Assembly (NCBI GenBank): GCA_023381565.1
Contig: JAMCRR010000197.1
Span: 20,811-84,810 of the forward strand
DNA length: 64,000 bases
Direction: 5' to 3'
Source: Chloroflexota bacterium
GTDB taxonomy: Bacteria; Chloroflexota; Anaerolineae; Anaerolineales; Anaerolineaceae
Shown here: positions 1-64,000 of the stretch, piece by piece
How positions within the stretch are numbered: the stretch's first letter is position 1
Layout of the letters: the number at the start of each line of letters is the position of its first letter
Made by a program: the position numbers and the translations under genes
The notes under the pieces: model-generated
What the model was told of the DNA's origin: nothing
Database searches by the model: none
Seen by the model: the letters and a program-made list of their open reading frames with translations, nothing else

Positions 1-48
1 TTGATGAATTCTGCCATTTCTGAGATTCGGGAATGGCCCGCAGGGTAA
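1..48 (+). CDS. 3' end of an unidentified gene (partial)
   Basis: Frame 1 is open from the window edge to a TAA at 46-48 and ends in the residues SEIREWPAG. The next gene's Shine-Dalgarno sequence overlaps this stop, which suggests the two genes are co-transcribed. Too little is present to assign a family. It could be a chance open stretch, because only 15 codons are visible. Confidence 0.35.
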   Translation: MMNSAISEIREWPAG

Positions 49-65
49 AGGAGGAAAAGTACATC

Positions 66-1091
66 ATGCCTGATCTCGAGCATCGTTTTGAAGCGCCGTT
101 CCGCCAGATCCACATGGACTTCCATACTCACGGCCTGATCCAGGGGGTAGGAACGCAGTTTGATCCCGAAGAGTTCGCCGCCACACTGGAGAAAGCACAC
201 GTGAACTCGGTGACGTGCTTTGCCCGCTGCCACCACGGGTGGATGTACTACGACTCGAAGCTTTTCCCCGAGCGCGTGCATCCCCACCTGGCTAACCGGA
301 ATTTGCTCAAGGAGCAGATCGAAGCCTGCCACCGCCACGGCATTCGCGTCCCGGTGTATACCTCGGTGCAGTGGGATATGGAAACCGTGCGCGAGCATCC
401 CGAGTGGCGGGTGATCACCGCAGATGGCCGGCTGGCCGGCACCCCGCCGTACGAGCCGGGTTTTTACCGCCACCTGTGCTATAACACCCCCTACCGCGAC
501 TGGTTCAAAAGCCACGTGCGCGAGGTGTTGGAGACTCTGCCGGTCGACGGCATGTTTTACGACATTGTCGTGCCGCGCGACTGCTCCTGCTCCTACTGCA
601 AGGGAGAGATGGAGCGCCGCGGGCTGGATCCATCGGATGAAGATGTGCGCCTGGCATTTGCCCGAGAATCGATGAAGAATTTCGTCGAGGATATCAGCCA
701 GTTCACCTGGGCGATCCGCCCCGGGATCAGCATTTACTACAACTCAGCCGGCACCGGAATCCACTTTCGCGATCATGTCAGCTCGCTGTCGCACATCGAA
801 TTCGATGCGCTTCCGAGTACAGACCCGGAAGGGTACATGAACTTCCCTCTGATGGCCCGCTACCACCGCAACACCGGGCTGGATTGCGTCGGCCAGACGG
901 GCAAGTTCCATCGCTGGTGGGGTGATTTCCATTCGTACAAGAACCAGGCCGCCCTCGAATATGATTGCTTCCAGCTCCTTGCCCAGGGCTGCAAAGTGAT
1001 GATCGGCGATCAGCTCCCGCCTTCCGGCAAAATAGACGCGGAGGTGTACAGGCTGGTGATCACCCGCCAGGATCGGTGTACAACCAGGTAG
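66..1091 (+). CDS. GHL6-type glycoside hydrolase, N-terminal part (frameshifted)
   Basis: This is the catalytic-barrel half of a putative glycoside hydrolase resembling the hypothetical glycosyl hydrolase 6 family. The signs are an opening HMDFHT, then SVTCFARCHHG, ACHRHGIRVPVY and PVDGMFYDI. I chose the ATG at 66 over the one at 33 because AAAGGAGG lies at 47-54, 11 bases upstream. The reading frame stays family-like up to about EVYRLV (near 1058), then runs into a short unrelated tail and stops at 1091. The rest of the protein continues in another frame (next entry), so one full-length enzyme of about 685 residues appears split by a frameshift. The substrate is unknown. The sugar-binding lipoprotein and hydrolases downstream suggest a carbohydrate role. 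Confidence 0.75.
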   Translation: MPDLEHRFEAPFRQIHMDFHTHGLIQGVGTQFDPEEFAATLEKAHVNSVTCFARCHHGWMYYDSKLFPERVHPHLANRNLLKEQIEACHRHGIRVPVYTSVQWDMETVREHPEWRVITADGRLAGTPPYEPGFYRHLCYNTPYRDWFKSHVREVLETLPVDGMFYDIVVPRDCSCSYCKGEMERRGLDPSDEDVRLAFARESMKNFVEDISQFTWAIRPGISIYYNSAGTGIHFRDHVSSLSHIEFDALPSTDPEGYMNFPLMARYHRNTGLDCVGQTGKFHRWWGDFHSYKNQAALEYDCFQLLAQGCKVMIGDQLPPSGKIDAEVYRLVITRQDRCTTR

Positions 1092-2122
1092 AGCTGAAAG
1101 AACCCTGGTGCCGGGGCGCCAAACCGGTCGTCGATATCGGCGTGCTCAACCCCGATGAGTTCCGGGGCTCGAAAGAAACCAGCCACGGCTTTGTACGCAT
1201 GCTGGAAGAGAGCGGGCACCAGTTCGACATCATCGATACCTACATGGATTTCGACTCGTACAAAGTGTTGGTCCTCCCGGACTGCATCACGGTGGATGAC
1301 CGGCTCAAAGAAAAGATCCAGCGCTACTTGAGCAACGGCGGCAAACTGCTGGCTTCCTTCGAATCAGGGATGAACCCCGAGAAAACGCAGTTCGCGCTCA
1401 TGCAATTGGGTGTGGAATGCCTGGGGCCGGGTCCCATAGCCCCAGATGGACTGCCTGCCAGAGGGCGTAAGTTTGACCGCTGCAATTACGCCGATTACAT
1501 CCTGCCGAAAGGCGCCGTTGGCAAGGGATTGCCCGAAACCGAGCACGTCATGTATACTCGCTGCGTCGATGTGAGCGCGTTGCCCGGGAGTGAAATTCTG
1601 GCGCCGGTAATCCTCTCTGTATTCGACCGCACCTACCAGCATTTCAGCTCGCACAACCAGTCGCCTTCATCCGGGCGGGTTGGCTCGGCGGGGATTGTTC
1701 GAAGCGGGAACACAATCTATTTTGCCCATAAAATCTTCGAGCTTTATGCGCAGTATGCCACGCGCTGGACCAAGAATCTGTTTGTCAACGCGCTGGAGAT
1801 GCTGCTGCCGGAGCCGGTGCTCCGCCACGATGGCCCCAGCACGCTGGTCGCGACGGTAAACGCTCAGGAGAAAGAAAATCGCTGGGTGGTCCACCTGCTG
1901 CATTACATCCCGCTCCGGCGGGCAACCGAGCTGGAGATTATCGAGGACGTTATTCCCCTGAACGAGGTGAAAGTGAGCCTGCGAGCGCCGAAACCGGTGA
2001 AAGATGTTGCCTGCCGTCCGCAGCCCTATACCTCTCTGGATTTCTGGCAGACCGGTAGCTACATCGAGTTCGTCGTGCCGCGTATCGAAGGACACCAGAT
2101 GATAGAAATTGCGTTTGAATGA
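1076..2122 (+). CDS. GHL6-type glycoside hydrolase, C-terminal part (frameshifted)
   Basis: This is the continuation of the preceding hydrolase in the -1 frame. Residues GSVYNQVELKEPW at about 1070-1110 read as the natural continuation of EVYRL in the upstream frame. The region contains a flavodoxin/amidotransferase-like domain similar to beta-galactosidase trimerisation domains (VLVLPDCITVDDRLKEKI, then GGKLLASFESG), followed by a beta-rich C-terminal domain ending in EGHQMIEIAFE. The start given (GTG at 1076) is nominal. I saw no convincing ribosome-binding site, so independent translation is doubtful. If the frameshift is a sequencing error, this and the previous entry form one gene, 66-2122. 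Confidence 0.7.
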   Translation: MYNQVELKEPWCRGAKPVVDIGVLNPDEFRGSKETSHGFVRMLEESGHQFDIIDTYMDFDSYKVLVLPDCITVDDRLKEKIQRYLSNGGKLLASFESGMNPEKTQFALMQLGVECLGPGPIAPDGLPARGRKFDRCNYADYILPKGAVGKGLPETEHVMYTRCVDVSALPGSEILAPVILSVFDRTYQHFSSHNQSPSSGRVGSAGIVRSGNTIYFAHKIFELYAQYATRWTKNLFVNALEMLLPEPVLRHDGPSTLVATVNAQEKENRWVVHLLHYIPLRRATELEIIEDVIPLNEVKVSLRAPKPVKDVACRPQPYTSLDFWQTGSYIEFVVPRIEGHQMIEIAFE

Positions 2123-2171
2123 AGCGGTTTCTAACTGGTAAGCACCCAATTGGATGAGCGAGGAGATTGCT

Positions 2172-2209
2172 CATCTGCACCACAGCTGCGGTTTGTGCAG
2201 GTGCAGATG
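2172..2209. repeat. 10-bp perfect inverted repeat
   Basis: CATCTGCACC (2172-2181) and GGTGCAGATG (2200-2209) pair perfectly around an 18-base loop. It lies 50 bases after the hydrolase stop and 150 bases before the solute-binding protein. There is no T-run, so it may be an operator or a processing hairpin rather than an intrinsic terminator. Confidence 0.5.
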
Positions 2210-2262
2210 TCGACAGGGATGGTCTCGCGATGACATGGATGGATAAGAGGAGAAACCAATGC

Positions 2263-2346
2263 ATGATGAACCGGGCGTTTAACGCCGTACTCTCATTTTT
2301 AGGTACAGTTGATCAGCGACTTAGATCTACAAAGGTACACTCATAA
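2263..2346 (+). CDS. possible 27-residue leader ORF
   Basis: ATG at 2263 is preceded by AGAGGAG (2246-2252) at a workable distance. The frame runs 27 codons to a TAA at 2344-2346, and the solute-binding protein starts 12 bases later with its own AAAGGAG. The peptide has no recognisable motif. It is reported only because its ribosome-binding site is good and the spacing would allow coupled translation. Confidence 0.2.
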   Translation: MMNRAFNAVLSFLGTVDQRLRSTKVHS

Positions 2347-2358
2347 AGGAGAAAGATC

Positions 2359-4083
2359 ATGAAAAGCCGTTTTTGGTTAGCAGTATTTACTCTGATGATC
2401 GCAGCCAGCCTCGTCTTGAGCGCTTGCCAACCCCAGGCGACGCCAACGGCTGAGGCGCCCACTCAGGCGCCTCCGGCAGCTGCGCCTACCACCCCGCCCT
2501 CGGCTCCCACGACCGCACCTGTCGCAGCCCCAACCACAGCTCCGGCGGTGTCCCCAACTACCGCTGCAGCGCCTAAGACCGGCGGGCGCATCACCTACAT
2601 CGACATCTCCGGTTATTACTCCCCGGATCCCTACCTCACTCCCTGGTACACGCTTTCCTACACGGCCATGTACGATACCCTGGTCGTGACGAACCTGGAG
2701 TATAACGGCTATGTGGGTGTCCTGGCAAAGAGCTGGGATATCTCCCCCGACGGGCTCACGGTCACGTTCCACCTGCGCGACGATGTTAAGTTCACCGACG
2801 GCACGCCCTTCAATGCCGAGGCTGCTAAATGGAACCTGGATAACTGGCTGGATCCCAATTTCAATGTGGCCTCCCGCTCTAACTGGGTGACCCACACGGC
2901 TGAGATCCAGGCGCCCGATGCGACCACTTTGATCTTCAAGCTGAAGGATGCTTACGCCCCCCTGTTCTCAGATCTGACCGCTACCTACTTCGTTTCGCCG
3001 ACGGCTTATAAGACGCTCGGCCAGGACAACTTTGGTACGGCGCCCGTTGGAACCGGCCCATGGATCGCCAAGGAAGTCGTTCCGAACGATCATATCCTCT
3101 ACGTCCGCAACCCGGATTACAAGTGGGGACCCAGCTACTATACAAACACGGGCGCGCCCTATCCGGATGAGTTCTACGTGAAATTGGGATCGGACGAGCA
3201 GACCGCGTACGCCGCCCTGGAAACCGGCGAAGCCGATATCATCGCCCTGCCGACCCAGTACCTCGAGCAGGCTCAGGGCAACCCGGACCTCGTCGTGAAC
3301 AAAGGTCTGGATTCGGCGACCAACTATCTGGGCTTCAATGACAAGGTTGCGCCGTTTACTGATCTCAATTTCCGATTGGCGATTGCCTATGCCGTCAACC
3401 GGGATGAGATCATTCAGGCTGCTTTCGGTGGAGCGGCTTTCCCGCTCTATTCTGCCTTGGGACCGTCAGCCCTACAGTACAACGACGCCCAGAACGAATA
3501 TGCTAAGAATGCTCAACCGTACGATCCGGCAAAAGCCACTGAGCTGCTGACCGGATTGGGATACACCCCCGGCTCGGACGGGATCCTGGTGGGTAAAGAT
3601 GGCAAACAGCTCGATCTGACGCTGAACTTCCCGGCGACAGATGATGCCTACAAGCGCGCCGCCGAAACGATCCAATCAGAGCTCGCCGACATCGGCGTCA
3701 AAGTGGAGTTAGGCCCGATGGAAGCCGCGGCCATCGCCGAAATGCTCAACGGTTGCAAGCAGCAAATGTTCATGCGCGCTTACGGCTTGCCGGATGCCGG
3801 CATTATCAGCAGTGTATTCGACACGGCAAAAATGGGCAGTGGCAACCGCAACTGCTGGTCTGATCCGAAGACGGATGAGCTGATCAAAACCGCAGACACC
3901 ACCATGGACCCGACCGCTCGCGGCCAGGCAGTGGACGCACTGGTCAACTACCTGACCGATCAGCGCCCGCATGTTCCCTTATGGGCGAACTACCTCTACA
4001 CCGCTTACCGGTCCACCCTCAAAGGCCTGAAGTTTGATAAGCCGGGTGGTTTCTTCCTGAATGACGCTTACGTTGATAAATAA
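2359..4083 (+). CDS. ABC transporter substrate-binding lipoprotein, family 5
   Basis: This is an extracytoplasmic solute-binding protein of the peptide/nickel/oligosaccharide family 5 (SBP_bac_5). It has a lipoprotein signal ending LVLSAC with the lipidated Cys at residue 23, then an Ala/Pro/Thr linker of about 50 residues. The family core follows: YDTLV, LAKSWDISPDGLTVTFHLR and KFTDGTPFNAE. The length of 574 residues is normal. AAAGGAG lies just upstream of the ATG. No permease or ATPase gene is next to it in this window, so partners must be elsewhere or upstream of base 1. In a locus rich in glycosidases, an oligosaccharide ligand is as plausible as a peptide; this is inference. Confidence 0.9.
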   Translation: MKSRFWLAVFTLMIAASLVLSACQPQATPTAEAPTQAPPAAAPTTPPSAPTTAPVAAPTTAPAVSPTTAAAPKTGGRITYIDISGYYSPDPYLTPWYTLSYTAMYDTLVVTNLEYNGYVGVLAKSWDISPDGLTVTFHLRDDVKFTDGTPFNAEAAKWNLDNWLDPNFNVASRSNWVTHTAEIQAPDATTLIFKLKDAYAPLFSDLTATYFVSPTAYKTLGQDNFGTAPVGTGPWIAKEVVPNDHILYVRNPDYKWGPSYYTNTGAPYPDEFYVKLGSDEQTAYAALETGEADIIALPTQYLEQAQGNPDLVVNKGLDSATNYLGFNDKVAPFTDLNFRLAIAYAVNRDEIIQAAFGGAAFPLYSALGPSALQYNDAQNEYAKNAQPYDPAKATELLTGLGYTPGSDGILVGKDGKQLDLTLNFPATDDAYKRAAETIQSELADIGVKVELGPMEAAAIAEMLNGCKQQMFMRAYGLPDAGIISSVFDTAKMGSGNRNCWSDPKTDELIKTADTTMDPTARGQAVDALVNYLTDQRPHVPLWANYLYTAYRSTLKGLKFDKPGGFFLNDAYVDK

Positions 4084-4115
4084 CCTTTACCATCCATTTA
4101 GCTGATTTCGAATCT

Positions 4116-4149
4116 GAGGATTGGCAGGCCGCTGCGCCTGCCAATCCTC
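4116..4149 (+). terminator. 14-bp perfect hairpin after the solute-binding protein gene
   Basis: A 14-bp arm at 4116-4129 pairs perfectly with 4136-4149 around a 6-base loop. It starts 33 bases after the stop of the binding-protein gene. The following bases (TATCTTG) are not a clean T-run, so it may act as a partial terminator or a 3' stabiliser that keeps the binding-protein transcript abundant relative to downstream genes. Confidence 0.6.
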
Positions 4150-4169
4150 TATCTTGAAAAGGGGTTTGT

Positions 4170-5540
4170 ATGTCCTTCACAGAATTAGAAGATTTTGTTT
4201 TTGAGAAGGTTGCTAAAACCCGGCTTCCGGGCGTCAGCGCTGCAGCAATCCGAGATGGAGAAGTAGTCTGGGCCAAAGGTTTTGGCTACCGAAATCTGGC
4301 GGATGGCCTGGCAGCCACACCGCATACCCTGTACAGCGTGGGTTCGGTGACCAAATCGTTCACCTCGGTTGCCATCTTGCAGCTCGTCGAGCAGGGCAAG
4401 CTGTCATTAGATACGCCGGTTGGGCAAATCATACCGTTCGAGATCCAACCCTGCGGCGAAACGGTGAAGGTCTGGCACCTGCTCAGCCACACCTCGGGCA
4501 TTCCGGCGCTGGCATATGCCGAAAGCGTGATTCGCGGGGCCACCGGAGCCGGAGAAAGCTGGCTGCCGGTTGCCAGCGGCTCAGATATGCTTACTTTCTT
4601 ACGCGAAGCCGGCGATTGGGCGTTGAATAAACCCGGCGAGCGCTGGTTTTACCTGAACGAAGGATACGTGCTGCTGAGCATGATCATCGAGAAGCTATCC
4701 GGGATGAGATACCAGGAGTACGTAACCGAGAAGATCCTCAAACCTCTGGGGATGACACGGAGCTTCTTCGCCAAACAGGATGTCGATAGCGACCCAGATG
4801 CTGCTGTGCCGTATATCGTCGCTGATGATGGCGAACGCAAACCCTCGGCGTACGCCTACGGGTTAAGCGGAGATGGCGGGTTGATCAGCAATGTGCTGGA
4901 TCTGGCCAAATACGTGACCATGTACCTGGGGTGGGGGACCGGCGGCGGCGGGCAAGTCCTGGCGCGCTCCTCGGTTGAAGAGATGGAAACACCCCGCATT
5001 TCGACGCCCAATAAGGGCGGCCCTTTTGGCGATTACCTGTATGCTTTAGGGCTGGGTACCTATAAGAACTTTATGGGCCAGATCCTGGTGGGTCACAGCG
5101 GGTCTGTGGGTGTGGCTACCGCGTATATTGGTTTTATTCCCGAAAAGAATGTCGGTATCGCCTTGCTGGCGAACGCCAGCGGCTACGCGCTTTCGCAGTT
5201 GGGCATGGCCGGTCTGGCCGTCTTGCTTGGAGAGAAACCTGAAAGCCTGCCTTTTGTGCGCCGGGAGAACGCCTTATCTGAACTGGAAGGCACTTACGAG
5301 ACATATAAAGGCACGATGAAAGCCCAGGTGAAAAAGATGGGCGATTTCCTGGCTTTTGAAACCCGAACCCGCTATGACACTGAGGTCGTGCCGTTGATTC
5401 CCGATACAGTTGAGGGAAACGTGCGCACTTTCCACACGCTATCCGGCGGAAACAGGATCGATGTGGAGTTCCGCGTTCAAGAGGGAGAAATCGGTTTGAT
5501 CTACGAACGGTATTATTTGAAGCGTACCGGGAAGATTTAA
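4170..5540 (+). CDS. serine hydrolase, class C beta-lactamase family
   Basis: This is a beta-lactamase-fold serine hydrolase (penicillin-binding protein/esterase type). The catalytic SxxK is S59-V-T-K62 within YSVGSVTKSF, the second motif is Y161-L-N163, and the third is H309-S310-G311 in VGHSGSVG. The C-terminal 90 residues form an extra beta domain common in this family. There is no signal peptide, so it is probably cytoplasmic, acting as an esterase or D-aminopeptidase rather than a resistance enzyme. AAAAGGGG upstream supports the ATG at 4170. The next gene starts 3 bases after its stop, so the two are probably co-translated. Confidence 0.88.
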   Translation: MSFTELEDFVFEKVAKTRLPGVSAAAIRDGEVVWAKGFGYRNLADGLAATPHTLYSVGSVTKSFTSVAILQLVEQGKLSLDTPVGQIIPFEIQPCGETVKVWHLLSHTSGIPALAYAESVIRGATGAGESWLPVASGSDMLTFLREAGDWALNKPGERWFYLNEGYVLLSMIIEKLSGMRYQEYVTEKILKPLGMTRSFFAKQDVDSDPDAAVPYIVADDGERKPSAYAYGLSGDGGLISNVLDLAKYVTMYLGWGTGGGGQVLARSSVEEMETPRISTPNKGGPFGDYLYALGLGTYKNFMGQILVGHSGSVGVATAYIGFIPEKNVGIALLANASGYALSQLGMAGLAVLLGEKPESLPFVRRENALSELEGTYETYKGTMKAQVKKMGDFLAFETRTRYDTEVVPLIPDTVEGNVRTFHTLSGGNRIDVEFRVQEGEIGLIYERYYLKRTGKI

Positions 5541-5543
5541 TCA

Positions 5544-6848
5544 ATGGCAGTGGCAGCGTCATCCGGAGACGGTCAGGCTTTTCCTATCCTGCTGGAGCAA
5601 AATCTGCTCTCAGAAGAGGATATGGAGTTCAGCGCCCAGGACCGCCTCATCCTGCGCGACCTGGCGGCTGAAGTGACTGCCCTGGCCGCGCGCCCGATCG
5701 AGGCCGATAAACGCGATCTCTGGCGCAGGCACAACGCCCTCGAGCCGACCCGCCCGTTAATCTTCTGCGACCCGGAAGATGGTTGGATCGAGATCATTCC
5801 ACCGGAGACACTCAAGTGCGATGGCGCTGTGGCGCAGGATTGGGAGCTGCGCCTGCGCAAAGAGATCTTCTACGGCACACAGATGCTCGACGACTACACG
5901 ATCCGGCCTTTCTTTGACGTGGCGCACGTGCATACGCTCCCCGATTGGGGATTGCACGAAACCCAGATCGGTGGAGAGAATCGGGGATCCACGCGTTGGG
6001 AATCGCCGGTTAGAAACGAAACCGACCTGGAGCGCCTACATTTCCCGCAGATCAGGATAGATTACCGGGCGACGCGCCTGCTCGAAGCTGCTGCTCGGGA
6101 TATCTTCGGCAACTTGCTCTCCGTGCGTGTGAAAACCTCCTGGTGGTGGTCGGTGGGCATGACCAAAACGCTGGTCTACCTGCGCGGCCTGGAACAAACC
6201 ATGTTTGATATGTCGGATAACCCCGGCATCGTGCACAGCCTGATGGCGATCCTGCGGGACGGCAACCTGGCGATGATCGATGCCCTCGAGCAAAACGGGC
6301 TGCTCTACCCGAATTGGGAGGGGAGTTACGTCGGCTCGGGGGGGTTGGGCTGGACAGACCAGCTCCCGCAAGAGGATTATCAGGGGAGGACGCGGCTGAA
6401 AGATCTGTGGGGAAATTCCGAAAGCCAGGAAACGGTGGGGATCTCGCCGCGCATGTTCGCCGAGTTTATCTTTCCCTACCAGCTGGCGTTGGTGGAGCGC
6501 TTCGGCCTGAACTGCTACGGCTGCTGCGAGCCCCTGGATAGCCGCTGGCATATTGTGCGGCAGTTCCCGAACCTGCGCCGGGTATCGGTTTCGCCGTGGT
6601 CGAACCGGGAGAAGATGGCAGCCAATCTCGAAGACCGCTATATCCTTTCGATGAAGCCGAATCCGGCCGACCTGGCGGTGGATACGTTCGATGAGGAGCG
6701 CATACGCTCCATCCTGCGCCGGGATCTGGACCTGACCCGAGGTTGCCGGGTGGAGATCATCATGAAGGATAACCATACTATCCGCCACGACCCAACCCGC
6801 CTGACGCGCTTTATCCAGATTGCGCGGGAAGAGGCAGAAAAAACATAA
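5544..6848 (+). CDS. uroporphyrinogen decarboxylase-like (corrinoid methyltransferase-type) protein
   Basis: This protein of 434 residues resembles the URO-D superfamily members that act as methyltransferases rather than true HemE. A candidate metal-binding segment is C324-Y-G-C327-C328-E-P. Other family-like signs are SVRVKTSWWWSVG, PNWEGSYVG and RRVSVSPWSNREKMA. It lacks the usual compact HemE N-terminus, and no heme genes adjoin it. A second possible start is the ATG at 5622 (MEFSAQDR). Relatives of this kind often sit in glycan or methylated-compound catabolic loci. The substrate cannot be told from the sequence. Confidence 0.65.
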   Translation: MAVAASSGDGQAFPILLEQNLLSEEDMEFSAQDRLILRDLAAEVTALAARPIEADKRDLWRRHNALEPTRPLIFCDPEDGWIEIIPPETLKCDGAVAQDWELRLRKEIFYGTQMLDDYTIRPFFDVAHVHTLPDWGLHETQIGGENRGSTRWESPVRNETDLERLHFPQIRIDYRATRLLEAAARDIFGNLLSVRVKTSWWWSVGMTKTLVYLRGLEQTMFDMSDNPGIVHSLMAILRDGNLAMIDALEQNGLLYPNWEGSYVGSGGLGWTDQLPQEDYQGRTRLKDLWGNSESQETVGISPRMFAEFIFPYQLALVERFGLNCYGCCEPLDSRWHIVRQFPNLRRVSVSPWSNREKMAANLEDRYILSMKPNPADLAVDTFDEERIRSILRRDLDLTRGCRVEIIMKDNHTIRHDPTRLTRFIQIAREEAEKT

Positions 6849-6942
6849 CCACAGGGAGCAACAGAGTGCACAAAGGGCACAGAGAAAATATAATTAACAG
6901 AAAATTAAACATCAAAATCTCTGTTTCTCTATGCTCCCTGTG
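6849..6942. repeat. palindromic dispersed-type (REP/MITE-like) element
   Basis: An 11-bp perfect terminal inverted repeat, CACAGGGAGCA (6850-6860) and TGCTCCCTGTG (6932-6942), encloses further pairing segments: ACAGAG with CTCTGT and AGAGAAA with TTTCTCT. The whole 94 bases fold back on themselves with an AT-rich centre. The CACAG/AGAG wording resembles the short non-coding palindromes scattered through many environmental genomes. It fills the gap between two co-directional genes and could also end transcription. Confidence 0.6.
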
Positions 6943-6973
6943 ATAATTTTCGTTTTCGATTGAGGATAAACCG

Positions 6974-8722
6974 ATGTCATTTATTTTTCCTGCTAAGCTG
7001 ACCGAAGCCACCTCCTCGGGAGGAGATCTTAATGACGCGCAGGTAGATCTGACCTGGGGTGTTAAGATTCCGCTGCGCGACGGCGCCTCCCTGAACGCCA
7101 CGATTTACCGGCCGAAGGGGATGCATGAATCCCTACCGGTCATTTTTACCCTGACGCCCTATATCGCCGATTCCTATCATCCCCGTGCTATGTACTTCGC
7201 CCGCAATGGGTACGTCTTCGCGCTGGTGGACTGCCGGGGACGAGGCAACTCTGAAGGGCAGTTCGAACCAATGGCGAACGAACCCCAAGACGGCTACGAC
7301 GTGGTGGAATGGCTGGCGCAACAGCCCTGGTCAAACGGCAAAATCACCATGTGGGGCGGCTCCTACGGTGGTTACGACCAATGGGCGACCCTGAAAGGGT
7401 TCCCGCCGCACCTGGAGACGATTGTTCCGGTGGCGTCAGCCTATATGGGCGTCGATTTTCCTCTCTCGGGGAATATCACCTTCCCCTATATGATGCAGTG
7501 GCTGACCTATACCAGCGGCGTGACCCCAAATGCCAATTTGTTTGGCGAGCAAGGCTTCTGGATTGAGAAATTTCGCGAGCTGTATCTTTCTCACCGGCCT
7601 TTCAAGGAACTCGATCGAATTGTGGGCAACACGACCACCTTTTTCCAGAAGATAATCAGCCATTCCACCCCGGATGCTTATTGGGACGGGATGTGCCCCA
7701 CGGAGGATGACTTCCACCGCTTCAACCTGCCAATCCTGACAATCACCGGCTCGTACGACGACGACCAGCCCGGAGCCATGGAGTATTACCGCAAGCACAT
7801 GCAGCTCGGCACCCCGGAGGGGAAGGCCCAACACTACCTGCTCGTCGGTCCGTGGGATCATCCCGGCACACGCACCCCTGCGCGCGAAGTCGGCGGGGTG
7901 AAATTTGCCGAAGCCTGCATGCTGGATATGAATAAGCTGCACAAAGAATGGTACGATTGGACGTTGAAGGGAGGGCAAAAGCCAGAGTTCCTTAAGAAGC
8001 GGGTAACTTATTATCTGATGGGCGCAGAAGAATGGAAATACGCCGATTCCATTGACGAGATTGACACGGAGAAACGCCGCCTGTATTTGAACTCCAACCA
8101 GGGCAGGGCCAACGACGTCTTCCAATCCGGGAACCTCGACGAGGCTTTGGCGGGGGCATCTCAACCAGATGCCTACATCTACGACCCATTAGACGTGCGT
8201 CCGGCTGAGCTGGAGCGAGAGATGATCAAGGACTACCTGGTCGATCAGCGCCGCGTTCTCAACCTGTTTGGCAATGGGCTGGTCTACCACACCCAACCCT
8301 TCGTCGAAGCTACCGAGATCACCGGGTGGTTGAAGCTGGCGGTATGGGTTTCCCTGGATGTGCCGGATACGGATTTCCTGGCTACGGTATACGAGATTCT
8401 GGCGGATGGGAGCAGTATTCAATTGACAACGGCGCAGCTCCGGGCACGCTACCGCCAATCCTTGAGGGTGGAACAGCTGGTCGTTCCTGGAGAAATCAAC
8501 CTCTATGAGTTCAACGGCTTTACCTTCTTCTCCCGCCAGATTGCCAGGGGGAGCCGCCTGCGCCTGGTTTTCTGCTCTCCAAATACCATCTTTTTGGAAA
8601 AGAACTACAACAGTGGAGGCGTGGTGGCTGAGGAATCCGAGAAGGATGCCCGCACCGCTCACGTCACCCTGTATCACGATCCGCAGCATCCCAGCTATCT
8701 GGAGCTCCCGGTGGTAAGCTGA
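6974..8722 (+). CDS. CocE/NonD family hydrolase (X-Pro dipeptidyl-peptidase-like)
   Basis: This alpha/beta hydrolase belongs to the CocE/NonD family (acyl ester or X-Pro peptide hydrolysis). The nucleophile is Ser130 in the elbow MWGGSYGGYDQW. The acid is likely in ITGSYDDDQPG and the His in VGPWDHPGT. The C-terminal 250 residues form the jelly-roll domain typical of the family, including FFSRQIARGSRLRLVF. The length of 582 residues is normal. A GAGGA sequence precedes the ATG. There is no signal peptide. The gene follows the palindromic element, so it may have its own promoter. Confidence 0.88.
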   Translation: MSFIFPAKLTEATSSGGDLNDAQVDLTWGVKIPLRDGASLNATIYRPKGMHESLPVIFTLTPYIADSYHPRAMYFARNGYVFALVDCRGRGNSEGQFEPMANEPQDGYDVVEWLAQQPWSNGKITMWGGSYGGYDQWATLKGFPPHLETIVPVASAYMGVDFPLSGNITFPYMMQWLTYTSGVTPNANLFGEQGFWIEKFRELYLSHRPFKELDRIVGNTTTFFQKIISHSTPDAYWDGMCPTEDDFHRFNLPILTITGSYDDDQPGAMEYYRKHMQLGTPEGKAQHYLLVGPWDHPGTRTPAREVGGVKFAEACMLDMNKLHKEWYDWTLKGGQKPEFLKKRVTYYLMGAEEWKYADSIDEIDTEKRRLYLNSNQGRANDVFQSGNLDEALAGASQPDAYIYDPLDVRPAELEREMIKDYLVDQRRVLNLFGNGLVYHTQPFVEATEITGWLKLAVWVSLDVPDTDFLATVYEILADGSSIQLTTAQLRARYRQSLRVEQLVVPGEINLYEFNGFTFFSRQIARGSRLRLVFCSPNTIFLEKNYNSGGVVAEESEKDARTAHVTLYHDPQHPSYLELPVVS

Positions 8723-8761
8723 TTCCAACCAGCTCAGAACACAAGCCGCAGAGGATGTGTA

Positions 8762-10258
8762 ATGGATCAAATCCCTCCCGATCAGGCAGAGTTGCCATTC
8801 GTCCTGGCACTGGATGTCGGCACATCCTCAACACGGGCCATGCTCTTCGACCGGCAAAGCCGCGCCCTTGAGGGCGTAACGGCACGTCGCGAATACACCT
8901 TCACGACCCGGCCGGATGGAACGGAAGAGACCGACCCGGACAGATTGATGGAGCAGATCTGGGAGTGTATCGACGAACTCATGGCGAAGGCAAAGCCTTC
9001 CACCCATGGCATCGTGGGTGTCGCCGTGGATACCTTTGTGGCCAACGTGATGGCGATTGATGAGGCCGGCAAGCCGATTACGTCGCTGATTTCCTATGCA
9101 GATACGCGGCCCACGCCTGAGGCTGCGGAATTGCGCCAGCGGTTTGACGAAGAGGCGGTCCACCAGCGCACAGGCGTCTATTTCCATCCGAGCTACGTGC
9201 CTGCCCGCTTCCTCTGGTTTGCAAAACATCAACCGGCGGTCCACCAAAACGCCAGGCGGTGGATATCTCTGGGTGAGTATCTCGAGCTGAGACTATTTGG
9301 AGAAGTCTCGATCTCTTATTCGGCAGCCTCCTGGACAGGGTTGCTTAACCGGACCAGCCTGGATTGGGATGAAGAGCTTCTGGCGACCTTGCCGGTGGAA
9401 AAAAGCCAGCTTTCGCCGCTGGTCGATTTTAAAGACTTCAAACAAGGGCTGCAGCAGGAGTATGCGGAGCGCTGGCCGGCGTTAGCCCAGGCGCCCTGGT
9501 TCCCGGCTGTGGGAGACGGGGCAGCCTCGAATGTGGGCAGCGGTTGCACCTCGCCAGGCCAAACTGCAGTAGTCATGGGCACCAGCAGCGCCGTGCGGGT
9601 GATCCTGGAGCAAGCCCCGGCGGTCATCCCACACGGCTTATGGAGTTACCGGGTGGACCGCCGGCGCTCGCTCCTGGGTGGCGCTTTGAGCGAGGGCGGC
9701 AGTGTTTTCGCCTGGCTCACCCACCTGCTTAACCTGGAAGGCAATGTAGACGCCGACCAGGCGGCAGGCCAGGCACCGCCCGGCGCCAACGGGCTGGTCT
9801 TTTTACCCCTGATTTCGGGTGAGCGCAGCCCTGGATGGGCCGGCTCGGCGCGTGGGGCTGTTACGGGGTTGTCGCTGGCGACTACCCCTGCTGAATTGCT
9901 GCGATCGGGTATGGAAGGAGTTGCCTGCCGCATCGCCATCGTTTACGATCTGGTGCGCCAGGTGCTCCCGAGTGATCCGCAGATCATTGCCAGCGGAGGA
10001 GCCTTGCTGCATTCGCCCGTCTGGCTACAAATCCTGGCGGACGTGCTGGGAAAACCGGTCACAGCCTCTTTAGCGGAAGAAGCCTCGGCGCGCGGGGCAG
10101 CCTTGCTGGCTTTCGAAGCGTTGGGGTATTTGGGAGATGTCAGCCAGGCGCCGCAGTTTACCGGCCAGGTCTACCTGCCCGATCCGGCCCGTCATGCACT
10201 TTATAAGGACCTGATCGAACAACAAAAGACTTTATACGACCAGGTCATCCGGGGATAG
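8762..10258 (+). CDS. FGGY-family carbohydrate kinase (gluconokinase-like)
   Basis: This ATP-dependent sugar kinase of the FGGY family has a phosphate-binding LALDVGTSSTRAMLF at the N-terminus, a second phosphate motif VVMGTSSAVRV, and an adenosine motif IIASGGALLHSPVWLQ near the C-terminus. Among FGGY members, the overall pattern (VAVDTFVANVMAID, ISYADTR) is closest to gluconokinase/XylB-like proteins. It would phosphorylate a sugar or sugar acid entering central metabolism. AGAGGA lies upstream of the ATG. Its place at the end of the catabolic group fits a final activation step. Confidence 0.85.
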   Translation: MDQIPPDQAELPFVLALDVGTSSTRAMLFDRQSRALEGVTARREYTFTTRPDGTEETDPDRLMEQIWECIDELMAKAKPSTHGIVGVAVDTFVANVMAIDEAGKPITSLISYADTRPTPEAAELRQRFDEEAVHQRTGVYFHPSYVPARFLWFAKHQPAVHQNARRWISLGEYLELRLFGEVSISYSAASWTGLLNRTSLDWDEELLATLPVEKSQLSPLVDFKDFKQGLQQEYAERWPALAQAPWFPAVGDGAASNVGSGCTSPGQTAVVMGTSSAVRVILEQAPAVIPHGLWSYRVDRRRSLLGGALSEGGSVFAWLTHLLNLEGNVDADQAAGQAPPGANGLVFLPLISGERSPGWAGSARGAVTGLSLATTPAELLRSGMEGVACRIAIVYDLVRQVLPSDPQIIASGGALLHSPVWLQILADVLGKPVTASLAEEASARGAALLAFEALGYLGDVSQAPQFTGQVYLPDPARHALYKDLIEQQKTLYDQVIRG

Positions 10259-10272
10259 CCCTGGTCGAACTG

Positions 10273-10350
10273 ATGAGTGTAGGGTATCATCCAGCCAACT
10301 ACGGCCGCGCGCCGCAGGAGAGTACCATTCTGGTGGAGATGCCAGGGTAA
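10273..10350 (+). CDS. possible 25-residue ORF overlapping the next start (TAATG)
   Basis: The ATG at 10273 opens 25 codons ending in TAA at 10348-10350. The last A of this stop is the first base of the hydrolase ATG, the classic TAATG arrangement for translational coupling. I saw no strong ribosome-binding site for the small ORF, and the peptide has no known motif. It may instead be chance or a relic. Confidence 0.2.
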   Translation: MSVGYHPANYGRAPQESTILVEMPG

Positions 10351-11117
10351 TGATTGTCACCGTCGAAAGGTTGAAGACCTACTACGAAGCTGTCGGAGAA
10401 GGCCGCCAGGTCGTGCTGCTGCATGGTTGGGGAACCGATTCGAGCAGCCTGCGCCCGGTATTGAAAGCCCTTAAGGAAAATCTCCCTGCACGGGTCATCG
10501 CCCTCGACTTCCCTGGGTTTGGCTACAGCCAGCCGCCGGGGGAAGCCTGGGACGTCAGTAGTTACACCCGGTTCTTGAGCTGCTTCCTGGATGAGCTGGG
10601 TCTGGCAGAGGTCGACATTGTGGCGCATTCTTTTGGCGGTCGGGTGGCGATCAAATTGGCGGCTGAGTATCCGGAGCGAATCCGCCGGCTGGTGCTGGTG
10701 GACAGCGCCGGGATTCGCCCGCGCCCGACTCTCCTGACGGGGTTGCGCATAGCCTTGTATAAGACGTTAAAGAAGATTACTCGAGCGTTCCCGGGTGCTG
10801 CCCATCTGTTCAGGGTAGACCGCCTCGTAGCACGGCAGGGATCTGATGACTACCGCAATGCCGGAGAGATGCGCCAGACATTTGTGAAAGTGGTGAATGA
10901 GGATCTGCGTCCCTGGCTGCGCGCAATCCGTTGCCCGGTGCTTCTGGTGTGGGGTGAACGAGACGACAGCACGCCTCTGGAGGATGGCCGCTTGATGGCT
11001 CAGCTCATCCCGCACGCCAAACTGGAGGTCATACCCGGTGCGGGCCATTTCTCATTTGTGGATAACCCCGGATTGTTCAACAGCCTGGCGATCTCCTTCC
11101 TGGGAGACAACCTGTGA
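10350..11117 (+). CDS. alpha/beta hydrolase
   Basis: This is a compact 255-residue alpha/beta-fold hydrolase. The oxyanion segment is LLHGWG (residues 23-28), the nucleophile is Ser94 in VAHSFGG, and the likely catalytic His is in GAGHFSFVDNP at the C-terminus, with the acid around WGERDDSTP. The stop overlaps the murF start by four bases (GTGA), so the two are translationally coupled. That coupling suggests a cell-wall or lipid-precursor role, but the substrate cannot be read from the sequence. Confidence 0.85.
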   Translation: MIVTVERLKTYYEAVGEGRQVVLLHGWGTDSSSLRPVLKALKENLPARVIALDFPGFGYSQPPGEAWDVSSYTRFLSCFLDELGLAEVDIVAHSFGGRVAIKLAAEYPERIRRLVLVDSAGIRPRPTLLTGLRIALYKTLKKITRAFPGAAHLFRVDRLVARQGSDDYRNAGEMRQTFVKVVNEDLRPWLRAIRCPVLLVWGERDDSTPLEDGRLMAQLIPHAKLEVIPGAGHFSFVDNPGLFNSLAISFLGDNL

Positions 11118-12769
11118 CCGGGGCCTTGCTGGGATTTCTTACCCTGCTGTGGGCGAGCCTGACCCTGACGCATTTTATCAGCCTGCTGCAATATTTCCAA
11201 CTCCATGAGTACCTGAACCTGAGGTTTTTGAAGTGGGCCGCCGCGAAGTGGCGGACGGTGATTCGCCCGATCGAAATCCTGATCTTGCTCCTTATGGCGG
11301 CGGGATGGCTGATCCCTGGGCTGGCGCAGGTTCTTGCGTTGCTCGTCGGCGTAGCGGTGCTGATGGTTTGCTCGGTTGTTTATTTTATCGTCCGGGAACG
11401 GAAGCGAAAAATCACGGCGATCAAACCACTGGTATTCACCGGTCGGGTTAAGAGGCTGATCGGAGCCGGCGTGGCGGTCGTATTGCTTGAGCTGATCTTT
11501 GTCTTTCGCCTTTGGATAGGCGCCTGGCCGTTCGATCTCTCTGCCTGGTCGATCTCCCCGGACGCCCGTATTTACGGCTACCTGCTTACACTGGCTGTCT
11601 TGAGCCAGACCAATTGTCTGAACCTGCCAGCGGCCAACCTGCTGCTGGCCCCGTACGACGCTCTCATGCGCCTCTACTATATTTCCTCGGCAAGACGCAT
11701 CTTGCAGCGCGTTAATCCTCTCGTCATCGGCATTACCGGCAGCTATGGCAAAACCAGCACGAAGGAGATCCTGGCGCATCTGCTTTCCAACAAGTATGAG
11801 GTTTTGAAGACTCCCCGGACATACAATACCATTCTGGGCGTGTGCAAGGTGATCCGGGAGGATCTGCGTCCCAAACACCAGGTTTTTATCGTGGAGATGG
11901 GCGCATATCGCCCCGGCGAGATCGCGCAGATCTGCCGGCTGGTCAAGCCTCGTATTGGTATCCTCACAGCGGTCGGTCCCCAGCATCTGGAGCGCTTTAA
12001 GACCCTGGAGAATGTCGCCCGGGCGAAATATGAGCTGATTGAAGCCCTGCCCCCAGATGGTACCGCCATTTTCAACGGCAGCGACGCGACCTGTGCCAGC
12101 CTTTCGCAGAAAACCAGGGTTAAGGCGCTGCTTTACGCGGCTGCTCCTGGAGAGCTGCAACCAGATCTGTGCCTGCAGAATCTGGAGCTGAGTGACACAG
12201 GCACTTCCTTTGAGCTGGTCGGTCGAGAGCAGGCTCCGCTGCCGATACGGATGAAGCTCCTGGGCAGGCACAATGCCACCAACGCCGTGGGGGCCATCCT
12301 GGCGGCATTCGTCTGCGGGGTGCCTCTGAAAGAATCGGCGCACCTTCTGGCCTCGGTCAGCCCAATGGAGCACCGTCTGCAACCTATTTACACCCCTAAT
12401 AACATCACGTATATCGATAATGCCTACAGCTCGAACCCTGAAGGCGCGCGGGTGGCGTTGGAAGTGCTCGCTACTTTTACTGGCCATCGCAAAATCCTGG
12501 TGACTCCCGGGTTCGCCGAGTTGGGGAAGATCGAGGCACAGGAACATGAGAAGCTGGGATCTGCCGCGGCAAGAGTCTGCGACATGATTTTTTTAATCGG
12601 CGCAGAGCAAAGGATCGAGCCGATCCGCAAGGGTATTGCCCAGGCGAACTTCGCCTCGGAGAGGGTTTATTGTTATAATCGCCTGAGCGAGGCGCGGCTC
12701 AAGCTGGCTGAGATCGTCCTGCCGGGAGACGTCATCTTATTCGAGAACGACCTGCCGGATATCTACTAA
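11114..12769 (+). CDS. murF: MurF-type Mur ligase with an N-terminal membrane domain
   Basis: This Mur ligase would add D-Ala-D-Ala to the UDP-muramyl tripeptide. The central ATPase has the P-loop ITGSYGKTSTKE with Lys213. YGKTSTKEIL, TPRTYNT and VEMGAYRPGEIA match MurF, and the C-terminal domain has YIDNAYSSNPEGARVAL. The first 185 or so residues are not in classical MurF: they carry about four hydrophobic segments (roughly 1-28, 53-95, 115-137 and 150-168), so the enzyme is probably anchored to the membrane. The start is GTG at 11114, overlapping the upstream stop. ddl follows, completing a D-Ala-D-Ala pair. An alternative is a MurT/CapB-like ligase; the DNAYSSNP motif favours MurF. Confidence 0.85.
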   Translation: MTGALLGFLTLLWASLTLTHFISLLQYFQLHEYLNLRFLKWAAAKWRTVIRPIEILILLLMAAGWLIPGLAQVLALLVGVAVLMVCSVVYFIVRERKRKITAIKPLVFTGRVKRLIGAGVAVVLLELIFVFRLWIGAWPFDLSAWSISPDARIYGYLLTLAVLSQTNCLNLPAANLLLAPYDALMRLYYISSARRILQRVNPLVIGITGSYGKTSTKEILAHLLSNKYEVLKTPRTYNTILGVCKVIREDLRPKHQVFIVEMGAYRPGEIAQICRLVKPRIGILTAVGPQHLERFKTLENVARAKYELIEALPPDGTAIFNGSDATCASLSQKTRVKALLYAAAPGELQPDLCLQNLELSDTGTSFELVGREQAPLPIRMKLLGRHNATNAVGAILAAFVCGVPLKESAHLLASVSPMEHRLQPIYTPNNITYIDNAYSSNPEGARVALEVLATFTGHRKILVTPGFAELGKIEAQEHEKLGSAAARVCDMIFLIGAEQRIEPIRKGIAQANFASERVYCYNRLSEARLKLAEIVLPGDVILFENDLPDIY

Positions 12770-12847
12770 TCCCTGCTGCTCTTAGAGAAAGCATGCTTGT
12801 ATACAACCCAACCGGGAGCAGCTCTATCTTCATTTCAGGATAAATTC

Positions 12848-14014
12848 ATGGCGAACTATCGCATAGGAGTGATTTTTGGGGGACGGTCTACCGAGCACGA
12901 AGTCTCGGTTGTAACGGGGCTGCAGGTGATCTCCTTCTTAGAGCGTCGGCATGAGGTGATCCCGATCTACATCACCAAAGAGGGGCGCTGGCTGACCGGC
13001 AAGAACCTCTCCCGGCTGGAGACCTTCAAGGCATTTAATCCCAAGGATCCCGAGCTGGAAACTCTGGCTTTTACTCCCGATACCGGCCTGCAGGCCATCC
13101 GCAACCCGCTCCCAAAAGGGATACTGGATAAGCCCAAAAAGCTGGAGCTGGATGTGGTCTTTCCGGCCATGCATGGGATGCATGGGGAAGACGGCACCCT
13201 GCAGGGATTGTTGGAGCTGGTGGATCTGCCTTACGTAGGCTCTGGGGTGACGGCTTCGGCGATTTGCATGGATAAGGTGCTGACCAAAGTTGTGCTCAAA
13301 GGGTACGGCTTGCCGGTATTGGAAAGCCATGATTTCACCCGGACCCAATGGGAAGAAGATGAGGCAGGGGTCATTGAGCAGATCGAGAGCAAATTCAGCT
13401 ACCCGATGATCGTCAAGCCGGTCCACCTGGGTTCGAGCATCGCCGTCGAAGTGGCACACGATCAGAATGATCTCAAGTTTCACATCAGTGTAGCCAGCCA
13501 TTTTGACGCGCAAATATTGGTCGAGCCTTACATTAAGCAAAAAGTCGATATCAATTGTTCGGTACTCGGCAATGAGAATCCGGTGGCGTCGGTCTGCGAG
13601 CAGCCGGTATCCAAAGATCAGCTGCTCAGCTTCGCCGATAAGTACCTGCACGACCAGCGCGAGCGGGGGATGGAAGGAGCCACGCGCCTCATCCCGGCGC
13701 CGATTGGCGCAGACCTGACGGTGCGCATCCAGCAGATGGCTATCGAGGCATTTCGTCGCGTGGGGGCGGCGGGGATTGCACGGGTCGATTTTCTGCTGGA
13801 TGGCAGCACCAACCAGGTGTACGTGAACGAGATCAATACCCTGCCTGGATCGTTTGCCTACTACCTGTGGGAACCTGCAGGGATCTCGCCGGAAGAGCTC
13901 GCCGACCGGCTGATTGACCTGGCGATGCAAGCCCACCGTGAAAAAAGCAAGACCAATTTCGCCAGCGGGCCGCTGTTGCTGCAGAATGTGGACCTGATTG
14001 GGTTAAAGAAATAA
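12848..14014 (+). CDS. ddl: D-alanine--D-alanine ligase
   Basis: This ATP-grasp ligase makes D-Ala-D-Ala for peptidoglycan. The N-terminus GVIFGGRSTEHEVSVVTG is diagnostic, followed by the serine-loop region HGMHGEDGTLQGLLELV and GSGVTASAICMDK, the grasp lysine region PMIVKPVHLGSSI, and the metal site YVNEINTLPGSFAYYLW. I place the start at 12848 (MANYRIG), with AGGA seven bases upstream; the upstream ATG at 12797 would add 17 unconserved residues. With murF directly before it, the pair forms a precursor module. The cytoplasmic enzyme is of normal length (388 residues). Confidence 0.95.
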   Translation: MANYRIGVIFGGRSTEHEVSVVTGLQVISFLERRHEVIPIYITKEGRWLTGKNLSRLETFKAFNPKDPELETLAFTPDTGLQAIRNPLPKGILDKPKKLELDVVFPAMHGMHGEDGTLQGLLELVDLPYVGSGVTASAICMDKVLTKVVLKGYGLPVLESHDFTRTQWEEDEAGVIEQIESKFSYPMIVKPVHLGSSIAVEVAHDQNDLKFHISVASHFDAQILVEPYIKQKVDINCSVLGNENPVASVCEQPVSKDQLLSFADKYLHDQRERGMEGATRLIPAPIGADLTVRIQQMAIEAFRRVGAAGIARVDFLLDGSTNQVYVNEINTLPGSFAYYLWEPAGISPEELADRLIDLAMQAHREKSKTNFASGPLLLQNVDLIGLKK

Positions 14015-14054
14015 ATATCGAGTAATACGATTTGAATAGTAGGGATTTCCCTAA

Positions 14055-14101
14055 TTGAGGACTGAGGTTTTTATGTCTATACTGAAAACGTCAGTCCTTA
14101 A
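14055..14101. repeat. 11-bp inverted repeat upstream of osmC-like gene
   Basis: TTGAGGACTGA (14055-14065) pairs with TCAGTCCTTAA (14091-14101) with one G-T wobble and a 25-base loop. It ends 47 bases before the OsmC start. There is no T-run after it, so a regulatory or operator role is as likely as termination of the ddl transcript. Confidence 0.5.
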
Positions 14102-14148
14102 TGTTTAACTTGAGGAAGTCGTTTAATGCTATGGAAAGGAAAATGTCA

Positions 14149-14592
14149 ATGGTTGATATCGAACGGCGAGCAGAAGCTGTCTGGATGGGTGATTTGTGGA
14201 CCGGAAAAGGGTACATCTCGAGCACAAGTGGAGCGTTGCAGAACGCCGATTATAGCTATGCTACCCGGTTTGAATTTGCCCCTGGCACGAACCCCGAAGA
14301 GCTGCTGGCGGCAGCACATGCCGCATGTTATAGCATGGCGTTATCGGCTGCGTTAGGAAGCAAGGGCTATAAACCAGAAAATTTACAGACTCGAGCGATC
14401 TGCACGATCAGCTCTCAGGAATCAGGGGGTTTTAAAATTACCGGAATGCAGCTCAACGTGCGGGCGCGCGTTCCAGAAATCAAAGAAGAGGTTTTTCAGG
14501 AGCTTATAAAAGTCGCAGATGATGGCTGCCCGGTCTCCAATGTCCTGCGAAAAGGTTTGCATGTAGAAATTCACGCCTCGCTGGTGAAGTAA
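14149..14592 (+). CDS. OsmC/Ohr family peroxiredoxin
   Basis: This thiol peroxidase of the OsmC type reduces organic hydroperoxides. The two redox cysteines are visible: Cys60 in AHAACYSMAL and Cys127 in DDGCPVSNVL. The early motif AEAVWMGDLWTGKG and FAPGTNPEELLAAAHAAC are typical. The start at 14149 (MVDIERRAE) has AAAGGA eight bases upstream. The upstream ATGs at 14101, 14131 and 14143 give N-terminal extensions not seen in the family. At 147 residues it is the expected size. A strong intrinsic terminator follows. Confidence 0.92.
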   Translation: MVDIERRAEAVWMGDLWTGKGYISSTSGALQNADYSYATRFEFAPGTNPEELLAAAHAACYSMALSAALGSKGYKPENLQTRAICTISSQESGGFKITGMQLNVRARVPEIKEEVFQELIKVADDGCPVSNVLRKGLHVEIHASLVK

Positions 14593-14685
14593 AGGCAAGC
14601 GTTGAAGTAATTCATGGTTGATTTTTTCCACCCTTTACAGGGGGCGTTCAATCCATGGAACGAATGTTGATTATTCAAATGTATG

Positions 14686-14717
14686 CCCTCCGTGGTTCGC
14701 TCCAACGGAGGGTTTTT
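14686..14717 (+). terminator. intrinsic terminator after osmC-like gene
   Basis: CCCTCCGT (14686-14693) pairs with ACGGAGGG (14705-14712) around an 11-base loop, directly followed by TTTTT (14713-14717). It lies about 95 bases after the OsmC stop and separates it from the next gene. Confidence 0.85.
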
Positions 14718-14855
14718 CATCCATAATCAGCTTTCAAATTTGTAAGTTGACAGACAGGTTCTATAGGTCCAATTAAGAGTAAAATAGGCATAATTGAACC
14801 TGCTGCCCGCGTAAGCGGGAGCTCAGCCGGGGTTGAACTTATTGGATTAAAAACG

Positions 14856-15404
14856 ATGATCACCCAGATAGATTTTCAAATTGCACAAAAACGCGCTCTG
14901 GAGTATTTGCAGCGAGCTGGGATCGCCATTACGCCGGGCGATGCCGAAAACATCGAAGTGGCAGATTATGGGCTTGGCGAGCTCTGGCAAACCGGTCTGG
15001 AGCTGCTCACTTACCTGCATTCCGATCGGGTATGCGCCCGAGAATTGGTGCTGCTACCCTGGCAGACCTGCCCGGAGCACCTTCATCCCACCATGGATGG
15101 CCAGGCAGGGAAGGAAGAAACCATACGCTGCCGGTGGGGAACCGTTTATCTGTACACTCCTGGAAGACCAGCCCCTTCTCCGCGGGCGCGCCCGCCTGAG
15201 AACCGCACCCGATATTATTCGGTCTGGCACGAGACCGTTCTAAGGCCTGGCGATCAGGTTACCCTCTCCCCAGACACCAAACACTGGTTCCAGAGCGGGG
15301 CAGCCGGGGCGGTAATCTCGGAGTTCTCCAATGCCTGCGGCGAAGAATACGATCTGTTCACCGATCCGGGAATTCAACGCGTGACCCTGGTAAACGGCGA
15401 TTAG
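14856..15404 (+). CDS. D-lyxose ketol-isomerase-like cupin
   Basis: This 182-residue cupin resembles D-lyxose isomerase (interconversion of D-lyxose and D-xylulose, sometimes mannose and fructose). Family signs are CPEHLHPTMDG, GKEETIRCRWGTVYLYTPG, YYSVWHETVLRPGDQVTLSP, HWFQSG and AVISEFSNACGEEYDLFTDP. The His and Glu residues in PEHLHP and GKEE, and the later His in KHWF, are the expected metal ligands. It is cytoplasmic. A small CCCGC-GTAA-GCGGG hairpin lies in the 5' region (14806-14819). The gene ends four bases into the convergent DUF362 gene. Confidence 0.85.
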   Translation: MITQIDFQIAQKRALEYLQRAGIAITPGDAENIEVADYGLGELWQTGLELLTYLHSDRVCARELVLLPWQTCPEHLHPTMDGQAGKEETIRCRWGTVYLYTPGRPAPSPRARPPENRTRYYSVWHETVLRPGDQVTLSPDTKHWFQSGAAGAVISEFSNACGEEYDLFTDPGIQRVTLVNGD

Positions 15405-16456
15405 ACCTCGGCGATTTTTAGACTGTTCAAATCGCTGTTCCCTAAACCCATCTCTGAACCGGCAACAACATAAGCCAGATCGGTTGGCTGCATGCCAAAC
15501 AGCGTCGAGGCATAGGCGTCTGCGGCAATCAGGTCGCGGCTGGCAATCACCGTGTCCAGCTTTTTAACGTCATCCAGGTTACCCCCGGTGGGCCCGTTTG
15601 CGGTTAAGATACGCACAGCATCGACGATGGTCAACGTTGGCAAGATCCGGCTGGCCAGATCAGCCAGGCGCTGCCCAATGTTCTGGTGCATAGCCGTCCG
15701 GTCGGCGATTACGCCCAGCAAGTTCTTCATGCCGATTGTGAGCTTTGCCAGATTGTGGTGTTTGGCAATGGGTACGTTGATCAGCACATTCGCCTGCAAA
15801 ATATCGCCGTAAATTTTGGTGCTCTTCAGGGATTTCCCCTGGGGGATATCCATTTTGACGTATTTATAGCCCGGCATGAACTCCATCGATCCGCCAGCTG
15901 CTTCGACCTGCTCGCGGATGCCGCTGATGTTGTAGGCTTCTTCCGCCGTCCCGCCGAAGGGATAATCCATCACCTTAACGTGCGCAGCGCCGGCTTCCAG
16001 GCACATGCGCACGACGGCGGCCACGACCCAGGGATTGGTGGTTGCCGCGTATTCATAGGTGTGATAAGCGACGCAAATATTCGGCTTGACAATCACTTCG
16101 TCACCCTGGTGGACGAACTGCTCGATCCCTCCTAAAGCCGCCACGGCGCGCCGGACCAGGTCCTCAGGCTCACCGCCGCGGGCGACTACCAGATCAGCCT
16201 GGGCCGGGGTGGGAGTGGGGTTGGGGGTGGAGGAAGAAGAAGCTGTGGTAGGTACCCCTGAAGCCGTCGCTGTGGGTGGAATTGGCGTGGGTGAAGCCTC
16301 GTCTGCCGCGGAAGTGGTGAGGTGGGTGGCCGGCAGAGTCGGATCGGGAGGGGGGGTGTTTTCCACACCGCAAGCGTTCAGGAACCAGGTTCCGGCAGCT
16401 CCACCCAGACCGGTGGCGATACGTCGTAGGAATTCTCTTCGGCTGAGATGGTTCAT
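15401..16456 (-). CDS. DUF362 domain lipoprotein with Tat-type signal
   Basis: This DUF362-family protein is exported by the twin-arginine route. It begins MNHLSRREFLRR, with the Arg pair at 6-7, and has a lipobox-like LNAC with Cys29, then a Pro/Thr/Ser linker to about residue 85. The core shows DEVIVKPNICVAY, HVKVMDYPFGG, ANVLINVPIAKHHN and TIGMKNLLGV, which match the family. DUF362 proteins are often near iron-sulfur functions, but this one has no ferredoxin cysteines. I start at 16456 because AGGAG lies ten bases before it; the longer frame would run into the preceding gene. The function is unknown. Its start follows the phosphodiester glycosidase stop by about 55 bases. Confidence 0.85.
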   Translation of the reverse strand: MNHLSRREFLRRIATGLGGAAGTWFLNACGVENTPPPDPTLPATHLTTSAADEASPTPIPPTATASGVPTTASSSSTPNPTPTPAQADLVVARGGEPEDLVRRAVAALGGIEQFVHQGDEVIVKPNICVAYHTYEYAATTNPWVVAAVVRMCLEAGAAHVKVMDYPFGGTAEEAYNISGIREQVEAAGGSMEFMPGYKYVKMDIPQGKSLKSTKIYGDILQANVLINVPIAKHHNLAKLTIGMKNLLGVIADRTAMHQNIGQRLADLASRILPTLTIVDAVRILTANGPTGGNLDDVKKLDTVIASRDLIAADAYASTLFGMQPTDLAYVVAGSEMGLGNSDLNSLKIAEV

Positions 16457-16511
16457 GGCATGAAGGCTCCTCTCATTGCGGGAGTAAAGCGCTGCAGCCT
16501 GTGACCCAGGT

Positions 16512-17789
16512 TTATCTGCCTGCTGCAGTGATGTAAAAATAATCTTTCGGATAAGCGTACAGATATCGGTTGGGATTATCCCTGCCCATATAATCGAACA
16601 GGGGGAGAGTTGTGGGTTTGCCACCTTCGAACTGAATGGCGTCGAAATGGACCCAGTAGTTGTTAATATCCAGCTGGATTGCGTCGCTGGCGCCAGAGCC
16701 GGCGATTGCATGTGCAAAGGCGGGCAGCGTGAGGCTTGGACCGGCGAAGTAGTATAAAGTACGGCCATCTGCGCTTAAACCCACTCCAGAGCGCCAGATG
16801 GGCGCCGTCTCTTTGATCGTATAGCCCCAGATCTCGGGTGCTGCCTCCATCACCAATGGGTTCACCACCCCATGCTGGACGACCAGGGGGCCGTTTTGGC
16901 GTAGAACGATCTGGTCGGGTGAAGCCGTCAGGCCGGTTCCCCAGGCGCCGAGGCGCACCTGCCCATCCCGGTAGATGGCCAGCGTACCCAGGCCATCTTT
17001 CAGCGGGACGAGGGTCGTCGAATTCACAGCCACACCAAATTTGCCGTGGCGAGTTTTAAAGCCACCATTGAAAATGGCCAGGAGAATGCCGGGCTTGACC
17101 TGATCCTTGGGGATCTCTCCAGTGCGGGTAATTCTGGCGTCGGAAATGGGCTCTTCGGTGCCCAAAACGTAGTTCAGCCGTGTGGTTTGCAGGTCAAAGG
17201 CGATCACTGCCACTACGGCATAATCTCTCAGAGGGTCGGGCTGAAGAAAAGCCCGATACGCTACGGTCCTGCCGGAAGCGTCCTGAATGTACGGAGACCA
17301 TTGGCCTTCTCCCTCCAGGTTGCCCAGGGGAATTAAAGACGCAGGCACCCAGGGAGCCTGGGTAGGAACTGGAGAGGCGGTCGGCTCTGGCGCCGGCGAG
17401 GGGGTTACAGTACCTTCGCCAACAGGAGCTGCGCTCGGCATTGGATCTGTTGACGTGGGTAGGGCGGTAAGCCGGAGGGATGGCGTTGAGGTTTCTGGCC
17501 GGGCGGCGGCCTGGACAGATCCTCCCGACCAGGGAGCGGAGGCTTTTGAGCCCATCAGGCTGTAGCGCAGGCGCAGCAAGGTGTCTTGGATCTGGTAGGT
17601 GGTCGTTTCGAGCAGAGCCACGGGCTGGTCGCCGAATAGGCCTCGCAGCACGTCGGCTGCCTGCGCAGCTGTCCCCGGATATGCGTTGACCAGGGTATAA
17701 CCCCCTATTGCAACGAGGAATGCAGCCAGAATGACGAAAAGCAATACCCTCGTAAGAGTTAATCTCTTTGGAACTCTATTCAATTCCAT
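16512..17789 (-). CDS. membrane-anchored phosphodiester glycosidase-family (NAGPA/DUF2233) protein
   Basis: This is an anchored extracytoplasmic protein with the phosphodiester glycosidase domain known from the lysosomal uncovering enzyme and from bacterial exopolysaccharide proteins. A single N-terminal membrane segment (about residues 13-35) is followed by a stalk and a Ser/Pro/Thr linker (about 85-145). The domain then shows LLAIFNGGFKTRHG, LVVQHGVVNP, RSGVGLSADGRTLYYFAG and AIQLDINNYWVHF. It would cleave or edit sugar-phosphodiester bonds in envelope glycans. It is in a likely two-gene operon with the DUF362 lipoprotein. GGGAG precedes the ATG. Confidence 0.85.
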   Translation of the reverse strand: MELNRVPKRLTLTRVLLFVILAAFLVAIGGYTLVNAYPGTAAQAADVLRGLFGDQPVALLETTTYQIQDTLLRLRYSLMGSKASAPWSGGSVQAAARPETSTPSLRLTALPTSTDPMPSAAPVGEGTVTPSPAPEPTASPVPTQAPWVPASLIPLGNLEGEGQWSPYIQDASGRTVAYRAFLQPDPLRDYAVVAVIAFDLQTTRLNYVLGTEEPISDARITRTGEIPKDQVKPGILLAIFNGGFKTRHGKFGVAVNSTTLVPLKDGLGTLAIYRDGQVRLGAWGTGLTASPDQIVLRQNGPLVVQHGVVNPLVMEAAPEIWGYTIKETAPIWRSGVGLSADGRTLYYFAGPSLTLPAFAHAIAGSGASDAIQLDINNYWVHFDAIQFEGGKPTTLPLFDYMGRDNPNRYLYAYPKDYFYITAAGR

Positions 17790-18100
17790 TAACTCCCACC
17801 CTTATTCACCTGAACTACCTTGATAATCGATCCAGAGATAACGGTCGATTGTGCTCCCAGGTACCTGATCAATTCTTTATCTGCTTGCGACGCATTCCCT
17901 CTTTCCACCCCCCGCCGCACGCATTCTCCTAAAAGAACAATGGAGGTCTAGCCAACTCCACGTGTATTTTATACCGCAAATCTGACCAATCGTAAAGTCC
18001 GAGAACTCAGGGGGGTAGAATTAATGATCTCGAAATGCATTCTCTACCCAATTAGCCGGATGCCATTGATAAACCTAGATCACCTTAGATGCACTCAGGG
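17790..18100. other. 311-base intergenic region between two minus-strand genes
   Basis: No coding sequence seen. It holds a 7-bp inverted repeat GGGTAGA (18013-18019) with TCTACCC (18043-18049), a plausible terminator hairpin for the membrane protein gene transcribed from 18712. A near-repeat of AATCGA (17825 region and inverted about 15 bases on) could be an operator for the glycosidase gene. No clear -35/-10 pair was recognised. Confidence 0.4.
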
Positions 18101-18712
18101 CTAGATTCCTCGGGCTTCTGCAAATGCTTCCCAGGTTTCGCGACCTAACCAAATTAAGAATACCAATGCCGCTATGTTTTCCGCCCAATACCAATGGAAC
18201 AGTGTGTTAAGCAATAGCCCAATTAAAACTGTTCCAGCCATGTAAGCACAAGTGAGAGAGGCTATGGCGTCATCAGCCAGCGCCCCACTCCGTAGTTCAT
18301 TGGCTATTCGTTTTTTCCGAAAAGCCAGGAACGGCATAATGATGACTGCTGCCAGGGAGATGCCAATCCCAAGCGGGGAACTCTCTACCCGGGAATGAGC
18401 TACCAAACCATAGATTGATGATATTGCCACATAGAGACAGAGGAGGAAGAGAACGATAGTTGTTAATACCGAAGCACGTTTTTCAGCTTTTTCTATCCGT
18501 CTTTGGTCAGTATGGTTGGCTTCGACCTGCAAACGCCACAACAAGATCATGCCCGATGACAGCTCAATCACCGAATCGATTCCAAATGCGGCCAGCAACG
18601 CACTATGTGCATTGACTGCTGCTGCTAGAGAAACGGCAGCCTCAATAAGCATATAAAACAGAGTAAACTTTTCGAGCTGGATCCCAGCCCGGACTGTAAC
18701 CAGGTTATCCAT
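18101..18712 (-). CDS. cation diffusion facilitator-like membrane protein
   Basis: This 203-residue polytopic protein has five or six hydrophobic segments and the CDF-like sequence FGIDSVIELSSGMILLWRL, where the Asp would be a metal ligand. A second candidate site is ALADDAIASLTCAYM. It has no cytoplasmic C-terminal dimerisation domain, so it is shorter than classical cation efflux proteins (about 300 residues). A zinc, iron or manganese efflux role is inferred. It appears to be a single gene; the upstream 220 bases to the oxidase gene show no ORF. Confidence 0.7.
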   Translation of the reverse strand: MDNLVTVRAGIQLEKFTLFYMLIEAAVSLAAAVNAHSALLAAFGIDSVIELSSGMILLWRLQVEANHTDQRRIEKAEKRASVLTTIVLFLLCLYVAISSIYGLVAHSRVESSPLGIGISLAAVIIMPFLAFRKKRIANELRSGALADDAIASLTCAYMAGTVLIGLLLNTLFHWYWAENIAALVFLIWLGRETWEAFAEARGI

Positions 18713-18934
18713 AATTGTTCAATGCTTGCGAGTGATTACATTTAGAGAGATGCCTCCGTTTTTTTTACCCGATGGAATCCAGGGTTGTTGAGCTTTTAAC
18801 GGTCTCCATCTCGCTGGACGAATCCCGGTCTGCAATATTGATACTGGCTAGACCACTCAGGTCATGAATCACGAGATAGCTATCCCTCTGTACTCAATCC
18901 ACGATCCGCAACGCTTATTAAAACGCTGACGGTC

Positions 18935-20407
18935 TCAGGCTAATTCCAGGCTTAAAGATTTCAATGCTTGCTCAGCCGCTTGCTGCCCCTGGTGGATGCA
19001 GTCCGGAATGCCCACGCCATCGTAGGCGCTGCCGCACAGGAACACACCGGGATGGTTCGCAACTCGATTGCGGATCTGCTCGACGCGCTCGAGGTGACCC
19101 ACATCGTACAGAGGATTGGCTTTGTTCCAGCGGTACACCCGGGCAAACAAGGGTTGGGCGTTGATGCCCATCATCTCAGCCAGCTCCCGGCGGGCAACGT
19201 TCACCAGCTCGGGATTTTCCAGCGAAACCAGTTCTTCACGGCCAGGCCCACCGACGAAACAGCGCAGAAGGAGGCCGTCTTGGGGAGCGCGGGAGTCGAA
19301 TTTGATCGAGGACCAGGTGCAGGCCGAAACCTGGCGCTGCTCGCTGCGCGGCGTCACGTAGCCGAAGCCATTCAGGGGGTGTTTCACAGAGTTGCGGGTA
19401 TATGCCAGGGAAATCGTAGCGGTGGAGACGTAGCGAATGGCAGAAAGCATGGAGGAGAGTTCCGCGTCCAGATGGGAAACGAGATCGGCTGATATGTACG
19501 CCGGAACCGCCAGGATGACTGCATCGGCTTCCCAGGTTTCTCCAGTTGTGCTGCCCACACGGAAACCGTTCTGCGTACGCTCGAGCGAGCTCACTTTAAC
19601 CCCGGTGTAAAGGTCGCCTTCCGTTAACGCTTCCTGAAGCACAGCCACCAACTCGCCCAGGCCACTGCGCAGGGAGATGAACATCGAGGCAGGGGTGCCA
19701 TTTGAGCTGCTGGGTGCTGTATTCCCGCTGTGGTTGTGGTTCGACCGTTTTTGTGCCAGCATACCGCGGATCAAGCTGCCATGCTGCTCCTCCAGCGCCC
19801 GAAAACGTGGGAAGGTAGCCAGCAGGCTCTGGCTTTCCGGATCCGAGACGTGGATTCCCGAGAGCAACGGTTCGGCGATCTTATCCAGCGCTTCGCCTCC
19901 CAGGCGTCGTCGAACGAAAGCCCCCACGCTCTCATCATCCTTCTCTTCCCGGCGAGGGATGAAAAAATCGAGGCCCATACGCAGCTTGCCCGGCCAGGAG
20001 ATGAGGGAGGAAGTGATGAACGGCGTAATGCGGGTGGGCACGATCAGCATGACACCGTCCGGCAGGGGGGTAAGGCGCTGCTTCTGCACTACGAAAGTCT
20101 TGCGGCGCTCGTCATTGGTGCCGATCAGCTCCCCACCTAACCCCAGGCTCTGGCACAGCTCTGTCGCCCAAGGTTTCTGGCGAATATAGCAGTCTGGCCC
20201 GCCTTCAATGGTGAACCCGCCCACGTGTTCGGTGAGGATCTTGCCGCCGAAGCGATCGCTGCTTTCCAGCAGGGTAAAACGAGTGGGGATGTTCGCCTTG
20301 CGAGACTGCTCCTGGAGAGCATAGGCTGCAGCCAGCCCGGTAATGCCTCCGCCAACGATGACAACGCGGCGAGGCGAGTGGTCGGTGACTATTGGTGCGG
20401 CATTCAT
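18935..20407 (-). CDS. hemG: protoporphyrinogen/coproporphyrinogen oxidase
   Basis: This FAD-dependent oxidase performs the six-electron oxidation of protoporphyrinogen IX or coproporphyrinogen III. The N-terminal dinucleotide site is VVIVGGGITGLAAAYAL (GxGxxG-type Gly19 to Gly24), followed by SSDRFGGKILTE, EGGPDCYIRQKPWA and ISLRSGLGELV. The C-terminal FAD motif is FLCGSAYDGVGIPDCIHQG. The length of 490 residues is normal for the HemY/CgoX form. Its start overlaps the upstream radical SAM stop by four bases, which indicates translational coupling. Protoporphyrin and coproporphyrin specificity cannot be separated by eye. Confidence 0.92.
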   Translation of the reverse strand: MNAAPIVTDHSPRRVVIVGGGITGLAAAYALQEQSRKANIPTRFTLLESSDRFGGKILTEHVGGFTIEGGPDCYIRQKPWATELCQSLGLGGELIGTNDERRKTFVVQKQRLTPLPDGVMLIVPTRITPFITSSLISWPGKLRMGLDFFIPRREEKDDESVGAFVRRRLGGEALDKIAEPLLSGIHVSDPESQSLLATFPRFRALEEQHGSLIRGMLAQKRSNHNHSGNTAPSSSNGTPASMFISLRSGLGELVAVLQEALTEGDLYTGVKVSSLERTQNGFRVGSTTGETWEADAVILAVPAYISADLVSHLDAELSSMLSAIRYVSTATISLAYTRNSVKHPLNGFGYVTPRSEQRQVSACTWSSIKFDSRAPQDGLLLRCFVGGPGREELVSLENPELVNVARRELAEMMGINAQPLFARVYRWNKANPLYDVGHLERVEQIRNRVANHPGVFLCGSAYDGVGIPDCIHQGQQAAEQALKSLSLELA

Positions 20408-21612
20408 ATCGAAGCAGAGCCCATCCCGGCCAGTTTTTCGACGTCATCCATATAGGGGAATGAGCCTGGCTCGTAAGCGCAGAAAGGCTCTTCAGCAAGC
20501 ACGTCCCCGCTGACGGCATAGGCGCGTGAGCGCGAACCGCCGCATACCCAACGGAACTCGCACAGCCCGCAGCGGCCCTTGAGTTGGTCTTTATCCCGCA
20601 GGGACTGCAGCAAAGGGCTGTTCTGATAGATGTCTTTCAACTCGGTTTCGCGCACGTTGCCGGCTTTGAGGGGCAGGTAGCCGCTGGGGAACACATCGCC
20701 CCGTAAAGAGATGAAGATAAAGCCCTGACCTGAGTTGATGTGCATCGGCGTGCGCCGGACGTGATCTGAGGCAGCCACCAGCGGCAGGCCCCGGGTCTGG
20801 TCCTGTAGTGCGGATTTCAGGCGTGTATAAGTGCCGTTCAACGATAGGACCTGCTCCGGTGGGATTCCCCTGGCCTCCAGGGCAGCCCTTTGCAGGACCA
20901 CGCGCTTATAGTGATGGCCTTCGGTCGTCTTCAAACCGATGTACTTCGAAGCGTCATAGAGGAAATTCATGACGGCTTCGTAATCCTCTGGCGAGATCTC
21001 ATCTTCAGAGACCCCCCGGCCGGTCGGCACCAGGAAGAAGAGGCTCCAGGTCATTGCGCCCATCGTACGTACCAGGGTAAATATATTGGGCAGGTCGAAG
21101 AGGTTGTAGCGGGTGACGGTAGTGTTGATTTGCAGTTTCAACCCGACGGATTGGGCCGCACGCCAGCCGTTGAGCGTCCAATCGTACGAGCCTGGAACCC
21201 GGCGGAAATCATCGTGGATGGCAGCCGTAGAGCCGTCCAGGCTGAGCGAAATCACCTTGGCGCCGCTGTCCTTAAGTCGCTGCAGATTGGTTTGATTGAG
21301 CAGAGGGGTACCCGAAGGGGAGACCGCCGCAGGCATGCTGCGTTGCGAAGCATAACTAACCAGGTCGAAGATATCGGCCCGCTTGAAAGGGTCGCCGCCG
21401 GTGAGAATGAAGAGGGGGTGTGGAGAGCCGAAGCGCTCCACCTGGTCGATGAGCTGGCAGCCCTCTTGAAAAGAGAGCGCCTGGGGATCGTGGAAAGGGC
21501 TGGCTTCTGCCCGGCAGTGCCGGCAGGCCAGGTCGCAGGCCTGGGTGGTTTCCCAGATGATCAGAAATGGGCGTTCGTTAAGATCGTAGGCGGGTTTGCG
21601 AATGAGCTGCAT
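20404..21612 (-). CDS. radical SAM/SPASM domain protein (TIGR04053-like)
   Basis: This radical SAM enzyme has the cluster motif C26-x3-C30-x2-C33 in TTQACDLACRHCRAE, then LILTGGDPFKR-type strands and a C-terminal SPASM domain with Cys residues in GRCGLCEFRWVCGG and EEPFCAYEP. It resembles the TIGR04053 group and, more distantly, AhbD and heme d1-type enzymes that edit tetrapyrroles. Coupling to a porphyrinogen oxidase supports a tetrapyrrole substrate, which is inference. The start at 21612 has AAGGA eight bases upstream; the ATG at 21621 lies too close to it. The alternative is a peptide-modifying SPASM enzyme, but no precursor peptide is seen next to it. Confidence 0.85.
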   Translation of the reverse strand: MQLIRKPAYDLNERPFLIIWETTQACDLACRHCRAEASPFHDPQALSFQEGCQLIDQVERFGSPHPLFILTGGDPFKRADIFDLVSYASQRSMPAAVSPSGTPLLNQTNLQRLKDSGAKVISLSLDGSTAAIHDDFRRVPGSYDWTLNGWRAAQSVGLKLQINTTVTRYNLFDLPNIFTLVRTMGAMTWSLFFLVPTGRGVSEDEISPEDYEAVMNFLYDASKYIGLKTTEGHHYKRVVLQRAALEARGIPPEQVLSLNGTYTRLKSALQDQTRGLPLVAASDHVRRTPMHINSGQGFIFISLRGDVFPSGYLPLKAGNVRETELKDIYQNSPLLQSLRDKDQLKGRCGLCEFRWVCGGSRSRAYAVSGDVLAEEPFCAYEPGSFPYMDDVEKLAGMGSASI

Positions 21613-21644
21613 AGGGGGCATCCTTACGAATAATGGATAAGCAT

Positions 21645-22301
21645 CTAGTCTAATTTGTCGTGGCAGAAACTATCCACCATGGCCACCATCAGGGCGTCCA
21701 TAAAATCGTTGGTGCGCTGGTAGAGCCGTTTTCCGGCGTCGTCTAGATGGCCGTTCAGCGAGCTGGTTTCGAAGATCATATCCATAATCGAGTGCTGGAA
21801 GAAAAGAAAAGCCTGCACGGCATCCGAAACGTTCATCCTGGCCTGGGCGCAAATTGTGCCGTAGTCCTGGGCCAGGTGCTCGGCTTCGCGCAAGAAGACC
21901 TCGCCGGAATCGAGGCGGCTATTGTACTGCATCAAGAGTCCCAGCAGCATCTGGCCGGAGTACTTGAATTTCATGCGCTGGATTTCATCGAGATGGTTGA
22001 TCCAGCCTTCACGCGGCATGCCGTGCTCGACGATGTGGCGCCGCACCAGGTCGTTCGAGTGCTCGACGGGCAAGGCGAGAGACTTTACTTGAGGAGAAGG
22101 GAGACGCGATTGGCTGACGAAGCGCTCCAGATCGGCGAGGGCGAAGCGGCGCCGGCCGCCGGGGGTGCGCATGCAGGAAACCTTACCGGCATCTGCCCAG
22201 CGGCGCAGGGTGGTGAAATGCACGCCCAGATAGCGAGCGGCGGCGGCAAGATCGAGCCAGGTTGTGGAAGGGGTTTCGAAGGTGGTGGTTTTAGTCTCCA
22301 T
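21645..22301 (-). CDS. MerR/excisionase-type HTH regulator with helical sensor domain
   Basis: This 218-residue protein has an N-terminal helix-turn-helix of the MerR/HTH_17 type (WLDLAAAARYLGVHFTTLRR, then WADAGKVSCMRTPGGRRRF; about residues 14-60). The C-terminal helical domain (about 95-215) resembles RsbRD_N-type or globin-like sensors. It lacks the cobalamin-binding motif of CarH. It is the first gene of the operon with the radical SAM and porphyrinogen oxidase genes, 32 bases before the former. Likely operators, the repeated TGATTCTTAG-type boxes, lie just upstream. A heme or porphyrin ligand is conceivable but unproven. Confidence 0.8.
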   Translation of the reverse strand: METKTTTFETPSTTWLDLAAAARYLGVHFTTLRRWADAGKVSCMRTPGGRRRFALADLERFVSQSRLPSPQVKSLALPVEHSNDLVRRHIVEHGMPREGWINHLDEIQRMKFKYSGQMLLGLLMQYNSRLDSGEVFLREAEHLAQDYGTICAQARMNVSDAVQAFLFFQHSIMDMIFETSSLNGHLDDAGKRLYQRTNDFMDALMVAMVDSFCHDKLD

Positions 22302-22311
22302 AGTCCATACC

Positions 22312-22341
22312 TGATTCTTAGTGAATCTATGTAATTCTTAG
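22312..22341 (-). promoter_or_regulatory. candidate operator: two direct repeats 20 bp apart
   Basis: TGATTCTTAG (22312-22321) and TAATTCTTAG (22332-22341) are direct repeats whose starts are 20 bp apart, about two helical turns. A third, TGATTCTCAG, is at 22425-22434. They lie 11-130 bases upstream of the HTH regulator's start and are good candidates for autoregulation. Confidence 0.5.
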
Positions 22342-22478
22342 CTTGGATATTAATCAAAGAGAGTTTAGCAAGGATGGGCAGCCTTGTCAAGGAATCCCCC
22401 GATGGTGAATGAAATACTCTAATCTGATTCTCAGAATTCTATTTGCGGTGCAACCTACACCGGCCACTCCGGCGACCC

Positions 22479-22952
22479 TCACTCCGGGCATTGGAACTCG
22501 ATGAACTGCAGGATGTCGAACAGGTCCTCTGGCCGGGGAATCAGTTTTCCTGGTAAGAGGCGGTCGGCGGAGTAGATCTCGCCGTAGCGGTCGATGGTGT
22601 AGATCGCGGGGTAGAAACCCTGCGGGGTGGGCACGGCAAATAAACGGTCAGCTTTTCCTTCCGGATCGGAGAGGAAAGTGAAAGGCAGAGAAGCCCATGC
22701 GGCGGGTTGATCTTGGTTCAGTGGCAGCACCACGAGCAGGCGCGTATTTTGCTCGCTCAGCTCACGCGCACCCTCTGCCAGACCAGCCAGCAGATCCTCT
22801 ATGCGTGGGTCAGGGGGCTGACCCACAAAGACCAGGATCAGGTTGCTGCGGTTGCGAAAATCGGAAAGGCGCAGGGTTTCGCCGCGTAAACTGGGGAGGG
22901 AGAAATCCGGCGCCATCTCGCCGGGTTCAGGAAGTTGTTTTGTTCCGGGCAT
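22479..22952 (-). CDS. redoxin-fold (AhpC/TSA-like) protein without the peroxidatic cysteine
   Basis: This 157-residue thioredoxin-fold protein begins like a peroxiredoxin (PGEMAPDFSLPSLRGETLRLSDFR and LILVFVG), but where the catalytic TxxC should be there is QPPDPRIEDL, with no Cys. The only Cys is four residues from the C-terminus (QCPE). It should therefore not work as a classical peroxidase. It may be a binding or regulatory protein. It lies upstream of the heme-related operon, separated by the regulator's promoter region, and could be co-regulated with it. Confidence 0.7.
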   Translation of the reverse strand: MPGTKQLPEPGEMAPDFSLPSLRGETLRLSDFRNRSNLILVFVGQPPDPRIEDLLAGLAEGARELSEQNTRLLVVLPLNQDQPAAWASLPFTFLSDPEGKADRLFAVPTPQGFYPAIYTIDRYGEIYSADRLLPGKLIPRPEDLFDILQFIEFQCPE

Positions 22953-23081
22953 ACGAATGCTCTTGTAATATCACCATTGAAGAACTGATGGGATGCGCAC
23001 AGCCGCGGATTTACGTGGATAACTTTAAAACTGAGAGAATCTGCATTTTCCAGCGTTCATCCGCGTCCTAGTCTATATATA

Positions 23082-25016
23082 TTAGTCCTCATAATCGACC
23101 ATCAACTTTTCCATACGGCCTAGGCTGTCGGATAGGCCTCCCGGGCGGTTGCGCCTCAGCCAGATGCGCCGGTAGGCCGGTAAAATCCTTACCAGGTCAG
23201 TTTTTAGCTTTCCGCGCAGCCGGGCCGCTTTTTGCGGGTCCTGCTCGAAAGCCAGCCGGCCGCGGTCGCAGGCGTGGCGCAGCAGGCGAACGACCAGCCG
23301 GTATTCATCGCGTACCAAAGATGCATCCCGGCCTTCCATCCTGGCTTTTCCCAGCAACCTGGCCGCCTGATCCACTGCCTGGAGCACCCCCCGGAAAGAA
23401 TGCATATAAGCCTCTCCTTGCGAACGGATCGCTTCCAGCGGCAGTTGCAGGATCCAGAACAAGGCTGAGGAGTTCTCGGGTTCGATCCCCACGGCACGAT
23501 ACACATTCCCCAGGTCAAATGCGAGGCGTCCCATCGATCCGCTCGGGTCATGGAAGGCGTGCAGGCTGATGGCTGCGGCGATATCCAGGTCGCGGTTGGC
23601 CTGGAGGGACCAGCTGTAGGCGCTCCCTGCGGCGAAACCGAGATAGCTTACCGGCAGGGGTTGCCAGTGGCCGCGGTCGCCCCAATCGGTGATCAAATAT
23701 CCAACAGCATGGTGCTTCAGGCCGTTCTCCGCCGCGTTGAGCAGGTTAGCCAGGGCGTTATCGGTGCGTCCGGCCAGGCTGTTCCAGCTCGAAGTACCCG
23801 GACACACATAGAATGTCACCCCGGCGGATTGGTAGACAGCCCCGCGCTGATCGAACGGATGGTTGGCTTCGTATCCCCACTCCAGGGCGATCGCATCGCC
23901 GGGAACTTCCGGGATGATTTCGGGGTGGTTAACGAGCATATCTCCCCAAAACTGCATCGTCCGGCCGCGGGCGTGCAGGGAGCGGTCGATGGCGAGCAAG
24001 AAATCCAGGTAGAGGCGTTCGGCGCCCACCTGCCGGGCAGCCTCCTGGCTGCGACCGTGTCCGACGTCGAAAGTCTCATCGCAGCCCACATTCACCATCC
24101 GGCTGGAGAAATTGGGCAGCAGCTCGTCGAACCAGCTCTCCACGAGCTGCAGGCTGCCGGGGTCGATCGGGCACAGGCTGTACGGCCCGCGTTCCATGCC
24201 CCAGGGCGTGGAGAACTCACCGTGCGTCTCGGCAAGGTGCGCATAGGCGGGAAGGCGTAGCCAGTTCGTCAGGTGCCCGAATGAGTTCTGGTTGGGGACA
24301 AGCTCGACGAAACGCTCCCGGCAGAACTGGTCCAGCAGCAAGATATCCTGGCTGGTGATGGGGGAGGCGTCCTTCCAGGCGGTGGGGTGGTTTTGATAGG
24401 CGAAGGTATTCTCAGTATAGAGCTGAAGCTGGTTGATTTTCCAACCGGCCAGCAAGTCGATGAGCTCCATCAGGGTTTCGAGGGTGGGAACTTTATCCCG
24501 ACTGACGTCTAGCATCACACCGCGGGCGGGAAAATCCGGCCAATCGGAAATCTCCATGCAGGGGATGGCATCTTCGACCTGCCCCGCGATCTGAAGCAGA
24601 GTGGATACGCCGTAAAAGACTCCATTGGGAGTGGACCCCTCGATGGTGATGCCGGTCACGCTGATCGATAGCGTGTATCCCTGTGGGTGGTCGATTTTTT
24701 CTGGGGAGATTCTCAGGGTTATGCCGCTGATATCGAGCGGGGCAGCTCCCCCGGCGATTAGTTCGATATTAATCCCTGAGTGTTCGCGCAAGCCTTTTTG
24801 TAAGCGCAGGGCCGAGAACAGTAGCTCCTGGGGGTTGGGCGCTTCAATCGTTAAGAAATGTATTCCACCGAGAGCAACTGCTCCGGGGCCGTACACCCGT
24901 TGCCGGGGAATGGGGAGGAGATTAATGGAGGAAATGATTTTTGCCTCCTGCAAAACGGGCGTTTGGATACGCGTAAATGGATAAAGAATCTGATCGCCCT
25001 GTTTTCGGAAATTCAT
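23082..25016 (-). CDS. beta-N-acetylhexosaminidase, glycoside hydrolase family 20
   Basis: This GH20 enzyme would release terminal GlcNAc or GalNAc by substrate-assisted catalysis. The catalytic Asp-Glu pair is D313-E314 in VNVGCDETFDVG. Other GH20 signs are FPARGVMLDVSRDKVPTL, WKINQLQLYTENTFAY and ALEWGYEANHPF. The N-terminal GH20b-like domain contains LLPIPRQRVYGPG. There is no signal peptide, so it probably acts in the cytoplasm on imported or recycled amino sugars. The ATG at 25016 has no ribosome-binding site and overlaps a TATAAT. A perfect AGGAGG lies eight bases before an in-frame ATT at 24935, so the true start may be that rare codon, giving a protein of about 617 residues. Confidence 0.88.
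   Translation of the reverse strand: MNFRKQGDQILYPFTRIQTPVLQEAKIISSINLLPIPRQRVYGPGAVALGGIHFLTIEAPNPQELLFSALRLQKGLREHSGINIELIAGGAAPLDISGITLRISPEKIDHPQGYTLSISVTGITIEGSTPNGVFYGVSTLLQIAGQVEDAIPCMEISDWPDFPARGVMLDVSRDKVPTLETLMELIDLLAGWKINQLQLYTENTFAYQNHPTAWKDASPITSQDILLLDQFCRERFVELVPNQNSFGHLTNWLRLPAYAHLAETHGEFSTPWGMERGPYSLCPIDPGSLQLVESWFDELLPNFSSRMVNVGCDETFDVGHGRSQEAARQVGAERLYLDFLLAIDRSLHARGRTMQFWGDMLVNHPEIIPEVPGDAIALEWGYEANHPFDQRGAVYQSAGVTFYVCPGTSSWNSLAGRTDNALANLLNAAENGLKHHAVGYLITDWGDRGHWQPLPVSYLGFAAGSAYSWSLQANRDLDIAAAISLHAFHDPSGSMGRLAFDLGNVYRAVGIEPENSSALFWILQLPLEAIRSQGEAYMHSFRGVLQAVDQAARLLGKARMEGRDASLVRDEYRLVVRLLRHACDRGRLAFEQDPQKAARLRGKLKTDLVRILPAYRRIWLRRNRPGGLSDSLGRMEKLMVDYED
24944..24949 (-). 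promoter_or_regulatory. AGGAGG Shine-Dalgarno inside the GH20 frame
   Basis: A consensus AGGAGG (minus strand) stands eight bases before ATT at 24935-24933, in the frame of the hexosaminidase. A TATAAT on the same strand at 25020-25015 overlaps the only ATG candidate. Together they suggest transcription starting after the ATG and translation from a non-standard start. Confidence 0.4.
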
Positions 25017-25134
25017 TATACAAATGATCCGCAGATCGGGCTAGAGCCCTGTTTGATCAGATCGGATAGAGCCGGTGGAGATCTTTTTCCTGAATCACCC
25101 GGGCTATTTTCATCCAATGGCAGACATGAGGTAC

Positions 25135-25162
25135 TAGACAATTCCGGAATAACCCTTATAAT
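25135..25162 (+). promoter_or_regulatory. sigma-70-type promoter for the pseudo-PP2C/FecR gene
   Basis: TAGACA (25135-25140), a 16-base spacer and TATAAT (25157-25162). This is one mismatch from consensus at -35 and perfect at -10. Transcription would begin near 25169, upstream of both candidate start codons (25188 and 25251). Confidence 0.6.
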
Positions 25163-25250
25163 AATGGTAATAATACTCCAATAATCTATGGGGTGTGAAA
25201 ATACCGGCTCTCAGGCGGGACGAAGAAGCGGGTATTTGGAGCAGGTTGGA

Positions 25251-27017
25251 ATGACTGGCGAGGTAGTATACCGGACGAAATCCGGAAACATTTCAACGGC
25301 GATCTCCACCCCCCTTCGCGATCCTCGCTCAGGTCATTGGACGGCAAATCAGGCCACGGCAGCGATCATCGCTCTCCCTGGAGGCAGGCAGCTGCTCCTG
25401 GGTGTTCTGGCAGGGTTGGAAGATGGAAACGGGGAGCTCGGCAAGCCGGCAGACCGGGATATTAAAGCTGTAATCTTACAGAAATGTATCGAGCAGTCTT
25501 CGCAGGATGTCGCAATGCTGCCTCTGTACGCAATGATGGCAGCCGAACGTGAATTCATGGCGAGCCCTGGCCAAACCAGGCTCAGGTGGGGTGCAGTTTG
25601 CGTGGCGATCCAGGAGGACCATCTGGTCCTTGCGCATCGAGGCAGCTACGAGACAGGGTTGATCCGCAAAGGCCGCTTTTATTCGCTAACCCAACGTCCC
25701 CGCCCCGAAATGATGCATGACCCGGATCTTCGCCTTCAGCAAAATATCCTGTTTCCTGAGATTTTGGGTAAGGATGAACAAGATTTTATCGATAGTGAAA
25801 TCTACATGCCCGGCAGTGCAGGTATGTTATCCATCAAGCTGCTGCCCGGCGATGGCATCTTGCTAAGCAGAGGGGAAGTAATGAAACATCTGACAGCCGA
25901 AAACGGGGGAAATCTGCTGCACCGGGGCTTTCTCAGCCTGTATCTGGGCAACCCTGTTGAAGTAACCGCCAACAGTCTGGCACGCTTTGCCGCAGGAGAC
26001 GACCCTGAAGACACCCAGGCGGTGGTCGTGATGAAATCTGAAGATCAGCCGCCTTCTTCGAAACCGCCTCGCTGGCGAGGTTCTTGTCTATGGCAAGCCG
26101 GGATTTTGTTCCTGATTCTGATCGTGTCTGCGGCTTTGGGCCTGGGGGCTGCTTACGGCCTTCCACGCTTGATGAACCCAAAGCCCGTCCCGGTTACGGG
26201 GGCTGGAGGTGTGGTACCGCCGGGGTTTTTCCTCGTCGAGAAGGCAGGGGCGGGAGTGCAGTACGCCACCGTCAGCAAGAATCTAACCCCATTGGTTTCT
26301 GGGGGGCTGATTGAAGTTACTGCCGGCACCCAGATCCGCACCGCCCAGGGTGAGGCTGAGTTCAAAATGAGCGATGGGTCTCAGATTGTGCTTGGGAACT
26401 CAACCGAGGTGACGTTTTTCTCTGTAGCCAACCCGAGCAGGCCGGTAAACTCTACCAACCTCAGCCTTGAATTGGGGAATGTGCTCGTCAGCGATACCTC
26501 CACCGCCGGCACTGGAATCATTGTAACAACCCCGGATCAGAATTTAGGAAAGGCTTTGGGCGATCTCTATGGCGTGACGTACACGCCCGAGCAAAATCGC
26601 TTCGACCTCGACTGTCTGCGAGGCGCATGCAAGCTGCTGGCGCCAACCACCAGCCGGGATCTACAGGCTGGGCAGCATTCTTTTATCATGGATGGGGTGA
26701 TCGGAGGCCTGGATGCCGCTCGCGTATCTGATTGGACGGCCCTTTGCGGGAGCATGTGCACCCAACAAGCTCAATCCCCCACGCCTACGCCTTACCTTGG
26801 GTCTGGCAGCTTGTCAGGCTCCTCTGGTGCAATAAGCTTCCTGGGAGAGATCCATGGCGGCGAAAAATGGATCGGCGGGTTGGGATTGCCTCTCGCCGGA
26901 TTTCTGGCGATCGGGCTGGTGGGAGCCGGTTTGTTCAGGGTGTCGTGGGCTTTTATCCGGTTGATCTGGGAGGGGGAAAAAGATGAAGATGAAGATGACA
27001 ATGAGCCACCCCAGTGA
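25251..27017 (+). CDS. membrane protein fusing a degenerate PP2C-like domain to a FecR domain
   Basis: Residues 1-255 resemble a PP2C phosphatase in outline: VAIQEDHLVLAHRGSYETGLIRKGRFYSLTQ and LLPGDGILLSRGEV. The metal-binding Asp positions are replaced, though: the usual GDSR is GSYE and the usual SDG is SRGE. It is probably an inactive sensor. A membrane segment follows (about 281-308), then a FecR-like extracytoplasmic domain with GGLIEVTAGTQIRTAQGEAE and MSDGSQIVLGNSTEV. A second membrane helix (about 541-570) and an acidic tail (EDEDDNEPPQ) end the protein. I chose 25251 because GGAG lies nine bases upstream. Its frame overlaps the GT2 gene by 35 bases. Confidence 0.75.
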   Translation: MTGEVVYRTKSGNISTAISTPLRDPRSGHWTANQATAAIIALPGGRQLLLGVLAGLEDGNGELGKPADRDIKAVILQKCIEQSSQDVAMLPLYAMMAAEREFMASPGQTRLRWGAVCVAIQEDHLVLAHRGSYETGLIRKGRFYSLTQRPRPEMMHDPDLRLQQNILFPEILGKDEQDFIDSEIYMPGSAGMLSIKLLPGDGILLSRGEVMKHLTAENGGNLLHRGFLSLYLGNPVEVTANSLARFAAGDDPEDTQAVVVMKSEDQPPSSKPPRWRGSCLWQAGILFLILIVSAALGLGAAYGLPRLMNPKPVPVTGAGGVVPPGFFLVEKAGAGVQYATVSKNLTPLVSGGLIEVTAGTQIRTAQGEAEFKMSDGSQIVLGNSTEVTFFSVANPSRPVNSTNLSLELGNVLVSDTSTAGTGIIVTTPDQNLGKALGDLYGVTYTPEQNRFDLDCLRGACKLLAPTTSRDLQAGQHSFIMDGVIGGLDAARVSDWTALCGSMCTQQAQSPTPTPYLGSGSLSGSSGAISFLGEIHGGEKWIGGLGLPLAGFLAIGLVGAGLFRVSWAFIRLIWEGEKDEDEDDNEPPQ

Positions 27018-28302
27018 TCAAGACGGGTGGACACGCGATCCCGCGGTTAGCCAGGCGCCCGGAGAGTCCCGATCTATCGCTAACTCTGCAGTACCGCTCG
27101 GCGACGCAATCAACGAAGTGGATGTATCGATCATCTTGCCCTGCTTGAATGAACGGGCAACGCTCGCTGGGTGTATCGACCAGGCGCGGATAGCCATCCA
27201 GTGTGAGGGTCTTTCCGGAGAGATCATCGTCGCCGATAACGGCTCGACAGACGGGTGTGTGGAAATCGCCACCAGTATGGGAGCGCGGGTGGTGGAGGTT
27301 GCAAGGCGAGGATATGGAGTGGCTTTGATACACGGCTGCCGGGCCGCATCGGGGCGCTACCTGGTGATTGGTGACGCCGATGCATCTTATGATCTCGGCG
27401 AAGGCATTGCCATGGTCAGAGCGCTGCGGCAGGGATATGACCTGGTGATCGGGTCGCGCCTGCAGGGAACCATCCTGCCGGGGGCGATGCCCTGGAAAAA
27501 CCGCCACATCGGCAACCCGGTACTGACCGGTATTTTGAACCTGTTCTTCCGGGCGGGAATATCGGACGCACATTGCGGCCTGCGTGCCATGCGCAGGGAA
27601 GCCTTCGAGCGTATGGATTTACGCTGTTCCGGTATGGAATTTGCCAGCGAGATGATCGTCAAAGCGGTGCTGCTCAATATGCGCCGGACCGAAATCCCAA
27701 TCACTTACTACCCGGATGGTAGAGATCGCCCGCCTCACCTGCGCCCCTGGCGGGATGGGTGGCGCCACCTGCGTTTTCTATTACTCTTCAGCCCCCTCTG
27801 GCTTTACCTGATCCCAGGAGCAGGCTTGTTGCTGGGCGGGATTTCGTTGAACACTTTTCTTACCTTGATTCCCGAAAGAGATTTTCTGACTTTTGGATCC
27901 TTTTTCTTAGGTACCCATTGGACAATTCCGGCGACACTTGCGGCTATTTTCGGGCTGCAGACCTTGTTCTTGGGGTTGATCGCTTCGATGTACTCGGTCC
28001 AGACCGGGATCTATCCTGCGTCACGCTGGCATGCCAGGGTGCTGCGAAATTTTTCCCTTGAAGGTGGGTTGGTCGGAGGCCTCGCCCTGATTCTGATTGG
28101 CTCAGGGATCGAAGGGTTTATTTTGCTCCAGTGGATCGTCAAATCCTTCGGCCCACTGGCGGAGTTTCGCCTGGGGATGTTTGGATTGATGTGGATTGTG
28201 CTGGGAGCAGAAATCCTGTTTAATAGCTTCGTCTTGGGATTGATCGCCGGAGGGGTGGAGACCCTGCCACCGGCTCATACCCGGGAGGTCGATCATCTTT
28301 AG
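26983..28302 (+). CDS. GT2 glycosyltransferase with C-terminal membrane helices
   Basis: This polyprenol-phosphate-type GT2 transferase (DPM1/DPG-synthase-like) would load a sugar onto a lipid carrier. It has VSIILPCLNERATL (about 47-60), IIVADNGSTDG and VIGDADASYD, the DxD-like metal/nucleotide site. The C-terminal 190 residues carry four hydrophobic segments. The strong GGGAGGGGG upstream, inside the preceding gene's end, supports the ATG at 26983. A methyltransferase and a GT4 follow, so an envelope glycolipid or polysaccharide pathway is likely. Confidence 0.88.
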   Translation: MKMKMTMSHPSDQDGWTRDPAVSQAPGESRSIANSAVPLGDAINEVDVSIILPCLNERATLAGCIDQARIAIQCEGLSGEIIVADNGSTDGCVEIATSMGARVVEVARRGYGVALIHGCRAASGRYLVIGDADASYDLGEGIAMVRALRQGYDLVIGSRLQGTILPGAMPWKNRHIGNPVLTGILNLFFRAGISDAHCGLRAMRREAFERMDLRCSGMEFASEMIVKAVLLNMRRTEIPITYYPDGRDRPPHLRPWRDGWRHLRFLLLFSPLWLYLIPGAGLLLGGISLNTFLTLIPERDFLTFGSFFLGTHWTIPATLAAIFGLQTLFLGLIASMYSVQTGIYPASRWHARVLRNFSLEGGLVGGLALILIGSGIEGFILLQWIVKSFGPLAEFRLGMFGLMWIVLGAEILFNSFVLGLIAGGVETLPPAHTREVDHL

Positions 28303-28332
28303 AAGATAGATTCTTACAAATATCAAGAGACC

Positions 28333-29094
28333 ATGTCATATTATTATCGGAAAATAGGTTGGATAAGCTGTTCTTTAAATTACGGTCGTGAAAACATTGA
28401 GAAATTTTGTTTGCAGGCACTGCCCTACGACAGTGTAATGGATATTGGAGCCGGCAGCGGAGATGACTTGAAAATAGCCCTCGGAGTTAACCCCTCGGCA
28501 AAAGCTTACGCAGTCGAAGTGAACCCGGTAAGCGCTCATAGCCTGGCACAGCACGGTGTGGAAGTTTTCAATATCAACATCGAGCGGCAGAGGATCCCCT
28601 TGGGAGATGGAACCGTCGATCTGGTGATCTTGAACCAGGTGCTCGAGCACATTAAAGACGTCTATTGGGTAGCTCACGAAATCTCTCGTCTGCTGCCTAC
28701 CGGTGGAAAGCTGATTATCGGAGTGCCGAACCTGGCTTCTTTGCACAACCGTCTTCTCCTGATGTTTGGGCGCCAACCGACCAGTATCAAGACGAACTCC
28801 GCTCATGTACGAGGTTTTACCCGAGGAGACCTGCTCCAATTTTTCGATGAAATCTTCCCCGGGGGCTACCACCTCCAGGGGATCAGGGGAGCCAATTTCT
28901 ATCCCTTCCCGCCACCGGTTGCCAGGCTCATGGCGGTTGCTTTCCCCTCTTTGGCCTGGGGGATGTTCCTCCTGCTGAGAAAAGAGCGTGATTACCACCA
29001 GGAGTTTCTTGAGGCGCCGATCATCGAGGAGCTCGAGACCAATTTCTTTGTGGGTAGAAATGAAGATCGCTCTGATTCACGATTTTCTCTTTGA
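28333..29094 (+). CDS. class I SAM-dependent methyltransferase
   Basis: This Rossmann-fold methyltransferase has the SAM motif VMDIGAGSGDDL at about residues 36-47, an acidic strand-2 end AYAVEVNPVSAHSL, and LVILNQVLEHIKDV plus GGKLIIGVPN as motifs II and III. It is similar to the MetW/Methyltransf_11 type used on sugars or lipids. Hydrophobic residues around 198-215 (LMAVAFPSLAWGMFLLL) might bind the membrane. It sits between GT2 and GT4 genes and overlaps the latter by 35 bases, so it is part of the same glycan operon. Confidence 0.88.
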   Translation: MSYYYRKIGWISCSLNYGRENIEKFCLQALPYDSVMDIGAGSGDDLKIALGVNPSAKAYAVEVNPVSAHSLAQHGVEVFNINIERQRIPLGDGTVDLVILNQVLEHIKDVYWVAHEISRLLPTGGKLIIGVPNLASLHNRLLLMFGRQPTSIKTNSAHVRGFTRGDLLQFFDEIFPGGYHLQGIRGANFYPFPPPVARLMAVAFPSLAWGMFLLLRKERDYHQEFLEAPIIEELETNFFVGRNEDRSDSRFSL

Positions 29095-30232
29095 ATACGC
29101 CGGTTCCGAAAGGGTGACCGAGCAAATCCTGCGCGCTTACCCCGAAAGCGACCTGCACTGCCTGGTAGATTATCTAAAGCCAGTGCAGCGGGGTTTTATC
29201 CAGCAGAAACCTACCCGAACCAGCTTCATCCAAAAGCTCCCTCTGCTCTCCAGGAACCCCGCCCGCTACCTTCCCTATGTTGTTCCCCTTCTTCCGCTGG
29301 CTGTCGAGCAGTTCGATCTCTCGGGTTACGACCTGGTCTTATCCAGCTCGCATACGGCTGCCAAGGGAGTGCTGACCGGGCCAGACCAGCTTCATATTGC
29401 CTATATCCATTCTCCCATGCGCTATGCCTGGGATCTTCAATCGACCTATCTGAATGCCGGAGGGATAGGGAAGGGCTTGCGTGGCAGCCTTGCCCGGTTG
29501 ATGCTGGCTTACTTGCGCGGGTGGGATGCCCGCTCGGCCAATGGCGTAGATGTCTTCCTGGCAAATTCTCACTTCGTTGCCCGCAGAATCTGGAAAACGT
29601 ATCGCCGAGAAGCCGCGGTGATCTATCCTCCGGTGGATACAGAAGCATTTCCTTATCAGGAGCAAAAAGAGGATTATTACGTCACTGTCTCGCGATTAGT
29701 TGCTTACAAACGAGTGGATGTGATCGTCTCCGCCTTTGACAGCATGCCTCAGAAAAAGTTGCTGGTCATCGGCGCAGGCCCCGAGTACCGCCGCTTACAA
29801 ACACTGTGCGGACCGAACGTGACGCTGGCAGGCTACCAGCAAGACAGCAATGTGCGCAAAGCGCTCCAGAAGGCGCGGGGATTTATTATCGCGGCAGAGG
29901 AGGATTTTGGCATCGCGCCGGTGGAAGCCCAGGCTTGCGGGACCCCGGTGATCGCCTACCACCGGGGAGGAGTTGCCGAGACAATCCAGGGATTAGATCA
30001 AGACCAGCCTACCGGCTTATTTTTTGACCGCCAGGATCCTCAGGCGGTTGTCGAAGCGGTTGAACAATTCGAGCGCCTTGCCGGAGAAATCGCACCGGCG
30101 GCCTGCCGCGCGAACGCGCTGCGCTTTTCCCCACACAGATTTATCGCACAGTTCCGAGAGGCAGTCGAACAAGAATGGTCGCTATTCCAAACGCGCAGCC
30201 TCAATTGGGCCTACCAATCGAGGCTGCGGTAG
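29060..30232 (+). CDS. GT4 glycosyltransferase
   Basis: This GT-B fold transferase of family 4 has an N-terminal domain beginning MKIALIHDFLFEYAGSERV, the central VTVSRLVAYKRVDVIVSAF, and the donor-binding segment GFIIAAEEDFGIAPVEAQACG with the ExxxxxxxE pattern. I start at 29060; the longer frame from 28988 adds residues that only read through the methyltransferase gene. A nucleotide-sugar donor and a lipid-linked acceptor are inferred from the GT2 and methyltransferase genes upstream. It is cytoplasmic or peripheral, 390 residues. Confidence 0.9.
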   Translation: MKIALIHDFLFEYAGSERVTEQILRAYPESDLHCLVDYLKPVQRGFIQQKPTRTSFIQKLPLLSRNPARYLPYVVPLLPLAVEQFDLSGYDLVLSSSHTAAKGVLTGPDQLHIAYIHSPMRYAWDLQSTYLNAGGIGKGLRGSLARLMLAYLRGWDARSANGVDVFLANSHFVARRIWKTYRREAAVIYPPVDTEAFPYQEQKEDYYVTVSRLVAYKRVDVIVSAFDSMPQKKLLVIGAGPEYRRLQTLCGPNVTLAGYQQDSNVRKALQKARGFIIAAEEDFGIAPVEAQACGTPVIAYHRGGVAETIQGLDQDQPTGLFFDRQDPQAVVEAVEQFERLAGEIAPAACRANALRFSPHRFIAQFREAVEQEWSLFQTRSLNWAYQSRLR

Positions 30233-30238
30233 GAATTT

Positions 30239-31843
30239 ATGGCTGAGGCTACCGCCCCGAGTACATCTGGGCGTCTTCCGCGGATCTCTAAACGCTTGCG
30301 CCTCGTTACAGCAGGCAGGCTTTCCTCGCGCAGTGGGTGGGTTACCCTGGCAGGGGTTTTGTTGATGCTGGGCATCTGGCTGGTGGATAAAGGGCCGACT
30401 CTGGCGGCCAACGCCGCCCCGTCTGGTGCGGACCCGGGGAACTGGCTCTCGCTCGCCTGGGGCATCACCGGGCAGAGTGCCAGGTTGGCTCCATGGGCAT
30501 ATCCCCCGCTTACCTTCGTTGCCTTGCGTATCTTCCTGGCCTTTATGGCTCCACTGACGGCTCTAAAAGTCCTGGGCGTGCTGACCTGGATCGGTATGGG
30601 GGCAGCTTTTTGGATCGTAATGCAGCGTTTCATCCGGCGCCTCCCCATCTACGTGCGCTTTGCTCTCGCGATCCTGTTCGCATTCAGCGGGTATGAGGCT
30701 GAGATCTTTGCCTGGGGCGGCTATCCTCAGCTGGCAGGGATGGCTTTCCTCATCCTGGCTATCCCTTACACCGAGAAATGGCTGGAAGATGGCGAGCGCA
30801 GGGATGGGCTGGCCGCGGCTGTTTTTATCGGGGCGGTGATTTTCACCCACCACCTGCTGACCGCCATGCTCCCGGTCCTCTGGGTGGTGCTTTTCATGTG
30901 GAGTTGGCTGCAAAAAAAAGACAGCCGAAAAATGGTGCTGCGCAGGTTTCTGGTCCTTTCGGTGGCCATCTTTGGGATTTCTCTGGCAGCCCTACCCATC
31001 TATTGGAAATATATTTCGCTGTTAGCCGGGAATCCTGCCAATAGCAGCGGGTTCGGCTTCCAGACGCTGCCTTTATTGATCAGCTACCTTTTCCGGCAGG
31101 CTGCCTGGTTGTGGATCGCGCTCACATTCGTTGCAATAATCGCCCCTTTCTGGCTACGCCGCCATCCTTTGTCGGGGAGCGTGCTTGCCTTTACCTGGGG
31201 ATCGTTGTTTTGCTTCGCGGTCTTGTGGGAGGTGCGCCTGCTCCAGGGATTATTTGCCGGTATCGTCCTGGGGTTGGCGCTGGTTCTGGATGAAGCCTGG
31301 GGCAAACGGTTGGCGCCTGGCCTGCAGGAGATCGTGCGGGGAAGCTCCACGGTGCTTCTGGGTGGCGTCTTGCTCGTGCTGATCCCGGCCGGGCAGCAGC
31401 AGTTCCTCCAGGCGTCTGCATATTACCGGGTTGCAAGCAATGACATGCTCCCCGGGATCACCTGGCTGAAAGACCACTCACAACCAGGAGATCGGGTGGC
31501 ATCATCGAAAACGAACCCAGATCTACTGGGGTGGTGGATTGAGGGATTAGCCGGCAGGCCGACTTTTTATGCTACCGACCTGCGCTGGCTTTCGTTTACA
31601 CAAGAACGCAGCAATGCCGAGATTGCCAACACGATTTTCAACCCGAGCACGCCTCCCCGGAAAGCCGAAGCTCTGATTGGGGCGTATCATATCCGCTGGA
31701 TCTTTGTCGACGAGAACACCTCAAAGAACTCCCTGCCTGCGCTGGTACAGGCGGGAGTGCTTAGCATCGCCTACCAGGATAATAGGGTAACCATCTTTAA
31801 AGTAAATAAGCTCCCGGCGGCTTCCCTGACGGGCGGACATTAA
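30239..31843 (+). CDS. polytopic membrane protein, GT-C-like
   Basis: This 534-residue integral membrane protein has about ten hydrophobic helices and a soluble C-terminal part of about 130 residues. Early motifs NAAPSGADPGNWLSLAWG and FIGAVIFTHHLLTAML are compatible with the GT-C type of glycosyltransferase or oligosaccharide-handling protein, which use lipid-linked donors. The C-terminal region (ITWLKDHSQPGDRVASSKTN, WIFVDENTSKN) resembles that of several hypothetical bacterial transferases. It follows the GT4 gene by six bases, with AGGA before the ATG. The activity is inferred, not shown. Confidence 0.7.
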   Translation: MAEATAPSTSGRLPRISKRLRLVTAGRLSSRSGWVTLAGVLLMLGIWLVDKGPTLAANAAPSGADPGNWLSLAWGITGQSARLAPWAYPPLTFVALRIFLAFMAPLTALKVLGVLTWIGMGAAFWIVMQRFIRRLPIYVRFALAILFAFSGYEAEIFAWGGYPQLAGMAFLILAIPYTEKWLEDGERRDGLAAAVFIGAVIFTHHLLTAMLPVLWVVLFMWSWLQKKDSRKMVLRRFLVLSVAIFGISLAALPIYWKYISLLAGNPANSSGFGFQTLPLLISYLFRQAAWLWIALTFVAIIAPFWLRRHPLSGSVLAFTWGSLFCFAVLWEVRLLQGLFAGIVLGLALVLDEAWGKRLAPGLQEIVRGSSTVLLGGVLLVLIPAGQQQFLQASAYYRVASNDMLPGITWLKDHSQPGDRVASSKTNPDLLGWWIEGLAGRPTFYATDLRWLSFTQERSNAEIANTIFNPSTPPRKAEALIGAYHIRWIFVDENTSKNSLPALVQAGVLSIAYQDNRVTIFKVNKLPAASLTGGH

Positions 31844-31914
31844 AAACCTATTTCCACGGAATCACGCATGCTGCCGGCGATCAGAACGCCTGGAGATTTG
31901 GTTCTCACCTCAAG

Positions 31915-31920
31915 TATAAT
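31915..31920 (+). promoter_or_regulatory. candidate -10 element (TATAAT)
   Basis: A perfect TATAAT lies 46 bases before the S41 gene, in the gap after the membrane protein gene. No good -35 is present at 16-18 bases, so it may need an activator or an alternative sigma factor. Confidence 0.35.
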
Positions 31921-31965
31921 AAAGGTAAATTTTAAGGTGTTTGAAATGGACACGGGGGAGGAACG

Positions 31966-33246
31966 ATGAAAACTACGAATGGAAATGCCTGGTGGGTCTT
32001 GGGACTCGCGGTTTTTTGCCTGGGGATCGGCCTGGTTAGCGGTGGGGCAATCGACCGCTTTATTGTCCCTGTACTGATCCAACCTTCTACGGCGAGCCCG
32101 AGTTCGAGCTCAACGCAGACCTTGAATTACAAACTTATCGAGCAAGCCTGGAATTATGTCAATCAGGATTACGTCGACCGGGCTGCAGTACAGCCGACAA
32201 CCCTCACGTATGCCGCAATCAGCGGCATGGTTGACGCGCTTGGCGATACCGGGCACAGCCGCTTCCTGACGCCTGAGATGGTCAAACAAGAGCAGAATTT
32301 TACGCAGGGATCTTTCGACGGTATTGGCGCAGAGGTTCAGCAAACGACCAACGGCGATGTGGTGATTGTGGCTCCGATCGATGGCTCACCCGCGCAGAAA
32401 GCCGGCTTGAAGCCCGGAGACGTGATCGTGCAGGTCAATGGTAAAAGTGTGAGCGGTTTACCCTTAGACCAGGTGGTCAATCAAATCCTCGGACCGGCAG
32501 GCACCCAGGTTACGGTGACCATCCTGCGTCCCTCCACCGGTAAAACCGAGCAATTCACCCTGACCCGGGCCAAGATCGAAATCCAGAATGTGACCTGGAC
32601 GCGCATCCCCGGCACGAATATCGCCGACTTGCGCATCGCCGGTTTCAGCTCCGGGGTGGGAAATGACGTCAAGCAGGCTCTGGTGCAAATCGAGCAGCAA
32701 AAATTCACCGGCGTAATCCTGGATTTGCGCAACAACCCGGGAGGACTGCTGGACGAGGCGGTGGTGACGGCCAGCCAGTTCTTGCCAAACGGCAATGTTT
32801 TGGAGGTGAAGAACGCACAGGGTAAGATTTCGCCAATTCCGGTACAGCCTGGAGGTGTGGATCCGAACCTGCCGATGGTCGTGCTGATTAATCAGGGTAC
32901 TGCCAGCGCTTCAGAGATCGTCAGCGGTGCGTTGCAGGATTATGGACGCGCAAAGCTGGTCGGAGAAACCACGTTCGGCACCGGCACGGTGCTGAATCAG
33001 TTCAATTTGTCGGATGGATCGGCGCTTCTCCTGGCAACGGAAGAATGGCTGACCCCGAAAGGTAGAGTGATCTGGCACAAGGGAATCACCCCCGATGTGA
33101 TCGTCTCTCTCAGCACATCCGCTATTCCCCTGACGCCAGATGCGCTTAAACAGATGACCCCTAACCAGCTGCAGAACAGCGGAGATACGCAATTACTGAA
33201 GGGGCTCCAAATCTTAACCAGTCCTGGCACTGTAAATACTCCCTGA
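31966..33246 (+). CDS. S41 family (CtpA-like) carboxyl-terminal processing protease, Lys missing
   Basis: This is an anchored periplasm-side protease-like protein with an N-terminal membrane helix (about 10-30), S41 helical region, PDZ domain (IDGSPAQKAGLKPGDVIVQV, about 120-190) and S41 catalytic core. The serine is S314 in GTASASEIVSGAL. In CtpA/CtpB the general-base Lys lies 25 residues later, in a TFGKG-type motif; here the same spacing lands on Thr339 in TTFGTGTV. Either it uses another base or it is a non-catalytic PDZ protein. GGGAGGAA precedes the ATG. A HEAT-repeat gene follows 13 bases on. Confidence 0.88.
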   Translation: MKTTNGNAWWVLGLAVFCLGIGLVSGGAIDRFIVPVLIQPSTASPSSSSTQTLNYKLIEQAWNYVNQDYVDRAAVQPTTLTYAAISGMVDALGDTGHSRFLTPEMVKQEQNFTQGSFDGIGAEVQQTTNGDVVIVAPIDGSPAQKAGLKPGDVIVQVNGKSVSGLPLDQVVNQILGPAGTQVTVTILRPSTGKTEQFTLTRAKIEIQNVTWTRIPGTNIADLRIAGFSSGVGNDVKQALVQIEQQKFTGVILDLRNNPGGLLDEAVVTASQFLPNGNVLEVKNAQGKISPIPVQPGGVDPNLPMVVLINQGTASASEIVSGALQDYGRAKLVGETTFGTGTVLNQFNLSDGSALLLATEEWLTPKGRVIWHKGITPDVIVSLSTSAIPLTPDALKQMTPNQLQNSGDTQLLKGLQILTSPGTVNTP

Positions 33247-33259
33247 TCGAGGATGTGAT

Positions 33260-33796
33260 ATGGCGAACCGAACTGATGGCATCACCCAGCCTGCTCAAGT
33301 TACGGAGGATGAAAAGATCAAACATCTGGTCACTGCATTGGGTGAACTCAACGATGTGAAGCGATTTCAGGCTCGCAAGGCTCTGGTATTAATGGGTTCG
33401 AAGGCTGTCCCGGCATTGCGGGAAAAGCTCAAGGATCCCAACCACCTGGTCCGATGGGGCGTTGTAAAGACGTTATGCGAAATTGGAGACCCAACCACCG
33501 CCCCGTTGCTGGTCCAGATTTTAGAAGACGACGTGTTCGATATCCGCTGGCTGGCTTCAGAAGGATTGATTGCCATGGGATTTGCTGGACTCGAGCCTCT
33601 TCTGCTGGCGCTGGTCCATCAGTCTGATATTGCCAGCCTGCGAGAGGGAGCGCTGCACATCCTGCATGTGCATAGCCGTTTAGGGATGGGCACGCTGCTG
33701 TCTCCGATCATATCAGCGCTGGAGGGGATGGAACCCGCTGTTACAGTTCCTCCTGCCGCTCAACGCATATTGAAAGATATTCAAGCTTTGAAATAA
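33260..33796 (+). CDS. HEAT-repeat protein
   Basis: This 178-residue protein is built of PBS-lyase-type HEAT repeats: KAVPALREKLKDPNHLVRWG, TTAPLLVQILEDDVFDIRWL and GLEPLLLALVHQSDIASLREG. Such proteins act as protein-protein adaptors. It follows the S41 gene by 13 bases with GAGGA before the ATG and is presumably co-transcribed with it. It may tether or regulate the upstream protein or the response regulator that follows. No enzyme motif is present. Confidence 0.82.
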   Translation: MANRTDGITQPAQVTEDEKIKHLVTALGELNDVKRFQARKALVLMGSKAVPALREKLKDPNHLVRWGVVKTLCEIGDPTTAPLLVQILEDDVFDIRWLASEGLIAMGFAGLEPLLLALVHQSDIASLREGALHILHVHSRLGMGTLLSPIISALEGMEPAVTVPPAAQRILKDIQALK

Positions 33797-33952
33797 GACA
33801 ATCTTATTACATATCCCCCATTGATTATCGGGTGCTTTTGCGGTATCCTGAATAACCATATATTGATGAATTATTACCAGATCGATGAGGGCGATTACAA
33901 GTGAATGGTGAGTAGACAACATACTGAGCTTGTCGGAAGGTGGAAAGGAACT

Positions 33953-34585
33953 ATGTCACCCATCCGTGTCATTTTGGCTGACGATCACCCTGTAGTACGA
34001 ACAGGCATCCGTAACATGTTGAGCAAATCGCCGGATATTGAGATCGTAGCTGAGGCGAGCGATGGCCCTGCTGCGCTCCGATTGGTGCAGGAGCATCAGC
34101 CAGATGTATTGTTGCTGGATATGGAAATGCCTGGTTTAAAGGGAGTGGAGGTCGCTCAACAGCTGCGCTCATCTGGATCGAAAGTCCGTATCTTAGCTCT
34201 GAGCGCCTATGACGATAAACAATATATTCTCGAACTGCTCGAAAACGGCGCCGCAGGATATCTGACCAAAGAAGAAGCCCCCGAAACGATCATTGATGCC
34301 ATCCGTGGGGTTTCGCAAGGGGAACAGGGTTGGGTGAGCCGGCGAGTTGCCGCTCAAATGTCAGGCTGGATGCGCGACGATGAGCTTGAGCCCAACCGCC
34401 TGACCAATCGAGAAATGGAAGTGCTGCGATTGGTGGTCGCCGGGAAGACTAATCAGGGGATCGGTATGGAGTTAGGAATCAGCGAGAAAACAGTCGAGAA
34501 ATATCTGGAAGCTGTCTTTACGAAGCTGGGGGTGTCTTCACGAGTGGAAGCGGCTGTCTATGCTGTGCGTGAAGGATTAGTGTAG
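33953..34585 (+). CDS. NarL/FixJ-family response regulator
   Basis: This two-domain regulator has a receiver with the acidic pair D10-D11, the phosphoacceptor D56 in VLLLDMEMPG and the Lys in LTKEEAPE, followed by a LuxR-type HTH (RLTNREMEVLRLVVAGKTNQ, then GISEKTVEKYLEAVFTKLGV). I start at 33953, where AAAGGAA lies just upstream, rather than at the in-frame ATG at 33905. No histidine kinase gene is adjacent, so it is an orphan. Targets are unknown. Confidence 0.93.
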   Translation: MSPIRVILADDHPVVRTGIRNMLSKSPDIEIVAEASDGPAALRLVQEHQPDVLLLDMEMPGLKGVEVAQQLRSSGSKVRILALSAYDDKQYILELLENGAAGYLTKEEAPETIIDAIRGVSQGEQGWVSRRVAAQMSGWMRDDELEPNRLTNREMEVLRLVVAGKTNQGIGMELGISEKTVEKYLEAVFTKLGVSSRVEAAVYAVREGLV

Positions 34586-35047
34586 AAAAATCGGCTTGAA
34601 CCATATTGCAACCTGAGGGGAGGTTGTTGATCGGGGGTGCACCGCAACTCGGATCGACAATCTCTTCCTTTCATTCCAATGTAGCCCATCAAGCCCTATA
34701 TGGGCGCCACGCCGGTCTCCGGTGAGTGGAATCGATTGCTTGTGGGTTATAGTGGCGCTGCCTTATATAGATAATATTTATAAATAATGGTATATTATAG
34801 GCAATGTTGGATGGATTATCACTCATCAACAGTCCATAGATCATCACTTGCTGGAATCGGGAAAAAAATGGCATCTGATCTAAGAGCGCGCCTGTTTGCG
34901 TGCATTTTACGTGAATTCAAGGCATCTCTCCCATCACTCGGGAGTACATTTGTTCAATAAGCGAAGTACGAGTTCTTCCACAGAGGATGATGGGCAAACG
35001 CTCATTATTCGACGCTTTACCAAGATTCATAATAAATCGAGGTTGCT
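34586..35047. other. 462-base intergenic region with several hairpins
   Basis: No coding sequence is convincing. From left to right: a stem of TTGTTGATC (34624-34632) with GATCGACAA (34652-34660); the structured segment 34684-34758 described separately; an AT-rich stretch at about 34760-34801; and plain sequence to the next ribosome-binding site (GAGG before 35048). The first stem may be the terminator of the response regulator gene. Confidence 0.5.
34684..34758 (+). ncRNA. candidate structured RNA or 5' leader element
   Basis: GCCCAT (34684-34689) pairs with ATGGGC (34700-34705). Directly adjoining, GCGCCAC (34704-34710) pairs with GTGGCGC (34752-34758) and encloses a CCGG-TCT-CCGG mini-hairpin. 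The result is a compact multi-stem structure in an intergenic region. It matches no riboswitch class I know. Orientation is arbitrary; the + strand would place it in the leader of the GT4-toroid gene. Confidence 0.3.
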
Positions 35048-37378
35048 ATGAATTCAGAGTATAAACCCACCATTCACCAGATTGCATTTATCGGCAATTA
35101 CCTGCCACGCCAATGCGGTATCGCGACTTTCACCAGCGGGCTGGCCGAGACTATTGCCCTGGAATCGGTCGGAGCCACTTGTTTCGCCCTGGCCGTAAAC
35201 GATATCGATGAGGGCTACGATTACCCTTCGCGAGTCAGGTTCGAGCTGACGGAGAACGATATCGAATCCTACCGGCGTGCAGCCGATTTTCTCAATATGA
35301 GCAGTGCAGATGTGGTTTCACTCCAGCATGAGTTTGGCATTTATGGAGGCACCGCGGGGGCTCATATCCTGGCGCTGCTAAAAGCCGTGCGCATGCCGGT
35401 AGTCACCACCTTCCATACGATCCTGCGCGAGCCGGATAAACACCAATATAAGGTGATGAAGGAGATCGCCGATCGATCGAACCGTGTCATCTCGATGAGC
35501 TGGCGCGGGGTCGAATACCTGCGCGATGTTTACCACATCCCGCCCGAAAAGATCGACTATATTCCTCACGGTATCCCGGATGTGCCCTTTGTGGATCCCA
35601 ACTTCTTCAAAGATAAGTTCAAGGTTGAGGGGAAGATTGTCCTTTTGACCTTTGGCCTCTTATCCAGGAACAAAGGGATCGAATACGTGCTGAAAGCTAT
35701 CCCTGAGATCGTCGAGCAATTCCCGAACCTGGTCTATATTGTCCTGGGGGCAACCCATCCCAATGTTCTCCGGCAAGAAGGTGAATCCTACCGCAAGCAC
35801 CTTCAGCGCCTGACCAGCCGTCTGGGAATCGATGACCACGTAATCTTCGAAAACCGTTTCGTCTCCAATGAGGAGTTGGTCGAATATATTGGAGCGGCAG
35901 ATATTTACATCACGCCTTACCTCAACCTCCAGCAGATCACATCGGGGACACTGGCGTATACTGTAGGCGCGGGCAAGGCGGTCATCTCGACACCGTACTG
36001 GCATGCTGAGGAGCTGCTCTCTGACCAACGTGGTGTCCTGGTCCCATTTCGAAATTCTCAAGCCATTGCAAAAGAGGTGATTTACCTGCTGGAAAATGAG
36101 GCCGAAAGGCATTTAATGCGTAAAAAAGCATATCTTCATGGGAGAGATATGATCTGGCCTCAAGTTGCCCTCCAATATCTTGAATCTTTTGAGAGAGCGC
36201 GCAGCGAACCTGCCATGCAAAATCGGGCGTTTGTGGCATCTCCCAAATACGATCCTCCCGGGCCAGACCTGCCGTCGCTGAACCTGTATCAGCTTTCGCG
36301 GCTCACAGACTCGACCGGCATCCTGCAGCATGCCATATACAGCCTTCCGAATTATAACGAGGGCTACACCACGGATGATAATGCCCGAGCGCTGATCGCA
36401 GCCGTTATGCTCGAGCAGTTGGGCGAGGAGTGGTATGCCAGTGCAGAGGATTATGGATTCCGCTACCTGGCTTTTCTCTGGCATGCCTTCAATCAGAAAG
36501 CCGGCAGGTTCCATAATATGTTTAGCTATGACCGGCGCTGGCTCGAAGAGGTTGGCTCTGAGGATAGCCACGGCCGGGCAATCTGGGCGCTGGGGGCGGT
36601 CGTCGGGCGGTCGAACCAGGAAGCTCTGCGCCCCGTGGCGGGCATGCTCTTCAACTGGGCTCTGCCGGTTGTGATGAACCTGACCAGCCCGCGCGCCTGG
36701 GCATTTTCTCTATTGGGGATCGATGAGTACCTGAAACGATTTGAAGGGGACCGGGAGACAAACACCATCAGCCGCGAGCTGGCGCAACGCCTGATGGACC
36801 AATACATCTCCCTGAATTCCTCGGATTGGAAATGGTTTGAAAACCACGTTACCTACTGCAATGCCGTTCTGCCCCATGCCTTGCTGCGAGCGGGGCAATG
36901 GCTGAATAGTAATGAAATGATAGAAGCCGGGATTGAGACCCTCAACTGGCTGGTTTCGATTCAGCTCTCTGAAGACGGCCATTTTGCACCGGTGGGCAGC
37001 AATGGCTTCTACACGCGGGGTGGCGAGAAGGCACGCTTCGACCAGCAGCCCGTTGAGGCGCATGGTATGGTCTCCGCTTGCCTGGAGGCTTATCGTCTTA
37101 CTGCTGACGAAACCTGGTTGGGACAAGCAAACCGAGCCTTTGACTGGTTCTTGGGCGCTAATGAGTTGGGGATATCCCTGTACGACCCAGAAACAGGCGG
37201 CTGCCGGGATGGGCTGCATCCTGATCGAGTGAACCAGAATCAGGGCGCCGAATCTACGTTATCCTTCTACCTCTCGCTGCTGGAGTTGCGCCTGTTTGAA
37301 AAGGCAATGCGCTCGGCTGTCGCTCAAGACCCGTCCTTCACGGTGATGGGCAGTAAGGCGCGGGTGGATACGGAATAA
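35048..37378 (+). CDS. GT4 glycosyltransferase fused to an alpha/alpha-toroid domain
   Basis: Residues 1-400 are a GT4 transferase: IAFIGNYLPRQCGIATFTSG, SLQHEFGIYGG, PHGIPDVPF, VLLTFGLLSRNKGIEYVLKA, then EYIGAADIYITPYL and GTLAYTVGAGKAVISTPY. Residues 410-760 form a second domain rich in aromatic helices (TDDNARALIAAVML, EDSHGRAIWALG, NQGAESTLSFYLSLLEL), resembling six-hairpin glycosidase/epimerase folds. Such fusions are commonly found next to GH130 phosphorylases, as here. A mannoside synthesis or turnover role is inferred. There is no signal peptide. Confidence 0.85.
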   Translation: MNSEYKPTIHQIAFIGNYLPRQCGIATFTSGLAETIALESVGATCFALAVNDIDEGYDYPSRVRFELTENDIESYRRAADFLNMSSADVVSLQHEFGIYGGTAGAHILALLKAVRMPVVTTFHTILREPDKHQYKVMKEIADRSNRVISMSWRGVEYLRDVYHIPPEKIDYIPHGIPDVPFVDPNFFKDKFKVEGKIVLLTFGLLSRNKGIEYVLKAIPEIVEQFPNLVYIVLGATHPNVLRQEGESYRKHLQRLTSRLGIDDHVIFENRFVSNEELVEYIGAADIYITPYLNLQQITSGTLAYTVGAGKAVISTPYWHAEELLSDQRGVLVPFRNSQAIAKEVIYLLENEAERHLMRKKAYLHGRDMIWPQVALQYLESFERARSEPAMQNRAFVASPKYDPPGPDLPSLNLYQLSRLTDSTGILQHAIYSLPNYNEGYTTDDNARALIAAVMLEQLGEEWYASAEDYGFRYLAFLWHAFNQKAGRFHNMFSYDRRWLEEVGSEDSHGRAIWALGAVVGRSNQEALRPVAGMLFNWALPVVMNLTSPRAWAFSLLGIDEYLKRFEGDRETNTISRELAQRLMDQYISLNSSDWKWFENHVTYCNAVLPHALLRAGQWLNSNEMIEAGIETLNWLVSIQLSEDGHFAPVGSNGFYTRGGEKARFDQQPVEAHGMVSACLEAYRLTADETWLGQANRAFDWFLGANELGISLYDPETGGCRDGLHPDRVNQNQGAESTLSFYLSLLELRLFEKAMRSAVAQDPSFTVMGSKARVDTE

Positions 37379-37447
37379 CACCTGTTATGAAAAAAGGTTT
37401 ACAATTCTATCAACCAGTCTTATCCTACCCCTCCCTGGTGGGATAGC

Positions 37448-37528
37448 AGAGCGCTCTTGTTGCTCAGCGAAGGGAGAGTGGTCAGGGGAAATCGGTGAAG
37501 CTGTAGAGCCGCAAGCGCTTGCGACTCT
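37448..37528 (+). repeat. two GC-rich palindromes in the GH130 leader
   Basis: AGAGCGCTCT (37448-37457) is a perfect 10-bp palindrome. A longer imperfect 24-bp palindrome occupies 37505-37528 and contains the perfect 14-bp core CGCAAGCGCTTGCG (37510-37523). Both lie in the 184-base gap before the GH130 gene and could be dimeric operator sites or hairpins. Confidence 0.5.
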
Positions 37529-37562
37529 GCCAGAAGATATTTGATAGAGGGGAAAATAGTAG

Positions 37563-38525
37563 ATGTTATATCCTGATCATGAGAGGCTCTTTCACCGTTA
37601 TCCGGGCAATCCATTGCTCACCGCAGAAGATTGGCCGTACTCGGTGAACACAGTATTTAACCCCGCGGCAACGATGCTTCAAGACGGCACAACCCTGCTA
37701 TTATGCCGTGTGGAAGACCACCGCGGCCATTCTCATCTGTGCGCGGCGCGTTCGGCTGACGGCCTGACCGATTGGGAGATCGACCCCCAACCCACACTGA
37801 TGCCCGAGCCTGAAAAAAACCCGGAGGATCTCTGGGGGATTGAAGACCCGCGCATCACCTACGTGCCAGAGCTGGAAAAATACGTGGTCGTCTTCACATC
37901 TTATTCGCGAGGCGGACCTGGGGTTTCTCTTGCGCTGACTGCGGATTTTAAGACCTTCGAACGTTGCGGCGTCGTCATGTCTCCGGAAGACAAAGATGCA
38001 GCTTTGCTGCCGCACCGTATTCGCGGATTATGGGCGCTGATCCACCGTCCGGTGGGATGGCTGGGAGCGCACATGTGGATTTCTTTCTCACCCGATTTGC
38101 GCAATTGGGGCGATCACAAATTAATGCTCGAAGCGCGCATGGGCGCATGGTGGGATGCCAACAAGATTGGCCTCTGCCCGCCTCCTATCGAAACCCCTCG
38201 TGGCTGGTTGACGATCTACCACGGCGTCCGCCAAACTGCCGCTGGGGCGATCTACCGCCTAGGGTTGGCTCTGTTTGACCTGGAAGCTCCCGAAATATGC
38301 CTGCTGAGAGGAGATAGCTGGGTATTTGGCCCGGAAGAACCTTACGAACGGTTTGGGGATGTAAACAACGTCATCTTTCCATGCGGCTCGACCCTTGGGA
38401 AAGATGGAGATACCCTTACGATTTACTACGGCGGCGCGGATACCTGCGTTGCGGCTGCAACGGCCAGCATCCACGAAATGCTCGGGTGGCTCGATCGCAA
38501 TGGCCGCCCCCCTCAAGCCGGTTAA
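37563..38525 (+). CDS. glycoside hydrolase family 130 (mannoside phosphorylase-like)
   Basis: This five-bladed propeller enzyme of GH130 (beta-mannoside phosphorylases) has YPGNPLLTAEDWPYSVNTVFNP, the catalytic Asp region GIEDPRITYV with Asp95, and the phosphate-binding-type KDAALLPHRIRGLWALIHRP and TIYHGVRQT. The length of 320 residues is normal. AGAGGGG precedes the ATG. It would reversibly split beta-mannosides into mannose 1-phosphate. It sits between a GT4-toroid fusion and a PIG-L deacetylase, suggesting intracellular mannan or manno-oligosaccharide metabolism. Confidence 0.9.
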   Translation: MLYPDHERLFHRYPGNPLLTAEDWPYSVNTVFNPAATMLQDGTTLLLCRVEDHRGHSHLCAARSADGLTDWEIDPQPTLMPEPEKNPEDLWGIEDPRITYVPELEKYVVVFTSYSRGGPGVSLALTADFKTFERCGVVMSPEDKDAALLPHRIRGLWALIHRPVGWLGAHMWISFSPDLRNWGDHKLMLEARMGAWWDANKIGLCPPPIETPRGWLTIYHGVRQTAAGAIYRLGLALFDLEAPEICLLRGDSWVFGPEEPYERFGDVNNVIFPCGSTLGKDGDTLTIYYGGADTCVAAATASIHEMLGWLDRNGRPPQAG

Positions 38526-38538
38526 TGATCAGAGGAGT

Positions 38539-39210
38539 ATGGTCGGTAAATCAGAGGAAACCCAGCAGGGCTCTGATCGGAATGGGAAACATTACGGCCT
38601 GATCGTCGTCGCGCACCCTGACGACGAGACGCTTTGGACCGGAGGTTATCTTTTGATGCACCCGGAGTGGTCCTGGTACATCGCTTGCCTGACGCGCAGC
38701 AGCGACCCCGACCGGGCGCCAAAATTCAGGCAGGTGCTCCGGCGTTACGGGGCGGCTGGAGAAATGGCCGACATGGATGACGGTCCTGAGCAAACCCCGC
38801 TGCCGAAAGATCTTTTGAAGAGTACCATTCTCTCCCTATTGATGAGAACATCTTTTGATCTGATCCTCACCCACGGCGCCCATGGCGAATATACGCGCCA
38901 TCGCAGGCATGAAGAGACCGGGGAAGCTGTACTGTCTCTCTGGCTGGAGGGGCGGATCACAACCAGTTCGTTATGGCGGTTTGCCTATCATGACCGGCAA
39001 AAAACCATACTGCCACAAGCCGAGGCGCATGCAGACCGGATTTTCACCTTGCCAGAGCCTATCTGGCAGGAAAAATATGCTGTAATCACCGGTTTGTATG
39101 GTTTCGACCCGCTGAGTTGGGAAGCCAGAACCACCCCTCGCCGGGAGGCATTTTTGTGTTTTTCTTTTCCCAATGCAATCTCGAATAGCACCACCCTTCC
39201 CAATGGTTGA
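38539..39210 (+). CDS. PIG-L family deacetylase (LmbE-like)
   Basis: This zinc-dependent N-acetyl-sugar deacetylase has the metal motif VVAHPDDETLWTGG (H26, D29) and the later His in HGAHGEYTRHRRHE. The family includes GlcNAc-PI and mycothiol/bacillithiol pathway deacetylases. It is 223 residues long. I start at 38539 (MVGKSEE), 14 bases after the GH130 stop; the longer frame merely reads through that gene. AGAGGAG is very close to the start, so initiation may be weak or coupled to the upstream gene. Confidence 0.87.
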   Translation: MVGKSEETQQGSDRNGKHYGLIVVAHPDDETLWTGGYLLMHPEWSWYIACLTRSSDPDRAPKFRQVLRRYGAAGEMADMDDGPEQTPLPKDLLKSTILSLLMRTSFDLILTHGAHGEYTRHRRHEETGEAVLSLWLEGRITTSSLWRFAYHDRQKTILPQAEAHADRIFTLPEPIWQEKYAVITGLYGFDPLSWEARTTPRREAFLCFSFPNAISNSTTLPNG

Positions 39211-39274
39211 CAATCCTCGGTTTATTGGGATGTCATCCATCATTCTACCTACGAAAGGGATTATTTAAAAGAGT

Positions 39275-40417
39275 ATGAAAGTCCTGCTATTGTATGAATA
39301 TCCGGCTTCGCCATCAGGACTGGCAACACAAGGTGATCTACTATACCGGGGGTTAGCCGAGATGGGCGTTGATGTTCGGGCAGTCAACTTGCAATCGTCG
39401 GTTGAGAAACGTTGGTATTACGACTGGTTCAAACCCGACGTGGTCGTCGGGATCGGATATTGGGGTTATACCCCGGATATTATTCTCCATCCGCAGAGCT
39501 TTGGCGCATTGGCCGTTCCCTGGTTGGTGGCGGACGGCTACATTGCTAACTATCAAGAGGTGTTAAACTCCCTACCCCTGATCCTGGTCACCTCGAACTG
39601 GGTCAAAGAAGTCTATCTGCGGGACGGCATCCGGGACGACCGCATTGAGGTGCTGCCGGTAGGCTGCGATACCGATGCATTCGTCCCCCGCACTAAACAG
39701 GATCCGCGCGTTTCCAATATCCGCCGGGAGCTGGGGGTGGATCCCGAAGAGATCCTGATTTTGACGGTTGGCGGAGACCTGGCGTCAAAAGGCGGTCAGG
39801 AGGTGCTGCAGGCCCTGGCCATGATCGATAAAGAAGTCCCCGCCTGGAGATACGTCGGCAAGTGCTGGCCGCAGGCTCGCACGATCGCGCAAAACGAGCA
39901 AGATATGCAGCTGGCCAAGAAGCTGGGCATTGCCGATAAGTTCAGCCTGGTGACCGATATCGTAAGCCGCAACTATATGCCTTACTTGCTGGCAGCCAGT
40001 GATATTTATGCGGCGCCCTCACGCCTGGAAGGGTACGGCATGCTGCAAGTTGAGGCAGGCGCCTGCGAGAAACCTGTGGTGAGCATACACGCTATGGGCA
40101 TGTTGGATACCCTGGTAGATGGCGAAACCGCCTACCTGGCTAAAGTGGGCGTGGAAAACCGTATTGGCGAGAGCATATTGGGCCCCGAAGCGGGGTATGA
40201 GGAGAAGCATAAGGTGATTTTCGATCCCCCTCGGATTGTAGATTACCGTGCGGATGTCGAAAGCCTGGCTGCTTCGCTCTTAAAGCTGATGAACGACCCA
40301 GAACTACGCAAGAAAATGGGGGCCGCTGGTCGTAAAAGGGTAGTAGAGTGTTTCGATTATCGCTTGGTTGCCAGACAGTTTGTGCAGATTATCGGCAAAC
40401 GGTTAGGGCTTACCTGA
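39275..40417 (+). CDS. GT4 glycosyltransferase
   Basis: This GT-B family 4 transferase of 380 residues begins MKVLLLYEYPASPSGLATQG, has LILTVGGDLASKGGQEVLQALA at the start of the donor domain, and IYAAPSRLEGYGMLQVEAGAC as the nucleotide-sugar site with the conserved Glu residues. The signature fits mannosyl- or glucosyltransferases. It follows the PIG-L gene by 65 bases and precedes the GH100-like gene by 13, so all five genes of the 35-41.7 kb block may form one unit. Confidence 0.9.
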   Translation: MKVLLLYEYPASPSGLATQGDLLYRGLAEMGVDVRAVNLQSSVEKRWYYDWFKPDVVVGIGYWGYTPDIILHPQSFGALAVPWLVADGYIANYQEVLNSLPLILVTSNWVKEVYLRDGIRDDRIEVLPVGCDTDAFVPRTKQDPRVSNIRRELGVDPEEILILTVGGDLASKGGQEVLQALAMIDKEVPAWRYVGKCWPQARTIAQNEQDMQLAKKLGIADKFSLVTDIVSRNYMPYLLAASDIYAAPSRLEGYGMLQVEAGACEKPVVSIHAMGMLDTLVDGETAYLAKVGVENRIGESILGPEAGYEEKHKVIFDPPRIVDYRADVESLAASLLKLMNDPELRKKMGAAGRKRVVECFDYRLVARQFVQIIGKRLGLT

Positions 40418-40430
40418 AAGGCAGCAGCAC

Positions 40431-41660
40431 ATGGAAGCGATAATCGAAGAAATGCGGCAGGCAGCCATGGAGGTTTTACTGCATAATGCTCAAGGCCCGT
40501 TCGAAGGGCTTCCGCGGGCAGCAGGGTGGGGTTACCCAGAACCGTACACGCGTGACCTGATGATCTCATCCCTGGGCATTCTGGTGAGCAATCACTCTGA
40601 ATTGATCTCTGCCCTGCGCCAGACCCTGGCTGCCCTGGCGCGCAGCCAATCACCTCTTGGGCAGATTTCCTCGCTGGCGCACGATCCCTCGGATTTGGGG
40701 TCAAGTGATACGACCCCCTGGTTTCTGATCAGCTTATCCCTGTATCGGAAGGCTACCGGGGAGAGCGATTTTTTGCAGGATGCCGCCCAAAAAGCGTTGA
40801 ACTGGCAGCAATATCAAAGCCCGGAAGAGGATGGGCTGATTCCACAACTGCCTACCAGCGACTGGCGGGATGAGCAGTGGGTATTGGGTTATGGGCTGTA
40901 CGTTAACACCCTGGTCTATACCTACCTGCGCCTGTATGGAATGGAAGCACAGGCTGCAGCCATGCTGGAACTGATCCAGCACGTCGACATTCGGACCGTG
41001 AGGATCGAACAACGTATCCACGAGGGCCTCAGTGTCCCGGATAAACCCTATTATGCGCTCTGGTCGTACAAGATGTACAACAATGAGCGTTTTGACCTTC
41101 TTGGAAACAGCCTGGCGATCCTGGCGGGAATTGCCTCCCCCGACCGCGCCAGGAACATCATCCAATGGATCGAAAGCACCTGCATGGATTTGCGAGAAAC
41201 GGGAGAGCTTGGGTTGAATTTGCCTCCTTGCCTGATTCCCTTTATTTTGCCCGGCGACCCTGATTGGTACCCGCGACTGGAGCGGTTCAACCAACCGGGG
41301 GAATATCATAACGGCGGGATCTGGCCCTTCGTATGCGGGTTTTACGTCGCCGCTCTGGCTGCGGCCGGCGAAATTGGGCTTGCCGGCGAAAAGCTGTTGG
41401 AACTGACCCATTTAATTAGAACCACGCGGCGGTCCGACCTGCCCTATGGATTTAACGAGTGGCACCGCGCCCAAGATGGCTCGCCCCGGGGGCAAGATTG
41501 GCAGACCTGGTCTGCAGCGATGTATCTGTATGCAGCGGCGGCGGTCGAACAAGGTAAGCCCCCATTGCTCGATGCGCTCTCCGAGGGGTATCGTTCGCGG
41601 CAGGTCACCCAAAGCTCCGATCCGGGTAAGGATGAAAATTCCAACGATCCGTCAAAATAA
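40431..41660 (+). CDS. GH100-like (invertase-type) alpha/alpha-toroid hydrolase
   Basis: This 409-residue six-hairpin protein resembles alkaline/neutral invertases of GH100 and related glucosidases. It shows GWGYPEPYTRDLMISSLG, SSDTTPWFLISLSLY, a central LPTSDWRDEQWVLGYGLYVN with an Asp that would be the acid, and NQPGEYHNGGIWPFVCGFY. The C-terminal 25 residues are polar and probably disordered. The likely role is hydrolysis of a sucrose-like or mannosyl disaccharide. The GT4 gene ends 13 bases before. Exact specificity cannot be read from the sequence. Confidence 0.78.
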   Translation: MEAIIEEMRQAAMEVLLHNAQGPFEGLPRAAGWGYPEPYTRDLMISSLGILVSNHSELISALRQTLAALARSQSPLGQISSLAHDPSDLGSSDTTPWFLISLSLYRKATGESDFLQDAAQKALNWQQYQSPEEDGLIPQLPTSDWRDEQWVLGYGLYVNTLVYTYLRLYGMEAQAAAMLELIQHVDIRTVRIEQRIHEGLSVPDKPYYALWSYKMYNNERFDLLGNSLAILAGIASPDRARNIIQWIESTCMDLRETGELGLNLPPCLIPFILPGDPDWYPRLERFNQPGEYHNGGIWPFVCGFYVAALAAAGEIGLAGEKLLELTHLIRTTRRSDLPYGFNEWHRAQDGSPRGQDWQTWSAAMYLYAAAAVEQGKPPLLDALSEGYRSRQVTQSSDPGKDENSNDPSK

Positions 41661-41663
41661 CCG

Positions 41664-41692
41664 TTTCAAAAACCTCTGTCCTGGGCTATAAT
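41664..41692 (+). promoter_or_regulatory. promoter for the VWA gene
   Basis: TTTCAA (41664-41669), a 17-base spacer and a perfect TATAAT (41687-41692) lie just after the GH100-like stop. Transcription would start near 41699, giving a leader of about 117 bases before the VWA start. Confidence 0.55.
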
Positions 41693-41815
41693 TCGAATGC
41701 ACAGGTAACAAGTATATCCAATCTCTCCTGAAACCTAAGGCAGGGAATCATCATCGATGTAAACCGAAGGATGGGGATGAGGCCTAATATTCATAGATCA
41801 TCCGGGGATGGCCGA

Positions 41816-44137
41816 ATGCGCATCGCCTTGCAGGCAATTCGCCTGGTGATTATTGCCATAATCGCCGCAGCTTCGATCGGGTATCCGGTTCACGCGCAAG
41901 AAAATGGTGGGTGGCGACCGATCGACATGATGATCTTGATTGATAACTCCTGCAGCATGTTCCCGCTCAGCCGTATCCCGGCGAGCTGCGACGCCTGGGG
42001 AGCAGACCCCAACTACTTACGCATCGTCGGGGCAGACCTCTTTATTGCCCGCCTGGGCTTTGCGCAAGCCAACGAGAGCGAATACCAACTCGGTGTGATC
42101 AGCTTTGGTGATGCCCCAGAGATGATCAGCCCGCTCCAGCCGGTCACCGATCGCGATGCTCTGGCGAGCAAGATTGCCAACCCCCGGCCGCAGCCTGCCA
42201 CGCGCCTGATCCCGGCGTTGCAGATGGCTTACGACGAGTTGAAGAATTCGCCGAACCGCAACACTGCTCACCTGCCGGCAGTAGTATTGATTACGGATGG
42301 AATCCCCTGGCCCAAAGAAGACCAGAGCAACGCCGATATCGAGCAATTGATTAGTAAACACCCTGAGGCGCCGCTGTTTGTAATGCTGTTAAAAGATCCA
42401 AACCGTCCATCTCAGGACTACGAGGACTATATCCGCTTCTGGGAATCAATGCAGGTGAAATACCCGCAAGTCACCGTTTACCAGATTGAAAATGCTGATC
42501 AGATCCAGGAAACCTATAATGAAATCCTGGGATCCTTGCAGAACACCATTCCGACCCACGGAACCACAGTAACCCCGGGTATTCCGCTCCAATTCACTGT
42601 GGGGGGGTATTCCCAGCGCGTGATCATAACGGTTATCCGCAACCCAGGCTCCACCGGCGGGACAGTCACGGTCAGTGATCCATTGGGGAATGCGGTAAAG
42701 AAAGAAGACCCTGGGGTGGTCTATTTTCGCGGCAAAGTCAATCCGATCGAGGTATATTCAATCGCCAGTCCAAGGTTGGCTGCGGAGCTGAAGGGGCAGA
42801 GTTGGACGGTTACGGCCACCGAACCGATGATGGTGATCATCGATCGGGAGGGGGCTTACGATATTCAATTCACCAGTCCAAAAGCAACCGCCGGCGATAT
42901 CGCCAACGTATTCCAGGCGACCGAACGGCAATCGCTCAACCAGGAGTTCTTCCTCCAATTTAACCTGGTGGATGACCTTGGGAATCCGGTGAAAGACCCG
43001 CAGCCGGTACGCGGGCAAGCCATCGCTCCAGACGGAACCACGAAAGATTTAGGCGTTTTGGCGAATTTACAGCCCGATCAAAGCGGGGCTTACATCGCAG
43101 GGATTGACTTGCGGTCGATTTTCCCTGGACTTACGGATTACTCTGGAAAATATCATTTTGTAATCGATGCGGGGCTGGTCGATGAGAAAGTGAGCGATTC
43201 GCCGCCCATCGCTTCTGCCCAGATCTATGTGGATTTTACCACCGTGCCTTTTATTCGCTCGGTAGCCCCCTCACCCCTGCAGTGCCTGCCCGGGCAGCCG
43301 CTCGAACTGCGCGTTTCAATCGGCGACCTGCCCGCGGGTATGGAAAGCCAACCCCTGGTGAAAGCCGCAAGCGGAGATCAAACCATCTCGCTCGAACCTG
43401 ATGGTTCAGGCGACTACCGCGCCGATATCTCGGCCCTCTGCCAAAAAGCGATTACGACGGTTCCTTGCGGGCAAGATCAGGTAGACACCGTTACCGTCCA
43501 GCTTGAGGCGATTCCCATAGGGGATATCACCTTCCCTGCGCTCACCCAAGAAGTGGAAATGGATGTGGCCGCCCCGGCTTGCACAGCCACACCGCTTCCA
43601 ACGACAAGACCGACTCCCACTCCAACCCCTATACCGCTCCCCGATAAGGACCATGACGGGCTCTATGATGCAATCGACCGCTGCCCGGATACCCCCGGAA
43701 TTCCGCAAGCCAACGGATGCATTCCCTGGAACTGGCTGGGAGAGGGATTGGCAGGGCTTGCGGTGCTGGCATTTGTTGGCGGGTGGGTCTGGCCCTGGAT
43801 GAAAGTCCGCTGGGTAAGCCCGCCGCCAGTAGCATTCGTCCTGATCTGCAGAGAAGGATCGCCTGCTGCGCAGCCGGTGGCTGTGCAGCAAGTCGGCCGT
43901 TCTAAGCGCACGAACCGGGTCACGATTGGCGGAAGTAAGAGGAAAGCCAATATTTACGTTGAGGGGCTGAAGCCGGTAGAGTTGATGGTTGAATGGGAAA
44001 ATACGCTGGTGGCGATGAGAGATATTGAGGAAAAAGAACCCTTCGCCTATTTCGATGAGGGGGTGCGGATTATCCGGACCAGCGATCCGAAAGTAATCTT
44101 GAAGATCAGCCTGTCGCCTGACCAGCTCAAATGTTGA
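41816..44137 (+). CDS. membrane-anchored VWA-domain protein with TSP3-like segment
   Basis: This is a secreted-side adhesion or sensor protein. It has a signal peptide (residues 1-27, cleavage after VHA), then a von Willebrand A domain with the metal-ion site D43-N-S45-C-S47 and later VVLITDGIPW. Beta-sandwich domains follow, then a Pro/Thr linker and a calcium-binding-type segment DKDHDGLYDAIDRCPDTPG like thrombospondin type 3 repeats. A membrane helix (about 645-665) and a C-terminal cytoplasmic domain of about 110 residues end it. I start at 41816, where GGGGA lies seven bases upstream. It has its own promoter and ends facing the HD-GYP gene. Confidence 0.85.
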   Translation: MRIALQAIRLVIIAIIAAASIGYPVHAQENGGWRPIDMMILIDNSCSMFPLSRIPASCDAWGADPNYLRIVGADLFIARLGFAQANESEYQLGVISFGDAPEMISPLQPVTDRDALASKIANPRPQPATRLIPALQMAYDELKNSPNRNTAHLPAVVLITDGIPWPKEDQSNADIEQLISKHPEAPLFVMLLKDPNRPSQDYEDYIRFWESMQVKYPQVTVYQIENADQIQETYNEILGSLQNTIPTHGTTVTPGIPLQFTVGGYSQRVIITVIRNPGSTGGTVTVSDPLGNAVKKEDPGVVYFRGKVNPIEVYSIASPRLAAELKGQSWTVTATEPMMVIIDREGAYDIQFTSPKATAGDIANVFQATERQSLNQEFFLQFNLVDDLGNPVKDPQPVRGQAIAPDGTTKDLGVLANLQPDQSGAYIAGIDLRSIFPGLTDYSGKYHFVIDAGLVDEKVSDSPPIASAQIYVDFTTVPFIRSVAPSPLQCLPGQPLELRVSIGDLPAGMESQPLVKAASGDQTISLEPDGSGDYRADISALCQKAITTVPCGQDQVDTVTVQLEAIPIGDITFPALTQEVEMDVAAPACTATPLPTTRPTPTPTPIPLPDKDHDGLYDAIDRCPDTPGIPQANGCIPWNWLGEGLAGLAVLAFVGGWVWPWMKVRWVSPPPVAFVLICREGSPAAQPVAVQQVGRSKRTNRVTIGGSKRKANIYVEGLKPVELMVEWENTLVAMRDIEEKEPFAYFDEGVRIIRTSDPKVILKISLSPDQLKC

Positions 44138-44150
44138 TCTGGAATTAAGC

Positions 44151-44184
44151 ATTACTGCCCAGAAGTTGCACTCTGGGCAGTAAT
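44151..44184. terminator. 13-bp perfect hairpin between convergent genes
   Basis: ATTACTGCCCAGA (44151-44163) pairs with TCTGGGCAGTAAT (44172-44184) around eight bases. It lies 14 bases after the VWA stop and 35 bases beyond the HD-GYP stop on the other strand. It has no T-run, but its position suggests a shared terminator. Confidence 0.65.
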
Positions 44185-44218
44185 TGCAGTACCCTTCCCC
44201 TATACGGGTTTCAATTGG

Positions 44219-45250
44219 CTAGCGGAATTGTTCGATGAAAGCCTCACTGATCATGGGATCGAATTGCGACCCTGAGCAGGCTTGAATTTCGGCGACGGCT
44301 CCGGCGTGGCTGAATATGTGGTTGTAGACGCGCGGCTCGGTCATCGAACCGTATGCATCGACGACCGAGAGGATTCGTGCCCCGCGCGGGATGCTTTTAC
44401 CTTTCAATCCGGCCGGGTAACCGCTGCCATCGAATTTTTCGTGGTGAGTCAGGATGATTTTCTTGACGTCGCCGAGTCTATTATCTTGCTCGATCATCTT
44501 TGCCCCGATTTGAGGATGGAGTTTCATGATCTTCCATTCTTCCTCTGTAAGCGGGCCGGGTTTTTGCAGGATTGTTTTGGGAATCCCCAGTTTTCCGATA
44601 TCGTGAAGCAATGTAGCCCAACCGATGGTTTGGATTTCAGCCTCACTGCAGCCTAAGCGGCGGGCGGTGAAAGTTGCCCACGGAACCAGACGCAAGCTGT
44701 GCTGGTAAGTGGATAGATCCCAGGTGGTCATCAGCTTTAGCAAAGCCTGGATGGTATCCAGTGTGGAACCTTCTCCCTGATGATCTCTGGCAAGGCAATA
44801 CATCAGGTCAGCCACTACGTTGCCCATAGAGTTCATCAGCATCAATTCGTTGGGAGAGAGTTTTCTGCGATGAGCGGCCCACAAGGCGCCAAAATTATAG
44901 CCGCGGATATTTAAGGGCGTGTGCGCCAGGTAGGGAGTGGAATTGAGGGTTTCCGACGCAAATGGGGTCGACACCGACAGGTTCACATCTTGCAGCGACA
45001 CCTGTCCGGTGGTCGACACCAAATTGGATATATCATGATCGGGTTTGAGGCTGCTTCCTGTCCAGCGATTCCAGCATGCCCGCCCTAACTCGACCATCAC
45101 CTCGGTTTGATCCGAGTTGTACTTGACCACCAAGAGCCCTTCGGCATCCAGCAGGCGCGTAAGCTCATCCATTAATGGCGGCACCGTCAGGATGTATCCT
45201 GGGAAGACGTAAAGCATATCTGGGATGGCTGTAATGTTGTCTGCTTCCAT
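44219..45250 (-). CDS. GAF-like/HD-GYP domain phosphodiesterase
   Basis: This is probably a cyclic di-GMP phosphodiesterase. The N-terminal 170 residues look like a GAF-type sensor (LVVKYNSDQTEVMVELG, RGYNFGALWAAHRRKLSPNE). The HD-GYP domain occupies about 180-340, with the HD pair in WATLLHDIGKLGIPK and the GYP motif in LTHHEKFDGSGYPAGLKG. The TATATATGG around the start leaves no ribosome-binding site, so it may be leaderless or coupled to the upstream gene. It is the last gene of the small-peptide/DUF5317 group. Confidence 0.88.
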   Translation of the reverse strand: MEADNITAIPDMLYVFPGYILTVPPLMDELTRLLDAEGLLVVKYNSDQTEVMVELGRACWNRWTGSSLKPDHDISNLVSTTGQVSLQDVNLSVSTPFASETLNSTPYLAHTPLNIRGYNFGALWAAHRRKLSPNELMLMNSMGNVVADLMYCLARDHQGEGSTLDTIQALLKLMTTWDLSTYQHSLRLVPWATFTARRLGCSEAEIQTIGWATLLHDIGKLGIPKTILQKPGPLTEEEWKIMKLHPQIGAKMIEQDNRLGDVKKIILTHHEKFDGSGYPAGLKGKSIPRGARILSVVDAYGSMTEPRVYNHIFSHAGAVAEIQACSGSQFDPMISEAFIEQFR

Positions 45251-45277
45251 ATATAATTCAACTGATATCGAGAACCA

Positions 45278-45562
45278 CTATATGATGAATCTTGGTTTTT
45301 TATCCTGATACGGTCGATGGGTCTCCGGCGAATGGTGGGTTGCCACTTTGTTGGCAAAATCGGTCAGGGTAGTTGCATGAATTGAGAGGATCAAATCTTT
45401 TTCGTGGCCGTTCAGGGAAAAGCTCTCGCCATTGAAACCGGAATTCAAAGCTTTTTCAGGGTTGCTCAGCAGCAATTTTCTAAAACCCTGGTTGATAACG
45501 GCTGCGGTGAGTAGCCGGCTGATGTTAGCCGATGGTACGGGTTGACGATAAGGCGTCGCCAT
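45278..45562 (-). CDS. 94-residue protein with leader-peptide-like motif
   Basis: This small soluble protein is not recognised as an enzyme. Residues 28-60 (RKLLLSNPEKALNSGF, then NGESFSLNGHEKDLILSI) recall the short helical leader regions of Nif11/nitrile-hydratase-type RiPP precursors and the LigA-type fold: LLxxPxxAL, then a Gly turn and an E-rich helix. The C-terminal 25 residues are polar and basic (HHSPETHRPYQDKKPRFII). There is an excellent AGGAG six bases before the ATG at 45562. The gene begins inside the 3' end of the DUF5317 gene (38-base overlap), so they are co-translated. No maturation enzyme is adjacent. Confidence 0.75.
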   Translation of the reverse strand: MATPYRQPVPSANISRLLTAAVINQGFRKLLLSNPEKALNSGFNGESFSLNGHEKDLILSIHATTLTDFANKVATHHSPETHRPYQDKKPRFII

Positions 45563-46154
45563 AGGTATCTCCTGATAATTGGGTGATTTGCCTGGAAGGT
45601 CTCCCGAGAGACCAGCACGATACCAGTGCTCCAGCTGCGATGAGGATATCCCCCAGACTTAATGCAGATACGTAGGGGAAACCGTCAGGGAGTAAAAACC
45701 GATCCGACAACCACCAAAGGCGCGTGGCTGGTAGGGTCAGAACGATATCTTTCGTGTAACCAAGACGGCTGCCTATTGCCCAGGAGCCGGGTGCAGCGCC
45801 AGGAGCCAACCGTGTCACCAGATCCGGGCTGATTGGCATCCACCCGCCATTCAGGGCGATGACCAGAAAGTTTAGCGCCAGTCCTGCGCCCAGGATCCAA
45901 AAGCCGGGTTGCCTGCGGTTTACCCAGGCGAAGATGAGTAAAACCGCCTGCGAGCTGACCAACAACAGAGATGCGAACTGATCCGGTATCGCAACCCGTA
46001 TGGCTGGGATTCGGAAGACGATGGCTTGTGCGAGAAAAGCAACCGCTAACAACCACACCAGGCGAAGTTGGAACGGCCGCAAGCTGTGTTTTCCGATGAG
46101 CGCCCGTGCGAAGCCAGCCAGGAGGCCAAGAAGTATCGCCGTCAGTAAGATCAA
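45525..46154 (-). CDS. DUF5317 membrane protein
   Basis: This 209-residue membrane protein has five or six hydrophobic helices and matches what I know of DUF5317: ALIGKHSLRPFQLRLVWL, LALNFLVIALNGGWMPISP, LWWLSDRFLLP and VSALSLGDILIAAGA. The family has no established function and is frequent in Chloroflexota and actinobacteria. It starts three bases after the small membrane peptide gene's stop and overlaps the next gene, so it is the core of a translationally coupled set. Confidence 0.85.
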   Translation of the reverse strand: MILLTAILLGLLAGFARALIGKHSLRPFQLRLVWLLAVAFLAQAIVFRIPAIRVAIPDQFASLLLVSSQAVLLIFAWVNRRQPGFWILGAGLALNFLVIALNGGWMPISPDLVTRLAPGAAPGSWAIGSRLGYTKDIVLTLPATRLWWLSDRFLLPDGFPYVSALSLGDILIAAGALVSCWSLGRPSRQITQLSGDTYGDALSSTRTIG

Positions 46155-46157
46155 GGG

Positions 46158-46301
46158 TTATCCACCAAATCCGCCGTCTGAAGCCGGGGCGCCGGCGGTA
46201 AGAAGGAACATAGCCAGGCTCAGAATGATCACAACCATCTGAATGGTGCGGCGGTCGACACGGCTGATTGCCAGAGTGATATCGCGAGCGATGGATTTCA
46301 T
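46158..46301 (-). CDS. 47-residue single-helix membrane peptide
   Basis: This small protein has a basic amphipathic N-terminus (MKSIARDITLAISRVDRR), one hydrophobic helix (about residues 22-39) and a short Gly-rich tail ending GGFGG. GGGAGGGAATC precedes the ATG at 46301, a strong ribosome-binding site; the longer in-frame start at 46352 lacks one. It stands directly below the tandem-repeat promoter region and three bases before DUF5317. It could be a signalling peptide, a toxin-like peptide or a subunit partner of DUF5317. No family was recognised. Confidence 0.7.
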   Translation of the reverse strand: MKSIARDITLAISRVDRRTIQMVVIILSLAMFLLTAGAPASDGGFGG

Positions 46302-46355
46302 GATTCCCTCCCAGGAAATGATTGAAAGTGTAATACGTATATTTTCCGTCAACCG

Positions 46356-46386
46356 AGGCTCAGAAACAGGCTCAGAAACAGGCTCA
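46356..46386 (-). repeat. 12-bp tandem repeat, 2.6 copies
   Basis: AGGCTCAGAAAC is repeated at 46356-46367 and 46368-46379, with a partial third copy AGGCTCA to 46386. Read on the minus strand, each unit contains TGAGCCT. It lies 55-85 bases upstream of the small-peptide start. Confidence 0.9.
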
Positions 46387-46390
46387 ATTG

Positions 46391-46434
46391 ATTAAAATAA
46401 GTTAAGAATATCATTAAAATAAGATTAGAATATC
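46391..46434 (-). promoter_or_regulatory. 22-bp tandem direct repeat (candidate activator site)
   Basis: Two 22-bp units (46391-46412 and 46413-46434), starting ATTAAAATAAG and ending AGAATATC, differ at only two positions. A 22-bp period equals two helical turns, the spacing typical of sites bound by SARP/BTAD-type activators. The unit next to the small-peptide operon lies directly behind the 12-bp repeats. The adjacent regulator gene carries such a domain. Confidence 0.6.
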
Positions 46435-46546
46435 GCGATTCCCCCCGGCTTATCGCAACCGCGAGGTATTTGCTACCCGGATTACATGTATGCAATTCGC
46501 TTAATTCAATGATGCTGAAGGTGAGATAATCAGAACATCTGCCGGT

Positions 46547-49500
46547 TTAGCGGGTAAGGGTTTCGAACAAGGCGTTGGTTTCTGTAGAGGGTAGCAACCT
46601 GATCTCGTCCATCAGGCTATGCTGGCAGCGTTCGAACTGCCGCACAACCGCTACCTTATTTCCCATGGCAGCGTAGATGCGCATGGCAAGGCGGTGCGCT
46701 TCTTCAAGGCAGGCATCCTTAGCTAGCAGGTCCTGGCAGAAATCGAGCGCCTGTTTATGTTCTCCCTGGGAAAGATAAAGTTCGGCCAGGTGCAGCGCAG
46801 AGTGGAGATAAGCCTGGTAGAGCCGCTCTCGTTCGGGAAGCACCCAGACGCCAAATGCTTCTGGCAGGTATTCGCCTTTATACAGGTGCAGGCCAGATTT
46901 AAGGAGGTTGATTTCCTTGTCGATCTCCCCCGCAACCTGCGACTGGGCCAGCTTTGTCGTGAAAGTCTCGACGTCGTATTCGTAATCGAGGGAATGGTTG
47001 AAAAGGTATCGGTCGTGATCCAGGGTAATCACGTCCTGTTCGAGGGCGTGTCTGAGCCGGTAGATGGCGTTCTTGAATTGCAGCTTGCCCTGTGCTAAGG
47101 TGCTGTCAGCCCATAGAAAGCCTCCGATCGCCTCTTTCGTCAAACCTTCGGGATGCGCCAGGAGCAGGAAAAACAGATCTCGCGCGGCCTGTGATTGCCA
47201 GCCTACATCGGAAACTGAGCGACCATCGATCGTCACCTGGATTTTCCCCAGGGCGTGGATTCCCAGCCTGGGTGGAGCAAAAGGCACCAGAGAAGCCTGC
47301 CGCCGTAAACGCCTGCGCAGGGTGGGGATCTTTTTCTCGAATTCTCCGACCTGCTCTAATAGCCCCTCAATAGGTGCTTTCAATCCCGCGAGGGAGCGCG
47401 CCTCATCCAGGATAGGCATAACCTCGCGTGCACCCACGACCAGAAAATGCCGGCTCTCCATTTGGGAGGATAAATGAAGGGCTTGTTTGAGATGGCTCGT
47501 GGCGCGGTCCATCTCACCTGATTGGAGGAGGGCGCATCCCAGGTAAAGATGGGCTTGCGAATCTTCGATGCGCTGCCCCCCGAGTTGAAAACAATCGCAT
47601 GCATCTTGCAGCTCGTGCACAGCCTTGGTGAAATCACCTGCCAGGAGGGAGAGCCTGCCGCTCTCCAACGAATAGGTCCCTTTTTCGACGACAGACTGGC
47701 TCTGATTGAGCAGCGATGCAGCCTGCACAGCGAGTTCTCTGGCTTGCTCCCAACCTTTTCGCAGCCGGAACAGCGAAACCTGAGCGACTGCCAGGTAGAA
47801 GAGTAAGAATCGTTCGCCGATTTGCTGGGAAATTTCAATCGACTGGTGGTAAGCTTTCTCTGCCGCATCCAGGGCATCCAGGTCGCGGTAAAGATCCCCG
47901 ATGCTCGCCAGGCATAAGGCTTCCATGCGGATAAAACCGCTCTGTTTGGCTGCGGTCAGTGCTCGTTCCAACAAACCCCCGGCAAGTTCGTATTCTCCCT
48001 GGACCTGGTAAAGCACCCCCAGGTTGTTCATCACGGTTGCCAGACGAGCGAGATCACCGATTTTTTCCAGAGAACGGATGGCGTGTTCGTAGGCGAAGCG
48101 CGACTTTTTATAAAGCCCCGAGTTTTGAAAGATGGTTCCTAAATCAATTTGAACGAGGGCTAGATTTTCGGAGTTGCCAAGGGTATCAAAGATGCCTGCT
48201 GCTTCCGAAAGACAATCTACCGCTTCGCTCCAGTGGCCAAGCCGAAATAAACTCAGCCCCTTGGCCCGCAGGGCTAAGGCTTTAACCATGCTCAGAGATT
48301 CGGATTCACCAACCAGGGTAATTGCTTCCTCGGCATCGGCCAGAGCAGCCTGGTAATCTCCCAGGTAGTAGAGGGTCAGCGCCCTGCGGTGGAGGGTATT
48401 TGCCAGTTGGGTGGTCTTGCCGTCTTTGCGCAAAGCTTTTTCGCTGGCGTTGAACAGGACCAGGCTGCGCTCGACCTCGCCGGAGGTCGCGGCGACCGTT
48501 CCGCGCAACGAAAGAATCGAGGGGTTGGATAGCAATTCCGCAGCTGGAAGCCCATCAATCCAGGATGCCAGGGTAGACAACCTGCCAATTTTTATCAAAA
48601 CCGGGCCGGTCTGTTCTATGAGCTCAATGACATCGGCGGTATCTCCCAGCCGTCGGAACAATGCATGGGCTTTCTCCCATTCTCCGCGCAAGGCATATAC
48701 TTTAGCCAGTCTCTGGTTGATCCGCGCTTCCTCGCCCGGGTTTTCATTAGCCAGCCTCATCTGCAGGAAATCGCGGAACAGATGGTGGTAGCGCAGCCAA
48801 AGACCTTTCTCGCCTACCGGCAGGATGAAGAGGTTGTTGTGGAGCACGGTTTCCATCAGATCCTGCCAGCTCTCACCTCCAGGATAGCCTGGCTGGCCAA
48901 AGATGGTCTCGCATAGCTCGGCATCGAACTCTTCCAGGATGGAAGTGCGCAACAGAAAATCGCGCACCGGCGGGGTTTGCCGGTCGAGCACCTGTTGGGC
49001 CAGGTAATCGTACAGGCCTATTTTCGAAACCCTGGCCGACTGCAGGCGGGTAGAAATTTCCTGCCATTTCGAGCTGTTCGACAGCAGCAGCCCGGTAATC
49101 CAGCCTTCCGTTTCCTGGGCTAATACTTCAGCTTCTTCGACGGTCAGGGTAACGTGATAGTTTTGCTGGATGAGATTGCGGATTTCCTCTGCCTGGAAGG
49201 TAAGCTGGTCGAATCCCAGGCCGCCGACCTGAGAGCGAGCCACCATCAGCGGCAGGTCGGGCAAACTTAAAAGGGTGCGAGAGGCGACGACCAGGTGGCA
49301 GTTCTCGTCCATAGCCTGCAAGAATAGCCCCATAAAGCGGTTGATCTCTTCTTGGTCGTCGACAAAATGATAATCATCCAGGACAATCAGAAAATGCTCC
49401 TGGATGTTTTCGTAGGCTTCGTTGGCAATGACTGTAACGAGCTGGTTGAGATCTGGATTGGCCGCCGGAAGGTTCTGGAGGGTGAGCGCCGACTGCTTTC

Positions 49501-49780
49501 CGAAAGCTGGGAAGCGCTGGCTGATGGAGGCAAGGAGGTGGGCAGCAAAACGCTTGAAGTCTTTATCAAGGGGGTCGAGAGCGTACCAGCTAACCGGAAT
49601 TTCAGTCTGATGCGCAAGATCAATGAGCAGAGAAGTTTTGCCGTATCCGGCTGGAGCGGCGATGATGATCAGCTTATTATCCAACAGCTCCGTCATAGCG
49701 TCTAACAGACGCTGCCGGGATAACAGATCGGCGCGACGGCGCGGCAATACTATTTTGGTGCGTGTAACCGGCTGATTCAT
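46547..49780 (-). CDS. MalT-like STAND ATPase regulator with TPRs and a BTAD/winged-helix domain
   Basis: This is a large transcriptional regulator. The N-terminal NTPase has Walker A IIIAAPAGYGKTSLLIDLA (about residues 38-56), Walker B-like HFLIVLDDYHFVDDQEEI, and MalT-type sequence VARSQVGGLGFDQLTF. Repeats from about 350-800 are TPRs (YYLGDYQAALADAEEAI, MNNLGVLYQVQGEYELAG). The C-terminal 240 residues hold a winged-helix (RDLFFLLLAHPEGLTKEAIG) plus BTAD domain as in SARP regulators. The usual MalT C-terminal LuxR HTH is absent; DNA binding would come from the SARP-type half. The ligand is unknown. The tandem repeats downstream are likely targets. Confidence 0.9.
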   Translation of the reverse strand: MNQPVTRTKIVLPRRRADLLSRQRLLDAMTELLDNKLIIIAAPAGYGKTSLLIDLAHQTEIPVSWYALDPLDKDFKRFAAHLLASISQRFPAFGKQSALTLQNLPAANPDLNQLVTVIANEAYENIQEHFLIVLDDYHFVDDQEEINRFMGLFLQAMDENCHLVVASRTLLSLPDLPLMVARSQVGGLGFDQLTFQAEEIRNLIQQNYHVTLTVEEAEVLAQETEGWITGLLLSNSSKWQEISTRLQSARVSKIGLYDYLAQQVLDRQTPPVRDFLLRTSILEEFDAELCETIFGQPGYPGGESWQDLMETVLHNNLFILPVGEKGLWLRYHHLFRDFLQMRLANENPGEEARINQRLAKVYALRGEWEKAHALFRRLGDTADVIELIEQTGPVLIKIGRLSTLASWIDGLPAAELLSNPSILSLRGTVAATSGEVERSLVLFNASEKALRKDGKTTQLANTLHRRALTLYYLGDYQAALADAEEAITLVGESESLSMVKALALRAKGLSLFRLGHWSEAVDCLSEAAGIFDTLGNSENLALVQIDLGTIFQNSGLYKKSRFAYEHAIRSLEKIGDLARLATVMNNLGVLYQVQGEYELAGGLLERALTAAKQSGFIRMEALCLASIGDLYRDLDALDAAEKAYHQSIEISQQIGERFLLFYLAVAQVSLFRLRKGWEQARELAVQAASLLNQSQSVVEKGTYSLESGRLSLLAGDFTKAVHELQDACDCFQLGGQRIEDSQAHLYLGCALLQSGEMDRATSHLKQALHLSSQMESRHFLVVGAREVMPILDEARSLAGLKAPIEGLLEQVGEFEKKIPTLRRRLRRQASLVPFAPPRLGIHALGKIQVTIDGRSVSDVGWQSQAARDLFFLLLAHPEGLTKEAIGGFLWADSTLAQGKLQFKNAIYRLRHALEQDVITLDHDRYLFNHSLDYEYDVETFTTKLAQSQVAGEIDKEINLLKSGLHLYKGEYLPEAFGVWVLPERERLYQAYLHSALHLAELYLSQGEHKQALDFCQDLLAKDACLEEAHRLAMRIYAAMGNKVAVVRQFERCQHSLMDEIRLLPSTETNALFETLTR

Positions 49781-49868
49781 GAAGACTCCAAAACATTGTT
49801 ATATTAACCCTTACTGCCTTGCTTCGTCAATAGGGATTACCTCTCAATTATGTGGAAAAACAACCGGG

Positions 49869-49908
49869 TATAATATCCAGCATCCTATGAACTTGATCCT
49901 ATTAGGAT
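49869..49908 (+). promoter_or_regulatory. -10 element and ribosome-site palindrome before the stress protein gene
   Basis: TATAAT at 49869-49874 is followed by the palindrome ATCCTA-T-TAGGAT (49896-49908), whose right arm contains the AGGAT that serves as ribosome-binding site for the ATG at 49915. Folding would hide the site. No good -35 is seen. Confidence 0.45.
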
Positions 49909-49914
49909 TATTTT

Positions 49915-51648
49915 ATGAATAAGTCGCTTAGTTTTTATTCTGCATTAGAAGACTTTCACCGGGAGCGCCGCCTGGCCGACTTGCAAGTCATTTTTAGCAG
50001 GCTTACCGGTAAACCCGTTGATTTATTGTCGTTTGATGATGTAGCTGCAAAATTGAAACTGGCCGGAAGATCGGATCGCGGGCTGCAAGAAATCCCTGTG
50101 GCAGCCATCATCGGCAGCGCAGGAAGGTACAGCGAATTTACCCGCACCTTCCTCCCAAAAGCCAGCATCGACAGCCAGCGTTGGGCGCGTGTCAAAACCG
50201 AGATGGTGGCGTCCCCGGGCGGTCTGCCCCCGATCGAGGTATATAAAATTGACGAAAGCTATTTTGTCAAAGACGGGCATCACCGCGTATCGGTCGCCCG
50301 GCAGTTAGGTATGGATACCATTCAGGCATACGTCACCGAGGTGCGTACCAAAATTCCCCTCACGCCAGATATCTCTCCCGAGGAGCTAATCCTCAGGACA
50401 GAGAACCTCGATTTCCTCGAACACACCCACCTGAAAGAAATCTACCCTTCAGTTGAGCTGACCGTGTCTATCCCCGGGCTGTATCCCAAGCTGGAAGAAC
50501 ACATCCACGTCCACCGGTATTTTATGGGATTGGACCAACAACGGGATATCTCACTCGAAGAAGCGGTCAGGGACTGGTATGAGACCGAGTACCGGCCCGT
50601 TGTTGAGGCGATTGAGGAGCGAGGCGTGCTCTATGAATTTCCTGGAATGACGGTTACCGACCTGTATATCTGGATTTCAGAACACCGCTACCTGGTGGAA
50701 CAAGAGCTCGGCTGGCGCATCCGGTCTGACAAAGCAGCCGATGACCTAATCCAGCAAATGAGCGCGAACCCCGCGCGCGCGGCAAAAAGAATTCGCCGCA
50801 ACGTGATTGACCATTTGATCTCCGACGAATTGGAGGGGAACAAAGCCGGCAAAGAAGGGGAGCAAATGGATGAGACAGGTCAATTGTGTATCTTTTACGA
50901 TTTTCTGGTCCCGGTCAGCGGGGAGGAAATCGGATGGTCGGCGTTGGAGCAGGCTTTCATGCTGGCTCGCTGTGAAGGGTCGACCATGCACGGAATCCAC
51001 ATTTTGCCGGGGAGCGACCAATTGGCCAGCGCCTCAGCACAGGGGGTGAAAGAGCGCTTTGACGAACGCTGCCGCCAGGCAGGCATATCTGGAAGCCTGG
51101 CTCTGGTGAAAGGGGAAGTATCCCAGCAGGTGGTTGAAAAAGCCGTTTTTGCAGACCTGGTCGTACTCAACGTGGCGCACCCGCCGGCTTCTAATATTCT
51201 CTCCAGGCTGGATTCTGGATTGCAGACGATTGTACAGCGCTGTCCCCGGCCGATCCTGGCGGTTCCCGGTAAGGCAACATCTTTCGACCGCCTGCTGCTT
51301 GGATACGACGGCAGCCCGAAATCTCGACAGGCCCTGTACGTTTCCGCTTTCATGGCAGGCAAGTGGGGGGTACCCCTGCACGTCGTTACCGTTGTTGATC
51401 CGGGACGCGATTCGGCTGCGACTCTACGCTCAGCCCAGGATTATCTCGAGGCCCGGCAAATCCAGGCTGAGTATCATCTGCTGGATGGACAGGCGGGAAC
51501 CGCCATCCTGAATGCAGCGCAATTGTACGGAACCAATCTGATCCTGGTCGGCGGATATGGTTTCAGCGCCGCAGTCGAAATCGTGTTGGGGAGTGCCATC
51601 GAAGTGGTCTTGCAAGAAACCGAGGTGCCGGTCTTGATCTGCCCTTGA
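49915..51648 (+). CDS. ParB-like nuclease-fold domain fused to two universal stress protein domains
   Basis: The N-terminal 145 residues carry a ParB/sulfiredoxin-like segment: LQEIPVAAIIGSAGRYSEF and YFVKDGHHRVSVARQLGM. A helical middle region follows (about 150-315). Two universal stress protein domains occupy about 325-455 and 460-577. The second has the ATP-binding pattern G-x2-G-x9-GS in GGYGFSAAVEIVLGSAIE, so it probably binds ATP; the first lacks it. There is no signal peptide. This architecture is uncommon. A nucleotide-sensing stress role is inferred. Confidence 0.82.
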   Translation: MNKSLSFYSALEDFHRERRLADLQVIFSRLTGKPVDLLSFDDVAAKLKLAGRSDRGLQEIPVAAIIGSAGRYSEFTRTFLPKASIDSQRWARVKTEMVASPGGLPPIEVYKIDESYFVKDGHHRVSVARQLGMDTIQAYVTEVRTKIPLTPDISPEELILRTENLDFLEHTHLKEIYPSVELTVSIPGLYPKLEEHIHVHRYFMGLDQQRDISLEEAVRDWYETEYRPVVEAIEERGVLYEFPGMTVTDLYIWISEHRYLVEQELGWRIRSDKAADDLIQQMSANPARAAKRIRRNVIDHLISDELEGNKAGKEGEQMDETGQLCIFYDFLVPVSGEEIGWSALEQAFMLARCEGSTMHGIHILPGSDQLASASAQGVKERFDERCRQAGISGSLALVKGEVSQQVVEKAVFADLVVLNVAHPPASNILSRLDSGLQTIVQRCPRPILAVPGKATSFDRLLLGYDGSPKSRQALYVSAFMAGKWGVPLHVVTVVDPGRDSAATLRSAQDYLEARQIQAEYHLLDGQAGTAILNAAQLYGTNLILVGGYGFSAAVEIVLGSAIEVVLQETEVPVLICP

Positions 51649-51654
51649 TGCGAA

Positions 51655-52362
51655 TCAGATACCCAGGTAGGCGGATTTCACCTGCGAGTTCTGGCTGAGG
51701 TCGCTGGCTTTACCGGAGAGCACAATCCGGCCGGTTTCGAGCACGTAGGCCCGGTGGGCAATCGAGAGCGCCATGAGGGCGTTCTGCTCGACCAGCAGGA
51801 TGCTCGTTCCCTGGGCGTTAATCTCCTGGATGATGCGGAAGATTTCCTCGACCAGGATTGGGCTGAGCCCCATAGATGGTTCGTCCAGCAGGAGCAGGGA
51901 AGGGTGGCTCATTAAACCGCGGGCGGTTGCCAGCATCTGCTGCTCGCCGCCTGAAAGCGTGCCGCCAAGCTGGTTCAGGCGCTCTTTCAAGCGGGGAAAG
52001 CTGGTAAAGACGCGTTCCATAGATTGCTGGATCTCAACCGGATCCTTCCGGGTGTAGGCGCCCATGTCCAGGTTCTCTTTTACGGTCAGCGGTGCGAAAA
52101 TCTTACGTCCTTCTGGCACTTGACTGATCCCCAGGCTGACAATTTTTTCAGCCGGAATTACGGTGATCTCCTGGTCTCTGAATTTAATCGAACCATGACG
52201 CGGGCGTAGCAGCCCTGAGATGGTCCTCAGGGTAGTCGATTTTCCTGCCCCGTTGGCTCCGATAAGCGATACAATCTCGCCCTCTTCCACATTAAAAGAT
52301 ATTCCCTGTAGGGCATGGATGGCCCCGTAATAAACGTCTAAATCCTGCACTTCAAGCAGCAT
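51655..52362 (-). CDS. livF: branched-chain amino acid ABC transporter ATP-binding protein LivF
   Basis: This is the second ATPase of a LIV-type transporter. It has Walker A SLIGANGAGKSTTLR (about 30-44), the signature GGTLSGGEQQMLATARGLM, Walker B SLLLLDEPSMGL, and the LivF-like ending SLGISQVPEGR and KSAYLGI. It starts inside the end of livG, so it is co-translated. It is peripheral at the cytoplasmic membrane face and drives import of branched-chain amino acids or similar amide solutes. It closes the operon and converges with the stress protein gene at a six-base gap. Confidence 0.95.
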   Translation of the reverse strand: MLLEVQDLDVYYGAIHALQGISFNVEEGEIVSLIGANGAGKSTTLRTISGLLRPRHGSIKFRDQEITVIPAEKIVSLGISQVPEGRKIFAPLTVKENLDMGAYTRKDPVEIQQSMERVFTSFPRLKERLNQLGGTLSGGEQQMLATARGLMSHPSLLLLDEPSMGLSPILVEEIFRIIQEINAQGTSILLVEQNALMALSIAHRAYVLETGRIVLSGKASDLSQNSQVKSAYLGI

Positions 52363-53152
52363 GAGCGGCTCCCTTACCCAGGTAGGCTTCGATCACTTTG
52401 GGATTATCCTGGATTTCTTTCGGTGTCCCTCGGGCGATCACTTCGCCGAAATCCATCACTGTAATATGCTCGCAGATTCCCATCACCACCCGCATCTGGT
52501 GTTCGATCAGCAAAATGGTCAGTTTGAAACGGTCACGGACAAAATGGATCAACTCCATCAATTGGACGATCTCGCGTGGGTTCATCCCCGCAGCGGGTTC
52601 ATCGAGCAAGAGAAGCTGCGGGTTGCAGGCCAGAGCGCGCGCGATCTCGACCCGGCGCTGTTCGCCATAGGGTAAGTTTTTCGCCAGTTCATTCTGGATA
52701 TTCTCCAGGTTGAAGATCGCCAGGAAATCTTGTGCTTGCTCGGTGAGCTCGCGTTCTTTGGCCTCATATTTCGAATTCCGAAAAATTGCGTCAAACATGC
52801 TGTATCCGGCGCGCGGGTGGTAAGCGATGCGCACATTATCGAGAACGGACAGGTTCGGGAAGAGGCGGATATTTTGGAAGGTGCGTCCGATCCCGGCGCG
52901 GGTGATCTCGAATGGCTCCTGACCGAGGATGGTCTCACCCAGGAAACAGATTTCCCCTCCGGAGGGCACATATAAACCGGTGATCATGTTGAAGATCGTC
53001 GTTTTTCCGGCACCATTCGGACCAATCAGACCCAGAAGCTGTCCAGGTTGGATGGTCAGATCGAAATTATGGACGGCTCGCAGTCCACCAAAGAACTTGG
53101 TCAGGCCGGTGATTGTTAAAACGGGTTCAGTCTGGATGGGTGTGGTCTCCAT
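52352..53152 (-). CDS. livG: branched-chain amino acid ABC transporter ATP-binding protein LivG
   Basis: This is the first ATPase of the LIV system, with Walker A LLGLIGPNGAGKTTIFNMI, the LivG-specific signature variant NLPYGEQRRVEIARAL, Walker B QLLLLDEPAAGMNP and the BCA_ABC_TP_C-type tail KVIEAYLGKGA. I use the ATG at 53152; a TTG at 53158 would only overlap livM. It is coupled to livM (two-base gap) and livF (overlap). Confidence 0.95.
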   Translation of the reverse strand: METTPIQTEPVLTITGLTKFFGGLRAVHNFDLTIQPGQLLGLIGPNGAGKTTIFNMITGLYVPSGGEICFLGETILGQEPFEITRAGIGRTFQNIRLFPNLSVLDNVRIAYHPRAGYSMFDAIFRNSKYEAKERELTEQAQDFLAIFNLENIQNELAKNLPYGEQRRVEIARALACNPQLLLLDEPAAGMNPREIVQLMELIHFVRDRFKLTILLIEHQMRVVMGICEHITVMDFGEVIARGTPKEIQDNPKVIEAYLGKGAAHAA

Positions 53153-53154
53153 GG

Positions 53155-54540
53155 TCAATCCAACCCCTGTTGGGACTCGGCAGGTGCGATCGGGCCTGGA
53201 GCAGCTACCTGGGGTTTAACCCGGGGCTTGATCAGTATATCCTTCAAAAAGCCCCATTCTGTGGTGCCTAACAGACCCTGAGGCCGGATCAGCATCACTA
53301 CGAGCAGCGTCACCGGATAGAGCACGTAACGCCAGGTAGGCGCGTCTGTGCCCATCGTTCCCAGCAGGTTGCGTAGCAAACCTTCCAGGAAGAAGGTCCA
53401 TCCGAAGGTGGCCGCGATGGTGCCACTCATACTGCCTAATCCACCGAAAACGACGATGATCAATGGATTAAAACTCAACAAGAAGTTGAACGTGTTCGGG
53501 CTCAAGAAACCGATATAATGCGCGTAAATCGCTCCTCCAATGCCCGCAAAGAGGCTGCCGACCATAAAAGAAATCAGCTTGGTGTCAGCCACATCTACGC
53601 CCATAGCTCGGGCGGCGACTTCATCCTCGCGGACGGACATGATCGTGCGCCCAGACGAAGAACGGATGATGTTTCGCATGACGACAATGACCAATACTAA
53701 GAATACAAAAGCCCAAAACCAGGTAGTCAACTTCGGAATGCCGATCATCCCGCGGCCACCTTTCATCTCGGGGAAGGGCAGGATCGTATCAGAGTTGAGC
53801 ATCAGGGTGTTCACCACGATAGTGAAACCCAGGGTGGCAATCCCGAAGTAATCGCTCCCCAGGGTGAGAACGGGCAAACCAAACAAAAAGCTCGTTTCGG
53901 CTGCGAACACCCCTGCACAGATGATTGCTAAGAAGAAAACCACCTGAAGAGGGATGCCTTGCGCCAGCGCACCTGGGACGAGGTTGGTACCCAGCAAGGG
54001 GTTAATCGCGGGAGCAATTCCACGGCCAATATACACTGCAACGATGCCGGCGAGGATTGTACCCACCAGATACAATGTAAACTGGGTGAGGACGGGAATA
54101 CCTCTGTAGCGATGGATAATTTGGCGCAGGCCAAAAATCATGAGGCCCACGATGATGACCCCGGATAAGACCACGATCAGACCGCGCGCGTCCCCATTGA
54201 TCCAGCGATAGGTGATATCTGCAGCCGTATAGGCACCGATGCCGTAAAAACCATATTGCCCAAGGCTGAACTGGCCGTTAAATCCGTAGATCAGATTTAA
54301 ACCCAGGGCTACCATGGTCATGGAGCAAGCCTGGAAAAGTAGCCCGAGGTCAAATCCATTGAATATCGGTGATCCGCCAATATTTACGGTTATGACGAGC
54401 TGAATGATCCCGAACGCCACCAGGATGCCTGCGATTTTGACCCAGCGGGAGGATTTGCCCAATACCCACAGCAAGCCATAGACGTACGCCAGGACGGCAA
54501 TGATCTTTACCAGAGAGGTGAAAATGTCGATAAGTCCCAT
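53155..54540 (-). CDS. livM: branched-chain amino acid ABC transporter permease LivM
   Basis: This membrane permease has about ten helices. Family motifs are ALGLNLIYGFNGQFSLGQYGFYGIGAY at the front (within which LIYGFNGQFSLGQ is diagnostic) and RSSSGRTIMSVREDEVAARAMGVD plus GLGSMSGTIAATFGW further on, with RPQGLLG at the end. I start at 54540 because GAGGA lies seven bases upstream; the longer version begins with TTG inside livH. It has an extra internal stretch around residues 95-170 with two more helices compared with compact LivM proteins (461 residues). Confidence 0.93.
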   Translation of the reverse strand: MGLIDIFTSLVKIIAVLAYVYGLLWVLGKSSRWVKIAGILVAFGIIQLVITVNIGGSPIFNGFDLGLLFQACSMTMVALGLNLIYGFNGQFSLGQYGFYGIGAYTAADITYRWINGDARGLIVVLSGVIIVGLMIFGLRQIIHRYRGIPVLTQFTLYLVGTILAGIVAVYIGRGIAPAINPLLGTNLVPGALAQGIPLQVVFFLAIICAGVFAAETSFLFGLPVLTLGSDYFGIATLGFTIVVNTLMLNSDTILPFPEMKGGRGMIGIPKLTTWFWAFVFLVLVIVVMRNIIRSSSGRTIMSVREDEVAARAMGVDVADTKLISFMVGSLFAGIGGAIYAHYIGFLSPNTFNFLLSFNPLIIVVFGGLGSMSGTIAATFGWTFFLEGLLRNLLGTMGTDAPTWRYVLYPVTLLVVMLIRPQGLLGTTEWGFLKDILIKPRVKPQVAAPGPIAPAESQQGLD

Positions 54541-54550
54541 GGCTGCTTCC

Positions 54551-55678
54551 TCAGGCTTTCTCTTTTTCGGGTTCGCCAAAGAGCCCGGTTGGGCGGATCA
54601 GCAGTACCAGGATCAAGATTGTGAAAGCCACAGCATCACGCATGGGAGTGGAGATATATCCCATGGTGAGGTTCTCGGCCAGGCCCATAATTAATGCGCC
54701 AACAAAAGCCCCGGGGATGCTGCCAATACCTCCCACCACGGCAGCAACAAATGCTTTCAAACCGGGCAAAATCCCAAGCTGTGTCCAGATTGAGCTGTAG
54801 GCTATGGCGTACAACACGCCTCCCAGTCCGGCAAAAGCTGCACCAACCGCGAAGGTAAACGAGATCACCTGGTCCACATTGATCCCCATTAAGCGTGCTG
54901 CGGGCTTGTCAAAGGAGGTTGCCCGCATGGCAATGCCAATTTTTGTGCGGTGGACAAGGTATTGAAGCAAGAATTGAACCAGAAGTGTAGCTACGATGAA
55001 GATCACAAAAATGCTGGTAAAGGTCACCACATGCCCCGGCAAGGGTTTGCCTGGGACCATCATCTGGATACCATTATTAATGTAAAAAGTGACAACCGTG
55101 AACGGCGAGGGATAAGGGATAAACTCGGGCGTGAAAACGAATTTCAAAGCCCCGAAATATTCAAGGAAAAATGAGACACCAATGGCCGTGATCAAAGCTG
55201 CAATGCGGGGGGCATCGCGCAAGGGTTTGTAGGCTACCCGCTCGATCGTGATGGCGAGCACCGTGCAAACGATCATGGAGAGCAAAATCACTGTCAATGT
55301 ACCAATAACCACTACCACAGCAGCAGGCAGCCCGGGAAACACCACGGCCGGCCAGGATTCAAGGTTAAACTTGGTCACTGAGAAAAAACTTACGAAAGCT
55401 CCGACCATGAAAACATCGCCGTGGGCAAAGTTGATTAATTTCACGATGCCATACACCATGGTGTAGCCCAGGGCAATCAAGGCATACACAAAACCCAATT
55501 GCAATCCGCCGATAATAATTTGGCCGAATTGAACGGGGTCTTGGATAAGGTTGCGAACAACGATGTATAAGGCCAGCACAGCCAGGATGAGTAGGAACCC
55601 CTGACCAACCCAGGCTAACCTGGTTTTGGGACCGTGCGCAAGGGTTGGGGCGGTTGTAGAAACACTCGCCTTTTGCAT
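54551..55678 (-). CDS. livH: branched-chain amino acid ABC transporter permease LivH
   Basis: This is the second LIV permease. It has IIGGLQLGFVYALIALGYTMVYG, KLINFAHGDVFMVGAF, then AMRATSFDKPAARLMGINVD and GLKAFVAAVVGGIGSIPGA, all typical of LivH. About eight helices follow a short cytoplasmic N-terminus (MQKASVSTTAPTLAHG). The start at 55678 has AGGAGG ten bases upstream. The substrate-binding protein gene livJ lies 109 bases before, livM ten bases after. Confidence 0.94.
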   Translation of the reverse strand: MQKASVSTTAPTLAHGPKTRLAWVGQGFLLILAVLALYIVVRNLIQDPVQFGQIIIGGLQLGFVYALIALGYTMVYGIVKLINFAHGDVFMVGAFVSFFSVTKFNLESWPAVVFPGLPAAVVVVIGTLTVILLSMIVCTVLAITIERVAYKPLRDAPRIAALITAIGVSFFLEYFGALKFVFTPEFIPYPSPFTVVTFYINNGIQMMVPGKPLPGHVVTFTSIFVIFIVATLLVQFLLQYLVHRTKIGIAMRATSFDKPAARLMGINVDQVISFTFAVGAAFAGLGGVLYAIAYSSIWTQLGILPGLKAFVAAVVGGIGSIPGAFVGALIMGLAENLTMGYISTPMRDAVAFTILILVLLIRPTGLFGEPEKEKA

Positions 55679-55786
55679 CCGATACGAACCTCCTGAAGTA
55701 GGGTGGATTAGCTCAGGTTCACAAGGTGGAGGGCGATCTTGAATTCGCCCTCCACAAAGCAAACGAATCAAGCATCCATCAAATGG

Positions 55787-57013
55787 TTACGGGGCAATCG
55801 TGGCAACCCATTCTTTCTTCCCGCCGGTGACGTGAATGACCACGGCGGATTTGATTGGGTCGTGCTGCGCGTCGTAGGTGATCGTCCCAGAAACTGCGTC
55901 AAACTTGATATTTTGCAGGGCGGTCGCGACCTTCGTCGTATCATCCGCACCGGCGTTCTGGATACCGGTCAGCAGCAGGTTGGTGGCGTCGTATGCCAGG
56001 GCAGCCAGGGCATCGGGAACCTTACCGCTGTATTCGGCGCCATAGTCCTTCAGGAAGTTCTGGACCTCAGGGCGAGTGTCGCCCGGATCGTAGTGGTTGG
56101 TGTAGTATCCGCCGTCTGCTGCAGCTACATCCAGGTCGGCAGAATCCCAGCCATCGCCGCCCATAAAGGGAGCAGCAATGCCCATTTGCTTGGCCTGTTT
56201 GGTCACCAGGTTGACGATGTTGTAGTAGTCAGGCAGGTAGACCAGATCAGGACTGGCGGTTGAGACTTTGGAAAGAATGGCGGAAAAGTCGGTGTCAGTA
56301 TTCGTGTAGGTTTCTTTACCTACAATCTTGCCGCCGAGCTGGGTGAAGGAAGCTTCAAAGGCCTCAGCCAGACCGCGCACGTAGTCGCTGGATTGGTTGT
56401 ACATAATGAAGGCCGTCTTGGCTTTCAAGGTATCGACCGCGAACTTGGCGCCAACTTTGCCCTGGAATGGGTCAATGAAGCAAGCGCGGAAGATGTATTG
56501 CTTCGTCTGGCCGTTCTGATCCACGGTTACCAGAGGGTTCGTTGAGGTGGGGCTCATCTGGATCACTTTCGCCGCATTGGCGATATCCGAAACCGGGATG
56601 GAAGCCGCCGAGCAGACTTCGCCGATGATGTAGTGGATCTTATCCTGGTTAATGACCTTGTTGGCCGCATTCACCGCAGGGTCGGGGAGGCACTGGCTAT
56701 CTTCCACGTCGGTAACGATCTGCATCCCCAGGACGCCGCCCTTGGCATTCCATTGCTTGATGGCTAATAAAGCGCCATCGCGAGTACTTACTCCAAACGT
56801 AGGCTGTCCACCAGAGAGAGGAGCCAAAATGGCAACTTTCAAAGTACCGCCGCTGGAAGCGGCTGGTGCTGTGGCGGGGGCTGCTGGAGCCGTGGTGGGT
56901 GCTGTTTGTTGTGGTGGCGTTGTGGGTGCTGCGGTGGGCGCTGCGGCGGGGGTGCATGCTGCCACGAGCATGGCGATAAGGGCTAATACAGAAAACACTT
57001 TATAGGCACGCAT
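55787..57013 (-). CDS. livJ: branched-chain amino acid ABC transporter substrate-binding lipoprotein
   Basis: This is a periplasmic-binding-fold lipoprotein. The signal MRAYKVFSVLALIAMLVAAC ends with the lipidated Cys20, followed by an Ala/Pro/Thr linker. The core has LKVAILAPLSGGQPTFGVS, YIIGEVCSAASIPVSDIAN and IQMSPTSTNPLVT, as in leucine/amide-binding proteins. I start at 57013 where AGGAG lies ten bases upstream; the earlier ATG at 57046 is not preceded by one. It is the first gene of livJHMGF. Specificity could be amino acids, amides or urea. Confidence 0.93.
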   Translation of the reverse strand: MRAYKVFSVLALIAMLVAACTPAAAPTAAPTTPPQQTAPTTAPAAPATAPAASSGGTLKVAILAPLSGGQPTFGVSTRDGALLAIKQWNAKGGVLGMQIVTDVEDSQCLPDPAVNAANKVINQDKIHYIIGEVCSAASIPVSDIANAAKVIQMSPTSTNPLVTVDQNGQTKQYIFRACFIDPFQGKVGAKFAVDTLKAKTAFIMYNQSSDYVRGLAEAFEASFTQLGGKIVGKETYTNTDTDFSAILSKVSTASPDLVYLPDYYNIVNLVTKQAKQMGIAAPFMGGDGWDSADLDVAAADGGYYTNHYDPGDTRPEVQNFLKDYGAEYSGKVPDALAALAYDATNLLLTGIQNAGADDTTKVATALQNIKFDAVSGTITYDAQHDPIKSAVVIHVTGGKKEWVATIAP

Positions 57014-57426
57014 CAGATTTCTTCTCCTATCATGTATGGAAATCAAGAACTGACTACCTTATTGCAAGACATCTAGCGCGTTACCAGAGACTGTAATTTC
57101 CTCTGGTTCTCTCGATAGTAGCCCGAAACCACCTCCCTTCTAATGAAGTAATTCATATACTCCGATAAGAATGCCTAGTATAGAGGAATATTGTTTTTAA
57201 TGAGGAAACCAAACTAAACCAGATAGATGATATTGAGATGGTTTATAGATATTGTGAAGGAATTAAATTATCAAATGAATATACAGAATAATATGAGAAC
57301 TGTCAAGATGTAATATGAAGCCAATTCACTCCGGATGTCTTGACATTAGAGTTTTTGCTCACTATAATCGTGAGAACCCTCAAAACCCTGATGGAACTCT
57401 CACATTTGAGCAGGAAAGGGGCGTTT
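57014..57426. other. 413-base divergent promoter region
   Basis: This AT-rich spacer separates the leftward liv operon from the rightward membrane protein gene. It contains a 7-bp inverted repeat ACCAGAG/CTCTGGT (57083-57089, 57101-57107) in the livJ leader and a leftward -10-like TATACT (57182-57177). The strong rightward promoter at 57340-57368 is listed separately. No gene was seen. Confidence 0.55.
57340..57368 (+). promoter_or_regulatory. perfect consensus sigma-70 promoter
   Basis: TTGACA (57340-57345), a 17-base spacer and TATAAT (57363-57368): all twelve bases match consensus. Transcription would start near 57375, about 50 bases before the ATG at 57427. Its presence shows that the apparent frame starting at 57340 is not translated from there. 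Confidence 0.85.
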
Positions 57427-57825
57427 ATGATACGCCAGACTCTAGCTAAAAAACCGGTGATTATCAGCTTATTGATTCTCCAGGTCATCCCGCTGGTTAT
57501 GTTTCCCGCCGCCTCATTCGCTGCGGATACTCAAGAGTGGTGGCTGCCTGTCTTATTAGCCATATTGGTTGTGGCAGCTGATGCCCGGTTGTTGGCGCGT
57601 AGGGGAGAGATCACCTGGCCTTGGCACTTAATCGCCTTTGCCCAGGGTTTGAGCATAATCAGCCGGTTAATGATGCTTATGCCCCATGCGATCGAGACGA
57701 TCAACGGAGCCCAGGTTGTCGATACAGGCTACATTATTCTTTCCGTTCTTTCGATGCTTCTGTCAGCCGTGTTGATCTGGTACGTCGAGCTTCCCGAAGT
57801 ACGCATGGCGATGATTAGAGATTGA
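57427..57825 (+). CDS. small four-helix membrane protein
   Basis: This 132-residue membrane protein has four hydrophobic segments: IISLLILQVIPLVMFPAA, WWLPVLLAILVVAADARLL, LIAFAQGLSIISRLMMLM and ILSVLSMLLSAVLIWYVEL. AGGAAAGGGG precedes the ATG, and a perfect sigma-70 promoter lies about 60 bases upstream, so expression should be strong. No family was recognised. Conserved-looking charged residues sit at helix ends (DARLLARRGE, ELPEVRM). It is a lone gene, converging with the phosphatase gene. Confidence 0.75.
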   Translation: MIRQTLAKKPVIISLLILQVIPLVMFPAASFAADTQEWWLPVLLAILVVAADARLLARRGEITWPWHLIAFAQGLSIISRLMMLMPHAIETINGAQVVDTGYIILSVLSMLLSAVLIWYVELPEVRMAMIRD

Positions 57826-57846
57826 GCGACCGGTCAAATTAGCAGG

Positions 57847-60800
57847 TCAGTGGGGGTGGATTTGAGATCTGTGCAGGACCAGTAAAGTAATGTCATCCGA
57901 GGGTGGGGCATCACCGGAAAATTCGGTGTTGGATCGGTCGAGGATCCCTGCCAGCTCTTGGGCAGTCTGCGCAGGCCTCGATTGGATCGCTTCTAATAAT
58001 CTTTCTTCCCCGAAGATCTCCCCTTCTGGGGAAAAAGCCTCGGTGATACCATCGGTATAAAGCACGAGGCTATCTCCCGGTGATAAAACCACCCGGTGAT
58101 CTTCCAGGTTTATCTCCTTAAATACCGCCAGCGCAGTGCCCCCTTTTGCCAGATGCTCGGACTGGTTGGTTCCTGACTTCACGAGCAGGGGGATATTATG
58201 GCCGGCGTTGGCATATAGCACGCTGCCATCCTTCAGGGATACGATGGCGTAGATAGCTGTCACAAACATGGCGTACTGCGAATCCATCAAGAGCAGGTCG
58301 TTTACCCGCTTTAATACTTTCGCCGGAGAAGAGATTTCCTGGGCGGCAGCGCGGATCAGTGTGCGAGTAACGGTCATGTACAATGCCGCCGGCATCCCCT
58401 TATCCGACACATCGGCGATCACCAACCCTAATTTCCTCCCTGGCAGATGAAACACGTCGTAAAAGTCGCCGCCCACCTGCCGTGCAGGCCGCCAGCGCAC
58501 GTCCATCTCCCACCCACCTATCGAAGGAAGCTTCCCCGGTAAAAAGGCTTGCTGGATCTCTCGCGCCAGTTGGAACTCGCGTTCCAGCCGCTCATGCTCC
58601 ACGACCTCCTTATTAAACCGGTCGTTCTGGATTGCCAGAGAGATTTGTTGGGTAACTCCGTGGATGATCTCGACACGCCGCTCGCGAAACGCAGGCGCCA
58701 CCCCAGATTCCTGGGTAAGAAGAACACCGTATACGTCACCCTTGACAGATAATGGGAAACCCATCACTAAACTTCCGGATTTTTCCAGGAGTGGATTAGT
58801 GTCGCTCTGAGAGCTCGCCTGAGGGATCAACGAGAGCCAGCGGTCAGGTGATAGAGCCTCTTCAGTCTGGCACACAACCAGATCATCACTGTCTTTCACC
58901 CCATCCAATAGTGGGTACTCCCCCGTAGAATAAGCTCGTGAAGAAAACAGAGCATCGATCTCCCACGTACCCGGGTAGATTTCTCCCAAGTGGAATACCT
59001 GGCGGCGCTCGTCCCACAGATAGATAACGCTGCAGTCGATCCCGATCAGTATTGGTAGGGTTTGCAAAATTGAGGCCAGGATGTCTTCGAGCTCATTCGA
59101 GCTTACCACCGTCTGGGCGACCTGCAGCAGCACGGCTGTGACGTAGGCTTCTTCCTGTTTTGCTTCCAGGAGGTGGATATTCTCTACCCCAACCGCGGCC
59201 TGCTGAGCAATACCTTGTAAAACAGCCAGGCGCTCATCAACAATCGTATTGGCGCCTTCGGGGGTGGGTTGTTCTTTGAGATGTTCGATCAGAAATGCCC
59301 CCAGGACTTCATTGTGAGTGAGAAGGGGCAGGAGGACGAAAACGTAGTTATCCTGAACGCAGGAGACTGAACCGGCTAATCGCAGCTCCTGCTGGCAATC
59401 CTGAATAAAGACAGGCTGCTTGCCGAAGCGGACCTCGTCGAAAGCCAGAGCTTCGCCAGGCTTGATCGGATGGAGGCGCAAATCAGCCTGGTACTCGGCA
59501 TCGATGCCGTGCGCCGCGGCGAGCTGGTACCTTTCGGAGCCTGGATCCCATAGGAAGAACGCGCAACCTTTGACGCCCACCAGCATGGGGGTCAGGCGGG
59601 CGATCGTATTGAGAAGCTCGTTGACTGAAGAAAGCGATTGGGTAGCCTCAGACACTTGAAGCATGACGGTAGCAACCCAGGCTTGATCCTGGGCAGTATC
59701 ATACAATTTGGCATTGTCGATGGCGACCGCAGCGTAGCTGGCGAATGCAGCCGTCATCTTCTGCGCTTCGCTGCCGTAGCGACCCGAGGTGGGGTGAGCC
59801 AGAGCCATCACGCCCAGACGCCGGTCGCCAACCCGTAACGGGGCGCCAATCGATGAGTAAGCGGGAGGGTAGCTTAAAGCTCTTCCCAAGGGACCGGGTT
59901 GGTCTTCACCTGGTCGAATGATCGGCTGGTCGCTGTAAAACGTTTTGCTCAGCCAATAATCCTTGCCCGGTATCATGCTGCGGATATCGTTTATCCGCTG
60001 GCTATCGCGCCCGTGAATAGCCGCCAGGTAAAGGGAGGGTTCACCAGAAACTGAAGGCGATGTCCCTTCATCGATGAGCCAGATGGCAGCCACGTCGCAG
60101 GGCAGGTTGCGGTCCAGCTCGGTCAGGATCGCTTCCAGCATCTGGTCCAGGGTCACGCCAGATGAAAGCAAACCGGCGATATCTCTCAGGCTATCTGCCA
60201 CCTGCCGCCGCCAGCTCTCAGAGTAGTACAGGAAGGCGTTGCGGACGGCCACAGCGATGGTGTCTGCCAGCGCTTCAAATAACGAGCGGGCATCGTCGTC
60301 GAAAGCGTTGTATTGATCGCTCTGCACGTCCATCACACCCAAAACATCATCCCCGAAAAGCAGGGGGACGGCGAGTTCAGAGCGGGTTTCGAGCGGTAGC
60401 AGTGGGGAAGGGAGGTAAAGCGGTTCCTTTTCTATGTCGTTCGCCACGACCGTCTTTCCCGTGCGAGCCACCCAGGGGATCACCCCCTGAGGAGCGTCCA
60501 GGTCGTACGTAAGACCCTGCTCGCGAAATGCCTGGCTACGCTTTCCGCTGCCGGCCTGGTAGATCACCTTCCTGCGGCCGGGGTGTACGGTAAAAATGTG
60601 CACGAACGGGTAGCCGAAACGCTTGTGCAGCAGTGTAACGATCTCATCCAACAGCTGATCCAGGTCTAGAATGGAGGTAATTGCCCGGCTGACCTCGGAG
60701 ACCGCGGCAATCTGGTCAGTTCTCCTCTTTAGATTATCATAAAGGCGCGCTCCTTCGACGGCAACGGCGATGTTATCCGCTAAGACCTGTAAAACCATGC

Positions 60801-61719
60801 GGTCGATCTCGTGGAAGGCGTTGAGCCGGTTATTCTGGATATCCAGGACACCTAAAACGCGGTTCTCGATTTTCAGGGGCAGGGCATATTCCGACTGGGT
60901 TTCAGGAAGGGAATCTACGTAATGGTAGCGCGGTTCGAGGCGGACGTCGGCAGCCAGGATCTCTTCTCCCGTTGCAGCTACCTGTCCAACAATCCCCTCG
61001 CCCAGGCAGATCGTAAATTCGGGCACATCGCTGTGCTGGTGATTTTCGGCGTTAGAACCCGCGCTGGCACGGAAACGCAAGCAGCCCTGTTTAATCTCGA
61101 GGGTGAAGATACCTACATAATAAAACTTGAACGTATCCTGGATCAGAGTTGTCACTTGCCGGGAAAGCTCGCTTAAATCGAGAATGTTGGCAATGTGCGC
61201 GCTAACCGAGCGGACGAGGGAGAGTTGCTCGAGGCGCCAATTCTTGATCGCTACCTGGTGAGTGACTGACAGCACCTCAGAAATATATTTAATCGCCTCC
61301 GAAATAAAGCCAATTTCTTCTTGGGAAAAAACGGGACCACCCGAACGAGTAACTTCTAATGCTCCGATCGGCGTATCTTGAGCCAGCAGGGGGATCGCCA
61401 TGGTGACTACCCGCTGCTTCGAATCCAGATCCTCCTGCCCGGTTTTCATCCAGGAGAGCTGGATCTGGCGGGTTTCGTAGGCTTGCTTCATCAAGATCGA
61501 AGCAGTATCCCCCGAAACGCGGTCGATTTTCTCCACTCCGGGCAAGATGAAAGCCGTGTCAGCGAAGCAAAGCATCACCTGGCAACCGAACAATGCTGAC
61601 AGCTCACGAACGATGAAATCGCGTTGGGCTGCGGTCGACGGCAATCCGATCAACCGGGAGCTGATCTCCAGCAGTTGTTTCCATAGGGAAAGGCGTTCGG
61701 GCGGAAACCGATCTTTCAA
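57847..61719 (-). CDS. SpoIIE-type PP2C phosphatase with six GAF domains
   Basis: This is a very large (1290 residues) cytoplasmic sensor phosphatase. Six GAF-type repeats are recognisable by their opening helices, at about residues 10, 175, 345, 505, 685 and 860 (SLVRSVSAHIANILDLSEL, AAVSEVSRAITSILDLDQL, DSLRDIAGLLSSGVTLDQM and so on). A linker helix EFQLAREIQQAFLPGKLPSI leads to the SpoIIE domain with ARQVGGDFYDVFHL, GLVIADVSDKGMPAALYM, YANAGHNIPLLV, LVLYTDGITEA and DDITLLVLHR, so the metal-binding Asp residues are intact. It overlaps the HATPase gene by four bases. It should dephosphorylate the STAS protein of the same operon. Confidence 0.93.
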   Translation of the reverse strand: MKDRFPPERLSLWKQLLEISSRLIGLPSTAAQRDFIVRELSALFGCQVMLCFADTAFILPGVEKIDRVSGDTASILMKQAYETRQIQLSWMKTGQEDLDSKQRVVTMAIPLLAQDTPIGALEVTRSGGPVFSQEEIGFISEAIKYISEVLSVTHQVAIKNWRLEQLSLVRSVSAHIANILDLSELSRQVTTLIQDTFKFYYVGIFTLEIKQGCLRFRASAGSNAENHQHSDVPEFTICLGEGIVGQVAATGEEILAADVRLEPRYHYVDSLPETQSEYALPLKIENRVLGVLDIQNNRLNAFHEIDRMVLQVLADNIAVAVEGARLYDNLKRRTDQIAAVSEVSRAITSILDLDQLLDEIVTLLHKRFGYPFVHIFTVHPGRRKVIYQAGSGKRSQAFREQGLTYDLDAPQGVIPWVARTGKTVVANDIEKEPLYLPSPLLPLETRSELAVPLLFGDDVLGVMDVQSDQYNAFDDDARSLFEALADTIAVAVRNAFLYYSESWRRQVADSLRDIAGLLSSGVTLDQMLEAILTELDRNLPCDVAAIWLIDEGTSPSVSGEPSLYLAAIHGRDSQRINDIRSMIPGKDYWLSKTFYSDQPIIRPGEDQPGPLGRALSYPPAYSSIGAPLRVGDRRLGVMALAHPTSGRYGSEAQKMTAAFASYAAVAIDNAKLYDTAQDQAWVATVMLQVSEATQSLSSVNELLNTIARLTPMLVGVKGCAFFLWDPGSERYQLAAAHGIDAEYQADLRLHPIKPGEALAFDEVRFGKQPVFIQDCQQELRLAGSVSCVQDNYVFVLLPLLTHNEVLGAFLIEHLKEQPTPEGANTIVDERLAVLQGIAQQAAVGVENIHLLEAKQEEAYVTAVLLQVAQTVVSSNELEDILASILQTLPILIGIDCSVIYLWDERRQVFHLGEIYPGTWEIDALFSSRAYSTGEYPLLDGVKDSDDLVVCQTEEALSPDRWLSLIPQASSQSDTNPLLEKSGSLVMGFPLSVKGDVYGVLLTQESGVAPAFRERRVEIIHGVTQQISLAIQNDRFNKEVVEHERLEREFQLAREIQQAFLPGKLPSIGGWEMDVRWRPARQVGGDFYDVFHLPGRKLGLVIADVSDKGMPAALYMTVTRTLIRAAAQEISSPAKVLKRVNDLLLMDSQYAMFVTAIYAIVSLKDGSVLYANAGHNIPLLVKSGTNQSEHLAKGGTALAVFKEINLEDHRVVLSPGDSLVLYTDGITEAFSPEGEIFGEERLLEAIQSRPAQTAQELAGILDRSNTEFSGDAPPSDDITLLVLHRSQIHPH

Positions 61720-62132
61720 GATATCCTTTTCCTTTTTATCAGGATCAACTGGTTGCCGGAATTTGCAGATGAATCAAAATGGATTTCATCCATCAATTTC
61801 TGGATAAAGTAAAGACCTAAACCTCCCTCTTTGCGATGCGATAAATCGGCATGAAGGTTTGGGGGAGGCACGCAGCGCGGGTCGAAAGGGAGCCCGTGGT
61901 CAACCAGGGTTATGGTCAAACCGCTTTCATCGGGACAGACCGTACAAAAGATGCTGCCTTTTCCCTCCCCGCCGTAGGCATGCTCGATGATATTGGAACA
62001 TGCCTCTTCCACGGCGATTCGTACGGAATAGATATCGTCTTCATTCAGGCCGGCCAGTTCAGCGCCTTGCCTGACAAATTCATCGATCCTGGCCAGGTTC
62101 TCAAAGCGGCCTGGAAAAGTGGAGCTCGCCAT
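61716..62132 (-). CDS. RsbW-type anti-sigma factor serine kinase
   Basis: This 138-residue GHKL/HATPase_c protein has the N-box AVEEACSNIIEHAYGGEG, the G1-like VDHGLPFDP and the G2 segment KEGGLGLYFIQKLMDE. It would phosphorylate the STAS antagonist and bind a sigma factor or another partner. It lies between the STAS gene (24 bases) and the six-GAF phosphatase (four-base overlap), giving a complete partner-switching set. No sigma factor gene is next to it, so its client is elsewhere. Confidence 0.92.
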   Translation of the reverse strand: MASSTFPGRFENLARIDEFVRQGAELAGLNEDDIYSVRIAVEEACSNIIEHAYGGEGKGSIFCTVCPDESGLTITLVDHGLPFDPRCVPPPNLHADLSHRKEGGLGLYFIQKLMDEIHFDSSANSGNQLILIKRKRIS

Positions 62133-62156
62133 GCGTAATGAATGCTTATGAAAAGG

Positions 62157-62492
62157 TTAGAAATACCCTACTGCGGCGGTAACGTCGTCAAATGTCCTGA
62201 AAAATGGGACAAACCCGGCTAGATCGAGCGTTGAATAGATGCGAGCAGGGACGCATGCCAGGACAATCTCGCCGCGGTTGTAGCGCTTGGAGGTTTTTTG
62301 AGCGTTCACCAAAACCCACAACCCCGAGCTGGATATGAAATCAACCGCGGCCATATCAAAGACAATTTTATAACGTCCATTTTTTTGGATGTTATTAAAA
62401 GTTTCCGCCAGTTGAGAGGAAGTGGCGCTATCGATCCGGCCGGTAACTTTTACGAGATCGCTGCGTTTGAATGAATTGGTAATGATTTCCAT
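62157..62492 (-). CDS. STAS-domain anti-sigma factor antagonist (RsbV-like)
   Basis: This 111-residue single STAS domain has KVTGRIDSATSSQLAETF and KIVFDMAAVDFISSSGLWVLV. The conserved phosphoryl-accepting Ser is probably S55 in ISSSGL. AGGAGGG precedes the ATG and a minus-strand TATAAT (62552-62547) lies about 55 bases upstream. It is the first gene of the partner-switch operon: unphosphorylated it would sequester the kinase, and the phosphatase would reset it. Confidence 0.93.
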   Translation of the reverse strand: MEIITNSFKRSDLVKVTGRIDSATSSQLAETFNNIQKNGRYKIVFDMAAVDFISSSGLWVLVNAQKTSKRYNRGEIVLACVPARIYSTLDLAGFVPFFRTFDDVTAAVGYF

Positions 62493-62546
62493 CTGAAACC
62501 CTCCTGATGCTAGGATATGTTCACCAGCAGATTGCTTATCAATGGA

Positions 62547-62552
62547 ATTATA
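62547..62552 (-). promoter_or_regulatory. -10 element for the partner-switch operon
   Basis: TATAAT on the minus strand about 55 bases before the STAS gene. No recognisable -35 lies 16-18 bases further, so an alternative sigma factor or activator may be involved. Confidence 0.35.
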
Positions 62553-62595
62553 ACATTACCCTCTATACGACTGCTGTCTCTTGATCCGCAAAATA

Positions 62596-62640
62596 CCGCC
62601 ATAGACCGATCCAGTGTGTCTTGCAGACGGCCTATGGCGG
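62596..62640 (-). terminator. strong inverted repeat after the GNAT gene
   Basis: CCGCCATAG (62596-62604) pairs with CTATGGCGG (62632-62640), and after one mismatch CCG pairs with CGG, giving a 12-bp stem with a 19-base loop. On the minus strand it begins 24 bases after the GNAT stop and is followed by TATTTT, so it is a likely terminator. Confidence 0.65.
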
Positions 62641-62663
62641 GAGCAAATAATTGTGATTTGAGA

Positions 62664-63389
62664 TTAGAGAGTTACCTGATCCGGCACCCGGAAGACCTCA
62701 TTCCGCTTGCGGACCTCATCCGTAACATTGAAATTGAAGTCGGCGCCAATCATCTGGCGGGTGAAGTTTTTCAGGGATGTGTTCCAATGCCTCTTGGTGA
62801 CATAGTAGACGCGGGCGCCCCCGAGTTCGTGCTGGTATTCAGGCCATGGGTAAGTAGGTTGGGCCATTTCAAGACCGGCCATTCTCCAGCCATTGTAGCT
62901 CTCAAATGTAGACCACCACTCCTTGCAACCCAGGGTCTCGAGGGCGTAGAAGCTCTTCGCATAATACATGGCGTAGCCAATGCGTCCGCCACGGGCGAAG
63001 GTCATCGTGTGCAGGCTAATGGCAATGTCTTCATTCATCACGCGGCCGTTAGCGAACCCGGCCAGCATTCCATCGAATAAGCCGATCAGGGTGAAGGGAT
63101 CTTTGACGCGTTTGCGCTGCCATCCCAATATTTCGGCATACACGCGAGCACCGACGATGTCATAGAAATCGTGATCGCAATCCATCACCTTCTTCATGTA
63201 CTCTAGTAGCAACGGGACGTCGTCCAGTCGGGCTTCGCGAATGTACAACACCCGCCCATCCTTGAGGGTGATCATCGCTTCGGGCCATGGTTTCAAATCC
63301 ATCGGCGGAGCTTGAAGCAAAGGTTCGATTTCACGTACATCCAGGGTGATCTGTTCTTGCGATACTTTTTCTGGGGGATCTAGTTTCAT
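62664..63389 (-). CDS. GNAT-like N-acetyltransferase domain protein
   Basis: This 241-residue protein has a GNAT-type core: DGRVLYIREARLDDVPLLLEYMK at the start of the fold, FTLIGLFDGMLAGFANGR, and an acetyl-CoA-loop-like region around GGRIGYAMYYAKSFYALETLG. The C-terminal 70 residues are atypical, rich in Trp and Tyr (YPWPEYQHELGGARVYYV). AAGGAG lies upstream of the ATG. It is a lone gene with a terminator after it. Substrate unknown; a degenerate acetyltransferase is possible. Confidence 0.7.
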   Translation of the reverse strand: MKLDPPEKVSQEQITLDVREIEPLLQAPPMDLKPWPEAMITLKDGRVLYIREARLDDVPLLLEYMKKVMDCDHDFYDIVGARVYAEILGWQRKRVKDPFTLIGLFDGMLAGFANGRVMNEDIAISLHTMTFARGGRIGYAMYYAKSFYALETLGCKEWWSTFESYNGWRMAGLEMAQPTYPWPEYQHELGGARVYYVTKRHWNTSLKNFTRQMIGADFNFNVTDEVRKRNEVFRVPDQVTL

Positions 63390-64000
63390 TCCTGCGGCTC
63401 CTTTTGGGTATCTATTCGATTAAAGATTGATCCAGCTCATAAAAAGCCCGAGCAACAACCCTCTGATTGTTACCCATGGGAACGACCTGCGTGTAGCTGT
63501 ACGTGTCGAAATAAATCGGGCGTTGGAAACCGGTTCAACTGATTATACCCCGAGTTATCAACCGGCTTTATCCGGGTTGGCAGTGCTTATGACATTTGTC
63601 TGAGAAATAAATCACACAGCACAATTGTGAAATGATTGACACGAGGTTAAACTGATGCTATACTCACTTTTGAAGCTTGCGGCAGCAAGTTTTTCGTCCC
63701 AAATTTCCGTGAGATTATTGACATCGGTATATCTAGATCAATTTGCTGAAACCAATGCTCGTGAATAAGGTCGGGGTTAATACTCTTACCCATGAGAAGT
63801 ACTGGTAACATGCGTCAGAGAATATTTCTGAAGCCGCATCAATTAATCCCGCCTCAACGATATGAATGATCTCCCCTGTCAAGATACCATGGCTGGACAG
63901 GCAGATTTATTTTTTTACTCCCTTATTTGTATACCTAATAGTATAAAAAATTAGTTCGATCAAGCAATAATAGTGGGACCACGGCTTTATTCGAACATTT
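63390..64000. other. 611-base terminal non-coding region
   Basis: No ORF with coding character was seen on either strand. The region holds a rightward promoter and hairpin (next entry), and an AT-rich end (from about 63906) with an ATAC-CTAATA-GTAT near-palindrome. It may be the upstream control region of a gene starting beyond the window. Confidence 0.5.
63636..63694 (+). promoter_or_regulatory. near-consensus promoter followed by terminator-like hairpin
   Basis: TTGACA (63636-63641), a 17-base spacer and TATACT (63659-63664). Only about 12 bases after the -10 begins the hairpin CTTGC-GGCA-GCAAG (63676-63689), followed by TTTTT (63690-63694). The initial transcript would be only about 25 bases if the hairpin ends transcription. 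Confidence 0.6.

What the first reader, a model, noticed from the sequence alone, without database searches (positions are those of the whole stretch)
18935..22301. Regulator, radical SAM/SPASM protein and porphyrinogen oxidase in one coupled operon
A TIGR04053-like radical SAM enzyme is translationally coupled to a HemG/CgoX-type oxidase and preceded by an HTH regulator. Radical SAM enzymes of the AhbD kind finish heme by decarboxylating Fe-coproporphyrin. The pairing here suggests a tetrapyrrole-editing step or a non-standard end of heme biosynthesis under its own regulator.
Basis: partly seen in the sequence, partly recalled or inferred. Interest (0 to 1): 0.6.

Follow-up and report, generated by a model that had tools for sequence, protein, structure and literature searches.

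The report
Second, oxygen-free heme-finishing gene cassette
A bacterium of the Chloroflexota type that already has a full set of heme-making genes carries a second small operon, a regulator plus two heme enzymes, whose radical enzyme probably completes heme without oxygen.

Summary
The three genes are real and where stated: HTH regulator, TIGR04053 radical SAM (rSAM) enzyme, and a HemY/CgoX oxidase overlapping the rSAM gene by 4 nt. The same assembly holds a complete coproporphyrin-dependent heme operon on another contig, so no enzyme is missing for the rSAM to replace. Yet TIGR04053 is tied to heme: all 25 of 121 genomes of the order with it also have CgoX, against 12 of 96 without, mostly in one hem operon. 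The closest homologues head complete heme operons. The cysteine motifs and a Glu/Ser/Ser pattern match non-methanogen archaeal AhbD; a Haloferax homologue placed like the genetically tested anaerobic ahbD is in the same family. Genomes keeping ChdC all have a heme-copper oxidase; most of those without do not. RiPP pairing: 0 of 121 over cut-off. Best reading: an oxygen-independent coproheme decarboxylase with its own CgoX, under a BldC-like regulator with a globin-like domain. A 12-nt element shared by both operons suggests common control. Unexplained: 10 of 25 genomes have rSAM and CgoX but no ferrochelatase or ChdC.

The parts
21645..22301 (-). Regulator: BldC/MerR-like helix-turn-helix (about residues 13-66) plus a C-terminal all-helical, globin-like domain (about residues 78-217)
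   Evidence: HTH_17 42.6 bits; AlphaFold2 model and second-look structure alignment; same family heads heme operons in L084, L097, L108, L110, L119, L120, L124
20404..21621 (-). TIGR04053 radical SAM/SPASM-type enzyme, proposed oxygen-independent coproheme decarboxylase (works like AhbD)
   Evidence: (CX3CX2C at C29/C33/C36; CX2CX5CX20C at C351/C354/C360/C381; E234, S313, S363)
18935..20407 (-). Second HemY/CgoX-type coproporphyrinogen oxidase of this genome, overlapping the rSAM gene by 4 nt
   Evidence: TIGR00562 329 bits, cut-off 98; other copy at C204; groups with the CgoX of L119/L120
22362..22390 (-). Sigma-70-like promoter match upstream of the regulator (TTGACA, 17 nt, TAAACT); 1 found against 1.1 expected, so weak
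22315..22326 (-). 12-nt element ATTCACTAAGAA, identical to one upstream of the regulator of the C204 heme operon; a second CTAAGAAT lies 20 nt away (22334-22341)

Best explanation
The operon is an accessory finishing cassette of the coproporphyrin-dependent heme pathway. CgoX oxidises coproporphyrinogen III to coproporphyrin III. The ferrochelatase of the other heme operon (C204) inserts iron. The TIGR04053 enzyme then removes the two ring A/B propionate carboxyls of coproheme by 5'-deoxyadenosyl radical chemistry, giving heme b without O2 or H2O2, in parallel to the peroxide-dependent ChdC of the main operon. A BldC-like regulator with a globin-like sensor domain controls the cassette, probably through an element shared with the main operon, so that cells can keep making heme when oxygen is low. 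Shown here: gene content, order, families, cysteine pattern, co-occurrence, a complete pathway elsewhere in the assembly, the shared 12-nt element. Inferred: substrate, product, oxygen independence, the signal sensed, and that the two contigs belong to one organism.
For: Co-occurrence: 25 of 25 TIGR04053 genomes have CgoX over cut-off, against 12 of 96 others (Fisher p 4e-17). Position: in the hem operon beside hemB, chdC, hemE, cpfC or cgoX in most stretches read; closest homologues L119 and L120 (about 68-69% identity) are HTH-rSAM-ChdC-CpfC-CgoX-HemA; rSAM and CgoX trees both group the window with L119 and L120. Sequence: AuxII motif and the Glu/Ser/Ser replacements reported for non-methanogen archaeal AhbD. 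Genetics elsewhere: deletion of H. volcanii ahbD loses anaerobic growth, restored by heme (only partly under denitrification), while ChdC/PitA serves aerobic growth (PMC5746218, abstract and section 11); a H. larsenii homologue with similar neighbours scores 502 on TIGR04053 and 343 on TIGR04545. Ecology: 12 of 12 TIGR04053 genomes with ChdC have COX1, 4 of 13 without ChdC do (p 0.0005). Named loci: ScdA/RIC near in 38 of 80, Crp/Fnr-type regulator in 38, YwiC in 23, CgoX in 14. CgoX works anaerobically in S. aureus (PMC6620371).
Against: No activity is shown for any bacterial TIGR04053 protein in what I read. The NCBIfam AhbD cut-off is not met. The cassette lacks its own ferrochelatase. In 10 of 25 TIGR04053 genomes no PF00762 ferrochelatase was found, so the substrate there may not be coproheme made in the usual way. 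21 of 80 named loci have neither a hem nor a Crp/ScdA/YwiC neighbour. The ChdC/COX1 counts are not corrected for relatedness (7 of the 15 ChdC-less genomes of the wider set of 27 are in family f13). The assembly is listed with 4.7% contamination, and the 12 other genomes of its family in the sample lack ChdC, and ferrochelatase and CgoX over cut-off, so the two contigs could be from two organisms.
Confidence: 0.72

Rival explanations
1. The rSAM acts before iron insertion, as a HemN-like decarboxylase of coproporphyrin(ogen), and the coupled oxidase then makes protoporphyrin IX (a protoporphyrin-type branch).
For: The pair is rSAM-oxidase with no ferrochelatase between them, here and in ten of the 80 named loci; 10 of 25 TIGR04053 genomes lack PF00762; no HemN over cut-off in 27 of 27 genomes searched.
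Against: Closest homologues sit in operons with ChdC and CpfC; the sequence is nearest AhbD-type proteins. AhbD forms a radical on metal-free coproporphyrin, but there it was trapped, and iron is thought to take the electron (PMC11306076, passages).
Confidence: 0.1
2. The rSAM edits a tetrapyrrole other than heme b (for instance a heme d1-like or other modified heme), as NirJ does.
For: NirJ-type models score 166-219 bits; in Thermus plasmids the gene lies beside nirS or a gene annotated nitrite reductase.
Against: NirJ-type cut-offs of 500-650 bits are far off; a Thermus plasmid neighbourhood without nirS keeps the gene; no AhbA/B/NirD-type gene over cut-off in 121 genomes.
Confidence: 0.08
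3. The rSAM is a maturase of CGCGG-type peptides (TIGR03995), a RiPP system.
For: TIGR03995-type genes lie near it in Halarchaeum and Halorussus, and a CGCGG stretch is fused to an ScdA-like protein beside it in L156.
Against: TIGR03995 is over cut-off in 0 of 121 genomes of the order, though 25 of 121 have TIGR04053. The one weak hit, in G000, overlaps an unrelated 302-aa ORF.
Confidence: 0.04
4. The two heme operons come from two organisms mixed in one bin, and in the window's own organism the cassette is the only heme-finishing module.
For: Contamination 4.72%; the 12 family members sampled lack ChdC, and ferrochelatase and CgoX over cut-off.
Against: Tetranucleotide correlation between pieces of the two contigs 0.70-0.79, within one contig 0.63-0.77, similar GC; a 12-nt element shared upstream of both regulators. 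Two foreign stretches (L088, L095) also reach 0.73-0.76, so composition alone does not decide.
Confidence: 0.1

Closest known systems
AhbD of non-methanogen archaea (H. volcanii HVO_2144, A. pernix Q9YBE2)
   Same: CX3CX2C plus CX2CX5CX20-38C; Glu and two Ser where full-SPASM AhbD has AuxI cysteines; in H. volcanii it works beside a ChdC used in air; a H. larsenii homologue is in the same NCBIfam family
   Different: Those archaea are assigned a siroheme route; here AhbA/B is absent and the gene sits with CgoX of the coproporphyrin route, behind its own regulator
AhbD of methanogens and sulfate reducers (TIGR04545)
   Same: Fold class, radical SAM motif, AuxII motif
   Different: AuxI cysteines absent; TIGR04545 cut-off not met. 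L108 (G116) is nearer to that type: 468 bits, cysteines present
ChdC/HemQ
   Same: Proposed same step, coproheme to heme b
   Different: No structural similarity to AhbD (PMC10965808), peroxide-dependent; also present in this genome on C204
CgoX/HemY
   Same: TIGR00562 passed; second copy in the genome
   Different: Overlaps the rSAM gene instead of lying in the main hem operon
CgoN (YtpQ) of Bacillaceae
   Same: Also an oxygen-independent counterpart in the same pathway
   Different: Acts one step earlier in the role of CgoX and has no homology to other protein classes (PMC10965808)

Membership tests
TIGR04053 radical SAM/SPASM family (NCBIfam) | Score above the curated cut-off of 395 bits over the full model | tested here: met
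   484.4 bits, profile 2-366 of 366
AhbD heme synthase | Radical SAM motif CX3CX2C | tested here: met
   C29, C33, C36, invariant in 21 sequences
AhbD heme synthase | C-terminal CX2CX5CX20-38C (AuxII) | tested here: met
   C351, C354, C360, C381; motif from PMC10452713
AhbD heme synthase | Either full SPASM cysteines or Glu/Ser/Ser in their place | tested here: met
   E234, S313, S363 in the window protein at the columns where L108 has Cys; equivalence to M. barkeri numbering is my reading of the motifs, M. barkeri was not aligned
AhbD heme synthase | TIGR04545 equivalog cut-off (500 bits) | tested here: not met
   334.9 bits; the H. larsenii homologue also fails (342.8). So filed under TIGR04053, with AhbD as what it works like
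AhbD heme synthase | Converts Fe-coproporphyrin III to heme b | not testable with these tools
   needs an anaerobic enzyme assay
Siroheme-dependent heme pathway | AhbA/AhbB siroheme decarboxylase present | tested here: not met
   PF17805: none in G000, 0 of 121 over cut-off
Coproporphyrin-dependent pathway | HemE, CgoX, ferrochelatase and ChdC in the same genome | tested here: met
   all on contig C204 of the assembly
CgoX/HemY | TIGR00562 cut-off | tested here: met
   329.4 against 97.85 bits; copro- versus protoporphyrinogen preference not tested
BldC family regulators | NF033787 cut-off (77 bits) | tested here: not met
   41.9 bits; only the HTH part resembles BldC
Globin-like sensor domains (RsbR N-terminal, pXO1-118 type) | Fold match over the C-terminal domain | tested here: inconclusive
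   3pmc Z 12.8 over 123 residues, 3pmd Z 11.4, 2bnl Z 8.9; helical models can reach such Z by chance, and the model has mean pLDDT 76; no His conserved over the C-terminal domain
RiPP maturase (TIGR03995 partner) | Cognate precursor gene in the genome | tested here: not met
   0 of 121 genomes over cut-off, G000 included

The most novel reading that the evidence does not exclude
In part of this order, heme is made by an ending that no described route covers: CgoX plus a TIGR04053 radical enzyme, with both ChdC and the PF00762 and CbiK ferrochelatase families missing (and CbiX in nine of ten genomes), in organisms that keep cytochrome bd but mostly lack heme-copper oxidases. Either an unknown chelatase serves it or the radical enzyme works on a different substrate. 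The window's cassette would be the accessory form of that ending, added to an organism that already has the aerobic one, under a globin-like sensor.
Probability: 0.25. Interest if true: 0.75.

Novelty: new variant of a known kind. Interest (0 to 1): 0.5.

Why it matters
[quoted passage not shown] TIGR04053 has no functional name in NCBIfam. Linking it to haloarchaeal AhbD, to hem operons and to ScdA/Crp-type neighbourhoods gives a testable candidate in Chloroflexota, Bacillales, Thermus and Actinobacteria. It is not wholly new: reviews already state that AhbD finishes the coproporphyrin route in some organisms and that ahbD lies with hemY/hemH/hemQ (PMC10548856; PMC7242693).

Tried and rejected
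A missing late heme enzyme in this genome: rejected, all are on C204. Siroheme route: AhbA/B not found. RiPP pairing: rejected for the order. HemN-type coproporphyrinogen dehydrogenase: none over cut-off in 27 of 27 genomes. Class II chelatases as the missing ferrochelatase: CbiX in 16 of 121 genomes but only G018 among the ten TIGR04053 genomes without PF00762 and ChdC; CbiK 0 of 27. DUF4491 membrane-protein pairs lie before cgoX in several of these operons but were not found in the stretches of G039, G080 or G026. Papers holding TIGR04053 or TIGR03995: none; AhbD with Bacillus and SPASM: none; the CGCGG search gave nothing to the point in its listing. Foldseek alone gave no match below E 0.001 for the regulator. 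The PDB sequence search listed no AhbD by name; best was PqqE.
Full report
WHAT IS THERE. The window (G000:C160:20811-84810) holds three genes on the minus strand: an HTH regulator (21645-22301), a radical SAM protein (20404-21621) and a HemY/CgoX-type oxidase (18935-20407). The last two overlap by 4 nt. NCBIfam scores: rSAM 484 bits on TIGR04053 (cut-off 395), 335 on AhbD (500), 166-219 on the NirJ-type models (500-650); oxidase 329 on TIGR00562 (98). Upstream lies an AhpC/TSA-like gene (22479-22952), downstream a cation-efflux-like gene (18101-18712).

THE GENOME HAS THE REST. On contig C204 the same assembly has HTH-HemA-HemC-HemD-HemB-ChdC-HemE-ferrochelatase-CgoX-HemL in one direction (HemA, C, D, B, E and ChdC confirmed by Pfam, HemL as a class-III aminotransferase). 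So the pathway is complete without the window. The 12 other genomes of the same family in the sample have no ChdC, and no ferrochelatase or CgoX over cut-off, and the assembly is listed with 4.72% contamination. Tetranucleotide profiles do not separate C160 from C204 (0.70-0.79 between 16-kb pieces of the two contigs, 0.63-0.77 within one contig), but two foreign stretches (L088, L095) correlate nearly as well, so this is support, not proof.

WHERE THE FAMILY LIVES. In 121 genomes of the order, TIGR04053 is over cut-off in 25. All 25 have CgoX over cut-off, against 12 of the other 96. Adding two sub-cut-off cases (G116, which is closer to AhbD proper; G021, a fragment) gives 27 of 27 against 10 of 94. 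I clustered 37 stretches (36 fetched, one from the window). The rSAM gene lies in a hem operon in most, typically after hemB and before chdC or hemE. In G058 it lies away from the heme operon (L102). In five stretches (L095, L098, L100, L115, L117) my greedy ORF picker took an antisense ORF where one search places the rSAM.

NAMED RELATIVES. A scan of GTDB genomes returned 80 loci, a capped list. The two nearest, Chloroflexi GWB2_54_36 (L119) and HGW-Chloroflexi-3 (L120), 68-69% identical, read HTH-rSAM-ChdC-CpfC-CgoX-HemA, the second going on to HemC, D, B and E. The window cassette is thus this operon's head and CgoX without ChdC, ferrochelatase and the early genes. Both the rSAM tree (3 rows, support 100/99) and the CgoX tree (FastTree, midpoint-rooted) join the window to these two. 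The rSAM tree used 69 of 102 collected sequences; I dropped 33 rows from L139 upwards, mostly Bacillales, to save time. The C204 CgoX groups elsewhere (with G031, G017, G018).

Among the 80 loci, 17 have any hem gene within the fetched flanks and 14 have CgoX. Ten of these show CgoX next to the rSAM with no other hem gene: L150 (Anaerolineales), L151 (Arthrobacter) and eight Bacillales. Crp/Fnr-type regulators are near in 38 of 80, ScdA/RIC in 38, YwiC in 23, MoeA in 26, MobB in 21 (these cluster names rest on scans of one or two members each). 21 of 80 have neither hem nor Crp/ScdA/YwiC neighbours. That ywiC lies by narK-fnr in B. subtilis is recalled, not looked up. No control set of random loci was available for these counts.

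ARCHAEA AND THERMUS. In plasmid records (247 with a match, best 40 listed), a Haloferax larsenii copy lies by a halocyanin gene and a gene annotated cbb3-type oxidase subunit I, and a Halorussus copy by nirK, halocyanin and a hemG-annotated oxidase. In H. volcanii, ahbD (HVO_2144) lies by nirK, norB and blue copper genes, and its deletion slows only anaerobic growth; protoheme restored DMSO-respiring growth, and denitrifying growth only partly and with DMSO added (PMC5746218, abstract and section 11). I did not hold the HVO_2144 sequence; that it is TIGR04053 is inferred from H. larsenii (502 bits). Thermus copies lie beside nirS or an annotated nitrite reductase, or a multicopper oxidase, with oxidase-subunit-I, Rrf2 and DUF542 genes. 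A Deinococcus ficus copy lies by CbiX/CobA and nitrite/sulfite reductase genes, without hem genes.

SEQUENCE LOGIC. PMC10452713 (parts 1-3 of 6 read) reports that all 39 AhbDs compared have CX3CX2C and CX2CX5CX20-38C, and that non-methanogen archaeal ones (one exception) replace three AuxI cysteines by one Glu and two Ser. The window protein has both motifs and E234, S313, S363 at the columns where the AhbD-like L108 has Cys. The large operonic subclade of the order has Ala and Gln at two of these sites instead, which does not fit that pattern. AlphaFold2 gives pLDDT 85, and Foldseek finds PqqE, BlsE and SuiB first, which does not tell the substrate.

OXYGEN. ChdC is described as peroxide-dependent. 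Of the 25 TIGR04053 genomes, all 12 with ChdC have a heme-copper oxidase; of 13 without, 4 do (p 0.0005). With the two extra genomes it is 4 of 15 (p 0.0002). One of the 12 ChdC matches (G019) is weak, 52 bits. Ten of 25 lack both ChdC and PF00762 ferrochelatase; 9 of these 10 have cytochrome bd and 1 has COX1. This fits an oxygen-independent replacement of ChdC, but the counts are not corrected for kinship and some genomes are incomplete. CgoX is no obstacle: in S. aureus it works with and without oxygen, as do several Firmicutes CgoX, though that of S. coelicolor failed anaerobically (PMC6620371, abstract, sections 6 and 8).

REGULATOR. The model (9 sequences, pLDDT 76) has a BldC-like HTH and a helical C-terminal domain whose best matches are pXO2-61 (Z 12.8), pXO1-118 (11.4), globin-coupled sensors (about 9) and RsbR (8.9). 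No histidine is conserved over that domain in the 9 sequences, so a heme-free globin-like sensor is more likely than a heme sensor. The family heads a heme operon or an rSAM-CgoX unit in 8 loci: window, L084, L097, L108, L110, L119, L120, L124. Its C-terminal domain matches in 55 of 121 genomes, more than have TIGR04053 or CgoX, so it is not heme-specific. Upstream of both regulator genes of this genome lies ATTCACTAAGAA, found in no other of 219 fetched loci except copies of the window. Chance sharing of 12 nt or more: 2 of 2000 random pairs, 4 of 2000 shuffled pairs. It was noticed by eye first, so these figures flatter it. It is not conserved in L119 or L120.

RIPP CHECK. TIGR03995 is over cut-off in 0 of 121 genomes; the weak G000 hit overlaps an unrelated 302-aa ORF. 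Of eight plasmid neighbourhoods read, four are haloarchaeal and two of these hold a gene annotated CGCGG family RiPP.

KNOWN OR NEW. Reviews already say that AhbD finishes the coproporphyrin route in some organisms and that ahbD lies with hemY/hemH/hemQ (PMC10548856 passages; PMC7242693 passages; the 2015 primary paper is not held). What I did not find in print (searches; listings, and the papers named here) is the assignment of TIGR04053 to this role, the split cassette, its regulator, or operons lacking the ferrochelatases searched. The library is open-licence only, so absence there proves little.

Noticed in passing
L092, L105, L089, L106, L094, L096, L099, L101 (G062, G098, G085, G041, G039, G034, G012, G080): Heme operons with rSAM and CgoX but no ChdC and no PF00762 ferrochelatase found in the genome; CbiX found only in G018 of the ten such genomes and CbiK in none of 27. 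How iron is inserted is unexplained.
   Followed up: partly
L091:7910-8377 and L091:8425-8757, and similar in L089, L090, L092, L099, L100, L104, L105, L106: A pair of small DUF4491 membrane proteins inside heme operons, mostly between hemE or rSAM and cpfC or cgoX (in L099 a single longer ORF ahead of hemA); function unknown.
   Followed up: partly
L156:3754-4791: A CGCGG-type stretch, labelled a putative RiPP family elsewhere, is fused to an ScdA/RIC-like protein near TIGR04053, which makes a RiPP role for that motif doubtful.
   Followed up: no
L108:5002-9251 (G116): HTH, an AhbD-like enzyme with SPASM cysteines (TIGR04545 468 bits, below its cut-off), ferrochelatase and CgoX in one operon: another rSAM type in the same slot under the same regulator family.
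   Followed up: partly
window 22479-22952: AhpC/TSA-like peroxiredoxin gene directly upstream in the same direction, 177 nt from the regulator; whether it belongs to the unit is open.
   Followed up: no
L100:17372-17992 and 55 of 121 genomes: Regulators with the same globin-like C-terminal domain are common in the order, also without TIGR04053 or CgoX; their signals are unknown.
   Followed up: no

What the first reader, a model, noticed from the sequence alone, without database searches (positions are those of the whole stretch)
46356..46434. Two families of tandem repeats in the small-peptide promoter
A 22-bp repeat (two copies, two mismatches) is followed at once by a 12-bp repeat (2.6 copies), all within 80 bases and ending 55 bases before the operon. 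SARP-type activators bind direct repeats spaced by 11 or 22 bp just ahead of a weak promoter. A TTGACG lies right after the repeats, with a poorly spaced TACACT, as expected of an activator-dependent promoter. The adjacent gene encodes a BTAD protein.
Basis: partly seen in the sequence, partly recalled or inferred. Interest (0 to 1): 0.65.

Follow-up and report, generated by a model that had tools for sequence, protein, structure and literature searches.

The report
Order-wide switch for small-peptide genes
The repeats are a real control site: the same 12-base repeats sit at one fixed distance from the promoter in front of small-peptide genes across a whole order of Chloroflexota bacteria, in genomes that carry an activator related to the antibiotic regulators of Streptomyces, which very probably binds them.

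Summary
Both repeat families are real and exactly placed, but they are two different things. The 12-bp repeat (46356-46387, three copies read on the - strand) is the window's version of a conserved operator: octamers TGAAGCCT and variants, spaced 12 bp, ending 8-9 nt before a -10 hexamer. It is found in 66 genomes of 21 genera of the window's family and again in other families of the order (f12: -10 at 9 nt in nearly every locus), in front of the operon small peptide - DUF5317 - Os1348-like - HD-GYP. It persists where the regulator gene lies elsewhere (13 of 13 loci), and strict copies occur almost nowhere else in 147 genomes. The regulator's C-terminal 240 residues have the AfsR/EmbR (SARP) fold. 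Best explanation: this STAND-TPR-SARP protein binds the 12-bp repeats in place of a -35 element and activates the peptide operon. The 22-bp repeat (46391-46434) is really four 11-bp units, shared clearly only with one other genus and sometimes inverted: probably a second regulator's site. No binding was measured. New variant of a known kind.

The parts
46356..46363 (-). operator repeat 3 (nearest the promoter), CTGAGCCT
   Evidence: conserved position in relatives
46368..46375 (-). operator repeat 2, CTGAGCCT
46380..46387 (-). operator repeat 1, TTGAGCCT; the same octamer is an upstream repeat in other genera (e.g. L076, L088, L159, L239)
46341..46346 (-). predicted -10 hexamer GAAAAT, 9 nt after repeat 3; the same hexamer stands 9 nt after the box in L223
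   Evidence: by inspection also in L236
46391..46434 (+). distal element: four 11-bp units (consensus ATTARAATAWS), a separate, lineage-specific putative site
46547..49780 (-). regulator: MalT-like STAND ATPase, TPR repeats, C-terminal SARP domain (winged helix + BTAD)
46158..46301 (-). 47-aa peptide: one hydrophobic helix and C-terminus GAPASDGGFGG
45525..46154 (-). DUF5317 membrane protein
45278..45562 (-). 94-aa Os1348/NHLP-like small protein (below the curated cut-off)
44219..45250 (-). HD-GYP-type protein

Best explanation
The 12-bp repeats are the operator of the regulator encoded just upstream. Two or three SARP domains of this STAND-TPR protein bind head to tail on octamers spaced 12 bp (a little over one helical turn), occupying the place of a -35 element. 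They thereby bring RNA polymerase to a -10 that starts 8-9 nt downstream, as AfsR does at afsS. This switches on the operon of the small peptide, DUF5317, Os1348-like and HD-GYP genes. Shown here: the repeats, their period, their fixed distance to the -10, their conservation, their near-restriction to this operon, co-occurrence of regulator and operon, and the (predicted) SARP fold. Inferred: that this regulator is the protein that binds, that it activates rather than represses, and that its TPR part senses a signal.
For: Period: with no motif assumed, 12 bp is the best-matching lag in 38 of about 70 promoter regions. Geometry: locating boxes from the octamers alone with the test genus left out, the best -10 lies 8 or 9 nt downstream in 54 of 67 regions and in most genera; in a shuffle null each spacing gets about 5 of 66. 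Independent test: the model trained on the window's family finds the box with the -10 at 9 nt in nearly every locus of family f12. Specificity: across 147 genomes strict box pairs fall in this promoter with few exceptions, and 17 of the 19 genomes with strict promoter boxes have the full regulator, the other two having it cut or lost at contig ends; in the window's genome the perfect pair occurs only here, and three of the four one-mismatch hits lie in long open frames. Unlinked regulators: the box stays at the operon in 13 of 13 loci. Co-occurrence of regulator and DUF5317: 60 of 63, Fisher p = 1e-26 without correction for kinship. Fold: AfsR Z 21.9 over 236 residues, EmbR 19.7, next 11.6; AfsR by sequence E = 2e-9. 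AfsR precedent: direct repeats, the 3' one 8 bp from the -10 (PMC10936776).
Against: No binding or expression data. Box classes (GNAGC, GCATC, GAGAC) follow the phylogeny and do not covary preferentially with DNA-binding residues; the recognition helix is nearly invariant. The window's own box is among the most divergent (CTGAGCCT; 8.6 bits with the family model, 1.3 with its genus left out), and its -10 GAAAAT matches TATAAT at 4 of 6. The period is 12, not the classical 11. Genomes hold other BTAD proteins, so another one could bind.
Confidence: 0.82

Rival explanations
1. The regulator binds the distal 22-bp (4 x 11-bp) array, whose 11-bp period is the classical SARP one, and the 12-bp repeats belong to another factor.
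For: 11-bp spacing and heptamer-like units match published SARP operators (PMC5930380); the array is unique to this promoter in its genome apart from two weak hits.
Against: The array is absent from most relatives that keep regulator and operon; clear matches are only in the window and genus g3, in either orientation, although the regulator's recognition helix is nearly invariant. It lies far from the -10.
Confidence: 0.06
2. The 12-bp repeats are bound by a different regulator that merely co-occurs, such as another BTAD or OmpR-type protein.
For: The window's genome has many paralogues; no residue covariation ties the box to this protein.
Against: Orthologous regulator and box share the same genomes across the family and in other families of the order; the geometry is that of a SARP.
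Confidence: 0.07
3. The regulator is a repressor sitting on the repeats and blocking polymerase.
For: A site just upstream of and adjoining the -10 could also block initiation (inference).
Against: No TTGACA-like -35 is conserved; the repeats take its place, which fits an activator-dependent promoter. Known SARPs activate (PMC10936776).
Confidence: 0.04
4. The repeats are neutral tandem duplications or AT-rich debris.
For: Tandem repeats arise easily; the window's 12-bp copies are nearly perfect.
Against: Same period, position and core in 66 genomes of 21 genera and in other families.
Confidence: 0.01

Closest known systems
AfsR - afsS of Streptomyces coelicolor (large SARP; PMC10936776)
   Same: STAND NTPase + TPR + SARP domains; SARP-domain fold (Z 21.9); direct repeats in place of the -35, 3' repeat about 8 bp from a poor -10; target is the gene of a small protein (63 aa, from memory)
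   Different: SARP domain is C-terminal here, N-terminal in AfsR; period 12 instead of 11; unrelated repeat sequence; different operon; Chloroflexota
PimR (SARP-LAL; PMC5930380)
   Same: SARP domain joined to a large ATPase module; three tandem repeats; a single main target
   Different: Period 11 (main) or 10 (secondary); operator does not overlap the -35; SARP domain N-terminal; antifungal cluster
MalT (LAL family)
   Same: N-terminal 520 residues match the MalT model (245 bits, cut-off 537)
   Different: No LuxR helix-turn-helix; replaced by a SARP domain
RRNPP peptide-pheromone receptors (from memory)
   Same: TPR-containing regulator next to a short hydrophobic peptide gene
   Different: Different DNA-binding domain, STAND ATPase present, no evidence of peptide binding

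Membership tests
SARP-domain transcription factors | OmpR-type winged helix followed by BTAD | tested here: met
   Pfam BTAD E 5e-18; model pLDDT 92.8; AfsR Z 21.9, EmbR 19.7
SARP-domain transcription factors | target promoters with direct repeats, the 3' repeat about 8 bp from the -10 | tested here: met
   8-9 nt in 54 of 67 regions of the family; 9 nt in nearly all loci of f12
Classical SARP operator | repeats spaced 11 or 22 bp | tested here: not met
   period is 12 bp in the window and relatives; hence filed as a variant, not a classical SARP operator
SARP-domain transcription factors | binds the repeats and activates transcription | not testable with these tools
   needs binding and transcription assays
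Large SARPs of the AfsR type | N-terminal SARP domain followed by NOD and TPR | tested here: not met
   order is STAND (about 1-420), TPR (about 430-820), SARP (about 830-1077)
MalT / LAL regulators | C-terminal LuxR-type helix-turn-helix | tested here: not met
   C-terminus is winged helix + BTAD; MalT model score below its cut-off
RRNPP quorum sensing | TPR domain binds the mature peptide of the adjacent gene | not testable with these tools
   only neighbourhood and peptide repeats were seen
Os1348 / NHLP small proteins | score above the curated cut-off | tested here: inconclusive
   28.3 bits against a cut-off of 40

The most novel reading that the evidence does not exclude
A closed peptide-signalling loop kept across the order: the STAND-TPR-SARP protein is the receptor of the small secreted peptide whose operon it switches on through the 12-bp operator, with DUF5317 handling the membrane-anchored precursor. 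Hints: in genera g8, g9 and g33 the peptide is a chain of four to six repeated cores (KPGASGGIGGGY, PQASGDISRR), and DUF5317 is missing in the genera whose peptide lost its hydrophobic helix (g8, g9, g12, g33; also in g25, which keeps a helix).
Probability: 0.2. Interest if true: 0.85.

Novelty: new variant of a known kind. Interest (0 to 1): 0.6.

Why it matters
It gives a specific, testable operator for a SARP-domain regulator in Chloroflexota, where the paper searches of the held library found none. It extends the SARP promoter rule (repeats in place of the -35, about 8 bp from the -10) to a 12-bp period and a C-terminal SARP domain. It links an order-wide regulator to a family of short, sometimes multi-core peptides of unknown function, so the question of what these peptides do can be approached through one promoter.

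Tried and rejected
Covariation between box class and DNA-binding residues: negative; winged-helix columns rank lower than the rest of the protein, and classes follow phylogeny. Own-genome regulon: no further convincing site. Box upstream of the regulator itself: one score of 13.0 bits (L135), all others below 9, so no general autoregulation. Distal array as a general site: two weak two-mismatch hits elsewhere in the genome. Upstream GTTAAC-N5-GTTAAC in genus g4: also nearly promoter-specific, not followed to a factor. TTGACG/TACACT promoter: TTGACG falls in the variable spacer. Intrinsic terminator before the operator in the window: none found. Rfam on the window and on the g29/g36 leaders: nothing. 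DUF5317 fold: good model (pLDDT 91.4), but Foldseek gave nothing below E 0.001 and the best second-look Z was 5.6, so uninformative. Winged-helix profile alone against solved structures: only short hits to designed proteins. Paper searches for DUF5317 and for SARP or BTAD in Chloroflexi found nothing.

Full report
The window lies in a 4.3-Mb genome of 204 contigs; the closest named relatives are labelled Anaerolineaceae or other Chloroflexota. On the - strand the order is: regulator (46547-49780), 245-nt gap, 47-aa peptide (46158-46301), DUF5317 membrane protein (45525-46154), 94-aa Os1348-like protein (45278-45562) and an HD-GYP-type protein (44219-45250).

The 12-bp repeat at 46356-46386 and the 22-bp repeat at 46391-46434 are the two best tandem arrays of the window, and no shuffle of the gap reaches either score.

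Relatives decide what they are. The regulator was found in 70 and DUF5317 in 63 of 147 genomes of the family, together in 60. I fetched the loci and read the promoter regions. Nearly all have octamers of the type TGAAGCCT, repeated at 12 bp, directly ahead of a -10. Without any motif, 12 is the commonest best lag (38 of about 70). With a model of the two octamers only, and the test genus left out, the best -10 lies 8 or 9 nt downstream in 54 of 67 regions; in a shuffle null each spacing gets about 5 of 66. The per-genus vote gives 8 or 9 in all genera but three, the window's own genus being one of the three because its divergent box is placed ambiguously by that model. Forms: GNAGCCT in most genera, GCATCCT in part of g39, alternating AATGCCT/GAGACC in g23, g28 and most of g40. 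In total 66 genomes of 21 genera have the box.

An independent test came from other families of the order. In family f12 the model, trained only on the window's family, finds the box in every intact locus examined, and the -10 stands at 9 nt in nearly all of them. Family f8 shows AAGAGACC-type repeats with a CATAAT or GATAAT at 9 nt in several loci; two of these were found by the model, the others only by reading. L223 (f14) has GAAAAT at 9 nt, as in the window; L236 (f6) shows the same by inspection. In f14 two loci (L219, L225) gave no convincing box.

The box belongs to this operon. Strict GCATCCT pairs gave 12 hits in 147 genomes, all but one in this promoter; strict GAAGCC-type pairs hit this promoter plus few others. 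The others include two sites in G005 ahead of signal-peptide-like starts followed by RHS-like fragments, and one in G101 ahead of a 2360-aa RHS-repeat protein, so the regulon is sometimes wider. In the window's genome the perfect pair is found only here. Where the regulator gene is not next to the operon (g3, g29, g36) the box remains at the operon in 13 of 13 loci. This association makes the regulator the likely binder but does not prove it; box classes do not covary with its DNA-binding residues, which hardly vary.

The regulator's C-terminal 255 residues are predicted to fold as a SARP domain (pLDDT 92.8), with AfsR (Z 21.9) and EmbR (19.7) far above the next match (11.6). In AfsR the repeats take the place of the -35 and the domain dimer reaches sigma region 4 and the core enzyme (PMC10936776). 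The same arrangement is inferred here, with the -10 at 46346-46341 (GAAAAT).

The window's copy is itself unusual: the three octamers are YTGAGCCT, which score 8.6 bits with the family model and 1.3 with its genus left out, and the regulator has Q where 67 of 70 relatives have R at the start of the recognition helix. One case is no test, but the pair may have changed together. TTGAGCCT as an upstream octamer occurs in several other genera.

The distal array is a separate matter: four 11-bp units, with nearly identical stretches upstream of the same operon in genus g3, in either orientation, and no clear match in most other genera. A second, lineage-specific regulator is the simplest reading; its identity is unknown.

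The peptides deserve notice. Most have a hydrophobic helix and end in a glycine-rich tail after GAP. In g8, g9 and g33 the same promoter precedes peptides made of four to six repeated cores without the helix, and in g12 a short one; these genera lack DUF5317 at the threshold used. In g29 and g36 no such peptide frame was recognised and a conserved hairpin leader follows the -10. These are leads, not results.

Noticed in passing
L080, L085, L087, L088 (downstream of regulator stop): Same promoter box precedes multi-core peptides (KPGASGGIGGGY x4-5, KPGASGGFGGY-type x6, PQASGDISRR x4); DUF5317 is absent in these genera.
   Followed up: partly
L145-L148, L150-L153, between the -10 and DUF5317: Conserved leader of about 100 nt: hairpin TGAGGT...ACCTCA with loop GCCCTCCGAAC (CCTCC, anti-Shine-Dalgarno-like), then a GC-rich hairpin; no Rfam match. 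The RNAalifold consensus was weak, with one misplaced row (L149).
   Followed up: partly
L177 and L190 (G005), L209:1344-8526 (G101): Box pairs also stand ahead of RHS-type secreted proteins or their remnants.
   Followed up: partly
L160 (G000:C95:2-2755): A 56% identical paralogue of the regulator in the same genome, cut by the contig end, so its target is unknown.
   Followed up: no
L091, L095, L096, L101 (genus g4) upstream of the box: GTTAAC-N5-GTTAAC, almost promoter-specific in these genomes; a possible second site comparable to the window's distal array.
   Followed up: partly
L098, L111, L118, L126, L130: Two to five copies of the small-peptide gene in a row.
   Followed up: no
L204 / L211 (G134:C3:363-382): A second GCATCCT box with TATAAT 9 nt downstream near a contig end; target unclear.
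   Followed up: partly
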